Assembly (NCBI RefSeq): GCF_013376095.1
Contig: NZ_JAAMFN010000006.1
Location: 1-64,000 of the forward strand
Length of the DNA: 64,000 bases
Origin: Arthrobacter sp. SDTb3-6
Lineage (GTDB): Bacteria > Actinomycetota > Actinomycetes > Actinomycetales > Micrococcaceae
Direction of reading: 5' to 3'
A program made the translations under genes and the position numbers. Positions 1-64,000 of this stretch are shown here, in pieces; the first letter of the stretch is position 1; each line of letters begins with the position of its first letter. A model generated the notes under the pieces. That model was not told the origin of the DNA and ran no database searches. It saw nothing but the letters and a program-made list of their open reading frames with translations.

Positions 1-12
1 ACAACACCGCGG

Positions 13-66
13 AAGCGGCATTCCCGCCTCGCCTTTACGCGAGCTGCGGGAATGCCGCTTTCTTTG
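13..66 (+). terminator. intrinsic terminator of an upstream gene outside the window
   Basis: A perfect 15-bp inverted repeat (13-27 with 46-60) encloses an inner 5-bp stem (28-32 with 39-43) and is followed by TCTTTG. The T-rich side lies on the plus strand, so it would end a plus-strand transcript entering from the left. It would also separate that transcript from the minus-strand genes that follow. Confidence 0.7.
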
Positions 67-150
67 TCCCGGTCGCGCGGGAGCGTTTGCCCGTAGTGCC
101 CCGGTTGTGCGGGAGCGTTGGTCAAGAGTGCCCCGGTTGTGCGGGAGCGT
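65..150. repeat. three tandem 32-bp-period repeats
   Basis: A 22-bp unit occurs at 65-86, 97-118 and 129-150, exactly 32 bp apart. The second and third copies are identical and the first differs at a few positions. The 10-bp stretches between units differ from one another. The array sits just beyond the stop codon of the acetyltransferase gene. The function is unknown. Confidence 0.75.
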
Positions 151-152
151 CT

Positions 153-851
153 TCAGGCCGGCAGGTGGTACCACCATGTGCGGCCCTTGCCGATGAGCTG
201 GAAGCCGCGGTTCCGGTACAGTTCGAGCCCCTCCGGGGTGGCGTTGAGCAGCAGGTGCTCCGCACCGGCGTCGGCCGCGGCCTGCGAGAGGCGGTCGAGC
301 AGGGCGGTGCCCAGCCCGGTGCGGCGGTGCTCCGGCGCCACGTACATGTCGAAGATGCCAGCCAGGTGCTTGCCGCCTTGTTCCGGTGGCACAAAAACAT
401 AGGACTGCCCGGCCCATTCGTCCCCGACGTGCGCGGTGGCCCGCCAGGCCTGCGGCGGGTCGAGGGCACAGACGCCCTCAGCCGGTGCATCGAGGCGCAC
501 CCGCCCGTCGGGGGCGTCACCGCCGGCCGCCTGCCTTTCCGGGTCCAGCGGCACCGTCATCCACCACGGCTGCCAGCCGCGCCCAAAACGCCGCCGCTCC
601 AGCTCGCCGGGCTTCACGGCGGCGTTCAGCCACACGCCCACCACGGCGGCACCGCGGCGTTCGGCTTCGGCCAGGGCGGGCAGCAGGCCGGCTTCGGTGA
701 TTTCGGTGGGGAACAGGCACAGCATTTCCCGGGTTTCGGGCAGCCACACCCAGTCCATGCGGTGTGTGCCAAAGGCGCGCCCGCCCGTCGCGGCGGCCTG
801 GGCCCGGAACCAGGCGTGCTGCGTGCGTTCACAGTCTGCGAGCGTCACCAT
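153..851 (-). CDS. GNAT-family N-acetyltransferase
   Basis: This 232-residue protein carries a single C-terminal GNAT fold, a family that moves an acetyl group from acetyl-CoA to an amine. The acetyl-CoA-binding region is visible as IFDMYVAPEHRRTGLGTALLD (about residues 165-185), with the R-x-x-G-x-G signature, followed by LLLNATPEGLELYRNRGF, a typical final strand and helix. The N-terminal 120 residues are less recognisable. Nothing indicates the substrate. The ATG at 851 lies 3 nt beyond the stop of the upstream M3 peptidase gene, so the two are probably co-transcribed. Confidence 0.85.
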   Translation of the reverse strand: MVTLADCERTQHAWFRAQAAATGGRAFGTHRMDWVWLPETREMLCLFPTEITEAGLLPALAEAERRGAAVVGVWLNAAVKPGELERRRFGRGWQPWWMTVPLDPERQAAGGDAPDGRVRLDAPAEGVCALDPPQAWRATAHVGDEWAGQSYVFVPPEQGGKHLAGIFDMYVAPEHRRTGLGTALLDRLSQAAADAGAEHLLLNATPEGLELYRNRGFQLIGKGRTWWYHLPA

Positions 852-854
852 GGC

Positions 855-2873
855 CTACGCCAGCCCCCGCCGGGCAAGCAGCGGCGCCGTGTCCGCGTCG
901 CGCCCGGCAAATTCTCTGAAGGCCGCCAGGGGGTCCACCGAGAAGCCGCGGCCCAGCAGCGTCTCGCGAAAATGGTCCCCATTGGCCCTGGCCAGTCCGC
1001 CGTTGGCCTTGAACCAGGCTTCCGTGTCGGCGTAGAGCACCTCGCTCCAAAGGTAGGAGTAGTACCCGGCCGCATAACCGCCGGCGAAGATGTGGTTGAA
1101 GTAGCCGGTGCGGTAGCGCGGCGGCACGGCGGGCAGGTCCACGCCGGCAGCCGCCAGGGCCGCGGCCTCGAACGCCAGCGGGTCCTCCACCGGGGCACCG
1201 GCGGGCAGTTCGTGCCAGGCGAGGTCCAGCAGCGCAGCTGCCAGGTATTCGGTCGTGGCGAAGCCCTGGCCCCACAGGGCGGCGGCCTGCAGTTTCCCCG
1301 CCGTGCCCTCCGGCAGCGGCTCACCGCTGCGGTGGTGCAGGGCGTAGTTGGCCAGCACCTCGGGCCACAGGATCCACATCTCGTTGACCTGGGACGGGTA
1401 CTCCACGAAGTCCCGGGGCACGTTGGTCCCGGAGAACCGTGGCCAGCCGACGTTGGAGAAGAGGCCGTGCAGCGCATGGCCGAACTCGTGGAAGCACGTC
1501 ACGACCTCGTCGTACGTCAACAGCGCCGGCTCACCCTCCGGCGGCTTCGGGATGTTAAGGTTGTTGACCACGACGGCGTGCGTCCCCTCGAGCGCCGACT
1601 GCTCCACGAAGGAGTTCATCCACGCCCCGCCGCGCTTCGTCCCGCGCGTGAACCAGTCGCCCAGGAACAGGCCCAGTGCGGAGCCGTCCGCGTTGAACAC
1701 CTCCCAGACACGCACGTCCGGGTGGTACCCGGCCAGGTCGTGGCGCTCGGTGAAGGACAGCCCGTACAGGGCGGAGGCTGCGTAAAACACGCCGTTGTGC
1801 AGGACGGATTCGAGCTCGAACCAGGGGCGCAGGGCAGCCAGATCCACGCCGTATTCGTCCCGGCGCACCTGCGCGGCATAAAACGCCCAGTCCCAGGCCT
1901 CGATCGGGTGCCCGGCCGCCGCCGCCAGCTTCGCCTCCTCGGACCGTGCATTCCGCACGGCGGCGGCGGTGAGGGGAATGAGCATGGCGTGGACGGCCCC
2001 CACCGACGGCGCGGTCTGCGGCTCGATGGCCCGTTCGGCCTCGCTGGCAAATCCCAAAAGCGCAGCGCGCTCGGCCCGCAGCGCGGCGATGGTGGCGGCG
2101 AGGCCGGGGACCGTGGAGCCGGCACCGCCGCGCCCCACGGAGGCCAGGTGCAGCCGGCGCCGCGTTTCCCTGTTCGTGAGCACCTCCAGTGCCGGCTGGG
2201 CAGTGGGCAGGACCAGAGTCAGCAGGTAGCCGGAGCCGTGCCCGGCGGCACGGGCCGCGGCGGCCGCCGCGGCAAGGTCATCGGGGGTGAGCCCGTCAAG
2301 CTCCGCTGCGTCCTCGACCAGGAGGGCGGCGTCGTTGCCGGCCTGCATGACCCCTTGGGAAAATTCGGTGCTGAGCGAGGACAGCCTGCCGTTGAGCCCG
2401 CGCAGCCGCGCCTGCCCGGGTGCGTCAAGCCCCACCCCTGCCCGGGTGAACGACTTCCGGTATTCGTCCACCAGCCGCACGGACTCGGCGTCCAGGGCGT
2501 CCGTGGGCACGTCCAGGAACCGCCGGTAGAGGTCGGCGTTGAGCAGCACCGCGTCCGTGTGCGCGGCCAGGCGCGGGGCAATCTGCTGCTCGATCTCCTG
2601 GATGGCCGGCGTGCCGCAGGAAGAGGCGATGTTGAAGAAAACGTTGGATACGCGGCCCAGCACGGCCCCGCTGCGTTCCATGGCCGCCACGGTGTTCCCA
2701 AACGACGCCGGCTCCGGGTTCGCCGTGATCGCCTCGATCTCCGCCAGCTGCCGGGCAAACCCGGCCTCAAAGGCCGGCAGGTAGTCGCTGTCGGCGATGG
2801 CCGCGAAATCGGGCAGCTGGTACGGCAGCGTGCTGGCGGCCCGGAAGGGGTTGCCGGAAAATTCCTCAGTCAT
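855..2873 (-). CDS. M3-family zinc oligopeptidase (peptidyl-dipeptidase Dcp-like)
   Basis: The 672-residue cytoplasmic protein has the usual length for Dcp/oligopeptidase A enzymes, which trim short peptides. The zinc site HEFGH is at about residues 462-466, and the downstream FSGTNVPRDFVEYPSQ block is typical of M3 enzymes. The ATG at 2873 (MTEEFSGNPF) was chosen because the family alignment begins there and AAAGAG lies upstream. The frame stays open further upstream but would run through a perfect palindrome and give no family-like sequence. No signal peptide is seen. It is followed 3 nt later by the acetyltransferase gene. Confidence 0.93.
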   Translation of the reverse strand: MTEEFSGNPFRAASTLPYQLPDFAAIADSDYLPAFEAGFARQLAEIEAITANPEPASFGNTVAAMERSGAVLGRVSNVFFNIASSCGTPAIQEIEQQIAPRLAAHTDAVLLNADLYRRFLDVPTDALDAESVRLVDEYRKSFTRAGVGLDAPGQARLRGLNGRLSSLSTEFSQGVMQAGNDAALLVEDAAELDGLTPDDLAAAAAAARAAGHGSGYLLTLVLPTAQPALEVLTNRETRRRLHLASVGRGGAGSTVPGLAATIAALRAERAALLGFASEAERAIEPQTAPSVGAVHAMLIPLTAAAVRNARSEEAKLAAAAGHPIEAWDWAFYAAQVRRDEYGVDLAALRPWFELESVLHNGVFYAASALYGLSFTERHDLAGYHPDVRVWEVFNADGSALGLFLGDWFTRGTKRGGAWMNSFVEQSALEGTHAVVVNNLNIPKPPEGEPALLTYDEVVTCFHEFGHALHGLFSNVGWPRFSGTNVPRDFVEYPSQVNEMWILWPEVLANYALHHRSGEPLPEGTAGKLQAAALWGQGFATTEYLAAALLDLAWHELPAGAPVEDPLAFEAAALAAAGVDLPAVPPRYRTGYFNHIFAGGYAAGYYSYLWSEVLYADTEAWFKANGGLARANGDHFRETLLGRGFSVDPLAAFREFAGRDADTAPLLARRGLA

Positions 2874-2894
2874 GTTCGCCACTCTTTCACGTTT

Positions 2895-2942
2895 AACCGG
2901 CGGACGACGGCGAAAGGTACGTTTCGCCGTCGTCCGCCGGTT
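2895..2942. repeat. perfect 21-bp inverted repeat with 6-nt loop
   Basis: Positions 2895-2915 are the exact reverse complement of 2922-2942, with GGTACG between them. It lies between two same-strand genes, the 900-residue synthetase upstream and the M3 peptidase downstream. Neither side carries a clear T-run, so it is not a standard intrinsic terminator. It may still stop or stabilise the synthetase transcript, or it may be an interspersed palindromic repeat. Confidence 0.8.
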
Positions 2943-2961
2943 GTGCCGTGCCGTGGTGCCG

Positions 2962-5664
2962 CTACTTTTGGGCGGGCACGCCCTGCTGCTGGAACACCAG
3001 GGACATCGGCGTGGTTTCCGTGGTCTGGCCCTGCGGGTTGTCACGGAAGATGTCCTGCAGCACGTCCTTCTCCAGCTGCGTGTCGTGGCCCAGGGCCACG
3101 ACGCCGAGGTCATTGGCGTCCATGACCGCCGTGCCGGCAAAGTTTGCGGCGTATTCGGCGGGCACCGTGGCCCGGACCAGGGCGCTGAGGCGGGCCGCCA
3201 CGCCGTCGGGGTCCAGCGGCGCGTACTTCACCGAATGGGTGGAGGTGCCCACCTGGTAGCCGGCGGCGCCGTCGATGGCGTTGATGTTGTGGCCCACCAC
3301 CTCGTAGAACACGCCGGACTTTCCCTGCAGCTTGCCGATCACGGAGCGGGCGGAGGCGTACATGATGCGGGGCAGGCCCACCTCGTCGATGGCCAGCTGC
3401 ATGGACCAGGGGCTGGCCAGGCCGATCCCGCCCGGGTTGCGGGTGACGAACTTGCTGAAGATCCGCGCCGCGCCGGAGACCTTGATGTCCCAGACCGGGA
3501 TGGAGCGGCCCTGGGTCATGGCCACGATCTTTTCCGAGACGAACAGGTACCAGGGGGTGTCCGCCGTCGCCGTGCCGTGGTCGCCGCCGGCGGCGGGCAG
3601 GCCGTCAAAGAAGCGCTTGACGTACTGCATGACGGTCGGGTCGAAGTCGGTTTCCTTGTAAAAGACCTCGGTGCGCAGCGGGTAGCGGCGGAACGTGCCG
3701 GCGCCGTTGGGGACGGTGATGTCCAGCTGCTTGTCCGCGTTGGGGATGTAGTCGCTCTTGCCCTCGATCCCGGCCTTGGCCTCGGGCACGTCAAAGAACT
3801 CGCGCAGCCAAAGCTCGGTGTTGATCAGGCGCCAGAACACCATGGTGGAGCCGGCGGACTTGCCGCTGAGGTACTCCTCGAAGGCGTAGATGACGGCGTC
3901 CTGGTTCCAGTACGGGCGGGCGCCGAAGGAGGAGGAGAGGAAGATCTCGTAGATTTTTTCCTTCATCAACGAGAACCACTCGGCCTCCGGCGTGGTGAAG
4001 CCGATCTTGTTGCGGCGGTTGCTGATCATCTCCGGCAGCAGCCCGCGCGTGGCGTCGCGCAGGATCCGCTTGTTCCAGCCGCCCTTGATGATGGATTCAT
4101 CGTCCAGGCTGAACAGGAACTTCACCACTTCCTTGTCCAGGAACGGCACACGGCCCTCCAGGGAGAAGCGCATGGTGTTCTTGTCCTCGTAGCGCAGCAC
4201 GGCCGGCAGGGACTTGTGGAACAGGTCGTCGATGAGGCGCAGCTTGAGGTTGTCCGGGATGTTGGAGAAGGTCTCGGACTTCCACTTTGACGTGAATTTC
4301 TTGTTCAGCAGCGGGGTGATGCCCGTGGCCTTCTTGAACGTCAGGGCGCCCTGGATGCGGAAACGGGCCAGGCGGAACAGGATGTCCGCGCTGGAGGCCA
4401 GTTCCTTGGCGAGCTTGGCGGTCTGGCCGTTCTTCTTCAGCTGGCGCAGGTAGGCAAAGTAGTAGGGGATGTAGCCGGCCATCATCTCGTCGGCGCCCTG
4501 GCCGTCGAGCAGGACGGTCACGTGCTTGGACGCCTCGCGCATCACCTGGTACTGGGCGTACGGGCCGGAGGAGATGATGGGCTCCTCCATGGTGCGCACA
4601 AAGTCCTCCAGGTCCGCCACAAACTCGGCGGCCTGCGGACGGATCTTGTGGCTGGTGACGTTGCCTGCGCAGCGCGCCAGCACGGCGTCGGCGTACTTTT
4701 CCTCGTCGTTGAGCGAGTTGGGGAAGACGGCGGAGAAGGTCTGCTGCGTGGCGCCCAGCGAGTCCGTGGCAGCTGCCTTGTCCTGCATGAGCTTGTTGAT
4801 GGTGGCCACGACGGCGGAGGAGTCCAGCCCGCCGGACAGGGCCGTGCCGACGGGGACTTCGGACTGCAGGCGCAGGCGCACGCCCTCCGTGAACCGGTCG
4901 CGGTATTCGTCGATGACGGCCTGCGAGTAGGGGGTTTCGATCTTGGCCAGCTCGGCCAGTTCCTCCTTCAGTCGCGTGTACGGACTGATGGTGATGGTCC
5001 CCGCGGGACCGGCTTCCGTGTCCACCGTGTCCAGGACCAGTTTTTCGCCCGGCATGAGCTTGTGGATGCCGGCGAAGAACGTCTCGGCCTCCTCGTCGTG
5101 GATGCGGAATTGCAGGTAGCGGAAAAGGATCCGCTCATTGACTTCCTGCTCCAGCTTCCCGGCGGCCAGCAGCGGCTTGATCTCCGAGCCGAACAGCAGC
5201 GTGGGCGCCTCGGGCGTGCCGGCCGTGGCGTAGTACAGCGGCTTGATGCCGAAGTGGTCGCGGGCCAGCACCAGGCGGTTGTTTTTGCGGTCGTGGATGG
5301 CCAGGCCGAACATGCCGTTGAACTTGTCAAAGGCGGCGTCGCCCCACTCCTGGTAGGACTGCAGCACCACTTCGGTGTCCGACTGGGTGGCGAAGTCGCG
5401 GCCCAGGGACTCCAGCTCGGCGCGCAGGTCCAGGTAGTTGTACACCTCGCCGTTGTACACCAGGACGGTTTCCCCGTCGGCGCTGTACATGGGCTCCTGG
5501 CCGTGGGCCACATCGATGATCGAGAGGCGCCGGTGGGCGAGTCCTACGTTGCCATGTGTGTAGAGGCCTTCCCCGTCGGGCCCGCGGTGCACCATGCACG
5601 CGTTCATTGCCCCCAGGAGGGTTTCGTCTTCCCCATAACCGTAGTATCCGGCGATTCCGCACAT
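2962..5664 (-). CDS. asnB: asparagine synthetase-like amidotransferase fused to CofE-like ligase domain
   Basis: This 900-residue protein has two parts. Residues 1-625 are an AsnB-type synthetase, which uses glutamine and ATP to amidate a carboxylate. The glutaminase begins with the catalytic Cys2 ([10 protein letters not shown]) and the ATP-pyrophosphatase motif SGGLDSS is at 277-283. Stand-alone AsnB enzymes end near residues 550-650. Residues about 660-895 resemble F420-0:gamma-glutamyl ligase (CofE-like) proteins, with blocks [14 protein letters not shown] (708-721), [19 protein letters not shown] (745-763), NAIDGA (795-800), [13 protein letters not shown] (847-859) and [13 protein letters not shown] (875-887). 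The real substrate is unknown. It could be a carboxylate that is amidated or ligated to an amino acid. The gene is divergent from pdxT. It has no F420-pathway neighbours in the window. Confidence 0.85.
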
Positions 5665-5780
5665 ACTGCATTACCTCATCTTTAGTACGTCAGTCCTCGC
5701 CCAATGCTACTTGCTTGGCGCCCGGGGGCCTGCCAGGCCCCGGTGCGGGAGGCGTGCAAACAAGTGACATTGCGCCCATC

Positions 5781-5792
5781 TATGATGGAAAA
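5781..5792 (+). promoter_or_regulatory. -10 box of a probable leaderless pdxT promoter
   Basis: TATGAT at 5781-5786 is followed by exactly 6 nt and then the GTG start at 5793. The transcript would therefore begin at or next to the start codon. No clear -35 box is visible. The same spacing recurs before several other genes in the window. Confidence 0.55.
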
Positions 5793-6515
5793 GTGACTGT
5801 TCCCATCCCTGATTCTTCCCCGTACGACGGCGGCTCCCGCCCTTTGGTGGGCATCCTCGCCCTGCAGGGCGACGTGCGTGAACACGCCCGGGCCCTGGCG
5901 GCCTGCGGTGCGCGCGTGTCGGCCGTGCGCCGCCCCGCCGAGCTGGCCGCCGTCGACGGCCTGGTGCTTCCCGGCGGGGAATCCACCACCATCGACAAGC
6001 TGACGCGGATTTTTGGGCTGCGCGGGCCGCTGCGCGAGCGCATCCAGTCCGGCCTGCCCGTGTACGGCAGCTGCGCCGGCATGATCCTGCTGGCCGACGA
6101 AATCGCCGACCCCGCCACCGACCTGGCCGGCAACGCGCAGCAGACCCTCGGCGGGCTGGACATCACGGTACGCCGCAACGCGTTCGGCCGGCAGGTCGAT
6201 TCCTTCGAGACCGAGCTGGACTTTTCCCGGCTGGAGCCCTGTGGGCAAGCCGGCGGCCGGGCGGCCAAGCCGGTCCACGCCGTGTTCATCCGAGCCCCGT
6301 GGGTGGAGCGCGTGGGCGCCTCCGTGGAGGTCCTTGCCAGTGTGGAAATCCCGGCCGAGGCGCACCCGGCACCGCAAAACGGTAGAATTGGTTCCGTTGA
6401 ACGTGCCGTCGCCGTGCGGTCGCAGCACTTGCTTGCCACCTCCTTCCATCCGGAAGTGACGGGCGAGCGCCGCATCCACGAACTTTTTATTCGAATGATC
6501 AGAGGAGAAGCGTAA
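5793..6515 (+). CDS. pdxT: pyridoxal 5'-phosphate synthase glutaminase subunit PdxT
   Basis: PdxT hydrolyses glutamine and channels ammonia to PdxS for vitamin B6 synthesis. The 240-residue protein shows [13 protein letters not shown] near the start, [12 protein letters not shown], the nucleophile Cys in YGSCAGMIL, and the SFHPEVTGE region holding the His-Glu of the class-I glutaminase triad. The GTG at 5793 is the only good start, since the frame runs open upstream without an ATG near the conserved N-terminus. PdxS is not adjacent. The yebC gene starts 2 nt after the stop, so the two are likely co-transcribed. Confidence 0.93.
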
Positions 6516-6517
6516 CC

Positions 6518-7273
6518 ATGTCAGGCCACTCCAAATGGGCGACCACCAAGCACAAAAAAGCCATCATTGACAGCCGCCGTGCCAAGTCGTTCGCGAAACT
6601 GATCAAAAACATCGAGGTTGCCTCCCGCATGGGCGGGGCCGATCTCGCCGGCAACCCGGCCCTGGAACTCGCCGTGTCCAAGGCCAAGAAGACCTCGGTG
6701 CCCAACGACAACATTGACCGCGCCATCAAGCGCGGCGCGGGCCTGCTCGGCGAAGCCGTCGACTACCAGACCATCATGTACGAAGGCTACGGCCCCCAGG
6801 GCACCGCGCTGCTGATCGAGTGCCTCACCGACAACAAGAACCGTGCCGCCTCCGAGGTGCGCCTCGCCGTGGGCCGCAACGGCGGCAACATGGGCGACCC
6901 CGGCTCCGTGGCGTACATGTTCACCCGCAAGGGAATCGTGGGCCTGCCCAAGAACGGGCTCACCGAGGACGACCTCCTCATGGCGGTCCTCGACGCCGGC
7001 GCCGAGGAGGTCAAGGACGAGGGCGAGAACTTTGAGATCATCTCCGACACCGCGGACCTGCCCGCGATCCGCGCGGCCCTGACGGATGCCGGCATTGAAT
7101 ACGAAACCGATGAGGCCGGATTTGTCCCGTCCATGCAGGTGGAACTGGACGTCGAACACGCCCGGAAGTTCATGAAGCTCTACGACGCGCTCGAGGACCT
7201 GGACGACGTCCAGAACATCTACTCCAACGCGGACATGAGCGAGGAAGTCCTCGCCGCGCTCGAAGAGGACTAG
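6518..7273 (+). CDS. yebC: YebC/PmpR-family regulator
   Basis: This 251-residue protein begins [18 protein letters not shown], the hallmark of the YebC family. Proteins of this family have been described as DNA-binding regulators and, more recently, as factors acting on translation. The length and the acidic C-terminal domain (about 130-250) are normal. AGAGGAG just upstream is a good ribosome-binding site. It lies between pdxT and ruvC. The yebC-ruvC-ruvA-ruvB order is widely conserved in bacteria. Confidence 0.95.
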
Positions 7274-7276
7274 GAC

Positions 7277-7873
7277 CTGCGCGTCCTGGGCGTCGACCCC
7301 GGCCTGACCCGCTGCGGTCTGGGCGTGGTGGACGTTGCCCCGAACCGCACCGCCACCCTCGCGGGGGTCGGTGTGGTGGGCAGCTCCCACGAATTGCCGC
7401 TCGATGCCCGGCTGCTCGTCATCGCGAATGCGATCGACCGGTGGCTGGACGTTTTTAAGCCCGAGGTGCTGGCCATTGAACGGGTCTTCGCCCAGACCAA
7501 CCTCAGCACGGTGATGGGCGTGGCACAGGTGTCCGGCGTGGTCATGGTGGCCGCCGCCCGCCGCAACATCCCGGTGGCCATGCACACGCCGTCAGAGGTC
7601 AAGGCCGCGGTGACCGGCAGCGGACGCGCCGACAAGGCCTCCGTCACCGCCATGGTGGCCCGGATCCTGCGGCTGGACGAACCGCCGCGACCCGCCGACG
7701 CGGCCGACGCCCTGGCCCTCGCGATTGCCCACGCGTGGCGCAGCGGCAGCGCCCTTGGCGGGGACGGCACAGGCTCCCGGGGCACGACGGCGGCCCAAAA
7801 GTTGTGGCGCGACGCCGAGGCCAAGGCGAAACTGACCAAGAACAAGGAAAAGCCCGGTGCGGCCTGGCGTTAG
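7277..7873 (+). CDS. ruvC: Holliday junction endodeoxyribonuclease RuvC, probable CTG start
   Basis: RuvC cuts Holliday junctions held by RuvAB. The conserved N-terminus [18 protein letters not shown], with the first catalytic Asp, follows directly after the yebC stop in the same frame (TAG 7271-7273, GAC, CTG). The CTG at 7277 is the only codon that can serve as a start upstream of this motif, and AGGA at 7266-7269 sits 7 nt before it. The next usable start (GTG 7325) would remove the catalytic Asp. [21 protein letters not shown] and the C-terminal [12 protein letters not shown] block are also typical. The product is 198 residues. Confidence 0.9.
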
Positions 7874-7877
7874 CCGT

Positions 7878-7899
7878 TCGTAGCTGTGTTCGATAGAAT
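7878..7899 (+). promoter_or_regulatory. SOS-box-like site abutting the -10 box of ruvAB
   Basis: TCGTAGCTGTGTTCGA (7878-7893) matches the actinobacterial LexA site TCGAAC-N4-GTTCGA perfectly in the right half and at 4 of 6 positions in the left half. TAGAAT (7894-7899) directly follows as a -10 box, so a bound repressor would block the promoter. AAGGAG and the ruvA ATG (7934) follow. Confidence 0.6.
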
Positions 7900-7933
7900 G
7901 GGCGCCAGGATCGTTTCATAAGGAGCTAAGGCA

Positions 7934-8587
7934 ATGATCAGTTTTGTCCGCGGACCTGTGGCCCACCTTTCACTGGCGCAGGCCGTGATCGACGTCAACG
8001 GGGTGGGCATGCTGGTGCACGCCACGCCCAAGACACTGGGCAGCCTCACGGTGGGCGAGGAGGGCACCTTGACCACCTCGATGATTGTCCGTGAGGACTC
8101 CATGACCCTGTACGGCTTTGCCGATGCCGGGGAGCGCGAGGTCTTCGACATCCTCATGGGCGTCAGCGGGATCGGTCCGCGCCTGGCCCTGGCCATCCTG
8201 GCCGTGCTGGAACCGGAGAGCATCCGCCGTGGTGTGGCCGCCGGCGACGGCACCGTGTTCACCAAGGTCCCCGGGGTGGGGCCGAAGGTGGCCGGGCGGA
8301 TCGTCCTCGAACTCAAGGGCAAGCTCAAACCCACCGGCAGCGGGCCGGCCGCGGCAGCCCCGGCGCCAGGCGCGCCGCTGGCGTGGAAGGACCAGGTCGT
8401 GGCGGCCATGACCAGCCTTGGCTGGAACGAAAAGGATGCGTTGAAGAGCATTGATGCTGCGCTGGCGGCGGAACCGGAACTTGCCGAAGGCGCAAACGTC
8501 CCCGCCATCCTGCGGGCCACCCTGCGCTGGCTGGGCCAGGACACCGCACGCCAGGGCGGGGCCCGCCAGCCAAGCCGGGTGCGCTAG
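7934..8587 (+). CDS. ruvA: Holliday junction branch migration protein RuvA
   Basis: RuvA binds four-way junctions as a tetramer and loads the RuvB motor. The 217-residue protein shows MISFVRGPVAHLS, the helix-hairpin-helix region SGIGPRLALAILAVL and VPGVGPKVAGRIVLELK (about 75-130), an Ala/Pro/Gly-rich linker and the C-terminal RuvB-binding domain (AMTSLGWNEKDALKSI). TAAGGAG lies 9 nt before the ATG. A promoter with an SOS-box-like site precedes it, and ruvB follows after 3 nt. Confidence 0.97.
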   Translation: MISFVRGPVAHLSLAQAVIDVNGVGMLVHATPKTLGSLTVGEEGTLTTSMIVREDSMTLYGFADAGEREVFDILMGVSGIGPRLALAILAVLEPESIRRGVAAGDGTVFTKVPGVGPKVAGRIVLELKGKLKPTGSGPAAAAPAPGAPLAWKDQVVAAMTSLGWNEKDALKSIDAALAAEPELAEGANVPAILRATLRWLGQDTARQGGARQPSRVR

Positions 8588-8590
8588 GCC

Positions 8591-9706
8591 GTGGCCGAAC
8601 TGGACGACGGCGCCCTCCTCCCGGGCCAAATGAACATCGGCTCCGGCGGCGGGAACCGGCCATCCCGGGAGGTGGCCCCGGCCGCCGAGCCCGAGGAGCG
8701 CGAACTCGAGGCCGCGCTGCGCCCCAAAAACCTGGACGACTTTGTGGGGCAGGAACGGGTGCGCAAGCAGCTGGCCCTGGTGCTGGCCGCGTCCAAGATC
8801 CGCGGCCGCAGCGCCGACCACGTGCTGATGTCCGGCCCGCCCGGACTGGGCAAGACCACACTGGCCATGATCATCGCCGCAGAGATGAACGCACCCTTGC
8901 GCATCAGTTCGGGACCGGCCATCCAGCACGCCGGGGACCTGGCCGCCATCCTCTCCTCGCTCTCCGACGGGGAGGTGCTGTTTCTCGACGAGATCCACCG
9001 CATGTCCCGGCCCGCCGAGGAAATGCTGTACATGGCCATGGAAGATTTCCGGGTGGACATCATTGTCGGCAAGGGCGCCGGCGCCACGGCCATCCCGCTG
9101 GAACTGCCGCCCTTCACCCTGGTGGGTGCCACCACGCGCGCCGGGCTGCTGCCCGGGCCGCTGCGCGACCGCTTCGGTTTCACGGGCCACCTCGAGTTCT
9201 ACTCCGTGGAGGAGCTGGAACTGGTGCTCCGGCGCTCCGCGGGCATGCTCGACCTGAAGCTGACCAGCGCGGGGTTCGCCGAAATCGCCGGGCGCTCCCG
9301 CGGCACGCCCCGCATCGCCAACCGGCTCCTGCGCCGCGTGCGCGACTGGGCGCTGGTGCACGGCATCGAAACCATTGACGCCCGTACGGCCTCCGCCGCC
9401 CTGGACATGTACGAAGTGGACGCCCGCGGGCTTGACCGCCTGGACCGTGCCGTCCTTGAAGCCCTCGTCAACAAGTTCAACGGGGGCCCTGTGGGCCTGT
9501 CCACCCTGGCCATCGCGGTGGGCGAGGAATCCGAAACCGTGGAAACCGTGGCGGAACCCTTTCTGGTGCGCGAAGGCCTGCTGGGCCGGACCCCGCGCGG
9601 GCGCATCGCCATGCCGGCCGCCTGGGACCATCTGGGCCTGCGGATGCCGGGCAATGCCGTGGCCGCCGCCATGCTGCCGTTCGACGAGGGCGAAACTGAC
9701 GCGTAA
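8591..9706 (+). CDS. ruvB: Holliday junction branch migration ATPase RuvB
   Basis: RuvB is the hexameric AAA+ motor that drives branch migration with RuvA. The 371-residue protein has Walker A GPPGLGKT (82-89), Walker [10 protein letters not shown], sensor-1 VGATTRAG and a C-terminal winged helix with RTPRGR. The GTG at 8591 begins a 35-residue N-terminal stretch before the conserved [12 protein letters not shown] core, typical of actinobacterial RuvB. It probably forms a two-gene operon with ruvA. Confidence 0.97.
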
Positions 9707-9862
9707 CGGCGGTGCCGGGGCCTGGATGCAGGGTTCGGCAGCCGCCGGCCGGGGGGATTGTGGGGCCCGGGCGCCGGCCCTTCACCCCATACTCAGGATT
9801 ACCCCCTAGACTGGTATGACGTCCGGCACGCCCCCTGCGTCCCTGGCACCACCTGTTTTTCT

Positions 9863-10330
9863 ATGAATGGACCTTTTGCAGTGACCCTCAGTAGCATTTT
9901 GGCCGCCAGCCAGGCCGCTCCCGCCGGCGGATTCAACCCGATGAACCTCGTCCTGTTTGCCCTGTTTGCGCTGCTCATCATCATGATGATCCGCAAACAA
10001 CGCAAGACCAAGGCGGCAGCCCAGGAGAAGGCGTCCAAGCTGGCTCCCGGCGTGGACATCATGACCAACTTTGGCCTGTTCGGCCACGTCAAGGCCGTGG
10101 ACACCGAAGCCAACAAGATCCAGCTGGAGGTCGCCCCTGGCGTGGTGCTCAATGTGCACAGCCAGACCGTCGCCAAGATCATCGACCCCGTCGATGCCTC
10201 CGTGGACGGCTCCGCCGTTCCGGACGACGCCTCCTCCCTGACCCTCAACCTGGACAAGCCGGGAACCTCGCAGGAAACGGTTGAGGAAACCGTGGCCCGC
10301 CTGAACCAAGAAAACAACAAAGACAACTAG
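9863..10330 (+). CDS. yajC: preprotein translocase accessory subunit YajC
   Basis: YajC associates with SecDF at the membrane and supports protein export. The 155-residue protein has one membrane segment (NLVLFALFALLIIMMI, about 29-44) followed by the basic RKQRKTKAAAQEKASKL and the conserved NFGLFGHV block. The start is uncertain: ATG 9863 (MNGPFAV) and GTG 9881 (MTLSSILAAS) are both in frame and neither has a good ribosome-binding site. It precedes secD and secF, as in most bacteria. Confidence 0.88.
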   Translation: MNGPFAVTLSSILAASQAAPAGGFNPMNLVLFALFALLIIMMIRKQRKTKAAAQEKASKLAPGVDIMTNFGLFGHVKAVDTEANKIQLEVAPGVVLNVHSQTVAKIIDPVDASVDGSAVPDDASSLTLNLDKPGTSQETVEETVARLNQENNKDN

Positions 10331-10422
10331 GAATTTTCGGGGTTGGCACTGCTGTGGCGGGAACGTGCGCTGCGGCAGTTTTGCCATGTTCATTAACCCG
10401 TGACCAGTAGAAGGATCCCTTG

Positions 10423-12192
10423 ATGGCACGAACCGGCCCGACGACCACGGCGCGCAGAACCCTTCTGTGGCTGGGGGCGCTTATTCTCGTATGCATTATG
10501 GCCGTGGGGGCCGGAGTCCTCTCCGGTGCGGCATCCTGGGCCCCCAAGCTTGGCCTGGACCTTGAGGGCGGCACCCAGATGATCCTGGCCCCCAAGATTG
10601 AAGGGGCCGGCAGCATCTCGGCCGACCAGCTCAACCAGGCCGTGTCCATCATCCGCCAGCGTGTGGACGGTTCCGGCGTGTCCGAATCCCAGATCTCCAC
10701 CCAGGGCGGCCGCAACGTCGTGGTCCAGATGCCCGGCACGCCCACCACCGAACAGCGGAACCTCATCAAGGCCTCCGCGAACATGAACTTCCGTCCGGTC
10801 ATTGTTTCCAGCGAGGCGCCCGCCGGCGCCGTGCCCGTTGCCAAGCGCACGCCCGCGGACAAGCTGCCCAAGCCCACGGCCAAGCCCGCCAACGCCAGCG
10901 ACCCGAACTGGATCGATGCGGCGGTCATGAAAAAGTATGAAGCCACCAGCTGTGTTGCCCCGCTGAGCGAGCCGGACACCACCGCGGACCCGGCCAAGCC
11001 CATGGTGGCCTGTGAAGCGGACACCGGTTTCAAATACATCCTCGGTCCGGTGGAGATACCGGGCAAGTGGATCCAGACCGCATCCTATGGCCTGCAGACC
11101 GGCGCGCAGGGGGCAACCACCAACCAGTGGCAGGTCGCCCTCACGCTCATCAAGCCGCAGGGCGCCGAAGCGTTCAAGAACGTCACCCAGCGCCTGTATG
11201 CCAAATACCTGGCCAACCCGAACGACCCCCAGGCACGCTTCGCCATTGTCCTGGACGGCAACGTGGTTTCCGCCCCTGCCTCCCAGGCCGTCATCACGGA
11301 CGGGCAGTCCTCGATCACCGGCAACTTCACCGAGGCCAGCGCCAAGACCCTGGCGGACCAGTTGAAGTTCGGCGCCCTGCCGATCAGCTTCGACATCCAG
11401 TCCGACGAACAGATTTCCGCCACGTTGGGCCTCCAGCAGCTTGAAATGGGCCTGCTGGCAGGCCTCATCGGCCTGGGCCTGGTCGTGATCTATTCACTGT
11501 TCCAGTACCGCGCCCTGGGCACCGTCACCATCCTGTCCCTGGTCATCGCCGGCGGCCTGACCTACCTGGCCATCATCCTGCTGGGCTGGAGCGAAAACTA
11601 CCGCCTTTCACTGGCCGGCGTGGCCGGCATCATCGTTTCCATTGGCCAGACCGCCGACTCCTTCATTGTCTACTTTGAACGGGTCAGGGACGAACTGCGT
11701 GAAGGACGCGGGCTGGTGGCCGCCGTCGACAACGGCTGGATGCGTGCCAAACGCACCATCCTGGCGTCCAAGGCCGTGAACATCCTTGCCTCGGTGGTGC
11801 TGTACTTTGTCTCCGTCGGCAACGTGAAGGGCTTCGCCTTCACCCTGGGCCTGACGGCCGTGGCCGACCTCATTGTGGTCTTCATGTTCACCCATCCCAC
11901 GCTGCTGCTGCTGGCACGCACCAGGTTCTTCGGAGGCGGCCACCGCTTCTCCGGCCTGGACCCCGTCCAGCTGGGAGCCGTTCCGTTGTACCGGGGGGCC
12001 GGCAGGTTCCGCTCGCCCGAGGACACGCTTGCCAGGGCGCAGGGGAAGAACGCCCGCGCCGCCGGCGAGGCCGAACGCCGCCAGACCATCGCCGAACGGC
12101 GGCTGGCCGCCAAGGAAGCGGAAATGGTCGGCAGCCGGGGTGCCGGGGCCAAAAAGCCCGAGTCCAGTGACGACTCCAAGGAGAGCAAGTAA
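10423..12192 (+). CDS. secD: protein translocase subunit SecD
   Basis: SecD works with SecF to pull exported proteins across the membrane using the proton gradient. The 589-residue protein has an N-terminal membrane segment (LLWLGALILVCIMAVGAGVL), the conserved LGLDLEGGTQM strand, a large extracytoplasmic domain with a non-conserved insert rich in Lys, Pro and Ala, and five C-terminal membrane segments from about residue 345. The last 70 residues are a charged cytoplasmic tail. AAGGA lies 7 nt before ATG 10423. The TTG at 10420 is a less likely start. The stop overlaps the secF start by one base. Confidence 0.95.
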   Translation: MARTGPTTTARRTLLWLGALILVCIMAVGAGVLSGAASWAPKLGLDLEGGTQMILAPKIEGAGSISADQLNQAVSIIRQRVDGSGVSESQISTQGGRNVVVQMPGTPTTEQRNLIKASANMNFRPVIVSSEAPAGAVPVAKRTPADKLPKPTAKPANASDPNWIDAAVMKKYEATSCVAPLSEPDTTADPAKPMVACEADTGFKYILGPVEIPGKWIQTASYGLQTGAQGATTNQWQVALTLIKPQGAEAFKNVTQRLYAKYLANPNDPQARFAIVLDGNVVSAPASQAVITDGQSSITGNFTEASAKTLADQLKFGALPISFDIQSDEQISATLGLQQLEMGLLAGLIGLGLVVIYSLFQYRALGTVTILSLVIAGGLTYLAIILLGWSENYRLSLAGVAGIIVSIGQTADSFIVYFERVRDELREGRGLVAAVDNGWMRAKRTILASKAVNILASVVLYFVSVGNVKGFAFTLGLTAVADLIVVFMFTHPTLLLLARTRFFGGGHRFSGLDPVQLGAVPLYRGAGRFRSPEDTLARAQGKNARAAGEAERRQTIAERRLAAKEAEMVGSRGAGAKKPESSDDSKESK

Positions 12193-13184
12193 TGAAGAGT
12201 TTCGCCACATTCGGCAATGAGCTGTACACCGGCCAGCGGGCCTACCCGTTCGTTGGCAAGCGCAAGATCTGGTTCAGCATCACTGCCGTGGCGGTCCTGC
12301 TGTCAATCCTGGTCCCGCTGCTCAACGGCGGCTTCAACTTTGGCATCGAGTTCCGCGGCGGCTCGCAGTTCACCATCTCCGACGTGGCCAACACCAGCCC
12401 GGCCATCGGTGAAAAGGCTGCCGCCGAGAGCGTCCCCGGAACGGTGGCCGTGGTGACAAACATTGCCGGCAAGACCATGCAGGTCCAGACGGACCGCCTC
12501 TCCGACGACCAGACCATCAAGCTCAAGAACGCGCTCATGGGCGCCTACGGGGTGCCCGACAAACAGATTGCCTCCACCTTCGTGGGCCCCACCTGGGGAC
12601 AGGACGTCTCACGGCAGGCGATCATCGGCTTTGTCGTGTTCGTGCTGCTGGCCACCCTCCTGATGGCCCTGTATTTCCGCACCTGGCGGATGTCGCTGGC
12701 GGCCATCGTGGGGCTTCTCGTCGTCATGATCGTCACCGCCGGCGTCTACGGGGCATCGAACTTTGAGGTGACGCCGTCGGCCATCATCGGCTTCCTGACC
12801 ATCCTCAGCTATTCGCTGTATGACACGGTGGTGGTCTTCGACAAGATCCGGGAGAACACGGCAGACATCAAGACCTCGACAAGGCGGACCTTCAGCGAGG
12901 AGGTGAACCTTGCCGTGAACCAGACGCTGGTGCGCTCCATCAACACCATGATGGTGGCCGTGCTGCCCGTGGGATCCATCCTGTTCATCGGTGCGCTGCT
13001 GCTGGGGGCCGGCACGCTGCGTGACCTGTCCCTGGCCTTGTTCATCGGCATCATTGTCAGCACCTTCTCGACGGTCTTTGTCGCCGCACCCATGTACGCC
13101 TGGCTGCGTGAAAACGAACCCGAACTGGCCAAGCAGGCCAAGAAGGTCCTGGCCCGGCGCGCCGCCGATACGGCGGAGGCATAG
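12192..13184 (+). CDS. secF: protein translocase subunit SecF
   Basis: The partner of SecD is 330 residues with six predicted membrane segments. The motif FNFGIEFRGGSQF (about 49-61) is the SecF counterpart of the SecD LDLEGG strand. SYSLYDTVVVFDKIRENT and NTMMVAVLPVGSILFIG are conserved SecF membrane and loop blocks. The start codon overlaps the secD stop (TAATG), so the two are translationally coupled. A strong hairpin follows the stop. Confidence 0.96.
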   Translation: MKSFATFGNELYTGQRAYPFVGKRKIWFSITAVAVLLSILVPLLNGGFNFGIEFRGGSQFTISDVANTSPAIGEKAAAESVPGTVAVVTNIAGKTMQVQTDRLSDDQTIKLKNALMGAYGVPDKQIASTFVGPTWGQDVSRQAIIGFVVFVLLATLLMALYFRTWRMSLAAIVGLLVVMIVTAGVYGASNFEVTPSAIIGFLTILSYSLYDTVVVFDKIRENTADIKTSTRRTFSEEVNLAVNQTLVRSINTMMVAVLPVGSILFIGALLLGAGTLRDLSLALFIGIIVSTFSTVFVAAPMYAWLRENEPELAKQAKKVLARRAADTAEA

Positions 13185-13205
13185 CGCCTGCCGGGACGGC
13201 AGCCT

Positions 13206-13250
13206 GAACGGGCCGGGACGGGTGCAGCACGCACCGGTCCCGGCCCGTTC
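13206..13250 (+). terminator. strong hairpin after secF, no U-tract
   Basis: A 14-bp perfect stem (13206-13219 with 13237-13250) contains a second short stem, GGTGC/GCACC. It follows secF and precedes the relA promoter. It has no T-run, as is common for hairpin terminators in high-GC actinobacteria. Confidence 0.55.
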
Positions 13251-13282
13251 GCTGCGTGTCAGGCGGCGGGCTGCGCCGGGAT

Positions 13283-13294
13283 TACACTAGGTAA
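13283..13294 (+). promoter_or_regulatory. -10 box of relA promoter
   Basis: TACACT (13283-13288) is followed by 6 nt and then an in-frame ATG at 13295. Transcription would begin at or near that ATG, which could serve as a leaderless start. A second start with a Shine-Dalgarno sequence lies at 13364. Confidence 0.5.
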
Positions 13295-13363
13295 ATGCCG
13301 CACGGCGCCGGCCGGCCTGTCAAGGGCGGACCGGGGCCGGACAGACGAGGGAGGGAGTGCGTA

Positions 13364-15721
13364 GTGAGCGATCAATCACCCTCGCATGGAATTGTGGCCG
13401 ACGGATCCGGCGACGGCAACGCAGGCGGGCGTGGCGGGCGCACCGGGCACGCTGCGGCCGAGCTGCGGCCAACCTTTCCGGGACGGCGCGAACGCACCCG
13501 GTCCCGCCTGGCACGGCTGGCCGGCTGGAATACGGAAAGCCACTCGCCGATCCTGGAACCCTTGCTGCGCATTGTCCGGGCCAACAACCCCAAGGAAGAC
13601 TTCGACCTGATCACCCGTGCCTTCACGGTGGCCGAGAAATACCATGAGGGGCAAAAGCGCAAGAGCGGGGACCCCTACATCACCCACCCGGTGGCGGTTG
13701 CCACCATCCTGGCGGAGCTTGGCATGACCGGGCCCACCCTGGCCGCCGCCCTGCTGCACGACACCGTCGAAGACACGGCCTACACGCTTGATGAACTGCG
13801 GCACGACTTCAGTGACGAGATCGCCAAGCTGGTGGACGGGGTCACGAAGCTGGACAAGGTGGAGTTCGGCGACTCGGCGCAGGCGGAGACCGTGCGCAAG
13901 ATGGTCATCGCCATGGCGCAGGACATCCGCGTCCTGGTCATCAAGCTCGCCGACCGGCTGCATAACGCCCGCACCTGGCGGTTCGTCTCCGCCGAGTCCT
14001 CCGGCCGCAAGGCACGCGAGACCCTGGACATCTTTGCGCCCCTGGCCCACCGGCTGGGCATGAACACCATCAAGTGGGAACTTGAGGACCTGTCGTTTGC
14101 CGCGCTGTACCCCAAGGTGTACGAGGAACTGGTCCGCATGGTGCAGGACCGTACGCCGCAGCGGGAAAGGCACCTGGCCGTCATCCGCCGCCAGATCAGC
14201 GAAGACCTGCGCGGAGCCAAGATCAAGGCGGAGATCACCGGCCGTCCCAAGCACTACTACTCGGTGTACCAAAAGATGGTGGTCCGGGCCAAGGACTTTG
14301 ACGACATCAACGACCTGATGGGCGTGCGCGTCCTGGTCGACACGGTGCGCGACTGCTACGCCGCCCTGGGCACCATCCATGCCCGCTGGAACCCGCTGCC
14401 CGGCCGGTTCAAGGATTACATTGCCATGCCGAAATTCAACATGTACCAGTCGCTGCACACCACGGTGATCGGCCCTGACGGCAAGCCGGTGGAAATCCAG
14501 ATCCGCACCCATGAAATGCACCAGCGCGCCGAATACGGCGTGGCGGCACACTGGAAGTACAAGACCGGGAACAAAAGCCCCGTCTCCGGCCAGGAGGACA
14601 TGAACTGGCTGCGCACCCTGGTTGACTGGCAGCAGGAGACCTCGGACCCGGGGGAGTTCCTGGACTCCCTGCGCTACGAGATGAACGCCCGCGAAGTCTT
14701 TGTCTACACCCCCAAGGGCCAGGTCATCGCGCTGCCCGCCGGCTCCACGCCCGTCGACTTTGCCTATGCCGTGCACACCGAGGTCGGGCACCGCACCATC
14801 GGTGCCCGCGTGAACGGCAAGCTCGTCCCGCTCAACAGCGAGCTGGAACACGGCGACACCGTGGAGATCTTCACCTCGAAGGCCGAGGGGGCCGGCCCCA
14901 GCCAGGACTGGCAAAACTTCGTCAAGAGCGCACGGGCCCGGAACAAGATCCGGCAGTGGTTCAGCAAGGAACGCCGCGAAGAGTCCATCGAAAAGGGCAA
15001 GGAACTGCTGACCAAGCAGATGCGCAAGCAAAACCTGCCGCTGCAAAAAATGATGACGCACGACGCCCTCACCGCCGTCACCCAGCATTTCCGGTACGTG
15101 GACATCGCCGGGCTGTACGCCGCCGTGGGCGACGGGCACACCTCCGCCCAGTCCGTCGTCGAACGCCTCATTGACGTCCTGGGCGTCAACGACGACATTG
15201 AGGACGCCGCCCGGCCCGTGGCCACCCACGTCTCCAACGCCCGGTCGAGGGTCTCGGATTCCGGGGTGATCGTGCACGGCGTGGACGACGTGCTGGTCAA
15301 GCTGGCGCGTTGCTGCACGCCCGTGCCGCCGGATCCGATCGCCGGCTATGTCACGAAGGGCTCGGGCGTGTCCGTGCACCGGGAGGACTGCCCCAACCTG
15401 GTGCACCTGAAGAACAGTGATCCCGGCAAGCTCGTCGACGTCGAATGGGCCCCCACGCAGTCCGGGGTGTTCCTGGTGGAGATCCAGGTGGAGGCGCTGG
15501 ACCGCAAGAGCCTGCTCTCGGACGTCACCCGGGTGCTGTCCGAAAGCCACGTCAACATCCTGGCCGCCAGCGTCAAGACCTCGCGCGACAGGGTGGCGCT
15601 CTCCCGCTTTGCGTTTGAAATGGGCGATCCGAAGTACCTGCACCACGTGCTCAACGCCGTGAGGCGCATTGACGGCGTGTTTGACGTCTACCGGACGTCC
15701 GGCTCCCAGCGCCGCAACTAG
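13364..15721 (+). CDS. relA: bifunctional (p)ppGpp synthetase/hydrolase RelA/SpoT (Rsh)
   Basis: This enzyme makes and degrades (p)ppGpp in the stringent response. In the 785-residue form, HDTVED (132-137) is the hydrolase HD site, GRPKHYYSVYQKM (about 295) begins the synthetase domain, the TGS domain starts near EVFVYTPKGQVIALP, and an ACT domain ends the protein. Both catalytic halves look intact, so it is probably bifunctional. The GTG at 13364 has GAGGGAGGGAG upstream. An in-frame ATG at 13295 placed 6 nt after a -10 box could add 23 residues. Confidence 0.95.
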   Translation: MSDQSPSHGIVADGSGDGNAGGRGGRTGHAAAELRPTFPGRRERTRSRLARLAGWNTESHSPILEPLLRIVRANNPKEDFDLITRAFTVAEKYHEGQKRKSGDPYITHPVAVATILAELGMTGPTLAAALLHDTVEDTAYTLDELRHDFSDEIAKLVDGVTKLDKVEFGDSAQAETVRKMVIAMAQDIRVLVIKLADRLHNARTWRFVSAESSGRKARETLDIFAPLAHRLGMNTIKWELEDLSFAALYPKVYEELVRMVQDRTPQRERHLAVIRRQISEDLRGAKIKAEITGRPKHYYSVYQKMVVRAKDFDDINDLMGVRVLVDTVRDCYAALGTIHARWNPLPGRFKDYIAMPKFNMYQSLHTTVIGPDGKPVEIQIRTHEMHQRAEYGVAAHWKYKTGNKSPVSGQEDMNWLRTLVDWQQETSDPGEFLDSLRYEMNAREVFVYTPKGQVIALPAGSTPVDFAYAVHTEVGHRTIGARVNGKLVPLNSELEHGDTVEIFTSKAEGAGPSQDWQNFVKSARARNKIRQWFSKERREESIEKGKELLTKQMRKQNLPLQKMMTHDALTAVTQHFRYVDIAGLYAAVGDGHTSAQSVVERLIDVLGVNDDIEDAARPVATHVSNARSRVSDSGVIVHGVDDVLVKLARCCTPVPPDPIAGYVTKGSGVSVHREDCPNLVHLKNSDPGKLVDVEWAPTQSGVFLVEIQVEALDRKSLLSDVTRVLSESHVNILAASVKTSRDRVALSRFAFEMGDPKYLHHVLNAVRRIDGVFDVYRTSGSQRRN

Positions 15722-15743
15722 GGCCCGCCCACCGGGGCCGCGG

Positions 15744-16319
15744 TCAGGGCTCCAGCAGCCGGCGGAGCAGGGCCAGGGCCCGGCGCCTGCCGGGGATGTG
15801 GTGCGCCGTGGCCAGCGCGGCATTGATGCGCCCCAGCGGACACTGCAGTTCCGGCGCCGCGGACAGTGCCAGCAGCACGGGTACGGCGGCCGCCGGTGGT
15901 TCGTGCATGGCGACGTCCACGGCCGTGCGCAGCGCGCACGTGACGCGCGCTCCGCCAAGCTGTTCGACGTCGTACGTCCCCAGGTGCACTTCATGGACGG
16001 TGCATCCGCTGTGCGGCGGCAGCGAGGTGGTGCGGTGGCGGCGGTCCAGGAGCAGGCAGATGGCCGCGGGTGGCGGGGCGCAGCCGTGGATCCAGGCGGC
16101 CGAGCCACGTCCCAGCACCGCCCGCGCTGCCATGGAGGCCGGCACCTGGTGGGCCAGCGCGGCCGCGCGGAGTGCCGGCGTTTCCGGCTCCGCGGCGGAC
16201 CGGAAGGCCTTGCCGAACACACGCACCAGCACGCCGTCGAGCTCCATGGCGCACAGCTCGGCGAGGGTGAACTGGGCATCCGGGGCCAGGATGCCGTCGG
16301 GCTCAAGTGAATCGGGCAT
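15744..16319 (-). CDS. hypothetical protein resembling AbiEi-type antitoxin C-terminal domain
   Basis: This 191-residue protein has no confident assignment. The middle resembles the AbiEi antitoxin-like fold: AARAVLGRGSAAWIHG (about 70-85), a strand region LLLDRRH, then ARVTCALRTAVDVAMHE (about 122-138), which recalls the 'vTs..RTavDla' motif. No winged-helix N-terminus and no AbiEii nucleotidyltransferase toxin are nearby, so a toxin-antitoxin role is unsupported. The start is uncertain. ATG 16319 is used, ATG 16337 is possible, and anything further upstream lies in the T-tract of a terminator. It converges with relA. Confidence 0.6.
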   Translation of the reverse strand: MPDSLEPDGILAPDAQFTLAELCAMELDGVLVRVFGKAFRSAAEPETPALRAAALAHQVPASMAARAVLGRGSAAWIHGCAPPPAAICLLLDRRHRTTSLPPHSGCTVHEVHLGTYDVEQLGGARVTCALRTAVDVAMHEPPAAAVPVLLALSAAPELQCPLGRINAALATAHHIPGRRRALALLRRLLEP

Positions 16320-16350
16320 GTGCCCAGCCTGCACCATGGGACGGGGACGC

Positions 16351-16397
16351 AAAAAGGCCCCCGGGGGCGGATTGTGGACAACCCGGCCCGGGGGCCC
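16351..16397 (-). terminator. intrinsic terminator of the DUF349 gene
   Basis: On the minus strand a GGCCCCCGG/CCGGGGGCC stem is followed by TTTTT (plus-strand A-run at 16351-16355). It lies 16 nt beyond the DUF349 gene stop. The loop contains TTGTCCACA, a sequence identical to an actinobacterial DnaA box. Confidence 0.75.
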
Positions 16398-16412
16398 TGT
16401 GAAGCGCTTGGC

Positions 16413-18083
16413 TCAGCTAAAGTCCTCGGCAGCCTTGCGGACCTGCTCAAGCCAGAGCTCGCGTGCTGCGAGTGCCTCCTTGGCCTTCGCTGATTTGCGG
16501 GCATCGCCGGCCTTCTCCGCGGCGGCCAGTTCTTCCTTCAGCCCGGCGATGGTCGCCTCCAGCTGCGCCAGCGCACTGCTGGTGCGGGCCTTGGCCTCGG
16601 GGTCGCTGCGGCGCCAGTTGTCGTCGTCGGCGGCCTTGACGGCGTCCTCCACCTTGCGGAGTGCACCCTCCACGCGCTGCATGTCCGCACGCGGCACCTT
16701 GCCGGCCTCTTCCCAGCGGTCCCGGATGGACTGCAGTGCCTTCTTGGCGGCAGCCAGGTCGGTGACGGGCAGCAGGGCCTGGGCCTCGGTGATGAGTGCT
16801 TCCTTGACCACCAGGTTGGCACCAAACGCTTCGTCGATGGCCTCGTTGGCGGCCTGGCGGGCCTTGAAGAACTTGTCCTGGGCGGCCCGGAAGCGGTTCC
16901 AGAGGGCGTCGTCGTCCTTTCGGCTGGCGCGCGGGGAGGCCTTCCACTGGTCCATCAGCTGGCGGTATTCCCCGGCGGCGTAGCCCCATTCGGTGGAGGT
17001 GGAGAGCTCCTCAGCGGCGGCAATCAAGGCTTCCTTGGCAGCCTTGGCCGCGGCATTGTTGTTGTCCAGCTGGGAGAAGTAGGCGCGGCGGTGGCGGTCA
17101 AAGACGGTGCGGGCGCTGCGGAAGCGCTTCCACAGGCCCTCTTCGGTGGCCCGGCCCAGGCGCATGCCCGTTTTCTGTGCCTGCTTCCACGACTCAAAGA
17201 GCTCGTTCATGCGGGCGCTGCTGACCTTCCACATGACCGTGGCGGGATCCTCGGCGGCAATCGCCTCGGCCTCGGCAACAATGGCCTCACGGGCCGCGAG
17301 CTCCACGCCCCGGGCGGCCTCGTGGGTGGCGCGCTCGGCCGCCTGGAGGGCCTTGATGGACTCCTCCAAGGTGGCCAGGCGGGCCAGCGCGGCGTTGACG
17401 TCGCCCACGCTGTTGCGTTCGCCCAGCTGGGACCGCAGGTGGTTCACGGTCTTGTTCATGTCGGTCGTGGCGGCCTTGGCCTCGACGCGCTGTTCCAGCA
17501 GCGTGATCTGGGCGGTGATGTCCTCGAACTTGCGGGCAAAGTAGGCCAGGGCCTCGTCCTTGCTGGCACCGGGGTACTGGCCCACCGGGAACTCTTCGCC
17601 GTCCAGCTTCAGGAAAACGTGGCCGTCCTCTTCGGCGCGGCCAAACTTTGCCGCTTCGGCAAGGTCCACGGGTGCTGCCGGTGCCGGTGCCGGTGCCGGT
17701 GCGGGCACCGGTGCCGCGGCGGCCGGTGCACCGGGAACCTTGGGCCGGGCCGCAAAGGCCGCCGGTGAGGGCGCCACGGGGGAGGGAGCAGCAGGTGAGG
17801 GCGCGGCGGGTGTGGCGGCCGCGGGGGCCGGTGCCTCAGGTGCCGCGGGGGCCGGTGCGGGAACGTCCGCAGCCGCGGCCTCCTCTTCCTGTGCCGGTTC
17901 GGGTGCCGCCCCTCGCGTTGCCTCGGAGGTTTCCTCGGGCGTTGGCTCGGTCCCTGCAGGGTCCGCCGGGGCTGCCTCCGTGGGGCCAGCCGTTTCGGGG
18001 GAGGCCCCGTTGGCTGGTGCCTGGGTGTCCTCCGCGTCAGTGTGCAGGGCCGTTGATTCGTCGGATTGTTGACTGTGTGTCAC
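16413..18083 (-). CDS. DUF349 domain protein with Ala/Pro-rich N-terminus
   Basis: This 556-residue protein is common in actinobacteria but its function is not established. The first 140 residues are acidic and then Pro-Ala-rich, with a PAPAPAPAP run, and are probably disordered. The rest is helical and contains about three DUF349 repeats, recognisable by W-K-x-A/S and LWxRFRxA patterns: SWKQAQKTGMRLG...LWKRFRSARTVFDRH (about 317-350), QWKASPRASRKDDDALWNRFRAAQDKFFKAR (about 394-424) and IRDRWEEAGKVP (about 461-472). The GTG at 18083 is the start. A terminator follows. Confidence 0.85.
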   Translation of the reverse strand: MTHSQQSDESTALHTDAEDTQAPANGASPETAGPTEAAPADPAGTEPTPEETSEATRGAAPEPAQEEEAAAADVPAPAPAAPEAPAPAAATPAAPSPAAPSPVAPSPAAFAARPKVPGAPAAAAPVPAPAPAPAPAAPVDLAEAAKFGRAEEDGHVFLKLDGEEFPVGQYPGASKDEALAYFARKFEDITAQITLLEQRVEAKAATTDMNKTVNHLRSQLGERNSVGDVNAALARLATLEESIKALQAAERATHEAARGVELAAREAIVAEAEAIAAEDPATVMWKVSSARMNELFESWKQAQKTGMRLGRATEEGLWKRFRSARTVFDRHRRAYFSQLDNNNAAAKAAKEALIAAAEELSTSTEWGYAAGEYRQLMDQWKASPRASRKDDDALWNRFRAAQDKFFKARQAANEAIDEAFGANLVVKEALITEAQALLPVTDLAAAKKALQSIRDRWEEAGKVPRADMQRVEGALRKVEDAVKAADDDNWRRSDPEAKARTSSALAQLEATIAGLKEELAAAEKAGDARKSAKAKEALAARELWLEQVRKAAEDFS

Positions 18084-18205
18084 CGCTAAAAGTCTTTCGC
18101 GTCGATGGAAGTCTGGCAGGAAAAAACGTTGATCGATGTGGCCGGGATCGAACGTGCTGCGGTCCCGGGGGCGCGCTGGCGCCTGGACGGGGTGGCCTTT
18201 TGAAA

Positions 18206-18991
18206 CTACTTCAGCGTAAACGAGTCTATCGTCACCTTGGTCTTGGGTGCACCGTCCCCGGCCCCGGAGGCGCCCGGGGTGATGCCGCCGGCGGCAATCT
18301 TCTCCACTACGTCAAGGCCGCTGGTGACCTTGCCCATGAGGGTGTAGCCGCCGTCGGTCTGGGGAAGGGTGGTGTCCTTGTACGTAATGAAGAACTGCGT
18401 GCCGTTGCTGTAGGTGCTGGCGCCGCGGGCCACCGCGATGCTTCCGGCCGGGTAGAGGCCGTTGGCGGGGGAGTTTTCCACCGGGCCCCACTGGTAGTTC
18501 GGGTCGCCGGCGCCGTCGCCGTTGAGCGAGCCGCACTGCAGCAGCGCAAAGTTGGAGGAGTCCGTCAGGCGGTGGCAGGTCTTGCCCTTGAAGAAGTTGC
18601 TGTCCGCGAGCGACTTGAAGACGGCGGCGGCCTGCGGCGCCTTGGTGCCGTCAATTTCCACGCCCATCGGCTGCCCGTTCAGCGTCAGCGTGCCGGTGAA
18701 CGTCTTGCCGGCCGCGGTGGCCGCCTTGGGGACGGTGGGGCTGTTGGTCCCCGCCGCCGTGGGGGACGCGCCGGCGGTGGGGGTGTTCGTGGCAACGGAG
18801 TCGTTCTTCGGGCCGGAGAAGACCGTCAGGGCAAGGACCACGGCGACGGCGATGGCCACGGCCATGGCCGCGGCGGCAATGATGTTGTCGCGCTTGCGGC
18901 GGGCCAGCTGGTCCTGGTGCATCTGCCGGTTGGCAGCCAGCCGGGCCATGCGTGCCCTGGCCTCCCGGCCGTCCTTTTTGTTGTTAGCCAA
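18206..18991 (-). CDS. membrane-anchored cyclophilin-type peptidyl-prolyl isomerase
   Basis: This 261-residue protein probably helps proline isomerisation during folding of exported proteins. A basic N-terminus (NNKKDGREARARMARLAANR) is followed by one membrane segment (IIAAAAMAVAIAVAVVLALTVF, about 44-65), a Thr/Pro/Ala linker and a cyclophilin domain from about residue 95. The domain shows FFKGKTCHRL, GTQFFITYKDT and GYTLMGKVTSGLDVVEKIA, as expected. The TTG at 18991 has GGAG 8 nt upstream. It is divergent from hisS. Confidence 0.9.
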   Translation of the reverse strand: MANNKKDGREARARMARLAANRQMHQDQLARRKRDNIIAAAAMAVAIAVAVVLALTVFSGPKNDSVATNTPTAGASPTAAGTNSPTVPKAATAAGKTFTGTLTLNGQPMGVEIDGTKAPQAAAVFKSLADSNFFKGKTCHRLTDSSNFALLQCGSLNGDGAGDPNYQWGPVENSPANGLYPAGSIAVARGASTYSNGTQFFITYKDTTLPQTDGGYTLMGKVTSGLDVVEKIAAGGITPGASGAGDGAPKTKVTIDSFTLK

Positions 18992-19074
18992 CGGTGCTTC
19001 TCCATGGTTTCGTCGCGTGTTCCGGGCCTGCACGCCGTGCATGGGACCGGAGCTGGTTGGGGACGGCGGGCCAA

Positions 19075-19102
19075 ACCTTATAAAATGGCAGCCGGATGTC
19101 AG
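19075..19102 (-). promoter_or_regulatory. promoter of the cyclophilin gene
   Basis: Read on the minus strand, CTGACA (19102-19097) is followed 16 nt later by TAAGGT (19080-19075). This is a good vegetative promoter with about an 80-nt leader before the TTG at 18991. It lies in the divergent region between the cyclophilin gene and hisS. Confidence 0.5.
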
Positions 19103-19240
19103 TTTACCCATGGATCTGCGCACCTGAGGCCGGACACGGTGGCGGCATCCGCAGCGCAATCACTTCGTTACCAGGACCGTCCCCTGCCACGTTTGCCGGG
19201 GACGCGCCGTCCTGCACCCCTTGTTAGGAGAGTTCCACCC

Positions 19241-20638
19241 ATGGCACGCAATGCTTCCCTGTCAGGTTTCCCCGAGTGGCTGCCACAGGAGCGGCTGGTG
19301 GAGCAGCATGTGTTGGACACGCTCCGGCGCACCTTTGAACTGCACGGCTTCAGCTCCGTGGAGACCCGCGCGGTGGAAACCGTGGGCCAGCTGCTGCGCA
19401 AGGGCGAGATCGACAAGGAAGTGTATGCGCTCTCCCGCCTCCAGGACGACGACGGCAACGCCTCCTCCAGCGCCAAGGAGGACCCCAACCAGCTGGCCCT
19501 GCACTTTGACCTGACGGTGCCGTTTGCCCGGTACGTGGTGGAAAACGCCGGCTACCTCTCCTTCCCGTTCCGCCGCTACCAGATCCAGAAGGTGTGGCGC
19601 GGCGAGCGCCCCCAGGAGGGCCGTGCCCGGGAGTTCACCCAGGCGGACATCGACGTGGTGGCCGACGGCGTCCTGCCGTTCCGCTACGATGTGGAACTTG
19701 CGCTGGTCATCGCCGAGGCGCTGTCCGCCCTGCCGATCCCCGCCTTCAAGCTGCGCATCAACAACCGCAAGCTGGCCGAGGGCTTCTACCGGGGCATCGG
19801 CCTGGCCGACACCGCCGGAGTGCTGCGCAGCATCGACAAGCTGGAAAAGATCGGCGCAGAGGCCGTGGCCGGGCTGCTTAAAAGCGAACTCGGCGCCAGC
19901 GACGAACAAGCCGCGAAGGCCCTGGCGCTGGCGTCCATCCGCACCGAGGACACGTCCTTCGTGGCGCAGGTGCGCTCACTGGGCGTCACCGACGAACTCA
20001 TGGAGGAGGGCCTGGACGAATTGGAGCAGGTCATTGCCGCGGCCGTGCGGAGCGCACCCGGCTCCGTCGTGGCGGACCTCTCGATCGCCCGCGGCCTGGA
20101 TTACTACACCGGCACCGTCTACGAGACGGTGCTGGTGGGCCACGAGCAGCTCGGCTCCATCTGCTCGGGCGGGCGCTATGACGCACTGGCCCACAAGGGG
20201 AGCCGCAAGTTCCCCGGCGTCGGGCTTTCCATCGGCGTCACGCGCCTGGTTTCACGCATCCTCAGCCAGGAATTCGCCACCGCATCCCGCGCCGTACCCA
20301 CCGCCGTCCTGGTCGCCCTGGCCGACGAGGACTCCTGGCCCGAGGCGCAGGACGTCGCGGCCGCCCTGCGTGCCCGCGGCATCTTCACCGAGGTGGCGGC
20401 CAAGGCAGAGAAGTTCGGCAAACAGATCAAGTATGCGGACAAGCGCGGCATCCCGTTCGTCTGGTTCACCGACGGCGACGGCGCCCACCAGGTCAAGGAC
20501 ATCCGCTCCGGCGAGCAGCTGGCCGCCGATCCCGCTGCCTGGATGCCCCCCGCCGAAGACCTGCACCCGCAAATCGTCACGGCGCAGGGCCGCGCAGCTG
20601 AAGCGGCGCGCGCTGGCGATTCACCGGTAAGCTTCTAG
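19241..20638 (+). CDS. hisS: histidine--tRNA ligase
   Basis: This class II synthetase charges tRNA-His. The 465-residue protein shows motif 2 in [19 protein letters not shown] (about 109-127), the histidine-binding [14 protein letters not shown] (about 281-294) and motif 3 around [12 protein letters not shown]. The C-terminal anticodon-binding domain contains [25 protein letters not shown] 19241 follows TAGGAGAG. The frame is open far upstream, but that part lies opposite other genes and is not conserved. aspS follows 58 bp later. Confidence 0.97.
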
Positions 20639-20696
20639 ACAAACCATTTTTTGCGGCCCCGCAACGCGGCCGTCCACCACCATTGAAAGGAATGCT

Positions 20697-22460
20697 GTGC
20701 TGCGCACACATGACCTGGGCTCCTTGCGGGCTGAACACATTGGACAGACTGTAACCCTCGCGGGGTGGGTTGCCCGCCGCCGCGACCACGGCGGCGTCGC
20801 GTTCCTTGACCTGCGTGACGAGACAGGTGTGTCGCAGATTGTCGTCCGCGAGGAGGAAGTGTTCCACGCGCTGCGCAACGAGTATGTGCTCAAGGTCACC
20901 GGCACCGTCTCCCGCCGTCCCGACGGAAACGAAAACCCGGCCCTCGCCACGGGCGGGATCGAAGTCGTGGCCGATGACGTCGTCGTGCTCAACGAGGCCG
21001 CGCCGCTGCCCTTCCAGCTGGACGGGCATGTGGAAGTTGGCGAGGAAGCGCGCCTGAAGCACCGCTACCTGGACCTGCGCCGCCCCGTCATGCAACGCAA
21101 CCTGCGGCTGCGCTCCGAAGCCAACCGCGTGGCCCGCACCCTGTTGCACGAGCACGGTTTCGTGGAAATCGAGACGCCCACGTTGACCCGTTCGACGCCG
21201 GAAGGCGCCCGTGACTTCCTGGTCCCCGCCCGCCTGGCGCCAGGTTCCTGGTATGCGCTCCCGCAGTCCCCGCAGTTGTTCAAGCAGCTGTTGCAGGTGG
21301 GCGGCTTTGAGAAGTACTTCCAGATCGCACGCTGCTACCGCGACGAGGACTTCCGCGCCGACCGGCAGCCCGAGTTCACGCAGCTGGACATTGAGGCGAG
21401 CTTTGTGGACCAGGACGACATCATTGCCCTGGGTGAGAAGATCGTTGCCGCGCTGTGGCAGCTGATCGACGTGGAAATCCCGACGCCGATCCAGCGCATG
21501 ACCTACCGCGATGCGATGGCCCGCTACGGCTCCGACAAGCCGGACCTGCGCTTCGGCCTGGAACTGAGCGACCTGACCGAATTCTTCAAGGACACCGGCT
21601 TCGGCGTCTTCAAGGCACCTTATGTTGGCGCCGTGGTCATGCCGGGCGGGGCCTCGCAGCCGCGCCGCCAGCTGGACGCATGGCAGGAATGGGCCAAGCA
21701 GCGCGGCGCCAAGGGCCTGGCCTACGTCCTGTACAAGGAGGGCGGCGAACTGGCCGGCCCCGTGGCGAAGAACCTGACCGACGCCGAGCGTGCCGGCCTG
21801 GCCGAGGCCGTCGGGGCGAAGCCCGGCGACTGCATCTTCTTCGCCGCCGGCGAGGTCAACCCCTCGCGGGCCCTGCTCGGTGCCGCCCGCGTGGAGATCG
21901 GCCACCGCACCGGCCTGATCAACCCCGCCGACTGGGCCTTTGTCTGGATCGTGGACGCGCCCATGTTTGAGCGTGCCGCGGACGCGGTGGCTTCCGGCGA
22001 CGTCGCCGTGGGCAGCGGCCAGTGGACGGCCGTCCACCACGCCTTCACCTCGCCCAAGCCCGAGTTCATGGACACCTTTGACAAGGATCCGGAGAGCGCG
22101 CTGTCCTACGCCTACGACATTGTCTGCAACGGCAACGAGATCGGCGGCGGGTCCATCCGTATCCACCAGCGCGACGTCCAGGAGCGCGTGTTTGAACTCA
22201 TGGGCCTGGACAAGGAGGCGGCGCAGACGAAGTTCGGCTTCCTTCTCGAGGGATTCAAGTTCGGTGCGCCGCCGCACGGCGGCATTGCCATTGGCTGGGA
22301 CCGGGCCGTGTCCCTGCTGGCCGGCATGGACTCGATCCGCGACGTCATTGCCTTCCCGAAGTCCGGCGGCGGCTACGACCCGCTGACCGCGGCGCCCGCC
22401 CCGATCACGGAGCAGCAACGCAAGGAAGCCGGCGTGGACTTCAAGCCCGAGGTCAAGTAG
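20697..22460 (+). CDS. aspS: aspartate--tRNA ligase
   Basis: This class II synthetase is of bacterial AspRS type. The 587-residue protein has the N-terminal OB-fold with [19 protein letters not shown] (about 23-41), motif 2 [23 protein letters not shown] (about 206-228), the bacterial GAD insertion domain (about 290-400) and motif 3 [16 protein letters not shown]. The GTG at 20697 (MLRTHDLG) has AAAGGA upstream. Whether it also charges tRNA-Asn was not determined. A strong terminator follows. Confidence 0.97.
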
Positions 22461-22485
22461 GCGCCCCGTACAGTGCCCCGACAGG

Positions 22486-22518
22486 TGCCGGCCCCCGAGC
22501 GGGGGGCCGGCATTTTTT
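22486..22518 (+). terminator. intrinsic terminator of aspS
   Basis: An 11-bp stem (TGCCGGCCCCC with GGGGGCCGGCA) has a small loop and is followed by TTTTTT. It lies between aspS and the convergent beta-helix gene. Confidence 0.9.
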
Positions 22519-22537
22519 GCTCCAACGCCGGCCCCGC

Positions 22538-23839
22538 CTACCGTCCTTCAACCGTGAGGCCCGCCACGACGCCCGCCAGTTCCGGAACGGCGTGCACGAC
22601 GCCGGAGGGGACACCGGCCGCTATCACGGAACCGCCCACGGTGATGGAGCCGAGGCCGCCCTCCAGCTCCATGGCCGGCACCCCAGCCCCCTCGGTGCGG
22701 ACGTCCCCGCCCACTGACACCGTGCCGATGCGCCCGCCGGGCTTGATGCTCAAGGCGATGGCCGACAGGGGGAGCAGTACGCCCTTGACGAGTGATTCGC
22801 CCGTGCCGCCCTCCGTGCGCAGGTTTGCCCGGATGGTCAGCCGGGGCAGCTCACGGCTGACCTGCACGCCCACGGAACCGTCACCGTGGGTCGTGATGGA
22901 GTCGAATACGGCCTCGCGCAGGGTGCCGTCGTAGACGTTGAAGCCGCGTGCGCCCAGGCCAAATGTTTCCACCGGCCCGTCGACGGTCAGGGTGCCGATG
23001 GCGCCAAAGTTCACAAAGCCGATCCCGCTGGGCCCCCATGACGTCACGGCGCCGTGGGCGTTCCAGGCCGTGACGACGCCCCAATTGTCCAGGACCATGT
23101 CGTTTTGGCCGTAGGTGGTGGTGGTGCCCAGGTTGCGGACCTCCGCGACGTTGGCGCCGCTGATGACAAACACCCCGCCGCTGATCAAATCCGGCGTCCC
23201 GGGGGCAATGCCGCCGTTGGAAAAGACGTCGCCCGTGCTCAGCAGCTCGACGTCAACCGTCCCGCCGTCCGCCTTCCCCGCAGTGTCGCCGTGGCCGCCG
23301 ACAAACACGCCGCCGCCGTGCACCGGCTCGCCGGCGCTGCCGGCCGAGATGCGTTCCAGGCGCGCCGTGAGCCGCACGGCAGGGTCCGGTTGGCGGTTCC
23401 AGACGGTAAACGCGCCCTGCAGGGCCTCCACGCCGAACCCTGCGGGCCGGTCGAAGCGCCCTCGTGTGTCGGCCGCGGTGACGTGGACGCCGTCGGCCTC
23501 GATGCGCCCTGAACGGACCTGCCCGTCCGCTGCGAGGAAGACCTGTCCGGTGGTGGTGACGTTGGCCAGCGACAGGGTGCCCAGTGCGGTGACGGTGGTG
23601 TCGTTATGGATGGCCACCTCATGCGGCGCCGTGGTGATGGTGGTGTCCTGCACCGTGTTGTTGCTCGTGAGCCGCAGCCCCTTGGCGCCAAAGGCCAGGC
23701 TGCCGCCGCGCAGCGACGCGCCGGGCGGCAGCGTCAACGACGGCATGCCGCGCAGGCTGCCGACCACTTCCACCGCCAGGTTCCCGGAACCGAACGCGTC
23801 CGCCAGTTCCTGCGCGCTTGTCACTTTTGTCCATTCCAT
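22538..23839 (-). CDS. hypothetical protein, predicted right-handed beta-helix
   Basis: I do not recognise this 433-residue protein as a characterised family. It is built of short strands separated by Gly/Asn/Asp turns, with recurrent 'GxxTVxGxV' rungs such as IGTLTVDGPVETFG, GRIGTVSVGGDVRTEG and LGSITVGGSVIAAG, which suggests a right-handed parallel beta-helix. No signal peptide, membrane segment, cell-wall anchor or pectate-lyase active site is visible, so it may be cytoplasmic. ATG 23839 (MEWTKVTSAQEL) is preceded by AAGGGG. It converges with aspS and is divergent from an acetyltransferase gene. Confidence 0.7.
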   Translation of the reverse strand: MEWTKVTSAQELADAFGSGNLAVEVVGSLRGMPSLTLPPGASLRGGSLAFGAKGLRLTSNNTVQDTTITTAPHEVAIHNDTTVTALGTLSLANVTTTGQVFLAADGQVRSGRIEADGVHVTAADTRGRFDRPAGFGVEALQGAFTVWNRQPDPAVRLTARLERISAGSAGEPVHGGGVFVGGHGDTAGKADGGTVDVELLSTGDVFSNGGIAPGTPDLISGGVFVISGANVAEVRNLGTTTTYGQNDMVLDNWGVVTAWNAHGAVTSWGPSGIGFVNFGAIGTLTVDGPVETFGLGARGFNVYDGTLREAVFDSITTHGDGSVGVQVSRELPRLTIRANLRTEGGTGESLVKGVLLPLSAIALSIKPGGRIGTVSVGGDVRTEGAGVPAMELEGGLGSITVGGSVIAAGVPSGVVHAVPELAGVVAGLTVEGR

Positions 23840-23978
23840 GCTGACCGCCCCTTGGATGACTTCCGCCGTGCTGGATGGCCGCCTGCCCGCAATCCGAGGG
23901 CAGTGGCTTGGTGAAACTCTAGTTCGTCTCCGGGACGGTGGGCAGGGGCGGGAGGAAATTTCCGGCGGGCAGCGCACG

Positions 23979-23984
23979 TAACAT
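23979..23984 (+). promoter_or_regulatory. -10 box of a probable leaderless acetyltransferase gene
   Basis: TAACAT is followed by 6 nt and the ATG at 23991, leaving no room for a leader. No clear -35 box is seen. Confidence 0.5.
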
Positions 23985-23990
23985 GGTGCC

Positions 23991-24803
23991 ATGACCCACG
24001 CCGCCCCTCCGCCCGCCGCACTGGACGAGTTGGAAGCCTTGATGGACCGGGCCTGGCCGGCACCCGTGCGGGAGGTCCTTGACGGCTGGGTCCTGCGTTC
24101 CGCCGGGTCCGTCACCCAGCGGGCCAATTCGGTGTGGCCCGCCGCCGCGCCGCCGGACCTGGAGGCGGCGTTCCGGGAAGCCACCGCCTGGTATGCCACC
24201 CGCCGCCAGCCGGTCATCTTCCAGGTGACGGACCGGCCGGAAAATGCTGCCGTGGCCCGCCTGCTGGACCGGCACGGCTATTCACGCCGGTCGGAGACCC
24301 TGATCATGACGGCGGCCGGGCCGGGCGCCGCGCCCGTATCCGGCCCGGCGGCGGGCATCGGCACGGCGCCCGGTGTGGCAGTCAGCCTGGCGGACACGCC
24401 GTCGGAGGATTGGCTGGACCTGTGGTGGCGCGTGGACGGCAGAGGCGGCGCGGCGGAGCGCCACCTGGCACGGTCCATCATCCAGGGCACGCCGTCCCTG
24501 TACGCGTCGGCGGTCGACGGGCAGGGGACGGTCATGGGCACCGGGCGGCTGAGCCTGCTCGACGGCTGGGGCGGCGTGTACTGCATGGCCACCCATCCCG
24601 GGTTCCGCCGGCAGGGCATTGCCTCGGCGGTCCTGGACGCGCTGCTGGGCGCCGGGCGGGAGGCCGGGGCAGCCCGTTTTTGGCTCATGGCCACCGAGGC
24701 CAATGCCGCGGCGCGGGCCCTGTATGAATCGGCCGGATTCGCCGAGGCCGGCCGCTACCACTACCGGCAGGCGCCGCTGCGGCGGGCACCCTCGGCCTGC
24801 TGA
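23991..24803 (+). CDS. GNAT-family N-acetyltransferase
   Basis: This 270-residue protein has a C-terminal GNAT domain: VYCMATHPGFRRQGIASAVLDALL (about 193-216) is the acetyl-CoA pocket and FWLMATEANAAARALYESAGF follows. The N-terminal half (about 10-105) looks like a degenerate second GNAT fold, with RQPVIFQVTDRPENAAVARLLDRHGY. This two-domain layout is common in actinobacteria. The substrate is unknown. ATG 23991 sits 6 nt after TAACAT. The gene converges with the acVLRF1 gene after 28 bp. Confidence 0.88.
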   Translation: MTHAAPPPAALDELEALMDRAWPAPVREVLDGWVLRSAGSVTQRANSVWPAAAPPDLEAAFREATAWYATRRQPVIFQVTDRPENAAVARLLDRHGYSRRSETLIMTAAGPGAAPVSGPAAGIGTAPGVAVSLADTPSEDWLDLWWRVDGRGGAAERHLARSIIQGTPSLYASAVDGQGTVMGTGRLSLLDGWGGVYCMATHPGFRRQGIASAVLDALLGAGREAGAARFWLMATEANAAARALYESAGFAEAGRYHYRQAPLRRAPSAC

Positions 24804-24831
24804 CCCGGCACGCCGGTCCGCCCGGGGCGCG

Positions 24832-25479
24832 CTAGGCCGGCGGGTCGGTGACGCGGATCCGGACGGCACAAAAGTCGGCCGCCGCCCGGGCCAGCACCGC
24901 CAGGTTGGGCCCGCCCACCGCGAGGGGGGCCAGCCGCGGCCGGGCCGCGTAGGGCCGCAGGGCCGGCTCCGCCAGCACGGCCTCCACCAGCGCCTTGTCG
25001 CCGCCCGTGGCCAGGTATTCAAAGGTGTGTCCGTGGAAAATCCGGGCAGCGTCCGCGGCCGCCTTGGCCACGAGCGAATCGGCCTGGTTCGCGCGGCGCC
25101 GGGCAAAACGGTGCTGTGACTGGCCGCCCGCGGCGGTCTTCGACTGCACGTACTTGCTGCCGCACTTGTGCTCCAGCAGCTCCCCGCCCACCGCAACGCC
25201 CACGGCATAGCCGCCCCGGCGCACCAGCACCAGGCCCATGGTCCGCTCCTGCGACGCCAGCGATTCCAGCCGCTCCAGCAGGCCGGGCCCGCGCCCGGGG
25301 CGCCCGTCCTCGGGCCACGGCGGGGCGAACACCGCCTCGGCGCCGTCGCGCATGCCCAGCCTGACGCCGTCGTCCGTGTCCGCCAGCGAGTCGCGGCCGC
25401 CGTGGCCGTCGGCGAACCGGGCCACCCAGCCGGACAGGCGGTTGGCGGGAACGAAGGCGGTGCGGCTCGGCTCTCTCAC
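24832..25479 (-). CDS. acVLRF1-type peptidyl-tRNA hydrolase (Vms1/eRF1-like)
   Basis: The 215-residue protein fits the actinobacterial Vms1-like release factor 1 family, whose members hydrolyse peptidyl-tRNA on stalled large ribosomal subunits. AAGGQSQHRFARRRANQ (GGQ at 118-120) is the loop equivalent to the GGQ of eRF1 and the GSQ of Vms1. The preceding GLVLVRRGGYAVGVAVGGELLEHKCGSKYVQSK region matches the Vms1/eRF1 domain-2 fold. GTG 25479 is the start. An in-frame GTG at 25491 is an alternative. It is divergent from rarA, with only 43 bp between the two starts. Confidence 0.85.
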   Translation of the reverse strand: MREPSRTAFVPANRLSGWVARFADGHGGRDSLADTDDGVRLGMRDGAEAVFAPPWPEDGRPGRGPGLLERLESLASQERTMGLVLVRRGGYAVGVAVGGELLEHKCGSKYVQSKTAAGGQSQHRFARRRANQADSLVAKAAADAARIFHGHTFEYLATGGDKALVEAVLAEPALRPYAARPRLAPLAVGGPNLAVLARAAADFCAVRIRVTDPPA

Positions 25480-25486
25480 GCCTGCC

Positions 25487-25492
25487 ACGATA
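25487..25492 (-). promoter_or_regulatory. -10 box of a probable leaderless acVLRF1 gene
   Basis: On the minus strand TATCGT is followed by 7 nt and then GTG 25479. It lies back to back with the rarA -10 box at 25511-25516. Confidence 0.45.
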
Positions 25493-25510
25493 CCGCCCGC
25501 GGGCGGCCGA

Positions 25511-25516
25511 TAGGCT
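25511..25516 (+). promoter_or_regulatory. -10 box of rarA promoter
   Basis: TAGGCT is followed by 6 nt (AAAGGG) and GTG 25523. The spacing fits a leaderless transcript, although AAAGGG also resembles a ribosome-binding site. Confidence 0.45.
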
Positions 25517-25522
25517 AAAGGG

Positions 25523-26974
25523 GTGACTGACCTCTTTGACAGTGCGTTCGGCGACGATGACGGGGACGACGCCGGCACCCCCTCCCTGGGCGGGACCCCC
25601 GCCGGCGGTTCGCGGCCCCGCAGCCCCCTGGCCGTGCGGATGCGCCCGCGCACCCTCGACGAGGTGGTGGGCCAGCAGCACCTGCTCGGCGCCGGATCCC
25701 CGCTGCAAATGCTGGCAGCAGGCGGCAGCAGCGGGGGAGCGGCCGGCCCGGCCTCGGTCATGCTCTGGGGCCCGCCCGGGACGGGGAAGACCACGCTGGC
25801 CCATGTCATTGCCCGCGGCCCGGGCAGGAAGTTTGTGGAACTGTCCGCCATCACCGCCGGCGTCAAGGACGTCCGCCGGGTCATGGACCAGGCGCTCACC
25901 GACCGTGACCTGCACGGGCGCACCACGGTGCTCTTCCTCGACGAGATCCACCGCTTCAACAAGGCCCAGCAGGACGCGCTGCTGCCCGGGGTGGAAAACC
26001 GCTGGGTGGTGCTGATCGCCGCCACCACCGAAAACCCGTCGTTTTCCGTGGTGGCGCCGCTGCTCTCCCGCTCCATCCTGCTGACCCTCAAGCCCCTGAC
26101 CAACGCCGACATCCAGGGCCTGGTGGAGCGCGCAGTGGCCGATCCCCGCGGGCTGGACGGCCTGGTCACGCTCACCGACGAGGCGCTGGACCACCTGGTC
26201 CGGCTGGCCGCCGGCGATGCCCGCCGTGCCCTGACCACCCTGGAGGCCGCCGCCGGCGTGGCACTGTCCGAGGGCGGCCTGCCGGACGCCGGCACCCCCG
26301 TGGAAGTCGACCTCGCCATTGCCGAGCGCGCCATTGACGCTGCGGCGGTGCGCTACGACCGGGCCGGGGACCAGCACTACGACATCATCAGCGCCTTCAT
26401 CAAGTCGGTGCGCGGCTCCGACGTCGACGCCGCCCTGCACTACCTGGCCCGGATGCTGGAGGCAGGGGAGGACCCGCGCTTCATCAGCCGCCGCATCATG
26501 ATCTCCGCCGCCGAGGACGTGGGCATGGCCGACCCCACCGCGTTGCAGACGGCCGTTGCCGCAGCCCAGGCCGTGGCGCTCATTGGCATGCCCGAGGCCC
26601 GGATCATCCTGGCCGAGGCCGTGGTCCACGTGGCCACCGCGCCCAAGTCCAACGCCGCCTACAACGGCATCAACGCCGCGATCGCGGATGTCCGGGCCGG
26701 GCGGGGCACCATGGTCCCGGCCCCGCTGCGCGACGCCCACTACGCAGGGTCCGCCGGCCTGGGCCACGGGAAGGGCTACATCTACTCCCACAATTCGCCC
26801 CACTCCATCGCCACACAGCAGTACCCGCCCGACGACCTCGTGGGACGCGACTACTACCAGCCCACGGGAAACGGACTGGAACGGGACCTCACGGTGCGGG
26901 TGCAACGCCTGCGCGCGATCATCCGCGGCCAGGCCCAGGGTCCCGGCAAGGCCCAGGGTTCCGGCAAGGCCTAG
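25523..26974 (+). CDS. rarA: replication-associated recombination protein A (RarA/MgsA)
   Basis: This AAA+ ATPase acts at stalled replication forks. The 483-residue protein has Walker [13 protein letters not shown] (about 84-95), Walker [15 protein letters not shown] and sensor-1 AATTENPSF. The C-terminal half is the tetramerisation region (KYIYSHN-like [28 protein letters not shown]). The last 15 residues ([15 protein letters not shown]) are encoded by an 18-bp tandem repeat that continues past the stop. GTG 25523 is the start. It precedes rpsD by about 260 bp. Confidence 0.95.
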
Positions 26975-26998
26975 GCTTCCGGCCAGGCCCAGGGTTCC
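26927..26998. repeat. four 18-bp tandem repeats spanning the rarA stop codon
   Basis: Four near-identical 18-bp copies lie at 26927-26944, 26945-26962, 26963-26980 and 26981-26998. The third differs by two substitutions, one of which creates the TAG that ends rarA. The unit encodes GKAQGS in the rarA frame. Confidence 0.85.
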
Positions 26999-27043
26999 GG
27001 CCCGGCCGGGACCGCTGCGTCGAACAGGCAAGGCCGCGGGTGG

Positions 27044-27232
27044 TAGAGTGGATGGCGCACTGGCAAGCCCCGGCTCCATGCCCAACCCCAGGAACTTTTG
27101 ATGCGGCCCCCGGCCGCCCCAACCTGTGCGGATGGCCATGCCCGGGTGCTGCAGCGAAAGGGCGGCAACAGCCCCAACTCTCCACCATGGAGGCCAGGAC
27201 ACACAGTTGTTGCAAATATTGGAAGGACACAA
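27044..27232 (+). promoter_or_regulatory. rpsD promoter and leader
   Basis: TAGAGT (27044-27049) is the best -10 candidate, with TCGAAC 18 bp upstream as a weak -35. It would give a leader of about 175 nt before rpsD. S4 represses its own operon in other bacteria, and a long leader would allow that, but I could not identify a specific S4-binding structure by eye. Confidence 0.35.
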
Positions 27233-27859
27233 GTGGCTAACAGCACACGTGCCCGCCGGCAGGCCCGCCTTTCGCGGTCCCTCGGCATTGCTCTGACCCC
27301 CAAGGCAGCCAAGTACCTTGAGCGCCGCCCGTACGGCCCCGGCGAGCATGGACGCGCCCGCAAGAAGCAGGACAGCGACTACGCCGTCCGCCTCCGCGAA
27401 AAGCAGCGCCTGCGCGCCCAGTACGGCATCCGCGAAGCACAGATGACCCGTGCCTTCGAGGAAGCCAAGCACACCAAGGGCATGACCGGTGAAAACCTGG
27501 TCGAGATCCTGGAAACCCGTTTGGACGCCCTGGTCCTGCGTGCCGGCTTTGCCCGCACCACCGCCCAGGCACGCCAGCTGGTTGTGCACCGCCACATCAT
27601 GGTTGACGGCGCCCGCGTGGACCGTCCCTCGTTCCGCGTTGCCGAGGGTCAGCTGATCCACGTGCACCCGCGCAGCCAGACCATGGTTCCGCTGCAGCTT
27701 GCTGCCGCCGGTGCACACCGCGATGTACTGCCCGCCGTTCCGGCCTACTTGGACGTGAAGCTGGAGAGCCTGCAGGCCCGCCTGGTTCGCAAGCCCAAGC
27801 GCGTCGAGGTTCCCGTAACCTGTGAAGAGCAGCTGGTCGTCGAATTCTACTCACGCTAA
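27233..27859 (+). CDS. rpsD: 30S ribosomal protein S4
   Basis: S4 is a primary 16S rRNA-binding protein needed early in 30S assembly. The 208-residue protein has RRQARLSRSLGIALTPKAAKYLERRPYGPG at the N-terminus without the zinc-binding cysteines found in some S4 types, and an S4 RNA-binding domain (RLDALVLRAGFARTTAQARQLVVHRHIMVDG, about 93-123). GTG 27233 follows GGAAGGA. It is transcribed alone, away from the large ribosomal operons, and ends at a strong terminator. Confidence 0.97.
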   Translation: MANSTRARRQARLSRSLGIALTPKAAKYLERRPYGPGEHGRARKKQDSDYAVRLREKQRLRAQYGIREAQMTRAFEEAKHTKGMTGENLVEILETRLDALVLRAGFARTTAQARQLVVHRHIMVDGARVDRPSFRVAEGQLIHVHPRSQTMVPLQLAAAGAHRDVLPAVPAYLDVKLESLQARLVRKPKRVEVPVTCEEQLVVEFYSR

Positions 27860-27908
27860 ATTTCTGGCGGAACGTAGGGCCGGCACTGTCCGGTTCGACA
27901 CCTTGGGA

Positions 27909-27941
27909 GCAGCCCGCGGCACTCGCCGCGGGCTGCTTTTT
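27909..27941 (+). terminator. intrinsic terminator of rpsD
   Basis: A perfect 12-bp stem (GCAGCCCGCGGC with GCCGCGGGCTGC) and a 4-nt loop are followed by TTTTT. Confidence 0.93.
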
Positions 27942-27955
27942 AGGTACAGTACCTA
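27941..27955. promoter_or_regulatory. 15-bp palindrome TAGGTACAGTACCTA, possible operator
   Basis: Two perfect 7-bp arms flank a single A. It starts at the last T of the rpsD terminator and ends about 40 bp before the DUF948 gene start. That puts it where an operator for the DUF948-alaS operon would sit, and it overlaps a possible -10 box (TACAGT). No known regulator site was matched. Confidence 0.4.
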
Positions 27956-27994
27956 TGGGTAACATTCAGATCAACGGAAATGAGGCGGCCCTCC

Positions 27995-28369
27995 ATGACT
28001 GGTGGAGACATTGCGGGACTGATTGCAGCGGCGGTATTTGCCATCCTGGTGGCGCTGCTGGCCGTGCCCATCGTCAAGCTCGGCAAGGTGCTTGACGAAA
28101 TCCGCACCACCATCCGGCAAATCGGGGACGGCACCACCCCCCTCATTGACGAGGTCACCAACACCGTGGCCACCACCAACACGCAGCTGGGCAAGGTGGA
28201 CGGGATCTCCAACAACATCTCCGACGCCACCGCCAACATCTCCGCGCTGTCCTCACTGTTTGCCGCCACGCTGGGCCAGCCGCTGATCAAGGTCGCGGCG
28301 TTCTCCTACGGCGTCCGCCAGGCGTTTGCCGGGCGGAAGAAGCCCGTCCGGGCCCGCCGCAGCCGCTAG
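27995..28369 (+). CDS. DUF948 domain membrane protein
   Basis: This 124-residue protein has one N-terminal membrane segment (IAGLIAAAVFAILVALLAVPIVKLG, about 6-30). A heptad-rich amphipathic region follows (VLDEIRTTIRQIGDGTTPLIDEVTNTVATTN), as in DUF948 proteins related to phage-tail tape-measure and general-stress YtxG types. It ends in a basic tail (RKKPVRARRSR). The function is unknown. ATG 27995 fits the family N-terminus MTGGDIAGLIAA. ATG 27980 is an alternative. In many actinobacteria it precedes alaS, as here. Confidence 0.85.
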   Translation: MTGGDIAGLIAAAVFAILVALLAVPIVKLGKVLDEIRTTIRQIGDGTTPLIDEVTNTVATTNTQLGKVDGISNNISDATANISALSSLFAATLGQPLIKVAAFSYGVRQAFAGRKKPVRARRSR

Positions 28370-28472
28370 GGGGCGGTGCGGACCACCCGGAAAACGCCGC
28401 CCCCGGCACCGCCGTGCAACGCGGAGCCGAAAGGGACGGAACCCGGGAGTACGTTTTGAAGGGAAAGCACGC

Positions 28473-28709
28473 ATGAAGAAGATATTTTGGCTGGGCGTCG
28501 GCATCACCATCGGCGTGGTGGCCGCCCGCAAGCTCGCCGCCGCCAGGGGGGCCGTCGGGCCCGAGGGCCTCAACCGTGCCGTGGGCCGTGCGGCCGACGC
28601 CGTCCACGACTTCGCCGACGCCATGCGCCAGAACATGGGGCAGCGCGAAGGGGACCTCCGGGCAGCCCTCGGACTGGACGCCGAACGCCCCGTGGGACCG
28701 CGCCACTAG
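28473..28709 (+). CDS. small DUF6167-like membrane protein
   Basis: The product is 78 residues: MKKIFWLGVGITIGVVAARKLA forms a short membrane or membrane-associated helix, followed by a helical region (GLNRAVGRAADAVHDFADAMRQNM) and a hydrophilic tail. It matches the small protein commonly found between the DUF948 gene and alaS in actinobacteria (DUF6167-type). The role is unknown. GAAGGGAAAG lies before the ATG. Confidence 0.8.
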   Translation: MKKIFWLGVGITIGVVAARKLAAARGAVGPEGLNRAVGRAADAVHDFADAMRQNMGQREGDLRAALGLDAERPVGPRH

Positions 28710-28802
28710 CGCCCCCGCCCCGCAGCCGGGCCGCGCGCCTGCGGCGAGACCAACACAACAGACTTTTTTGCCACAGAACCATTGAAGGAGCCACCAGGCA
28801 CG

Positions 28803-31481
28803 ATGAAATCCCACGAAATTGCAGAGCGCTGGATCGAATTCTTCACCAGCAAGGGCCACACGGCCGTGCCCTCGGCGTCGCTGATCTCGTCGGATCCGTC
28901 CCTGCTGTTCACGGTGGCCGGCATGGTGCCGTTCATCCCGTACCTGACGGCCCGCGAGGAGCCGCCGTACAAGCGCGCCACCAGCGTGCAAAAGTGCATC
29001 CGCACCGCAGACATCGACGAGGTCGGCAAGACGGTCCGGCACGGCACCTTCTTCCAAATGTGCGGCAACTTCTCCTTCGGGGACTACTTCAAGGAAAAGG
29101 CCATCCCGTTCGCCTGGGAACTGCTCACCACGCCCCTGGCCGACGGCGGCTTCGGCCTGCCCGTGGACAGGCTGTGGGTTACGGTCTACACCGAGGATGA
29201 GGAAGCCCTGTCCATCTGGCGCGACGTGGTCGGCGTCGCCCCCGACCGCATCCAGAAGATCGGCAAGGAGGACAACTACTGGTCCACCGGCCAGCCCGGC
29301 CCGGCCGGCCCCTGCTCGGAAATCTTCTACGACCGCGGTGCGGAGTATGGCGTTGAGGGCGGCCCCATCGCCGACGAGACCCGCTACATCGAGATCTGGA
29401 ACCTCGTGTTCATGCAGTACCAGATCGACAACGTCACCTCCAAGGTCGACTTTGACGTCGTCGGCGAGCTGCCCAACAAGAACATCGACACCGGCCTGGG
29501 CCTGGAACGCCTCGCCATGATCCTGCAGGGCGTGGAGAACATGTACGAGACCGACCAGGTGCGCCCCGTCCTGGACAAGGCCGCCGCACTCTCCGGCAAG
29601 CAGTACACGTCCACCGAGGACCCGGCCGACCCGCACCACACCGACGACGTGCGCCTGCGCGTGGTGGCCGACCACATCCGCTCCGCGCTGATGCTCATTT
29701 CCGACGGCGTGACGCCCTCCAACGAGGGCCGCGGCTACGTGCTGCGCCGCCTGATCCGCCGTGCCGTGCGCGCCATGCGCCTCCTGGGCGTGGAGACGGC
29801 CGTACTGCCCGAGCTGCTGCCCGTCTCCCGCGACTCCATGAAAGGCGCCTACCCGCTGGTGGAAGACGACTTCGCCCGCATCGCCCGCATCGCCTACGCC
29901 GAAGAACGGGCGTTCCTGCGCACCATCGCCAGCGGCACCGCCCGCCTGGAAGAGGCCGTGAAGGAATCCAAGGCCGCCAACACGCCGCTTTCAGGCGCCG
30001 AGGCCTTTGCCCTGCACGACACCTACGGCTTCCCGATCGACCTGACCCTGGAAATGGCCGGCGAGGCCGGCCTGGCCGTGGACGAGGCCGGCTTCCGCAC
30101 CCTCATGCTGGAGCAGCGCGACCGCGCCCGCAAGGACGCCAAGAGCAAAAAGAGCGGCCACGCGGACCTGACCGTGTTCCACGAGCTGCTGGCCCAGGGG
30201 GAGACGGTGTTCACCGGGTACACCGAACTGGAGGGCGAAGGGCGCGTGCGCTCCATCCTCTCCCACGGCGCCCCCGTCGCCCACGCCGCCACCGGCGACG
30301 AGGTGTCGATCATCCTCGATGAGACGCCCTTCTATGCCGAGGCCGGCGGGCAGGCCGCGGACACGGGGCTGATCACCGGCGACGGCTTCGTCGTCGAGGT
30401 GCTGGACGTGCAAAAGCCGGTCAAGGGCCTGAGCGTCCACAAGGCCATCGTGCGTGAAGGCGAACTCCCTGCCGACGCCCTGGTGCGTGCCGCCGTCGAC
30501 CGTGAACGCCGCCATGCGGCCGAACAGGCGCACACCGGCACCCACATTGTGCACGCCGCCCTGCACCAGATCCTCGGCCCCGAAGCGCTCCAGCGCGGCT
30601 CGTTCAACAAGGCCGGCTACCTGCGCTTCGACTTCTCCTGGGGCGAGGGACTCAGTGCCGCGACCCGCTCGGAGATTGAGGAAGTCTCCAATATCGCCAT
30701 CCGCAACAATTACCGGGTCAACACCACCGTCATGGACCTCACCGCCGCCAAGGCACTGGGCGCCACCGCGCTGTTCGGCGAGAACTACGGCTCCGAGGTG
30801 CGCGTCGTGGAGATCGACGGCGCGTGGTCGCGCGAACTGTGCGGCGGCACCCACGTGGACAGCACCTCACGCATCGGCTCCCTGACCCTGCTCGGCGAGC
30901 AGTCCGTGGGCTCCGGCAACCGCCGCGTGGAAGCCTTCGTCGGCATGGACGCCTTCCGCCACCTGGCCGCCGAGCGCGCCCTGGTCTCGTCGCTGACGGA
31001 CATGCTCAAGGTCCCCTCCAACCTGCTGCAGGAACGGGTGGCCGCAACCCTGGCCAAGCTCAAGGCCGCCGAAAAGGAGCTCGAGCGCCTGCGCAGGGAA
31101 CAGCTCAGCGCAGCCGCCGGAAACCTGGCGGGCACGGCCGTGGATGCCAACGGCGTGACGGTGATCGCGCACGACGCCGGGCAGGTCTCCGGCGCCGACG
31201 ACCTCCGCGCCCTGGCCCTGGACCTGCGCCGGCGCCTCGGCTCGGCGCCCGCCACGGTGGCCGTGGCCGGGGCCGCCAACGGCCGTCCCGTGATCCTGAT
31301 CGCCACGAATGAAGCCGCCCGCGACGCCGGCGTGAAGGCGGGTGCGCTGGTCAAACTGGCCGCAGGGGTCCTCGGCGGCGGCGGCGGCGGCAAGCCGGAC
31401 GTGGCCCAGGGCGGCGGCACGGACGTGGCGGCCATCCCGGCCGCCCTGGCCGCAGTCATGAACGCCGTCAAGGACCGCTAG
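28803..31481 (+). CDS. alaS: alanine--tRNA ligase
   Basis: This 892-residue class II synthetase charges tRNA-Ala and edits mischarged Ser/Gly. The N-terminal catalytic part shows MKSHEIAERWIEFFTSKGH and RHGTFFQMCGNFSFGDYFKE. The editing domain has the zinc-ligand motifs HTGTH (about 580) and CGGTHV (about 680). The C-Ala domain ends with LGGGGGGKPDVAQGGG. ATG 28803 starts the conserved N-terminus. An upstream in-frame TTG at 28782 would add seven residues and use up the AAGGAG. ruvX follows after 6 nt. Confidence 0.97.
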   Translation: MKSHEIAERWIEFFTSKGHTAVPSASLISSDPSLLFTVAGMVPFIPYLTAREEPPYKRATSVQKCIRTADIDEVGKTVRHGTFFQMCGNFSFGDYFKEKAIPFAWELLTTPLADGGFGLPVDRLWVTVYTEDEEALSIWRDVVGVAPDRIQKIGKEDNYWSTGQPGPAGPCSEIFYDRGAEYGVEGGPIADETRYIEIWNLVFMQYQIDNVTSKVDFDVVGELPNKNIDTGLGLERLAMILQGVENMYETDQVRPVLDKAAALSGKQYTSTEDPADPHHTDDVRLRVVADHIRSALMLISDGVTPSNEGRGYVLRRLIRRAVRAMRLLGVETAVLPELLPVSRDSMKGAYPLVEDDFARIARIAYAEERAFLRTIASGTARLEEAVKESKAANTPLSGAEAFALHDTYGFPIDLTLEMAGEAGLAVDEAGFRTLMLEQRDRARKDAKSKKSGHADLTVFHELLAQGETVFTGYTELEGEGRVRSILSHGAPVAHAATGDEVSIILDETPFYAEAGGQAADTGLITGDGFVVEVLDVQKPVKGLSVHKAIVREGELPADALVRAAVDRERRHAAEQAHTGTHIVHAALHQILGPEALQRGSFNKAGYLRFDFSWGEGLSAATRSEIEEVSNIAIRNNYRVNTTVMDLTAAKALGATALFGENYGSEVRVVEIDGAWSRELCGGTHVDSTSRIGSLTLLGEQSVGSGNRRVEAFVGMDAFRHLAAERALVSSLTDMLKVPSNLLQERVAATLAKLKAAEKELERLRREQLSAAAGNLAGTAVDANGVTVIAHDAGQVSGADDLRALALDLRRRLGSAPATVAVAGAANGRPVILIATNEAARDAGVKAGALVKLAAGVLGGGGGGKPDVAQGGGTDVAAIPAALAAVMNAVKDR

Positions 31482-31487
31482 GACCGC

Positions 31488-32108
31488 ATGGAGCAGCCGG
31501 AACACCTGCACGGAGTGAAGCTGGGCATCGACGTGGGCATGGTCCGCGTCGGCCTGGCTTCCTGCGACCCCGACGGCATTCTTGCCACGCCCGTGAAGAC
31601 GCTTTCGCGGGATGTGAAAAAGAACTCCGACGTCCGCGTGGTGGTGAAGGAGGCAGCCGCCCGCCACGCCGTGGAGGTGTTTGTGGGGCTGCCCCGGACG
31701 CTCAAGGGCACCGAAACCGCCTCCGCCAGGATGGCCCGCGACTATGCCGGGCTGCTCGCCGCGGCGCTGGCTGGGGCCGGCCTGGACGTGCCGGTCAGGC
31801 TCATCGACGAGCGCCTGACCACCGTCACCGCCCACCAGGCGCTGCATGCGGCTGGCATTGGCAGCCGTGATCATCGTAAACTGGTGGATCAAGCAGCGGC
31901 CGTTGGAATTCTCCAACAGGCCCTGGACATGCAGAAAGCACGCAACCAAAGCGTTGGCGAACTCGTGCATGCACCACAGCCGGGCACCTTGGGGAATGCC
32001 AATCCGTCCGAGGAAAAAGAAGGTTCGGCCATCTCCGATTCAATGTCTGTGCCACCTGTCGGGACCACCCGGCCGCAGGGGAACACCAACGGGGGGTCCG
32101 CACAATGA
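31488..32108 (+). CDS. ruvX: RuvX/YqgF-family putative resolvase or RNase
   Basis: YqgF proteins have an RNase H-like fold and are linked to Holliday-junction resolution or pre-16S rRNA processing. The 206-residue protein shows LGIDVGMVRVGLA with the first acidic residue, EVFVGLPRTLKG and IDERLTTVTAHQALHAAG. The usual family length is about 140-160. Here a roughly 55-residue polar tail (from about 152) is added, and its last codons overlap mltG by 4 nt (ATGA). Position between alaS and mltG is conserved in many bacteria. Confidence 0.9.
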   Translation: MEQPEHLHGVKLGIDVGMVRVGLASCDPDGILATPVKTLSRDVKKNSDVRVVVKEAAARHAVEVFVGLPRTLKGTETASARMARDYAGLLAAALAGAGLDVPVRLIDERLTTVTAHQALHAAGIGSRDHRKLVDQAAAVGILQQALDMQKARNQSVGELVHAPQPGTLGNANPSEEKEGSAISDSMSVPPVGTTRPQGNTNGGSAQ

Positions 32109-33403
32109 GCGGGCGCACCGGGGGCCATCACGCAGCCCACCTGGCCGACAGCCACGGGGAGGCCATGGAGTCCGGGCCGCACTGGTCCGAGGAACACGAC
32201 CTCCCCGTGGAGGGCGCCTGGCAGGAGCCCGGCTACGCCGCCGGCCATGCGGCAGGGCACCCGGCCTGGGAGCAGGAGGAGGCGGCCCCGTTCTTTGACG
32301 AGCACCCCCTGCCGTCCCGCCGCAGCGCCCGCGTGTCCAAGCGCGTCCGGCGGCGGCGCCGCACGGCCGTCTTCCTCGTGGTCCTGGCCCTCTTCGCCGT
32401 CGTCGTCTTCTTTGTGGTGCAAACCGTCAAGCCCATGCTGGGCGGGCTCCAGGCCGCGGACTATCCCGGACCGGGCACCGGCACGGTGCAGGTGGTGGTG
32501 CCCGAAGGCTCCTCCGCACGCGACGTGGCCCAGGAGCTGCGCACCCAGGACGTGGTGGCCAGCGAACAGTCCTTCCTGGATGCCCTCGACGCGGCCAACG
32601 GTGCCGGTTCCCTGCAACCGGGCTCCTTCAAGATGCGCAAGCAGATGAAGTCCTCCGATGCCGTGTCGATCCTGCTCTCCATTGACGCCGCCAAGGTGCA
32701 CTATGCGGCCGTGGACCAAAACCTGCGGATCGGTGAAACCCTGGCCGTGCTGGCCAAGAGTACCGGCATCCCGGTCGCCGAGTTTGAAAAGCTGGCCAAT
32801 GAACCGGCCTTGTTCGGCCTGCCCGCGAAGGCCAAAAACCTGGAGGGCTATCTCGCACCCGGGGAGTACCGTTTCCCGGTCAAGCTCGGCGCCAAGGACA
32901 TCCTGGCCCAAATGGTCAACGCCACCAAGGCCAACCTGGCCAAGGCCGGCGTCACCGACCAGGCCCAGCAGTACCGCGACCTGACGATTGCCAGCATCCT
33001 GGAGTTTGAGGGCAACGAGGCCAACTATGGCAAAATTTCCGGCGCCATCGAAAACCGCATCAACAACCCCAACGGGGAAACAGGCGGGCGGCTGGAATCC
33101 GATGCCACCGTCGCGTACGGGCTGGGCATCAAGACGTACAACATCACGGATGCCCAAAAGGCGGACAAAAAGAACCTGTACAACACCTTCGCCCGCCCGG
33201 GCCTGCCGGTGGGACCCATCGGCTCGCCCGCGGCGGCGTCCATCGAGGCGGCGGCGCACCCGGAGAGCAACCCGTACTACTTCTGGGTCACGGTGAACCT
33301 GAAGACGGGCGAAACCCTGTACTCCACCACCTATGCGGGACACCTGAAGAACGTGGCCAAGTACACGGCCTGGTGCGCCGCCAACCCGGGGGAATGCAAG
33401 TAA
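32105..33403 (+). CDS. mltG: endolytic murein transglycosylase MltG
   Basis: MltG cleaves nascent peptidoglycan strands at the membrane. The 432-residue protein has an 80-residue acidic cytoplasmic N-terminus ending in a basic patch (RVSKRVRRRRR), one membrane segment (TAVFLVVLALFAVVVFFVVQTV, about 82-103), a LysM-like region (VVVPEGSSARDVAQELR) and the YceG catalytic region. The catalytic Glu is probably in ASILEFEGNEANYGKISGAIENRI. PYYFWVTVNLKTGETLYSTTYAGHLKN is the expected C-terminal block. The stop touches the aroE start. Confidence 0.93.
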   Translation: MSGRTGGHHAAHLADSHGEAMESGPHWSEEHDLPVEGAWQEPGYAAGHAAGHPAWEQEEAAPFFDEHPLPSRRSARVSKRVRRRRRTAVFLVVLALFAVVVFFVVQTVKPMLGGLQAADYPGPGTGTVQVVVPEGSSARDVAQELRTQDVVASEQSFLDALDAANGAGSLQPGSFKMRKQMKSSDAVSILLSIDAAKVHYAAVDQNLRIGETLAVLAKSTGIPVAEFEKLANEPALFGLPAKAKNLEGYLAPGEYRFPVKLGAKDILAQMVNATKANLAKAGVTDQAQQYRDLTIASILEFEGNEANYGKISGAIENRINNPNGETGGRLESDATVAYGLGIKTYNITDAQKADKKNLYNTFARPGLPVGPIGSPAAASIEAAAHPESNPYYFWVTVNLKTGETLYSTTYAGHLKNVAKYTAWCAANPGECK

Positions 33404-34300
33404 ATGGCGCATGCGCTTCAAGGGGCCGTGCTGGGGCACCCGATCGGTCACTCCAAGTCACCGGTGATGCACCGCAGCGCCTATGCCGAACTCGGGCTTG
33501 ACTACCGCTACAGCGCCGTGGACCTGGAGGTCCCGGCGCTGGCGGCCTTCCTGGAAGAGGTCCGCGCCGACGGCAACTGGTACGGCCTCTCGGTGACCAT
33601 GCCGCTGAAGAACCGGGCCGCCGAACTCGTGGACACGCTCACCCCGGCCGCCCGCGCCCTGGGCTCGGTCAACACCGTGGTGGTCACCCGCACGGACGAC
33701 GGCGGCACCCACCTGTTGGGCGACAACACGGACGTTGCCGGACTCGTCAATGCGCTGCGCCACGCCGGTGCCCCCGAGCTGCCCAGGGCTGCCGTGCTTG
33801 GCGGGGGAGGGACCGCCGTCTCCGCCGTCGCCGCCCTGGCGGAACTGGGCGCCCCCGCCATCGACATTTACGTGCGCAACCCGGACAAGGCGGCCGCCAC
33901 GCTGGAGGTGGCCCGCAGGTTGGGCGTGCCGGCGTCCCTGTTGCCCTATTCGGGCGCGGCGGCCGCCCTCGCCGGGTACGGCGTCGTCATCTCCACCCTT
34001 CCGCCCCACGCCCCGGACGCGTTGGCCGCGGACGTCGCAGCCGCCGGGGCCGCCACGGCCGGGCACTGCCTGCTCGACGTTGCCTACGACCCCTGGCCCA
34101 GTGCGCTGGCCGCTGCCTGGGAAAGGTGCGGCGGAACGGTGGTTCCCGGGATTGAGATGCTTTTGTACCAAGGCGTGGAACAGGTCAAACTGTTCGCCGC
34201 GGCCGGCGGTTTTGCGGACGTGGCAGGCCGGCGCGCCGCCGGCGTGCTGGATGTGATGTGCGACGCACTTGGGCTCAGCCGGCGCCCCCCGCACAATTAG
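33404..34300 (+). CDS. aroE: shikimate dehydrogenase
   Basis: This enzyme reduces 3-dehydroshikimate with NADPH in aromatic amino acid synthesis. The 298-residue protein has the shikimate-binding [16 protein letters not shown], the catalytic Lys in [17 protein letters not shown] and the nucleotide-binding [16 protein letters not shown] (about 128-143). [16 protein letters not shown] is a conserved C-terminal block. The ATG follows directly after the mltG stop. It heads an aroE-aroC-aroK-aroB series. Confidence 0.95.
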
Positions 34301-34329
34301 CCCCGGCAGAACATGGCAGGATGGACGAT

Positions 34330-35528
34330 ATGTTGCGATGGTTGACGGCCGGGGAATCACATGGACCGGCCCTTGTGGGAATTATCGAAGGCGTTCCGGC
34401 CGGGGTGGAGCTCACCAGCGCCCTGGTGCGGGATGCGCTGGCCCGGCGCCGGCTCGGCTACGGCCGCGGCGCGCGGATGAAGTTTGAGCAGGACGTCGTC
34501 ACCATCCTGGGCGGCGTACGCCATGGGCTGACCCAGGGCGGGCCTGTTGCGATCCAGATCGCCAACTCCGAATGGCCCAAGTGGGAACAGGTCATGTCGG
34601 CCGATCCCGTGGATCCCGCCGAGCTGGCCGAGCAGGCACGCAACGCGCCCCTGACCCGCCCCCGGCCCGGCCACGCGGACTTCACCGGCATGCAAAAGTA
34701 CGGCTTCGGCGAGGCCCGCCCCGTCCTGGAACGCGCCAGCGCCCGCGAAACGGCCACCCGCGTGGCCCTGGGCGTGGTGGCCGCGCAGATCCTGGCCGCC
34801 GCCGGCGTCCACCTGGTCAGCCACACCGTCCAGATTGCCGGCGTGGCGTCCCCGGCGGATGCCGCCGTCCCCACCTTCAACGACGTCGCCGCCCTCGACG
34901 CCGACCCGCTGCGCTGCTTTGACGCGGCCACCTCCGCCGCCATGGTGGCCGAGGTCGACGCCGCCCACAAGGAAGGCGAGACCCTCGGCGGCGTCGTCGA
35001 GGTCCTCGCCTACGGACTGCCGCCGGGACTGGGCAGCTACGTGCACTGGGACCGCCGCCTCGACTCCCGCCTGGCCGGGGCCCTCATGGGCATCCAGGCC
35101 ATCAAGGCCGTGGAAGTGGGGGACGGCTTCGCCACCGCCGCCCGCCGCGGGTCCGCCGCCCACGACGAAATCGTGCGCGATGCCACGGGCAAGGTCATGC
35201 GCACCTCCAACCGCGCCGGCGGCATTGAGGGCGGCATGAGCATCGGCGACGTCCTGCGTGTGCGGGCGGCCATGAAACCCATCGCCACCGTGCCGCGCGC
35301 GCTGAAAACCATAGACGTGGCCACCGGCGAAGCCGCCAAGGCACACCACCAGCGTTCGGACGTGTGTGCCGTGCCGGCCGCCGGCGTCGTGGCCGAGGCC
35401 ATGACGGCCCTGGTACTGGCCGAAGCACTCGTGGAGAAGTTCGGCGGGGACTCGATGGCCGAAACCCGGCGGAACATGGACAGCTACCTGGCCGCCATCC
35501 CGGCCAACCTGGACACACTGGGGAATTG

Positions 35529-35529
<1 letters not shown>
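34330..35529 (+). CDS. aroC: chorismate synthase
   Basis: Chorismate synthase makes chorismate from EPSP using reduced FMN. The 399-residue protein begins [25 protein letters not shown] and contains [29 protein letters not shown] and [15 protein letters not shown], all family signatures. ATG 34330 has GCAGGA upstream. ATG 34321 would add three residues. The stop overlaps the aroK start (TGATG). Confidence 0.97.
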
Positions 35530-37195
<1,666 letters not shown>

Positions 37196-37696
37196 ATGGG
37201 ACTCAAGGACTGGCCCTTCGCGGGATTCCCGGGCACGGCGGTAAACCCCCACACCCTGCTGCCGGAAGTGGTGGATGAGGAACAGTGCGCCGCTGCGCTG
37301 GAGGAATCCGGGGATGCGGCCGACCACGTCTTCGTGCTGCTGGCCCGCGGACTCCACGCCGAGGCCGCGGAGATGGCGGCCGACGCCCGCCTGCTGGACC
37401 CCGAATCGCTGCGGCTGCAGGTCCTGGACGCGGAGGTGCTGCGTGCCGGGGGGCAGTTTGACCGGGCGGAGCATGTGCTCAAGGCGTTGCTGCCCACCGT
37501 GGCGGACCCGTCCATGGGGGCCTGGATCAACCAGCAGCTGGGCAAGGTGTTCTTCTGCAACGGCAACTACCCGGCCGCGGCGCGCAGCTTCTCGGCGGCC
37601 CTGGACCAGCGCGTGGCGGCCGGGGCGGACGCCGCGGCCATCTATTCCTCCACCGTTTCCCTCAAGCGCGCCCTGGACCTGGAGGAGCGCGGTTAG
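37196..37696 (+). CDS. TPR-like hypothetical protein
   Basis: This 166-residue soluble protein has no assigned function. It is mostly helical, and at least two TPR-like pairs are visible: ARGLHAEAAEMAADARLLDPESLRLQVLDAEVLRAGGQFDRAEHVLKALL (about 49-100) and LGKVFFCNGNYPAAARSFSAALDQR (about 116-140). The ATG immediately follows the aroB stop, which suggests translational coupling. The efp promoter follows. Confidence 0.8.
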   Translation: MGLKDWPFAGFPGTAVNPHTLLPEVVDEEQCAAALEESGDAADHVFVLLARGLHAEAAEMAADARLLDPESLRLQVLDAEVLRAGGQFDRAEHVLKALLPTVADPSMGAWINQQLGKVFFCNGNYPAAARSFSAALDQRVAAGADAAAIYSSTVSLKRALDLEERG

Positions 37697-37741
37697 CAGG
37701 CACGACCACCGGGAACTGCGGGACGCGGGCACCCGATGCTG

Positions 37742-37747
37742 TAACAT
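37742..37747 (+). promoter_or_regulatory. -10 box of efp promoter
   Basis: TAACAT is preceded directly by TG. It would give a leader of about 36 nt containing AGAGG, which lies 5 nt before the efp GTG. Confidence 0.4.
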
Positions 37748-37789
37748 GGTCAAGGGATTTTTGATAACACTTATACGTTAGAGGCTACT

Positions 37790-38353
37790 GTGGCAACGAC
37801 CAACGACATCAAGAACGGCACTGTTCTCAAACTTGAAGGACAACTCTGGAACATCATCGAGTTCCAGCACGTCAAGCCCGGCAAGGGGGGTGCGTTCGTC
37901 CGCACCAAGATGCGCAACGTCCTCTCGGGCAAGGTTGTCGACAAGACCTTCAACGCCGGCCTGAAGATCGAGACAGCCACCGTCGACCGCTCGGACTACG
38001 AGTACCTGTACCAGGACGGCGAAGACTTCGTGTTCATGGACACGCACAACTACGACCAGCTGACCGTGCCCGCCTCCGTGGTGGGCGACGCGACCAACTT
38101 CATGCTGGAAAACCTCCATGTCACCATCGCCCTCCACGAGGGCAACCCGCTCTACCTGGAACTGCCGCCGTCAGTCCAGCTGCGCATCACCTACACGGAG
38201 CCCGGCCTGCAGGGGGACCGGTCCTCGGCCGGCACCAAGCCCGCCACCGTGGAGACCGGCTACGAAATCCAGGTGCCGTTGTTCGTGGAAAACGAAACCC
38301 TGGTCAAGGTCGACACCCGTGACGGCAGCTACCAGGGACGAGTCAACGAGTAG
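37790..38353 (+). CDS. efp: translation elongation factor P
   Basis: EF-P relieves ribosome stalling at polyproline stretches. The 187-residue protein has a KOW-like domain I with the loop [14 protein letters not shown], Lys32 at its tip, and two OB domains. The Arg or Lys modification enzymes for EF-P are not encoded nearby, and actinobacterial EF-P is thought to act with an unmodified lysine. GTG 37790 has AGAGG 5 nt upstream. nusB begins on the last base of the efp stop. Confidence 0.96.
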
Positions 38354-38799
38354 TGGCCGGCAGTCAAAACGGCCCCTCGGGCAAGCCGAACTCGGCGCGC
38401 AGCAAGGCCCGCCGCCGGGCCCTTGACATCCTGTTCGAGTCCGAGCAGCGCGGCGTCACGGCATTTTCGGCGCTGACCGCACGCCGTGAAAAGACTGACC
38501 AGATCATCAACCCGTACACGGTTGACCTGGTCGAGGGCGTCAGCGCCATGCAGGAGGAGATCGACGAACACCTGCAGACGTATTCGCAGGGCTGGACGCT
38601 GGAGCGCATGCCCGCCGTCGACCGCATCATCCTGCGCCTGGGCGCCTGGGAACTGCTGTACAACAACGACGTCCCGGACGCCGTTGCGGTCAGCGAGGCC
38701 GTCGAGCTGGCGAAGGTGCTCTCCACGGACGAGTCTCCCCAGTTCGTCAACGGGCTCCTGGGCCGCCTGCAACAGGTCAAGCCCACCCTGCTCGCCTAG
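38353..38799 (+). CDS. nusB: transcription antitermination factor NusB
   Basis: NusB binds BoxA RNA with S10 in rRNA transcription complexes. The 148-residue helical protein shows SKARRRALDILFESEQRGV near the start and PAVDRIILRLGAWELLYNNDVPDAVAVSEAVELAKVLS, the family signature. GTG 38353 overlaps the efp stop. A long palindrome follows the gene. Confidence 0.95.
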   Translation: MAGSQNGPSGKPNSARSKARRRALDILFESEQRGVTAFSALTARREKTDQIINPYTVDLVEGVSAMQEEIDEHLQTYSQGWTLERMPAVDRIILRLGAWELLYNNDVPDAVAVSEAVELAKVLSTDESPQFVNGLLGRLQQVKPTLLA

Positions 38800-38817
38800 C
38801 GTCCACCGGCCCACGCC

Positions 38818-38890
38818 CAACTGGGTGCCAGTAGTTGCGGATTCATCAACTTTTATCAGTTGATCACCCGCAACAACTGGCACCCAGTTG
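38818..38890. repeat. 73-bp near-perfect palindrome between convergent genes
   Basis: The 23-bp outer arms (38818-38840 and 38868-38890) pair with one mismatch. An inner stem (ATCAACT with AGTTGAT) closes a 6-nt loop, TTTATC. It is flanked by CTTTT on the right. It lies between the ends of nusB and the PrsW gene, so it could terminate both. The low-GC core differs from its surroundings, which suggests an inserted palindromic element. Confidence 0.85.
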
Positions 38891-38905
38891 CTTTTAAGGG
38901 CCCGC

Positions 38906-40210
38906 TCAGGGGTGCTGGCGGGCCTGCCAGGCCGCGGCGCCGTGACGGCCCAGCAGCTCGCTGCGGGCGGCCGTGACGGCGTTGAGCAGCTGCAGCTCCT
39001 GCGCCTGTGCGGCGGCGAGACGTGCCGCCGCGGCGCCGCCCGCGCCGCCCTTGGCATCCACCAGGATCCGCTGCCGTGTGAATGCCAGCCTGGTGGCCAG
39101 CCGGATGAACTCCCGCATGACCTTCTCGGCGCCGAAGGTCTTGGACCACGCCAGCGCACGACGCCGGCCCGCACCGGAGGCGAGCATCGGCACCTCGGGC
39201 TGGCTGAACCACCCGGACGGGACGTAGTCGGACAGGCGGCGCCGGGTCAGCCTGGCCTCGGCCCGGCGCAGGAAGATGATGCCGGTGATGCACAGGACAA
39301 AGATGGGCACCTGAAGCAGCAGGTACAGCACGAAGAAGTTGCCGTGGATGAACGTGAGGCTGTTCCACAGGCCGTGCAGCAACATGGCGGGGACCAGGCC
39401 CACCACCCATGCGACGAGCACCATGGCGGTGCCGCCGTGGCGGGCTGCATAGCCCACACAGGCGCCCAGGGCGCCGGTGAACATGACGTGCGCGAACGGG
39501 GACATCAGTCCGCGCATGACGAAGATCCCCAGAAGGCCGCCGGGCTGGCCGCCGCTTTCGTTGAAGGCCTGCCCGAAGTAAAGGATGTTTTCGGTGAAGG
39601 CGAAGCCGGCGGCGATGATGCCGGCGTAGACCACCCCGTCCACGGGGCCGTCAAAGGTGCGCCGGCGCAGAAAGAACAGCAGCAGGACGCCGGCGCCCTT
39701 GCAGACTTCCTCCACCAGCGGGGCCTGCACCACGGCGCCGACCATGCCGGGATCGGCGGAGGCATTGGAGGCGATCAGCAGGGGCTGCACCCAGCCGCCC
39801 ACCACCAGCGCGGTCACCACGGACATGCCTGCACCCCAGCAGAAGCCCAACGCCAGTGCCGACTTCGGCTCCGGCTCCCACCGGTCGATCCACACCAGCG
39901 TCAGGACGCAAATCGCCAGGGGGATCAGGGCCAGCGCCCCGCAGACAAGAAAAACGCTCGTGCCGATGGAGAAGGAAAACACCACCAGGGTGCCCAGGGC
40001 CACGACCACGAAGAGGCACAGCACGATGATGTTGGTCACCTTCGCCGTGGGCGTGCGCCGCTTGGCACGGTGCGCGGGCGGTGCCGGATGGGCCCAATAT
40101 GCGGGGGCGGGAGACAGCTGGGAGCCCGGGGCGCCCCCGGGCGGCTGCACCGGCCCGCCGCCCTGCGGATGCTGCCACTGCTGGTCACGCCAGTTTCCCG
40201 GTTCGGTCAT
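38906..40210 (-). CDS. PrsW-family intramembrane metalloprotease
   Basis: This 434-residue membrane protein has eight or more hydrophobic segments between about residues 48 and 300, with a Pro/Gly-rich cytoplasmic N-terminus. PrsW motifs are present: [10 protein letters not shown] (Glu-Glu), GFAFTEN, AHVMFTG and LLHGLWN with its His. PrsW enzymes cut membrane proteins such as anti-sigma factors. No anti-sigma gene is adjacent. The C-terminal 120 residues form a basic, helical cytoplasmic tail. ATG 40210 lies 7 nt after TAGGCT. Confidence 0.88.
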
Positions 40211-40217
40211 GCGCCTA

Positions 40218-40223
40218 AGCCTA
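40218..40223 (-). promoter_or_regulatory. -10 box of a probable leaderless PrsW-type gene
   Basis: On the minus strand TAGGCT is followed by 7 nt and then ATG 40210. Confidence 0.45.
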
Positions 40224-40350
40224 TAGCGGCCGGGCGGCCCCGCGCGGAGGCCCGCGGCGGCGGCCGGGGAGCCGTGGCGGGCCTGCCGGCGGCGGGAGCT
40301 GCCGGGGAGGAGGGGAGGCACGCTGTGATAGCTTGGGAAGCACTAACCAA

Positions 40351-40383
40351 CCTTTTAATTCCGTCCTGTGAGGCGGGGAAAGG
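40351..40383 (+). promoter_or_regulatory. PyrR-binding RNA hairpin of the pyr operon
   Basis: A lower stem CCTTT/AAAGG (40351-40355 with 40379-40383) and an upper stem CCG/CGG close a loop TCCTGTGAGG (40364-40373), which matches the conserved UCC-G-GAGG part of PyrR sites. It ends 13 nt before the pyrR ATG and covers the AAAGG of a possible ribosome-binding site. PyrR with UMP would therefore block translation. TAGCTT (40329-40334) may be the -10 box. Confidence 0.75.
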
Positions 40384-40396
40384 GGACACCAGGGAA

Positions 40397-41005
40397 ATGA
40401 CCCGCACCTCTGCACCATCCGGGGACCGCACGTCCGGCGCAGCAGCGCCCAGCCCGTCCCGCATGGTCCTATCCGCAGCGGACATCGACCGTGCGCTGAC
40501 CCGCATTGCCTATGAAATCCTCGAAGCCAACAAAGGCTCGGAAAACCTCCTGCTCCTGGGCATTCCGCGGCGCGGCTTCCCGCTCGCGCAGCGCCTGGCC
40601 GCCAAGCTGGCCGCCACCGATCCCAGCATCGACCCGGCCGCCATCACCGGACAGCTCGATGTCACCATGTTCCGCGACGACCTGGCCCACCAGCCCACCC
40701 GTGCCCCGCAGCGCACGGAACTGCCCGCCTCCGGGATCGACGGCAAGGTGGTGGTGCTCGTGGACGACGTCCTGTACTCCGGGCGCACCATCCGTGCGGC
40801 CCTGGACGCCCTCGTCGACCTCGGCCGGCCCCAGGCAGTGCGCCTGGCGGTCCTGGTGGACCGCGGCCACCGCGAACTGCCCATCCGGGCCGACCACGTG
40901 GGCAAGAACCTGCCCACGTCCTCCGCTGAAAAGGTGCGTGTGCGGCTGGCCGAAATTGACGGCCCCGGCACTGTCGACGAAGTTGTCATCGAGGCCGGCG
41001 CATGA
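40397..41005 (+). CDS. pyrR: bifunctional pyr operon RNA-binding regulator / uracil phosphoribosyltransferase
   Basis: PyrR senses UMP and binds the pyr mRNA leader. It also has uracil phosphoribosyltransferase activity. The 202-residue protein has the PRPP-binding motif [21 protein letters not shown] (about 118-138), [17 protein letters not shown] and [14 protein letters not shown] 25-residue N-terminal extension precedes the core. ATG 40397 was chosen for its position after the PyrR hairpin. The end overlaps pyrB by 4 nt. Confidence 0.95.
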
Positions 41006-42021
41006 GGCACCTGCTGGACACCGAAAGCCTCAGCAGGGACCACGCCATCGCCATCCTGGACACCGCCCAGGAAATGTCGGCGGTGGGCGAACGCGAGGTC
41101 AAGAAGCTGCCCGCCCTGCGCGGGCGCACCGTGGTGAACCTGTTCTTTGAGGACTCCACCCGCACCCGGATTTCCTTCGAGGCCGCCGCCAAAAGGCTGT
41201 CCGCTGACGTCATCAACTTCAGCGCCAAGGGCTCCTCGGTGTCCAAGGGCGAGTCCCTGAAGGACACCGCCCAGACCCTCGAGGCCATGAGCGCGGACGC
41301 GGTAGTGATCCGGCACTGGGCCTCGGGCGCCCCGGCCCGGCTGGCCAACTCCGGCTGGATCGACGCCGCCGTCATCAACGCCGGCGACGGCACCCACGCC
41401 CACCCCACCCAGGCACTGCTGGATGCCTTCACCATGCGCGCCCACTGGGCCGGGCTGGCCGGCACGCCCTCCGTGGGCGGGGATCTCGCCGGCATGCGCG
41501 TGATCATTGCCGGGGACGTGCTGCACTCGCGCGTGGCCCGCTCCAACGTATGGCTGCTGCGCACGCTCGGCGCCCGGGTGACACTCGTGGCGCCGCCCAC
41601 CCTGCTGCCGGTCGGCGTCGAACACTGGCCCTGCGAGGTCAGCTACGACCTGGACGCGGCCCTGGAAAAGGGCGTGGACGCGGTCATGATGCTGCGCGTG
41701 CAGGCCGAACGCATGAACGCCTCCTTCTTCCCCTCCACCCGCGAATACGCCCGCCGCTGGGGCTTCGACGACGCCCGGCTCGCCCGCCTGGACGCGCTGG
41801 CGCTCAAGGACACCATCGTCATGCACCCGGGCCCCATGAACCGTGGCCTGGAGATTTCCTCCGCCGCCGCGGATTCGCCCCGCTCCACCGTGCTGGACCA
41901 GGTCCGCAACGGCGTCTCGGTGCGCATGGCCGCCCTCTACCTGCTGCTCTCAGGGGACCTGAAGTCCACCCCGGCACCCGCCCCATCTGCCGCCCTGCCC
42001 CTTGTAAAGGACCTGCCATGA
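41002..42021 (+). CDS. pyrB: aspartate carbamoyltransferase catalytic subunit
   Basis: This enzyme condenses carbamoyl phosphate with aspartate. The 339-residue protein has the carbamoyl-phosphate motif [13 protein letters not shown] (about 49-61), [18 protein letters not shown] and [11 protein letters not shown]. No pyrI regulatory gene is present, as expected in actinobacteria. It overlaps pyrR (ATGA) and pyrC (ATGA). Confidence 0.97.
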
Positions 42022-43334
42022 CCCCCGCAAGCTACCTCATCCGCTCGGCCTCCCTGCTGGGCGGCGCGACGGCGGACGTGCTGGTCCGCGACGGGGCCAT
42101 CGCCGCCATCGGCGACGGACTGGACCACGACGGCACCACCGTCATCGACGCCGCCAGCCTGGTTGCCCTGCCCGGCCTGGTGGACCTGCACACCCACCTG
42201 CGCGAACCCGGACGCGAGGACGCCGAGACCGTGGAGACCGGCACCCGCGCCGCGGCCCTGGGCGGCTTCACGGCGGTGCATGCCATGGCCAACAGCTCGC
42301 CCGTGGCCGACACGGCCGGCGTGGTGGAGCAGGTCTGGCAGCTGGGCCGCGAATCCGGCTGGGTGGACGTGCGCCCCGTCGGTGCCGTGACCGTGGGCCT
42401 GGCCGGGGACCAGTTGGCCGAGCTGGGCGCCATGGCCGATTCGCGCGCCCGCGTCCGCGTCTTTTCCGACGACGGGATCTGCGTCAGCGACCCGGTCATG
42501 ATGCGCCGGGCCCTGGAATACGTCAAGGCGTTCGACGGCGTCATCGCCCAGCATGCGCAGGAGCCGCGCCTGACGGCCGGCGCCCAGATGAACGAAGGCA
42601 AGGTCTCCGCCGTCCTCGGCCTGGCCGGCTGGCCCGCCGTCGCCGAGGAATCCATCATCGCCCGGGACGTCCTGCTCGCCCAGCACGTCGGCTCCCGCCT
42701 GCACGTCTGCCACGTCTCCACGGCAGGGTCGGTGGAGATCATCCGGTGGGCCAAGGAACGCGGCATCAACGTCACGGCCGAAGTCACCCCACACCACCTG
42801 CTGCTGACCGAGGAACTCGTGCGCAGCTGGAACCCCGTCTACAAGGTCAACCCGCCGCTGCGGGCCGACGAAGACGTCCACGCACTGCGCGCGGCGCTGG
42901 CCGACGGCACCATCGACATCGTCGGCACCGACCACGCCCCGCACCCCAGCGAAGCCAAGGACTGCGAGTGGGCATCCGCCGCCATGGGCATGACCGGGCT
43001 GGAAACTGCGCTGTCCGTGGTCCAGGAAACCATGATCGAGACCGGCCTGATGACGTGGGCGGACTTTGCCCGCGTCACCTCCACCACCCCGGCACGGATC
43101 GGCCGGCTCACGGACCAGGGCCGCCCGCTGGAAGTGGGGGAGCCGGCGAACCTGGTCCTGGTGGACCCGGCCGCCCGCTGGACGGTGGACCCGCAGGCCA
43201 TGGCCACCAAGGGCCGCAACTCCCCGTTTGCCGGACTGGAACTGCCCGGGCGCGTGGTGGCCACGTTCTTCCGCGGCCATCCCACGGTCCTGGACGGCGC
43301 GCTGAACACCCCCTGCCTCCACGGGGCGAACTAG
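42018..43334 (+). CDS. pyrC: dihydroorotase
   Basis: This amidohydrolase closes carbamoyl aspartate to dihydroorotate. The 438-residue protein shows the metal-binding [16 protein letters not shown] (about 56-71), HICHVST-like [10 protein letters not shown], the HH of [10 protein letters not shown] and the Asp-His in GTDHAPHPS, all of the class I PyrC type. ATG 42018 overlaps the pyrB stop. The following gene begins at the last base of its stop codon. Confidence 0.97.
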
Positions 43335-43891
43335 TGGGCGCGCGCACCGTCCCGGTGCTGATCACGTTCGCGATCCTGCTGGCCATCTTTGTGCTCATGT
43401 GGTGGGGCTGGCGCGGCCGGCTCCGACGTCAGGCCGGCATTGCGGGGCTCCCCGCCGTCCCGGACGACGCCGGGCCCGCCGCCTTGAGTGTGGCCGGCCA
43501 GTACGTCACCACCACCTCCGCCGGGGACTGGCTGGACAGGATCGCCGCGCACGGCATGGGCATCCGCACCAACGCCACCCTGGAACTTCGCACCACCGGC
43601 GTGCTCCTGCTCCGCAAGGGGGCCGCGGACGTGTACATCGCCGCGGACGCCATGACGGAAGTCTCCACACAGGCGGGGATGGCCGGAAAATTTGTCGAAA
43701 AGGACGGCCTGGTCGTTATCACCTGGCGGCTGGGGGAGAAGCTGGTGGACACCGGCTTCCGCACCACCGACGCCGCGGCGAAAAAGCCGCTCGTGACAGC
43801 CCTCCGGGCACTGGTCCCGGCGCAGCCGGACCCGCCCGCAACAGAATTACCTGACGCAGACCACGGAAGAAAGAACGATGAGAATGAGTGA
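43334..43891 (+). CDS. membrane-anchored PH-like domain protein of the pyr operon
   Basis: This 185-residue protein has one N-terminal membrane segment ([23 protein letters not shown], about 7-29) and then a compact beta-rich domain (about 50-165: [40 protein letters not shown]). The domain resembles the PH-like family found at this site in other actinobacterial pyr operons. No enzyme motif is seen and the role is unknown. GTG 43334 overlaps the pyrC stop and the end overlaps carA by 14 nt, so it is embedded in the operon. Confidence 0.85.
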
Positions 43892-45082
43892 AGCAAGCGT
43901 GCCCGCACAGGCAACGACACCTGCCCTGCTGCTGTTGGAAGACGGCCGCGCGTTCCGCGGCACCAGCTATGGAGCAGTGGGAAGCACTCTCGGGGAGGCC
44001 GTGTTCACCACCGGCATGACCGGGTACCAGGAAACCCTGACCGACCCCTCCTACGCCCGCCAGCTGATCGTCCAGACGGCCCCCCACATCGGCAACACCG
44101 GCGTCAACGCCGCGGACAACGAGTCCACCCGCATCTGGGCTGCCGGCTACGTGGTCCGCGACGCCGCCCGCCGCCCCTCCAACTGGCGTTCCGAGGGGAC
44201 GCTCGACGACGAACTTGCCGCCCAGGGGATCGTGGGCATCCAGGGCGTGGACACCCGTGCCGTCACCCGGCACCTGCGCGAGCGCGGCGCCATGAAGGCC
44301 GGCATCTTCTCCGGCGACGCCGCCGCCCGCCCCGAGGCCGAACTGCTCGGCGAAGTCCTCGCCCAGCCGTCCATGGAGGGCCTCCAGCTCGCCGAAGAGG
44401 TCACCGTGCCGAAGGCCTACGCCGTCGAACCGGCCGACCACGGCTGGGAGGGCGAGACGCTTTTCAACATCGTCGCGCTGGACCTGGGCATGAAGTCCAT
44501 GACGCCGCACCGCCTGGCCGAGCGCGGCGTCCGCGTCCACGTGGTGCCCGCCTCCACCACCTTTGAGGAGGCCATGGCGTACCGGCCCGACGGCGTATTC
44601 CTCTCCAACGGCCCCGGCGACCCCGCCACGGCGGACCGCCAGGTCGGCTTTGTGCGCAGCTTCCTGGAAGCCGGCGTGCCCTACTTCGGCATCTGCTTCG
44701 GCAACCAGATCCTGGGCCGCGCGCTGGGCTTTGGCACCTACAAGCTGCGCTACGGCCACCGTGGCATGAACCAGCCGGTCATGGACCGCAGCACCGGCAA
44801 GGTCGAAATCACCAGCCAGAACCACGGCTTCGCCGTCGACGCCCCGCTGGAGGGCGCCACCCAGGCCCCGGAGGAACGCTTCGGAAGGGTCCAGGTCAGC
44901 CACATCAGCCTCAACGACCAGGTGGTCGAGGGCCTGTCGTGCCTGGACATCCCCGCCTTCTCGGTCCAGTACCACCCCGAGGCGGCGGCCGGCCCGCACG
45001 ACGCCGCCTACCTGTTCGACCGTTTCATCGCGCTGATGGACCACAACAAAACCGCCAAGACCAAGACCGAGGAAGCCAAGTA

Positions 45083-45083
<1 letters not shown>
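43878..45083 (+). CDS. carA: carbamoyl-phosphate synthase small subunit
   Basis: CarA hydrolyses glutamine and passes ammonia to CarB. The 401-residue protein has the N-terminal CPSase domain ([23 protein letters not shown]) and a C-terminal class-I glutaminase with the nucleophile Cys in [11 protein letters not shown] and the His-Glu in [10 protein letters not shown]. Two starts, ATG 43878 and ATG 43884, differ by two residues. The stop overlaps carB by one base (TAATG). Confidence 0.97.
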
Positions 45084-48377
<3,294 letters not shown>

Positions 48378-48385
<8 letters not shown>

Positions 48386-49268
48386 CGCGGACCCCGCCGG
48401 CCCGGCTTCCCGGGACCCGCGCCCGGGGCAGGCCGGCACCCGCGAACCGTTCGGGGCACGGCTCGCCGCCGCCATGGCGGACCGGGGCCCGCTGTGCGTG
48501 GGCGTGGACCCGCACCCCGGGCTCCTCGCGGCCTGGGGGCTGGATGACTCGGTGCAGTCCCTGCGCACGTTCTCGCTGGCCGTCCTGGAAGCGGTGGAAC
48601 CCGTGGCGGCCGCCATCAAGCCGCAGGTAGCCCTCTATGAACGCCACGGCTCGGCCGGGCTGGCCGTGCTCGAGCAACTGCTCGCTGCGGCCGCCCGGGC
48701 CGGCGTGCTGACCATCGCCGACGCCAAGCGCGGGGACATTGGCTCCACCATGGCCGGCTACGCCGACGCCTGGCTGCGCGACGGCTCGGCCCTCGCCGCG
48801 GACTCCGTGACGCTGAGCCCCTACCTGGGCTTTGAGTCGCTGCGTCCGGCACTGGACCTGGCCGCCGCCAACGGACGCGGCGTGTTCGTCCTCGCCCTGA
48901 CCTCCAACCCGGAAGGCGCCTCCGTCCAGCACGTGGGCGGTGCCGACTCGGTGGCCCGGCGCATCGCCCGGGCGGCCGCCGTCGAAAACCAGCGCTACGC
49001 CGGGGCGGCCCTCGGATCGGTGGGCCTGGTGGTCGGCGCCACGGTGGGGACCGCGTTGTCGGAGCTGGGGATCGACCTGGCCGCCGTGCACGGGCCCCTC
49101 CTGGCACCGGGGCTCGGCGCCCAGGGGGCAACGGCGTCGGACATCAAGAACACCTTCGGGGCCGCCTACCCGGCCGTCCTGGCCACCTCCAGCCGCGGCA
49201 TCCTGCAGGCCGGGCCCAGCGTTGCCGGCCTGCGCCGGGCCGCGCAGGAAACCCTGCAGGGTCTGTAG
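48378..49268 (+). CDS. pyrF: orotidine 5'-phosphate decarboxylase, type 2
   Basis: This enzyme makes UMP, the last step of the pathway. The 296-residue protein has a variable N-terminus of about 25 residues, then [29 protein letters not shown] and the catalytic Lys in [19 protein letters not shown], typical of the longer type 2 enzymes. pyrD and pyrE are not in this cluster. The start overlaps carB. Confidence 0.95.
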
Positions 49269-49293
49269 GGGCGGCGGTGCCGCCGGCTGTGGA

Positions 49294-49323
49294 TTGATTT
49301 TCGCGGCCAGGTGCGGATAGGTT
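49294..49323 (+). promoter_or_regulatory. promoter of mihF
   Basis: TTGATT (49294-49299) and TAGGTT (49318-49323) are 18 bp apart. Transcription would start near 49330 and AAGGAG precedes the GTG at 49383. Confidence 0.5.
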
Positions 49324-49382
49324 CGATTCACACCCCGTAGTGCAGAACCTGTCCGCACCGCTGCCACGCCAAGGAGCCCGTT

Positions 49383-49703
49383 GTGAGTTTGCCGCCACTC
49401 TCAGACCAGGAACGGGCCGCGGCGCTGAAAAAGGCCGCGGCAGCCCGGACCGTCCGCTCGGACACCAAGCGGCGCCTCAAGACGGGGGACGTGTCCGTGG
49501 CGGACGTCATAGCGGCCTCCGCCGCAGAACCGGCCCTGGGGCGGCTGAAGGTGACAGACTTGTTGGAAGCCCTCCCGGGCATTGGAAAGGTACGTGCAAC
49601 TGTGATCATGAGCGAGCTGGGCATAGCCCCGACCCGCCGCCTGCGGGGCCTGGGCATCCACCAGCGCCGCATGCTCGTCGACTACCTGGGCCAGGGCCTG
49701 TGA
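49383..49703 (+). CDS. mihF: actinobacterial integration host factor MihF
   Basis: MihF is a nucleoid-associated DNA-binding protein specific to actinobacteria and is not related to the IHF of E. coli. The 106-residue protein has a basic helical N-terminus ([23 protein letters not shown]) and a helix-two-turn-helix region [31 protein letters not shown] (about 61-91). GTG 49383 follows AAGGAG. The stop overlaps the gmk start (GTGA). The mihF-gmk-rpoZ order is conserved in actinobacteria. Confidence 0.96.
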
Positions 49704-50320
49704 CCGGCGGCGCCGTCCACGTTCCGGGCGAAAACACCCGGCGCACCAAGCCGCGCTGCGGGGTGACGGTCCTCGCCGGACCCACCGCCGTCGGGAAAGG
49801 CACCGTCTCCACGTTCATCCGGGACAACTACCCCCAGGTGTGGCTGTCCGTCTCCGCCACCACCCGGCAGGCCCGCCCCGGTGAGGAAGAGGGCGTGCAC
49901 TACTTCTTCAAGACCCCCGAACAGTTCGACGAGCTCGTTGCGCACGGGGACCTGCTGGAATGGGCCGTGGTCCACGGCACCAACCGCTACGGAACCCTGC
50001 GCAGCTCCGTCGAGGCGGCCGTCGCCGCCGGCCGCTCCGTGCTGCTGGAGATCGACCTGCAGGGCGCACGCCAGGTCAAGGCGGCCATGCCGGAAGCCGA
50101 TTTCGTGTTCCTTTCCCCGCCCAGCTGGGATGAACTGGTCCGCCGGCTCGTGGGCCGCGGCACGGAATCGGAGCAGGAACAGCACCGCCGGCTGGAAACG
50201 GCTAAACTGGAACTTGCTGCCCAACCGGAGTTTGACTTCACCATCGTCAACGATGATGTCAGCCGTGCCGCAGCCGAGCTTGTCACCCTGATGGGGCTAA
50301 CCCCCAACCACCGTGGCTGA
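49700..50320 (+). CDS. gmk: guanylate kinase
   Basis: Gmk phosphorylates GMP to GDP. The 206-residue protein has the P-loop [10 protein letters not shown] (about 27-36, with Lys-Gly in place of the more usual Ser-Gly-x-Gly-Lys-Ser/Thr pattern), [19 protein letters not shown] with GMP-binding residues and [11 protein letters not shown]. The first 20 residues are variable. GTG 49700 overlaps the mihF stop. rpoZ follows after 35 bp. Confidence 0.96.
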
Positions 50321-50355
50321 CCCGGCACCACCCATACACATTTTGGAGAAGTAAA

Positions 50356-50613
50356 TTGACTACACAGCCCGAAGGCATCATCAACCCGTCCATTGATTCG
50401 CTGCTGAAGGCCGCGGACTCCAAGTACGGGCTGGTCATCTTTGGTGCCAAGCGCGCCCGCCAGATCAACGCGTACTACGCGCAGCTCCACGAGGGCCTCT
50501 TTGAGTACGTGGGCCCGCTGGTGGACACCAAGCTGAACGAGAAGTCCCTCTCCATCGCCTTCCGCGAGATCGACGAGGGCCTGCTGGTCTCCACCCCGAT
50601 CGAAACCGCATAA
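50356..50613 (+). CDS. rpoZ: DNA-directed RNA polymerase omega subunit
   Basis: Omega helps assemble RNA polymerase around beta-prime. The 85-residue protein shows [33 protein letters not shown], the actinobacterial form of the omega core, and a C-terminal [17 protein letters not shown]. The TTG at 50356 is the start, with GGAGAAG just upstream. It lies between gmk and coaBC, as is usual. Confidence 0.96.
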
Positions 50614-50620
50614 GGGCGGA

Positions 50621-52000
50621 TTGCGTTCCTTGGCCGCACTGAACATCGTCCTGGGGGTGGGCGGCGGCATCGCCGCCTACAAGTCCGCCCTGCTGCTGCG
50701 CCTCTTCACCGAGGCGGGCCACCAGGTCACGGTCATCCCCACGGAGGCGTCCGTGAAATTTGTCGGCGTGGCCACCTGGGAGGCGCTCAGCGGCCGGCCC
50801 GCCACCAACAGCGTCTTTGACGCGGTGGAAAGCGTCAACCACGTGAGGATCGGCCATGAGGCGGACCTCATCGTGGTGGCACCCGCCACGGCCGACGTGC
50901 TGGCCAAGGCGGCCGCGGGCCTGGCCAACGACCTGCTGACCACCACGCTGCTCATGGCCCGCGGCCCGGTCCTCTTCGCCCCCGCGATGCACACCGAAAT
51001 GTGGCGGCATGCGGCCACCGCCGCGAACGTGGCCACCCTGCGTTCACGCGGCGTGCATGTCCTGGAGCCCGCCACCGGCCGGCTCACCGGCCCGGACAGC
51101 GGCCCCGGCCGGCTGCCGGAGCCCGCGGAAATCTTCGCCGCCGCGATGGCGCTGGTGGAGGGAGGCCGTCCTTCCGCCGCGGACGACGCCGGGTCCCCGG
51201 CCCCCGTACCTTCCCCCGGCACTGATCGTTCCGCCGGTACCGCGCCTTCCCATGCCGCGGCCGGTGCGCCGGCCGCGGGCGCCGCACCTGCCGACGGCAG
51301 CAGCCGGCTGCTGGCCGGCAAGCGGGTCGTCATCACGGCGGGCGGCACCCGCGAACCGCTGGACCCGGTCCGGTTCCTTGGCAACAAGTCCTCCGGCAAG
51401 CAGGGCGTCGCGCTGGCGGAATCAGCCCTCGCGGCCGGCGCCGAGGTGATGCTGATCCACGGGCACATGGACGTGGCCCCGCCGCCGGACGCCAAGCTGC
51501 ACAGCGTGGACACCGCCCTGGAACTGCGGGCGGCCACCTTGTCCGCGGCCGCAGGGGCCGACGTGGTGATCATGGCGGCCGCCGTGGCGGACTTCCGCCC
51601 GGCCACCATCTCCGCGGGCAAGATCAAAAAACGCGACGACGTCGCCGACCCTGTCATCAAGCTGGTCCGCAATCCGGACATCCTGGTGGAGGTCGTGGCG
51701 CACCGCGCCGCGCAAAACCTGTCCCAGCTCATTGTCGGCTTTGCTGCAGAGACTGGCGACGAGGAACACGATGCCCGCAGCTATGCCGAGGCCAAGCTGG
51801 CCCGCAAGGGCTGCGACCTGCTCGTGGTCAACGAGGTCGGCCCGGGCGAGACGGGGCAGGAACGGGTGTTTGGCCGGGACGGGAACCAGGTGGAGATCCT
51901 GGCCCGCGACGGTGCCGGCCCCGTGCAGGCCGCAGGGTCCAAGCGCCAGGTGGCGGACGCCGTCGTACGGGTCATCGCGGAGCGCCTCGGCACCACTTGA
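50621..52000 (+). CDS. coaBC: bifunctional phosphopantothenoylcysteine decarboxylase / phosphopantothenate--cysteine ligase
   Basis: CoaBC carries out two steps of coenzyme A synthesis. The 459-residue protein has an FMN-binding CoaC half (about 1-185: GVGGGIAAYKSALLLRLF, VNHVRIGHEADLIVVAPATADVLAK) with PAMHTEMW in place of the textbook PxMNxxMW, and a CoaB half from about 227 (ITAGGTREPLDPVRFLGNKSSGKQG). The two are joined by an unusually long linker of about 45 residues rich in Ala, Pro, Gly and Ser. TTG 50621 is the likely start. Confidence 0.94.
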   Translation: MRSLAALNIVLGVGGGIAAYKSALLLRLFTEAGHQVTVIPTEASVKFVGVATWEALSGRPATNSVFDAVESVNHVRIGHEADLIVVAPATADVLAKAAAGLANDLLTTTLLMARGPVLFAPAMHTEMWRHAATAANVATLRSRGVHVLEPATGRLTGPDSGPGRLPEPAEIFAAAMALVEGGRPSAADDAGSPAPVPSPGTDRSAGTAPSHAAAGAPAAGAAPADGSSRLLAGKRVVITAGGTREPLDPVRFLGNKSSGKQGVALAESALAAGAEVMLIHGHMDVAPPPDAKLHSVDTALELRAATLSAAAGADVVIMAAAVADFRPATISAGKIKKRDDVADPVIKLVRNPDILVEVVAHRAAQNLSQLIVGFAAETGDEEHDARSYAEAKLARKGCDLLVVNEVGPGETGQERVFGRDGNQVEILARDGAGPVQAAGSKRQVADAVVRVIAERLGTT

Positions 52001-52065
52001 CCGGGCGGCCCGCCCCCGTGTGCCATCCCACGCCCCGCGCCTGCCGGCGCCCGCCAACAAACTAG

Positions 52066-52071
52066 TAGAGT
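52066..52071 (+). promoter_or_regulatory. -10 box of a probable leaderless metK promoter
   Basis: TAGAGT is followed by 6 nt and GTG 52078. The region just upstream has no ribosome-binding site and no SAM riboswitch structure was seen. Confidence 0.55.
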
Positions 52072-52077
52072 AGAGCA

Positions 52078-53280
52078 GTGACAACAGCGAACCCCTTGCG
52101 CCTTTTTACCTCTGAATCCGTGACCGCAGGCCACCCGGACAAGATCTGCGACCAGATCAGCGACGCCATCCTGGACGCGCTGCTGGCCGAGGACCCCAAT
52201 TCCCGCGTCGCAGTGGAGACCATGGCCACGACCGGCCTGGTCCATGTCGCCGGGGAAGTGACCACGGATGCGTATGTGGAAATCCCCGCGATTGTGCGCA
52301 ACACCATCCTGGACATCGGCTACGACTCCTCCGCCAACGGCTTCGACGGGGCCCGCTGCGGCGTGTCGGTATCGATCGGCCAGCAGTCCCAGGACATCTT
52401 CGAGGGCGTCTTCAACTCGCTGGAGGTCCGCGAAGGCACGGCCGTGGACGAGGACGACGCGCAGGGTGCCGGCGACCAGGGCCTCATGTTTGGCTACGCC
52501 AGCAACGAGACCGCATCCTTCATGCCTACGCCGATCTTCCTGGCCCACCGCCTCTCCGAACGGCTGACCGACGTGCGCAGGTCCGGCCTGCTGGCCTACC
52601 TGCGCCCCGACGGCAAGACCCAGGTCACGATCGGCTACGACGGCGACGTCCCCGTCTCCGTGGACACCGTGGTCATCTCCAGCCAGCACGCCGAAGGCAC
52701 GTCCCTGGACCGGCTGCGGGCGGACCTGCAGGAATTCGTCATCGCGCCCGTCCTGGACGCCTCCGGCCTGGACTTCTCGGCCGTGAAGATGCACCTGAAC
52801 CCGGCCGGCCCCTTCGTGGTGGGCGGCCCGGTGGGCGACGCCGGCCTCACGGGGCGCAAGATCATCGTGGACACCTACGGTGGCATGGCACGGCACGGCG
52901 GCGGCGCATTTTCCGGCAAGGACCCGTCAAAGGTTGACCGTTCCGCCGCGTACGCCATGCGCTGGGTGGCCAAGAACGTCGTGGCCGCCGGGCTCGCCGC
53001 CCGTGCCGAGGTGCAGGTGGGCTACGCCATCGGCGTGGCACGCCCCGTGGGCATCTACGTGGAGACCTTTGGCACCGAGACCGTGGACCCTCGGCGGATC
53101 GAGCAGGCCATCGAGGCCGTCTTCGACCTTCGGCCCAGCCCCATCATCCGGGACCTGGACTTGAAGCGCCCCATCTATGCCAAGACCGCCGCGCACGGCC
53201 ACTTCGGCCGGGACGACCCGGATTTCACGTGGGAAAACCTGGACCGCGTGGACGCCCTGAAGGCCTTCTTCAACGCCTAA
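52078..53280 (+). CDS. metK: S-adenosylmethionine synthetase
   Basis: MetK makes S-adenosylmethionine from methionine and ATP. The 400-residue protein has [26 protein letters not shown], the signature [12 protein letters not shown] (about 132-143) and [19 protein letters not shown] (about 279-297) with the P-loop-like lysines. GTG 52078 lies 6 nt after TAGAGT. It sits between coaBC and priA, the usual actinobacterial order. Confidence 0.98.
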
Positions 53281-53445
53281 GGCCGCCAACGCACGGGCGT
53301 TGTCCACAACCGGCCCCGGGGGCCGTCCGCATGTCGGTGCCCTGTGGTTGGCTGGTTGTGGGGCCGGGCGGCGGCCCCGGTGGCAGGTTTCGTGACCGGC
53401 CCGGCAGTTCGCAACGGGGCCGGCACGGCAGGGGAGGAGGACGCC

Positions 53446-55614
53446 ATGGACGGCAGACAGGAACAGCCCCGTAAGGAGGGCGTCCAGCTTTCGCTGCTCA
53501 GCGGCTTCGTGGGCCGTGAACGGGTGGCGGACCCGCACAGCGGGGTGGAACTGGCCCCGCTGCTTCCCGTGGCCCGGGTGTCCATCGACTCACCGCTGCC
53601 GCACCTTGACCGGATCTTCGACTATTCGGTGCCCACGACCCTCGACGGGCAGGCCCGCCCGGGCGTGCGCGTCCGGGTGAAGTTTTCCGGCCAGGACCTC
53701 AACGCCTTTCTCGTGGACCGCGTCGCCGAATCGGAATCGGAGCGGCTGGTGCCGCTGTCCCGCGTTTATTCGGCCGTCCCGGTCCTGGCGCCGCAGGTGC
53801 TCGAACTCGCCCGCCAGGTGGCTGCGCGCTCCAGCGGCACCGTGGCCGACGTCCTGCGCGTCGCCGTCCCGCCCCGCGTGGCCAGCCTGGAAAAGGACTA
53901 CCTGCGCAAGGCGCCGGATGCGGGCGGCGCCGCCGGACCGGGCGGGCCCGCTGCGGCCGGCGGTGCCGTCCCCCTGCCCGCGGCGCCGGCCCTTCCCGGC
54001 GCATCGCTGTTCACCGGCTACTCCCACGCCGGGGAGTTCCTGGCGGAACTGGCCATGGGCGCCTCGCCGAAGGGGGTGCTGCAGTCCCTGCAGGGCTACG
54101 GCCCGCAGTCGTGGCACCACCAGCTGGCCGAGGCGGCGGCCTGTTGCCGGCTCTCCGGCCGCGGCGCCATCGTGGTGGTCCCGGACCTGCGCGACCTTGA
54201 GCTGCTTGACCAGGCCTTTGCCGCCGTGCTGCCGGCGGGCAGCTTTGTGAAGTTGACTGCCGACGACGGCCCCACCCTGCGCTACGGGAACTTCCTGCGC
54301 GTGCTCAGCGGCGAGGTGAAGATCGTCATCGGCACCCGCTCGGCAGCCTATGCCCCCGTGCAGGATCTGGGCCTCGTGTGCTGCTGGGACGACGGCAACG
54401 AGCTCCACCTTGAACGCCGCGCCCCGTACCAGCACAGCCGCGACGTCCTCCTGCTGCGCTCGGGGATTGAAGACACGGCAGTGCTCATGGCCGGCCACAG
54501 CCGCAGCATCGAATCCCAGCGGCTCGTGGCCACCGGCTGGGCGCAGTCCCTCGTGGCCGGACGGCCCGCGGCCCGCACCGCCACAGCCCGGGTCATCAGC
54601 ACCTCGGACAGCTACGAACAGGAACGCGACCCCCTGGCGTCCCTGGCGCGGCTGCCGCACCGTGCCTGGGAAGCCGCCCGGGCGGCGCTGCCTGCCGGCC
54701 CCGTCCTGGTCCAGGTGGCGCGGACCGGCTACGCCCCGGCCCTCGCCTGCCAGCGCTGCCGCGAAGTGGCGCGCTGCACCGCCTGCACCGGCCCGCTCAT
54801 GCAGGCCCGTGCCGACGGGTCCACGCAGGTGCTGGTCATCTGCCGGTGGTGCGGCCGCGCCGAAAACAATTTCAACTGCCCCACCTGCGGCAACCGGTCC
54901 CTGCGGGCGCTGGCGGTCGGCGCCTCACGGACGGCCGAGGAACTGGGCCGGGCGTTCCCCTCGGCCACCGTGGTTTCCTCCTCCGGCGACCACATCAAGA
55001 CCGTCATCCCCGACCGTCCGGCCATCGTCGTGGCGACAGTGGGCGCCGAACCGGTGGCGCCCCGCGGCTACGCCGCGGCCCTGCTGCTGGACGGCGACTC
55101 CCTGCTGCGGCGTGAATCGCTGCGCGCCGGGGAGGACACGCTGCGCCGGTGGATGAACGCGGCCGCGCTGGTGCGCCCGGCCCGCGACGGCGGCGTCGTG
55201 GTGGTGACGGCCGAGGACTCGGTGGAGGTGGCGGCCCTGGTCCGCTGGGACCCTGCCGGCTATGCCGAACGGGAGTTCGGGCTGCGCCACGGGCTGGGCC
55301 TGCCGCCGGCCGTCCGCGTCGCCTCGCTGACCGGCCCGGAGCACGACGTGGAAGCGTTCACCGCCGCGCTCAAGCTGCCGGCGGCCGTGCGTGTCATCGG
55401 TCCCGCCCCACTGGCGGCGTCCCGCTTCCCCGCTCCGTCCCCCGGCAGGCCGGCCGCTCCGGGGGAGGCCCCCGACTACCGCACGCTGCTGTTCTTCCCG
55501 TACGGGATCGCCGGCACCGTCACGGCGGCCATGCGTGCCCTCAAGGCGTCCAATGCCGCCCGCCGCGTCGGCCAGCCCGTCCAGGTCCGCTGCGACGGCG
55601 TCGACGTCATCTAG
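53446..55614 (+). CDS. priA: primosomal protein PriA-like, helicase motifs lost
   Basis: PriA starts replication restart in other bacteria. The 722-residue protein keeps the N-terminal DNA-binding region (PHLDRIFDYSVPTTLDGQARPGVRVRVKFSGQ) and all eight zinc-binding cysteines (435, 438, 444, 447, 466, 469, 478, 481). The helicase core is degenerate: where Walker A should be (about 205-225) there is LQGYGPQSWHHQL, and the DEAH-type box is replaced by WDDGNELH (about 314-321). Actinobacterial PriA is generally predicted to lack helicase activity. ATG 53446 follows GGGGAGGAGG. Confidence 0.93.
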   Translation: MDGRQEQPRKEGVQLSLLSGFVGRERVADPHSGVELAPLLPVARVSIDSPLPHLDRIFDYSVPTTLDGQARPGVRVRVKFSGQDLNAFLVDRVAESESERLVPLSRVYSAVPVLAPQVLELARQVAARSSGTVADVLRVAVPPRVASLEKDYLRKAPDAGGAAGPGGPAAAGGAVPLPAAPALPGASLFTGYSHAGEFLAELAMGASPKGVLQSLQGYGPQSWHHQLAEAAACCRLSGRGAIVVVPDLRDLELLDQAFAAVLPAGSFVKLTADDGPTLRYGNFLRVLSGEVKIVIGTRSAAYAPVQDLGLVCCWDDGNELHLERRAPYQHSRDVLLLRSGIEDTAVLMAGHSRSIESQRLVATGWAQSLVAGRPAARTATARVISTSDSYEQERDPLASLARLPHRAWEAARAALPAGPVLVQVARTGYAPALACQRCREVARCTACTGPLMQARADGSTQVLVICRWCGRAENNFNCPTCGNRSLRALAVGASRTAEELGRAFPSATVVSSSGDHIKTVIPDRPAIVVATVGAEPVAPRGYAAALLLDGDSLLRRESLRAGEDTLRRWMNAAALVRPARDGGVVVVTAEDSVEVAALVRWDPAGYAEREFGLRHGLGLPPAVRVASLTGPEHDVEAFTAALKLPAAVRVIGPAPLAASRFPAPSPGRPAAPGEAPDYRTLLFFPYGIAGTVTAAMRALKASNAARRVGQPVQVRCDGVDVI

Positions 55615-55700
55615 GCGGCTGCTACATCTGGGCGCCGGCTTCAGCGAAGCGGAAGCTTCATCCCGGAACGCCCGCTCCGCCATGCCGTGCAACGCGGGCA

Positions 55701-56855
55701 TCACCGCCGTGTGCGCAGTTCCTCGACGATCGCGAGCAGTTCCCTGGCGGAATCGTCCCAGCTGAAGGTTGCCGCCCGGGCCACGGAGGCCGTGGAGCTG
55801 GCGGCCCAGGCCTCGTGGTCATCCAGGGTGCGGACGGCGGCGGCGAAGGCGGTGGGGGAGTCGGCCGGGACGTAGTGCGCGGCCGTGCCGCCCACTTCGC
55901 GGAAGATGTCCGTGTCCGCCACGACCACCGGCGTGCCCAGGGCCATCGCCTCGACCAGCGGCAGGCCGTAGCCCTCGGCCTTGGAAAGCGTCACCAGGGC
56001 CGTGGTGCGCAGCAGCAGTTCGTCATACGCAGCATCCGTCACGCCGTTGTGGAACACCACCCTGGCGCCCGCAGGGATGAGTGCCTCCAGCTCCGCGCGC
56101 CGTTCCGGGGTGATGCGGCTGAGCAGGTGCAGCGTGAAGTCCGGCAGCCCGGCCATTCCGGCGATGAGTGTCTCCACGTTCTTGTACGGCATGAACGAGC
56201 CCATGTAGGCCAGGGACTTTTCCGGTGCCACGGCGGGGTCCCGCGGGACGCGCCCGCCCTGGGGTGCGTTGCCGACAATCCGGATGGGCCTGCGCGTCAG
56301 CCGGAACTTCTCCATCAGCCCCAGCGTGGTCCGGCTGATGGTGGCAACCGTGTCCGCCCGGTTCAGCAGCAGCCGCTGCGGCCAGTACGCCTTGTGGTAC
56401 AGGCGCCACAGCACGCGCACCGGCGCCGGCAGGAAGCCCGGCGGGGCCGGGTGCTCGTAGTAGATCAGGTCGTGGAGTGTCAGCACCAGCGGGTATTTCC
56501 GGCCCCAGCTCCCCATGGTCTGCATGGGGCAGAACACCAGCTCGGGGCGGAGCTTGTTTACGTGGCGGGCAACAAACAGTTCCACCGGCGACAGCGGCGA
56601 GTTCACCTTGACCCAGGGCAGCTGCGGCAGCAGCGCCAGCTGGCGCTCGTCGTGGATGAGCATGGTCACGTCCGCGTACGGTGCGACGGCGGCCATGAGG
56701 CTGGCGCCGTACCGGCTGATGCCGTCGTGGTGGTCCAGCCGGGTGAAGCGGGCATCCATGACGATCCGGGGCCGGCGGGTGCCGGGGCCGGCGGCTCCCT
56801 GGCTGCCGGCCGTGCCTCCGTCGTGAGGGGGGACCGGGGTGCTGCGGGGCGTCAC
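55701..56855 (-). CDS. GT4-family glycosyltransferase
   Basis: This 384-residue cytoplasmic or membrane-associated enzyme transfers a sugar from a nucleotide donor. The C-terminal Rossmann domain has LAYMGSFMPYKNVETLIAG (about 215-233) and the GT4 signature SKAEGYGLPLVEAMALGTPVVVAD (about 293-316), containing the E-x7-E donor site. The N-terminal domain has HDGISRYG and FCPMQTMG. The acceptor is unknown. GTG 56855 overlaps the upstream hydrolase stop by 4 nt. It is the last gene of a three-gene operon. Confidence 0.9.
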   Translation of the reverse strand: MTPRSTPVPPHDGGTAGSQGAAGPGTRRPRIVMDARFTRLDHHDGISRYGASLMAAVAPYADVTMLIHDERQLALLPQLPWVKVNSPLSPVELFVARHVNKLRPELVFCPMQTMGSWGRKYPLVLTLHDLIYYEHPAPPGFLPAPVRVLWRLYHKAYWPQRLLLNRADTVATISRTTLGLMEKFRLTRRPIRIVGNAPQGGRVPRDPAVAPEKSLAYMGSFMPYKNVETLIAGMAGLPDFTLHLLSRITPERRAELEALIPAGARVVFHNGVTDAAYDELLLRTTALVTLSKAEGYGLPLVEAMALGTPVVVADTDIFREVGGTAAHYVPADSPTAFAAAVRTLDDHEAWAASSTASVARAATFSWDDSARELLAIVEELRTRR

Positions 56856-57787
56856 GGGGCGGGGTGCCTTTCCAGGAAGTTGTTGATGGCGGCAGCGGCC
56901 GGCTGCGGGGTCTCATAGTGGATCAGGTGGCCCACGCCGCCGATGACCACCAGTTCGCCGTCGGGCAGGAGTTCAATGAGTTTGTGCTGGTTGGGCAGCG
57001 TGGCGATCTGGTCTTCGGCCCCGGCGATCAGGAGCACCGGCACGGCCAGCTGCTGTGCAACCTGGCGCACCGTGCCGCCCACGGAGGCGCGGAAGGACTC
57101 CAGCAGCATGTCCCGGTTGGCGAAGGCGCTGAAGTAGGCGTGGTGCTGGCCGTGGATAAACGCCAGCAGCGTGCGGTCCTTCGTCTTCGCCATGGCCATG
57201 CTCATCACGTGCACGATGGCCCAGTTGCGCAGCAGCGCGTTGCCCAGGGGGGCGGGGAGCCTGGCAGCGGCCCAGTAGTAGGACACGGCGAGTTTTGCCA
57301 TGATGCCTTGGGAGCCTTCCAGGGCGGGGGCGGCAATGGGGTTGACCAGGATCAGCGGGAACGTCCGGCCCGGGTGCGCCGCCACGAAGTGGCTGGCCAC
57401 GATGGAGCCAAAGGAGTGGCCCAGCAGCACGGTGTTCCCGCCCAGTGCCAGCGCGTCCAGGAACCCGGCCAGGAACTCCCCGTAGCCGTCCACGCTGTGC
57501 TCGGTGTGTTCGAAGGCGGGTGAGGCGCCAAAGCCGGGCAGGTCCGGCATGATGACCCGGTGGTCCGGCAGCAGCTCCACCACCCGTTCCAGGCCGTGGT
57601 GGTCGCCCCGGAAGCCGTGCACCATGACGATGGTGCGGGTGGCGGGCGTCCACTCGACGGGGGCGTAGTCCCAGTACCGCACCGCGGTCCCGGCCACCTC
57701 CACCGTGTGGGCGCCGGAACGGGCGGACAGGTCAACAGCGATGGGCGCGGGGCCCGGCGTCGTACTTTCCTTCACGTTCTCCCTCAC
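56852..57787 (-). CDS. alpha/beta-fold hydrolase
   Basis: This 311-residue protein has the alpha/beta hydrolase fold: oxyanion-hole HGFRGDHHG (about 56-64), nucleophile Ser in GHSFGS (about 122-127), the acidic residue in AGAEDQIATLP and the catalytic His in GGVGHLIHYE. No signal peptide is seen and the substrate is unknown. GTG 57787 is used. A second in-frame GTG at 57775 is preceded by AGGGAG and could be the true start. It overlaps the glycosyltransferase gene by 4 nt and follows the reductase gene by 7 nt. Confidence 0.88.
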   Translation of the reverse strand: MRENVKESTTPGPAPIAVDLSARSGAHTVEVAGTAVRYWDYAPVEWTPATRTIVMVHGFRGDHHGLERVVELLPDHRVIMPDLPGFGASPAFEHTEHSVDGYGEFLAGFLDALALGGNTVLLGHSFGSIVASHFVAAHPGRTFPLILVNPIAAPALEGSQGIMAKLAVSYYWAAARLPAPLGNALLRNWAIVHVMSMAMAKTKDRTLLAFIHGQHHAYFSAFANRDMLLESFRASVGGTVRQVAQQLAVPVLLIAGAEDQIATLPNQHKLIELLPDGELVVIGGVGHLIHYETPQPAAAAINNFLERHPAP

Positions 57788-57794
57788 CGGCCGG

Positions 57795-58628
57795 CTAGTT
57801 GACGTTGTTGGGGTTGGAACCGGAGCGGCGTCCGCTGTCCATGGCGGCCACAGCGGCCATGTCGGCGTCCGTCAGCGCGAAGCCAAAGACATCGAGGTTG
57901 GCGGACATCCGCTCCCGGCTCGAGGCCTTGGGGATCACCAGGTGGCCGGACTGCACGTGCCAGCGCAGCACCACCTGTGCCGTGGACCGGCCATGCGCCG
58001 CCGCCAGGCCGGCCAGGACCGGGTCGTCCAGGAGCTGCCCGCGGGCCAGCGGGCTCCAGGCCTGCGTGGCAATGCCCAGCTGTGCGTGGAGGGCGCGCAA
58101 TTCGCGCTGCTGCAGCCACGGGTGCAGTTCCACCTGGTTGACGGCCGGGACCACCTCGGCCGTGTCAAGCAGGCGGTGCAGGTGCTCCGGTTCAAAGTTG
58201 CTCACGCCGATGGCCCGCACGCGGCCCTCCCGGTACAGGGTTTCCAACGCCCGGTACGTCGGAATGTACTTCCCCTGCTCCGGGCAGGGCCAGTGGATCA
58301 GGAACATGTCCAGGTAGTCCAGGCCCAGGCGGCCCATGGACTCGTCAAAGGCGGCCAGGGTGGAGTCGTAGCCGTGGCGGTCGTTCCACACCTTGGAGGT
58401 CACGAAGAGGTCTTCGCGCGGGGTCCCCGCAGCGACCGCGCCCTTGACCGCCTGCCCCACGCCCTCCTCATTGCCGTAGAGGGCCGCGGTGTCCACGGTG
58501 CGGTAGCCGATGTCCAGGGCGGTGGACACCAGGTCGGCGCAGTCGGCCGCCGGGACCTTGTAGACGCCGTAGCCGAGCGCGTCGATGGTGACGCCGTTGT
58601 TGAGCGGTACTTTGGGTGCCAGGTGCAT
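57795..58628 (-). CDS. aldo/keto reductase
   Basis: This 277-residue NADPH-dependent oxidoreductase has the full catalytic tetrad: Asp and Tyr in YRTVDTAALYGNE (about 43-55), Lys in VTSKVWN (about 76-82) and His in LIHWP (about 109-113). AIGVSNFEPEHL and the cofactor-binding IPKASSRERMSANLDVF near the end are typical of the 2,5-diketo-gluconate reductase type. The substrate is unknown. ATG 58628 lies 7 nt after TAGAGT. It is the first gene of the reductase-hydrolase-glycosyltransferase operon. Confidence 0.93.
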   Translation of the reverse strand: MHLAPKVPLNNGVTIDALGYGVYKVPAADCADLVSTALDIGYRTVDTAALYGNEEGVGQAVKGAVAAGTPREDLFVTSKVWNDRHGYDSTLAAFDESMGRLGLDYLDMFLIHWPCPEQGKYIPTYRALETLYREGRVRAIGVSNFEPEHLHRLLDTAEVVPAVNQVELHPWLQQRELRALHAQLGIATQAWSPLARGQLLDDPVLAGLAAAHGRSTAQVVLRWHVQSGHLVIPKASSRERMSANLDVFGFALTDADMAAVAAMDSGRRSGSNPNNVN

Positions 58629-58635
58629 GACTACG

Positions 58636-58641
58636 ACTCTA
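58636..58641 (-). promoter_or_regulatory. -10 box of a probable leaderless aldo/keto reductase promoter
   Basis: On the minus strand TAGAGT is followed by 7 nt and ATG 58628. The hexamer is the same as that before metK. Confidence 0.5.
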
Positions 58642-58685
58642 CCGAGGAATCCGTGCCGGGCGGGTGTGGCACGGCCGGGCAGGCG

Positions 58686-59696
58686 CTATAGCCCGTCCAG
58701 GCTGTTGAGGAAACCGAAGATCGGGTCGCTGGAGTGCGCGTCCGCCTCGACGAGCTCCCGTGCGGTGCCCTCGTCCACGATCAGGTCGGTGGCCAGGCCG
58801 GCGGCGAGCGCGCCCCGCAGGCCCTTGATCTTCCTCGCCCCGGAAACCACGCAGATCCGGCGCCGGACCTTGCGCAGGCTGTCCAGGGAGGGCCCGCTGG
58901 AGCGGTCGTTGAGCACGATTCCCGCGTCGCTGCCGTCGTCGCGGAAGAAGACCGTGGCCACGTCGCCGGCCACGCCGCTGGCCTCCAGCTCGTCCAGGTC
59001 CGTTGAATCCAGGTAGCCGCCGGCATAGACGTGGCTGGGGACGTCGGCGTTCATGGAGCCCACGCCGAAGATGGCCGTGGTCATGCGTTCCTGCAGTTCC
59101 AGGATGCGCCGCACGCTGCGCTCCTGCCACATCATGTTCTTGGTCCGGGCATTGTCGAAGAACGCAGGGACGGGGAACTGCTCCACCTTGGCCCCGTACG
59201 CGCTGCCAAAGCGGCGGATGATCTCGGAGGCGTAGGTGATGCCGGTCGTCTGGGTGTTCCCGGCCCCGTTGAGCTGGACGATGGTGGTGCCGTGGGTGGT
59301 CTTGCGGGTCAGGTGCCGGCTGACCGCGCTGAGGGTGGAGCCCCAGGCCACGCCGATGACGGCGTTGGAGTCCACCAGCGTGGTGATGGTGCGTGCCGCC
59401 TGCATGCTCACCCGGTCCAGCACCTCCAGGTCGTCGAGCGTGTCGGAGACCGGAACCACGTGGACGTCCACCTGGTAGCGCTGGCGGATGGCCCGCTCCA
59501 GCTCGGGGGCCCTGTCTGCGGGCGTCTTGACCTGGATCTGCACCAGGCCCGTGTCCCGTGCCGTGGACAGGAGCCGGGAGACCGTGGAACGGGACGTCCG
59601 CAGCTCCCGGGCGATGGCATCCATGGTCTGGTCCTGCAAATAGTACATTTGTGCAGCGCGGAGGGTGTCCGACTGCTTTGCACGTTTGCTCGTCAC
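58686..59696 (-). CDS. SorC/DeoR-family sugar-binding transcriptional regulator
   Basis: This 336-residue regulator has an N-terminal helix-turn-helix (AAQMYYLQDQTMDAIARELRTSRSTVSRLLSTAR, about 12-45) and a SorC-type effector domain (GVAWGSTLSAVSRHL, DLIVDEGTARELV) that usually binds a phosphorylated sugar. Its place divergent from glpD, glpF and glpK suggests it controls glycerol use and may sense glycerol 3-phosphate or a related phosphate. GTG 59696 (MTSKRAKQSDTL) fits the family start. ATG 59720 is also possible. A palindrome and a TATAAT box lie in its promoter. Confidence 0.88.
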   Translation of the reverse strand: MTSKRAKQSDTLRAAQMYYLQDQTMDAIARELRTSRSTVSRLLSTARDTGLVQIQVKTPADRAPELERAIRQRYQVDVHVVPVSDTLDDLEVLDRVSMQAARTITTLVDSNAVIGVAWGSTLSAVSRHLTRKTTHGTTIVQLNGAGNTQTTGITYASEIIRRFGSAYGAKVEQFPVPAFFDNARTKNMMWQERSVRRILELQERMTTAIFGVGSMNADVPSHVYAGGYLDSTDLDELEASGVAGDVATVFFRDDGSDAGIVLNDRSSGPSLDSLRKVRRRICVVSGARKIKGLRGALAAGLATDLIVDEGTARELVEADAHSSDPIFGFLNSLDGL

Positions 59697-59711
59697 GGTT
59701 CCCACGGCCTT

Positions 59712-59742
59712 TCTGCACATACGTGCAAACGGGTTGATTATA
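59712..59742 (-). promoter_or_regulatory. promoter and operator of the SorC regulator / glp genes
   Basis: TATAAT on the minus strand (59742-59737) is a good -10 box. Downstream, at the expected transcription start, lies the near-palindrome TGCACATACGTGCA (59714-59727; TGCAC/GTGCA arms). A regulator bound there would block its own transcription and could also affect glpD, about 90 bp away. Confidence 0.5.
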
Positions 59743-59815
59743 TTTTTCACCTCATCCAAGAATAGTGGGAACAGGCGCCCTGTGCGCAAAGATCCAGGAT
59801 GCGAATGAGGCCACC

Positions 59816-61585
59816 GTGCGAATCCCCGGCAATGCCGCCAAGAACGACTCCGACGCGGGGGCTGCCCGCCGTCCCCATGTGGACGCCCTGCGGAACCGCC
59901 CCCACGCCCAGGTCCTAATCATCGGCGGCGGAATCAACGGCGTCGGCACCTTCCGGGACCTGGCCCTGCAGGGCATCGACGTGGCCCTCGTGGAGCGCGG
60001 GGACTACTGCCAGGGGGCTTCCGGTGCCTCCTCGCACATGATCCACGGCGGCATCCGCTACCTGGAAAATGGCGAGTTCCGGCTGGTGCGCGAATCCGTG
60101 GTGGAACGCAACCGCCTGCTGAAGATCGCCCCCCATTACGTCAAGCCGCTGCGGACCACCATCCCGATCTTCAGCACCTTCTCCGGCATCCTGGCCGCCC
60201 CGATGCGCTTCCTCACGCACAAGCAGGGCAGGCCGCAGGAACGCGGCGCCTTCCTGATCAAGGCCGGCCTGACCATGTACGACTCCTTCTCCCGCGACGG
60301 CGGCAGCGTCCCGCGGCACCAGTTCAAGGGCCGGACCAAGGCGCTGGCAGAACTGCCCGCCCTGCACCCGGGCATCAAGTACACGGCCACCTACTACGAC
60401 GCCTCCGTGCACAACCCGGAGCGGCTCACCCTGGACGTGCTGCAGGACGGCGAGAAGGCCGGCACCCCGGCGGGCGGCCCGCACCGGGCGCGGGCCACCA
60501 ACTACGTGGCCGCCACCGCCGTCACCGGCGAGGGCGTCCAGCTCACGGACCAGCTCACCGGCGAGGAATTCACGTTCACCGCGGACGTCATTGTCAACAC
60601 CACCGGCGCATGGGTCGATGCCACGAACGAGGCCATGGGTGCTGCCACACGCTTCATGGGCGGCACCAAGGGCTCCCACATTGTGCTTGACCACCCGGAG
60701 CTGCTCGCCGCCTGCAACGGCCGCGAAATCTTCTTCGAACACACCGACGGCCGGATCGTGCTGATCTACCCCATGGGCGACCGTGTCCTGGTCGGCACCA
60801 CCGACATCGATGCGGACATGAAGCAGGACGCCGTGTGCACCGAGGAAGAGGTTGACTACTTCTTCGAACTGATCGGCCACGTCTTCCCGGCCATCACGGT
60901 CTCCCGCGGGGAGATCGTCTACAGCTTCTCCGGTGTCCGCCCTTTGCCGCGCCACGACGAGACGGCCCCCGGCTTCGTCTCCCGCGACTACCGCATTGAG
61001 CGTGCGGACCGCAGCATCGCCGGCGCCACAGTCCCGGTGCTGAGCCTGGTGGGCGGCAAATGGACCACCTTCCGTGCACTGTCCGAACACCTTGCCAACG
61101 ACGTCCTCGCTGCCTTGGGCGCCGAACGGAAAACCTCGACGGCGAAGCTCGCCATCGGCGGCGGCGCGGGCTTCCCTGCCACCGACGCCGCGGTGGAGGC
61201 ATGGATCGCGGCCCACACGGGCGGGGGCATCGACGCGGCCCGGGCCGCCGTCCTGCTCACCCGCTACGGAACCCGCGCCGGGCAGGTGCTGGACTATCTG
61301 GCCGCCGGCGCGGATGAGGCCTTTGAATCCACCCGCGAGCTCAGCCGCCGCGAAATTGAATTCATGGTGGAGCACGAACAGATCGGGCACCTGATCGACG
61401 TGCTGGTCCGCCGGACCTCCCTGGCCTTCCGCGGCCTAGTCACGGCCGAGCTGCTGGCCGAGACGGCGGCGGCACTCGCGGGGCCGCTGGGCTGGCCGCA
61501 CCACCGCGTGCAGGATGAGATCCGCCACGCCCAAGACATCCTCGCACGCTTCCACGGCGTGCAGGTCCAAAGCTTGATCGCCTAA
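59816..61585 (+). CDS. glpD: aerobic glycerol-3-phosphate dehydrogenase
   Basis: GlpD is a membrane-associated flavoprotein that oxidises glycerol 3-phosphate to dihydroxyacetone phosphate and feeds electrons to the quinone pool. The 589-residue protein has a FAD-binding VLIIGGGINGVGTFRDLALQG (about 31-51), SSHMIHGGIRYLENGEF, LVGTTDID and GGKWTTFR, as in other GlpD enzymes. GTG 59816 has GAGG 6 nt upstream. The frame is open back to GTG 59765, but no ribosome-binding site supports that start. It begins the glpD-glpF-glpK cluster. Confidence 0.95.
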   Translation: MRIPGNAAKNDSDAGAARRPHVDALRNRPHAQVLIIGGGINGVGTFRDLALQGIDVALVERGDYCQGASGASSHMIHGGIRYLENGEFRLVRESVVERNRLLKIAPHYVKPLRTTIPIFSTFSGILAAPMRFLTHKQGRPQERGAFLIKAGLTMYDSFSRDGGSVPRHQFKGRTKALAELPALHPGIKYTATYYDASVHNPERLTLDVLQDGEKAGTPAGGPHRARATNYVAATAVTGEGVQLTDQLTGEEFTFTADVIVNTTGAWVDATNEAMGAATRFMGGTKGSHIVLDHPELLAACNGREIFFEHTDGRIVLIYPMGDRVLVGTTDIDADMKQDAVCTEEEVDYFFELIGHVFPAITVSRGEIVYSFSGVRPLPRHDETAPGFVSRDYRIERADRSIAGATVPVLSLVGGKWTTFRALSEHLANDVLAALGAERKTSTAKLAIGGGAGFPATDAAVEAWIAAHTGGGIDAARAAVLLTRYGTRAGQVLDYLAAGADEAFESTRELSRREIEFMVEHEQIGHLIDVLVRRTSLAFRGLVTAELLAETAAALAGPLGWPHHRVQDEIRHAQDILARFHGVQVQSLIA

Positions 61586-61670
61586 CCGCCCTGGGGCAGG
61601 GGGGCTCAAGAACTGCGGTCACAGGACGGCCGCAGTCAGCCAATAAATGAATAGATAGAAGGAGTCAAAG

Positions 61671-62411
61671 ATGTCTCTTGGAATAGTGTTCCTGTCTGAG
61701 GTGATGGGAACAATGATGCTCACCCTGCTGGGTTGCGGCGTCGTGGCCAACGTGGCCCTGAGGGGGACCAAAGGCAACGCCGGCGGCTTCCTGATGGTCA
61801 ACTGGGGCTGGGGCCTGGCCGTCATGTCCGGTGTGTTCGTGGCCGCCAAGTCCGGTGCGCACCTGAACCCGGCCGTCACGGTGGGCATCCTTTCCAGCGG
61901 TGCCACCGATTACGCACCCAACGTGCCGGTCAGCTTCGGCTCGACCCTGACGTACTTTGGCGGGGAAATGCTCGGCGCCTTCATCGGCGCGGTGGTGTGC
62001 TGGCTGGCGTACAAGCAGCACTTCGACGGCGAGCCCGACGGGGCAACCAAGCTGGGCGTGTTCTCCACGGGCCCGGCGAAGCGCAGCTACGGCTGGAACG
62101 TCGTCACGGAAATCATTGGCACCTTTGTGCTGGTGTTTGTCATCCTGCACTTCGGCGGCGGCGTGACGGGCCTGGGCCCGCTGCCGGTGGCCCTGCTCGT
62201 GGTGGCCATTGGCGCGTCCCTCGGTGGACCCACCGGTTACGCCATCAACCCCGCCCGCGACCTGGGACCGCGCATTGCCCATGCGCTGCTGCCCATCAAG
62301 GGCAAGGGCTCCAGTGACTGGAGCTACTCGTGGGTACCGGTCGTGGGACCGCTCATCGGCGGCGCCCTGGGCGGGCTGATGTCCCAGTGGCTGCCGCTCG
62401 TCGTGAAGTAA
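61671..62411 (+). CDS. glpF: MIP-family glycerol uptake facilitator
   Basis: This 246-residue channel has six membrane segments and two half-helices with the NPA boxes HLNPAVTVG (about 64-72) and INPARDLGPR (about 193-202). The Asp after the second NPA is typical of glycerol-conducting GlpF rather than water-only aquaporins. It lets glycerol diffuse into the cell, where GlpK traps it. AAGGAG precedes the ATG. It lies between glpD and glpK. Confidence 0.94.
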   Translation: MSLGIVFLSEVMGTMMLTLLGCGVVANVALRGTKGNAGGFLMVNWGWGLAVMSGVFVAAKSGAHLNPAVTVGILSSGATDYAPNVPVSFGSTLTYFGGEMLGAFIGAVVCWLAYKQHFDGEPDGATKLGVFSTGPAKRSYGWNVVTEIIGTFVLVFVILHFGGGVTGLGPLPVALLVVAIGASLGGPTGYAINPARDLGPRIAHALLPIKGKGSSDWSYSWVPVVGPLIGGALGGLMSQWLPLVVK

Positions 62412-62505
62412 ATCTTGTTGTTAACTGCCTGATGAAGTAGACCATGTAGTACTTGAAGAGTGGGCCGCAGCTTGCTGGCAGGCTGCACAAACAAAGGAAA
62501 CAATG

Positions 62506-64000
62506 ATGTCCCAGTACGTAATTGCCATTGACCAGGGAACCACCAGCAGCCGTGCCATCGTGTTTGACCACGACGGCAACATCGTTTCCACGGGGCAGCT
62601 TGAACACGAGCAGATCTTCCCCAAGGCCGGCTGGGTGGAGCACGATGCGGCGGAAATTTGGAACAACACCCGCGAGGTCATCGGCACCGCCCTGGCACAG
62701 GCCAACCTCACCCGGCACGACATCGTCGGCGTCGGCATCACCAACCAGCGCGAGACCGCCGTCGTCTGGGACAAGACGACCGGCGTCCCGGTGTACAACG
62801 CCATCGTCTGGCAGGACACCCGCACCCAGCCCATCGTTGATGAACTGGCCGCTGACGGCGGCGTCGAACGGTTCAAGGCGAAGGTGGGGCTGCCGCTGGC
62901 CACCTACTTCTCCGGCACCAAGATCAAGTGGATACTGGACAACGTCGAGGGCGCCCGTGAAAAGGCGGAGGCCGGGGACCTGCTGTTCGGCAACACCGAT
63001 TCCTGGGTGACCTGGAACCTGACCGGCGGCACCGACGGCGGCGTGCACATCACCGACGTCACCAACGCCTCCCGCACCATGTTCATGGACCTGGAAACGC
63101 TCTCGTGGGATGAGGGGATCCTGGCCGCCTTCGGTGTGCCGAAGTCCATGATGCCCGAGATCAAGTCCTCCTCCGAGGTGTACGGCACCGTGCACGGCAG
63201 CCAGCTGCTGCGCGAGGTCCCGGTGGCCGGCATCCTCGGCGACCAGCAGGCGGCGACGTTCGGCCAGGCCGCGTTCGCCACCGGCGAGGCCAAGAACACC
63301 TACGGCACCGGCTGCTTCCTGATCTTCAACACGGGCGAGGAAATCGTCCACTCGAAGAACGGGCTGTTGACCACCGTGGGCTACAAGCTCGGCGACGCCA
63401 AGCCGCACTACGCCCTGGAAGGCTCCATCGCCGTCACCGGTTCCCTGATCCAGTGGCTGCGCGACAACATCGGGATGATCAAGACGGCACCCGAGGTGGA
63501 GGAGCTGGCCGCGGCGGTGGAGGACAACGGCGGCGTGTACATCGTCCCGGCGTTCTCCGGCCTGTTTGCCCCGTACTGGCGCTCCGACGCACGCGGCGCC
63601 ATCGTGGGGCTGACCCGCTTTGTGAACAAGAACCACATTGCCCGGGCAGCCCTGGAGGCCACCGCCTTCCAGACCCGCGAGGTGCTTGACGCGGTCAACG
63701 CCGACTCCGGTGTCGACCTGAGCGAACTGAAGGTCGACGGCGGCATGGTCGCCAACGACGCGCTCATGCAGTTCCAGGCAGACATCCTCGGCGTCCCGGT
63801 CATCCGCCCGAAGGTCGTTGAAACCACGGCCCTCGGCGCGGCCTACGCGGCCGGGCTGGCCGTCGGCTTCTGGAAGGACCTGGGCGAACTGTCCAGCAAC
63901 TGGTCCGAGGACAAGCGCTGGGAACCGCAGATGGACGCCGCCGAGCGCGACCGCCAGATGCGCCTGTGGAAGAAGGCCGTCACCAAGTCCATGGACTGGG
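62506..64000 (+). CDS. glpK: glycerol kinase (truncated by window end)
   Basis: GlpK phosphorylates glycerol with ATP. The 498 residues visible begin [21 protein letters not shown] and include [47 protein letters not shown] and [19 protein letters not shown], all FGGY-kinase and GlpK signatures. The family length is about 500, so only the last few residues and the stop are missing. AAAGGA precedes two adjacent ATGs (62503 and 62506). The second matches the family start. Confidence 0.97.

Follow-up and report, generated by a model that had tools for sequence, protein, structure and literature searches.

Amidation of D-Glu at stem position 2 of lipid II is attributed to MurT-GatD, and murTgatD has been called universal in Actinobacteria (PMC6085368). 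Carboxyl groups are also the targets of CofE, which activates a carboxyl with GTP and then joins L-glutamate to it (PMC10861534), and of AsnB-type enzymes, which amidate wall (peptidoglycan) carboxyls in several bacteria; LtsA and Listeria AsnB amidate meso-DAP, and the part of the source available to us mentions no ligase fused to them (PMC8554201). A further CofE-like protein, QimC, is encoded in a wall-modification operon of Streptococcus pyogenes, its role being unclear to its authors (PMC13059722). Glycine on the alpha-carboxyl of D-Glu features in published descriptions of wall types. In group B walls, the cross-bridge begins at the D-Glu alpha-carboxyl. We know of no enzyme for the addition of glycine to this carboxyl or for the start of the group B bridge, and a literature search (titles and abstract openings, with subscription journals thinly covered) found none named for either linkage.

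The stretch of DNA analysed here (64,000 nucleotides, hereafter the window) encodes an AsnB-type enzyme and a CofE-like domain on one chain, and the new result is the position of this fusion in the murT-gatD slot. In MurT-GatD and in the fusion alike, an acid-activating ligase goes together with a glutamine amidotransferase, and the two systems use common slots and are mutually exclusive in the order sample described below; in contrast, they have no Pfam family in common, MurT-GatD consisting of a Mur ligase and a GATase_3 protein and the fusion of a CofE-like domain and a class II AsnB-type enzyme. With LtsA and Listeria AsnB the fusion has in common the AsnB family and, as we propose, the amidation of a wall carboxyl, whereas its fused ligase sets it apart from them. 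QimC is likewise CofE-like, but sits in a different operon and is likened to the fusion by its published description only. Since the fusion occupies the slot that holds MurT-GatD in relatives, its target in the cell wall is probably the same, but modified differently.

The two modules of the fusion protein

The fusion gene (2962..5664, minus strand) begins with ATG and encodes 900 aa; the plus-strand frame at 2962-5664 contains an in-frame stop. A sequence-only reading of the window, which named no strand, had described residues 1-625 as a complete AsnB-type enzyme, and this was borne out. The region (3790..5664, minus), a class II glutamine amidotransferase plus an ATP-pyrophosphatase, matched Pfam GATase_7 (8.4e-44, residues 44-167) and Asn_synthase (4.9e-65, residues 253-621) and scored 415.3 bits with TIGR01536 (asparagine synthase AsnB equivalog; cut-off 267.1). 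Alignment located Cys2 (5659-5661, minus), HRGPDG, the ATP-pyrophosphatase motif SGGLDSS (residues 277-283; 4816..4836, minus) and LDGQGADE in the window protein. Both Cys2 and the PP-loop are gone from five of the 48 fused proteins aligned, which retain the CofE-like half. The called start of the L067 fused protein trims away its first residues, and the fusions of Terrabacter, Terracoccus and Humibacillus have SGGLDSA, SGGIDSA or SGGIDAA at the PP-loop and have lost HRGPDG.

Asparagine supply is an unlikely role for this enzyme, because none of the 58 relatives has an asparaginyl-tRNA synthetase (asnS) that exceeds the cut-off, compared with 7/14 control genomes, and because the members of the same family that have no fusion mostly have no AsnB: eight of 11 such genomes gave no AsnB match at E<=1e-3, and the remaining three only short and weak ones. 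A housekeeping asparagine synthetase was rejected as a likely identity on these grounds.

Residues 640-900 (2965..3747, minus) had been read as CofE-like, and all four motifs quoted in that reading were found. The domain search that had been proposed as a check gave a divided answer: Asn_synthase was strongly matched, while with PF01996 the window protein itself remained under the cut-off (E=0.072, 13.0 bits against 25; best stretch residues 707-832, 3169-3546, minus) and its relatives matched. Two homologues scored 45.9 and 47.8 bits, and 36 of the 46 members of alignment A3 matched PF01996 at E<=1e-3; at E<=0.01, 19/46 matched TIGR01916 and 11/46 matched TIGR04132 (putative folate gamma-glutamate ligase), the window protein being one of the 46 and matching neither PF01996 nor TIGR01916 at these thresholds. 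Profile-profile comparison with an alignment of 15 true CofE sequences gave a probability of 95.1%, and with another alignment 86.2%, spanning 44 columns. The assignment is therefore weak for the window protein alone but firm by virtue of the PF01996 and TIGR01916 matches of relatives and the profile-profile result, and these comparisons place residues 640-900 in a divergent branch of the CofE superfamily. The domain matches in each half agree with the earlier claim of two separate amide-bond-forming modules on one chain. In a PF01996 search of its genome, the window protein was the sole match at E<=1 and none was over the cut-off; on the basis of this search an F420 enzyme seems unlikely, in keeping with the earlier view that the substrate is probably not F420.

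When the domain was compared with CofE/FbiB (PF01996, TIGR01916; PDB 2g9i, 2phn and 7uld), its N-terminal half and DPD block aligned by profile, and by analogy the same amino-acid-to-carboxyl ligase chemistry may be expected of it. In contrast, the TDT-GRPWR block present in CofE alignment A4 is absent from the consensus of alignments A1 and A3, which has DANDLG or DINDIG in its place, and a PDB search at E<=1 with the profile of the domain family yielded no chain, compared with three for the profile of true CofE. The two halves correlated only weakly in a mirror-tree comparison (Spearman 0.32 for 48 proteins and 0.47 for 42), which thus does not show that they were inherited together as one unit.

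Downstream of the fusion lies a dcp-like M3 oligopeptidase gene (855..2873, minus, start picked by eye; Peptidase_M3 match of 3e-101 for 858-2870). Between the two is a perfect inverted repeat with 21-bp arms (2895..2942, minus), which is probably a terminator; the region 2888-2950 gave an RNA fold of -47.6 kcal/mol (z = -9.4). Because this probable terminator separates them, the fusion gene is probably transcribed alone, and a shared operon with the peptidase gene was rejected in view of the strong hairpin. Divergent from the fusion is pdxT (5736..6515, plus), located in the tblastn anchor survey, 5736 being the first position of the trimmed query; it is followed by yebC (6518-7273) and ruvCAB, both named by eye. 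The peptidase gene and pdxT serve as slot anchors in what follows. Product names of neighbours were mostly assigned by eye, or by blast with anchors that had themselves been named by eye, and some were confirmed with Pfam.

Chromosomal slots shared with murT-gatD and exclusion of MurT

A tblastn survey with anchor proteins over fetched loci showed that murT-gatD and the fusion, or the stand-alone domain, share chromosomal slots in four families. In the window's family (f1, with Sinomonas mesophila and, from the window's own genus, Specibacter cremeus), the MurT-positive genome G031 has the order dcp, gatD, murT, pdxT, yebC, ruvCAB, secDF, and the window has dcp, the fusion and then the same series from pdxT to secDF. 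Pfam identified MurT (MurT_C, 90.9 bits, and Mur_ligase_M) and GatD (GATase_3, 115 bits) at the slot, and confirmed the M3 peptidase on both the MurT-GatD and the fusion sides of the comparison. Nine MurT-positive loci were fetched from this family, for which 24 such genomes are known in the order sample; MurT-GatD adjoins pdxT, with dcp opposite (up to about 5 kb off), in seven, L185 lies beside yebC only and L186 has no anchors in its stretch. On the fusion side of this slot, pdxT was found in 20 loci and dcp in 13 of these 20, within the stretch covered.

Other anchors mark the exchange elsewhere. In family f19, which includes Agromyces seonyuensis, MurT-GatD lies between sigA and parE in 5/5 MurT-positive loci, and the stand-alone domain lies beside sigA in 26 loci, 25 of them with parE. 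Genus g24 of family f11, which includes Brachybacterium alimentarium, has MurT-GatD between dapB and dapA-rnj in 5/5 loci, and other g24 loci hold the fusion there. Family f17, to which Intrasporangium calvum belongs, has MurT-GatD near guaA in four of five loci (L200 being without anchors), and of the fusion-bearing stretches of this group ten contain guaA and those of L060, L062, L073 and L181 lack it. Another exchange was seen near cmk-der between L139 and L144, of the same genus, and none of the anchors was found in the MurT-positive loci L201 and L202 (families f3 and f7). Pfam confirms MurT at four exchange loci and GatD at two.

Across 396 genomes of the order, profile searches detected the CofE-like domain in 55 (13 in frames of 236-330 aa, all from f19, and 42 in frames of 439-1181 aa) and MurT_C in 138, of which 137 were over the cut-off. 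Both were found together in 0/396, where about 19 would be expected if they were independent (Fisher p=7.5e-12), and 203 genomes had neither. The 58 relatives gave the same picture (26 with the domain, 16 with MurT_C, none with both), as did the 38 genomes of the genus of G045 (30 domain-positive, five MurT-positive, none with both and three with neither; p=1.1e-4) and the window's family in the order sample (6 domain-positive, 24 MurT-positive, none with both and five with neither; p=2.8e-4). As the genomes are related and are not independent points, these p values are a guide only, and more weight belongs to the fact that the exchange recurs within genera and at different loci. MurT_C had no match in the window's genome, and neither the Mur ligase middle domain nor MurT_C nor GATase_3 was matched by the window protein at E<=1. 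The 258/396 genomes with no MurT_C match at E<=0.001 go against the claim of a universal murTgatD in Actinobacteria (PMC6085368).

Of the 39 named domain-positive genomes among the matches listed, three also gave a MurT_C score that exceeds the cut-off and so have both systems, namely Stackebrandtia albiflava (72 bits), Actinopolymorpha rutila (69.3) and Microlunatus speluncae (28.5, a partial match). These three belong to orders other than the window's. A domain-positive Terracoccus, which does belong with the window's order, gave MurT_C at 23.4 bits, just under the cut-off. The loci covered do not include L077. In a Microbacterium-type genus, MurT_C was matched in 37/198 genomes at 30.8-44.7 bits; as this MurT (L140, L141, L191-L193) is divergent, it may itself use another nucleophile in group B walls.

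Distribution of fused and stand-alone forms

All 23 genomes of the genus carry the fusion at full length, those besides the window's own (22) at 86-95% identity; this rules out a lone frameshift fusion. Within the set of 58 relatives, two other genera of the window's family gave full-length matches at 78% and 69% identity, and G045 gave a match from residue 117 onward, its N-terminal half being decayed. A domain search of 394 genomes of the class detected it in 19 at E<=0.01, stand-alone forms included; in three of the 19 the match was weak (E above 1e-3). Named genomes were scanned through the best 80 of 537 relatives; among the 73 of these 80 in which the ORF was resolved, more than 200 residues precede the domain in 45 and fewer in 28. 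Among the matches listed, the fusion is carried by Arthrobacter, Specibacter, Sinomonas, Tersicoccus, Brachybacterium, Intrasporangium, Terrabacter, Microlunatus and Stackebrandtia, and by eight loci labelled Patescibacteria or grouping with them; the stand-alone form is found in Microbacterium (Microbacteriaceae) and Clostridia. In a tree of the domain, 47 fused rows, including those of Patescibacteria, fell together with L071 and L082 in one group with support of 100/99; neither L071 nor L082 has a full N-terminal half, the L082 sequence running into the end of its contig. Two more fused rows (L042 and L117) pair up outside this main group with low support.

Several neighbourhoods were recorded by eye. 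The fusion lies upstream of gatC-gatA-gatB in seven of the eight Patescibacteria-type loci (L089, L094, L096, L098, L101, L103 and L111, the exception being L099), with NAD synthetase-like and glutamine synthetase-like genes in between in L094. Stand-alone CofE-like forms were located in L104 (5115-6941), L106 (698-2638) and L129 (7950-9452). In two of these three loci, from Clostridia, the stand-alone gene directly follows a glmS-like gene, other Clostridia loci having no such neighbour, and in the third, from an uncultured bacterium, it adjoins mraZ-rsmH-like genes; these neighbours also point to cell-wall synthesis. Loci of Micrococcaceae or Microbacterium type turned up in records labelled Sporosarcina beigongshangi (L093), Stenotrophomonas maltophilia (L119) and Candidatus Microthrix (L116), whose source assemblies are probably mislabelled or contaminated.

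Proposed role at the alpha-carboxyl of D-Glu

The murT-gatD slot and the exclusion of MurT in the order sample point to the D-Glu alpha-carboxyl of the peptidoglycan precursor, and it is there that the fusion very probably acts. That it is a precursor-modifying enzyme which displaced MurT-GatD, placing an amino acid on this carboxyl and then amidating it, seems to us reasonably likely; on the chemistry as such, an amino acid plus an amide, our judgement is evenly balanced. What we infer about the substrate, the residue added, the sequence of the steps and the final amide is as follows. The CofE-like half would use a nucleoside triphosphate, which for CofE is GTP, to activate the alpha-carboxyl of D-Glu at stem position 2; a small amino acid, glycine in the case of Intrasporangium calvum, would be linked to that carboxyl through its amino group. 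The AsnB half would then adenylate the new free carboxylate and amidate it with glutamine-derived ammonia, leaving an uncharged terminus, as amidation by MurT-GatD would. Ligation followed by amidation, which the sequence-only reading had already suggested, would be the simplest reading that uses both conserved sites, and two natural variants fit it, namely the five of 48 fusions without Cys2 and PP-loop and the stand-alone form without an AsnB half.

The alternative that survives best, which we nonetheless regard as unlikely, is that the fusion makes D-isoglutamine exactly as MurT-GatD does, with no amino acid added; ammonia would come from the glutaminase domain, and the alpha-carboxyl would be activated at one of the two synthetase sites, CofE-like or AsnB. 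The common slots and mutual exclusion fit such a simple replacement, and AsnB-family enzymes are described as amidating peptidoglycan elsewhere (PMC8554201); however, the stand-alone genes of Microbacteriaceae occupy the same slot with no fused glutaminase, the five fusions that lost Cys2 and the PP-loop keep their CofE-like half, and two activating sites are conserved in most fusions where one would be enough.

Wall chemistry bears on this choice from both sides. Intrasporangium calvum 7 KIP, for which glycine on the D-Glu2 alpha-carboxyl is reported (PMC3035309), speaks against an identical product; its genome (G605) has an intact fusion and no MurT match, and the co-occurrence of the fusion with alpha-carboxyl glycine is thereby shown in this organism. 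In favour of an identical product would be the Arthrobacter siccitolerans wall, should that strain carry the fusion, since it is described with no Gly, Ala at 2.8 and no extra residue; the available description of Brachybacterium faecium murein gives meso-DAP, Ala and Glu and leaves Gly unmentioned. As the B. faecium genome (G707) has an intact fusion, the absence of reported Gly from its murein means that the added residue is not Gly everywhere, or that older analyses missed it. The Arthrobacter wall is described as containing lysine (PMC3836493). The wall of Sinomonas is described as type A3alpha, and Sinomonas atrocyanea (L085) has the fusion and no MurT match. Schleifer and Kandler reportedly described in 1972 a glycine amide in the wall of Arthrobacter atrocyaneus, which we take to be the present Sinomonas atrocyanea. 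The named domain-positive Microbacterium species are, we assume, ornithine types. Microbacteriaceae, described as having group B peptidoglycan (PMC10978784), carry the stand-alone CofE-like form. A literature search for glycine amide in Arthrobacter gave no usable statement in the text available, and the available parts of PMC4786123 and PMC6113628 hold nothing usable on D-Glu.

Less probable still is that another carboxyl is modified, such as that of an interpeptide-bridge acid, a teichoic or teichuronic acid or a folate-like tail, the MurT slot pattern then reflecting a hotspot of cell-wall genes. The TIGR04132 and TIGR01916 matches within A3, the presence of a CofE-like qimC in a wall-modification operon of Streptococcus pyogenes (PMC13059722) and the three named genomes with both systems would suit it, yet a hotspot leaves unexplained why 0/396 genomes are double carriers and why the exchange took place at four different loci. 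We consider it highly improbable that the AsnB half serves as the cell's usual asparagine synthetase, with the CofE-like half attached to it as a passenger or regulator of no related function, since the TIGR01536 score and the gatC-gatA-gatB genes after the fusion in most Patescibacteria-type loci, one with a glutamine synthetase-like gene, are set against the missing asnS, the eight of 11 fusion-free family members with no AsnB match, the five proteins whose AsnB half decayed while the CofE-like half was kept, and a MurT exclusion left unexplained.

Beyond ligation and amidation by the fusion itself, we tentatively propose, at somewhat less than an even level of confidence, that the ligases acting on peptidoglycan precursors include a family not recognised so far, the CofE-like ligases, which occur alone or fused to AsnB and would place the first residue on the alpha-carboxyl of D-Glu2. 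The fused forms would give the glycine or glycine-amide type of substituent of group A walls, the stand-alone forms of Microbacteriaceae would start the alpha-linked group B cross-bridge, and MurT-GatD would have been displaced in place repeatedly; Patescibacteria, too, have the fused form. The question can be tested directly, since it concerns one gene with a well-defined slot and excluded partner, of which natural variants exist that have an active AsnB half or lack one, and the CofE-like fold gains a likely role outside F420.

Two minor observations concern related loci. A divergent sister family (L051-L056), with 26-28% identity to the window's CofE-like domain, has three copies in one large actinobacterial genome (G187); a gene for a MurJ-like membrane protein, named by eye, adjoins it in four of the six loci, and MurT_C was found in none of the four genomes tested. 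In the stand-alone f19 sigA loci (L043, 5098-6114, and 25 others), the fetched stretch contains a sugar-transfer-type ATP-grasp gene (ATPgrasp_ST) in 24/26 and an alanine-racemase-like gene in 10/26, and the five MurT-positive f19 loci (L140, L141, L191-L193) have no ATP-grasp match and a racemase in three. The ATP-grasp of the stand-alone loci may supply the next residue of the bridge.
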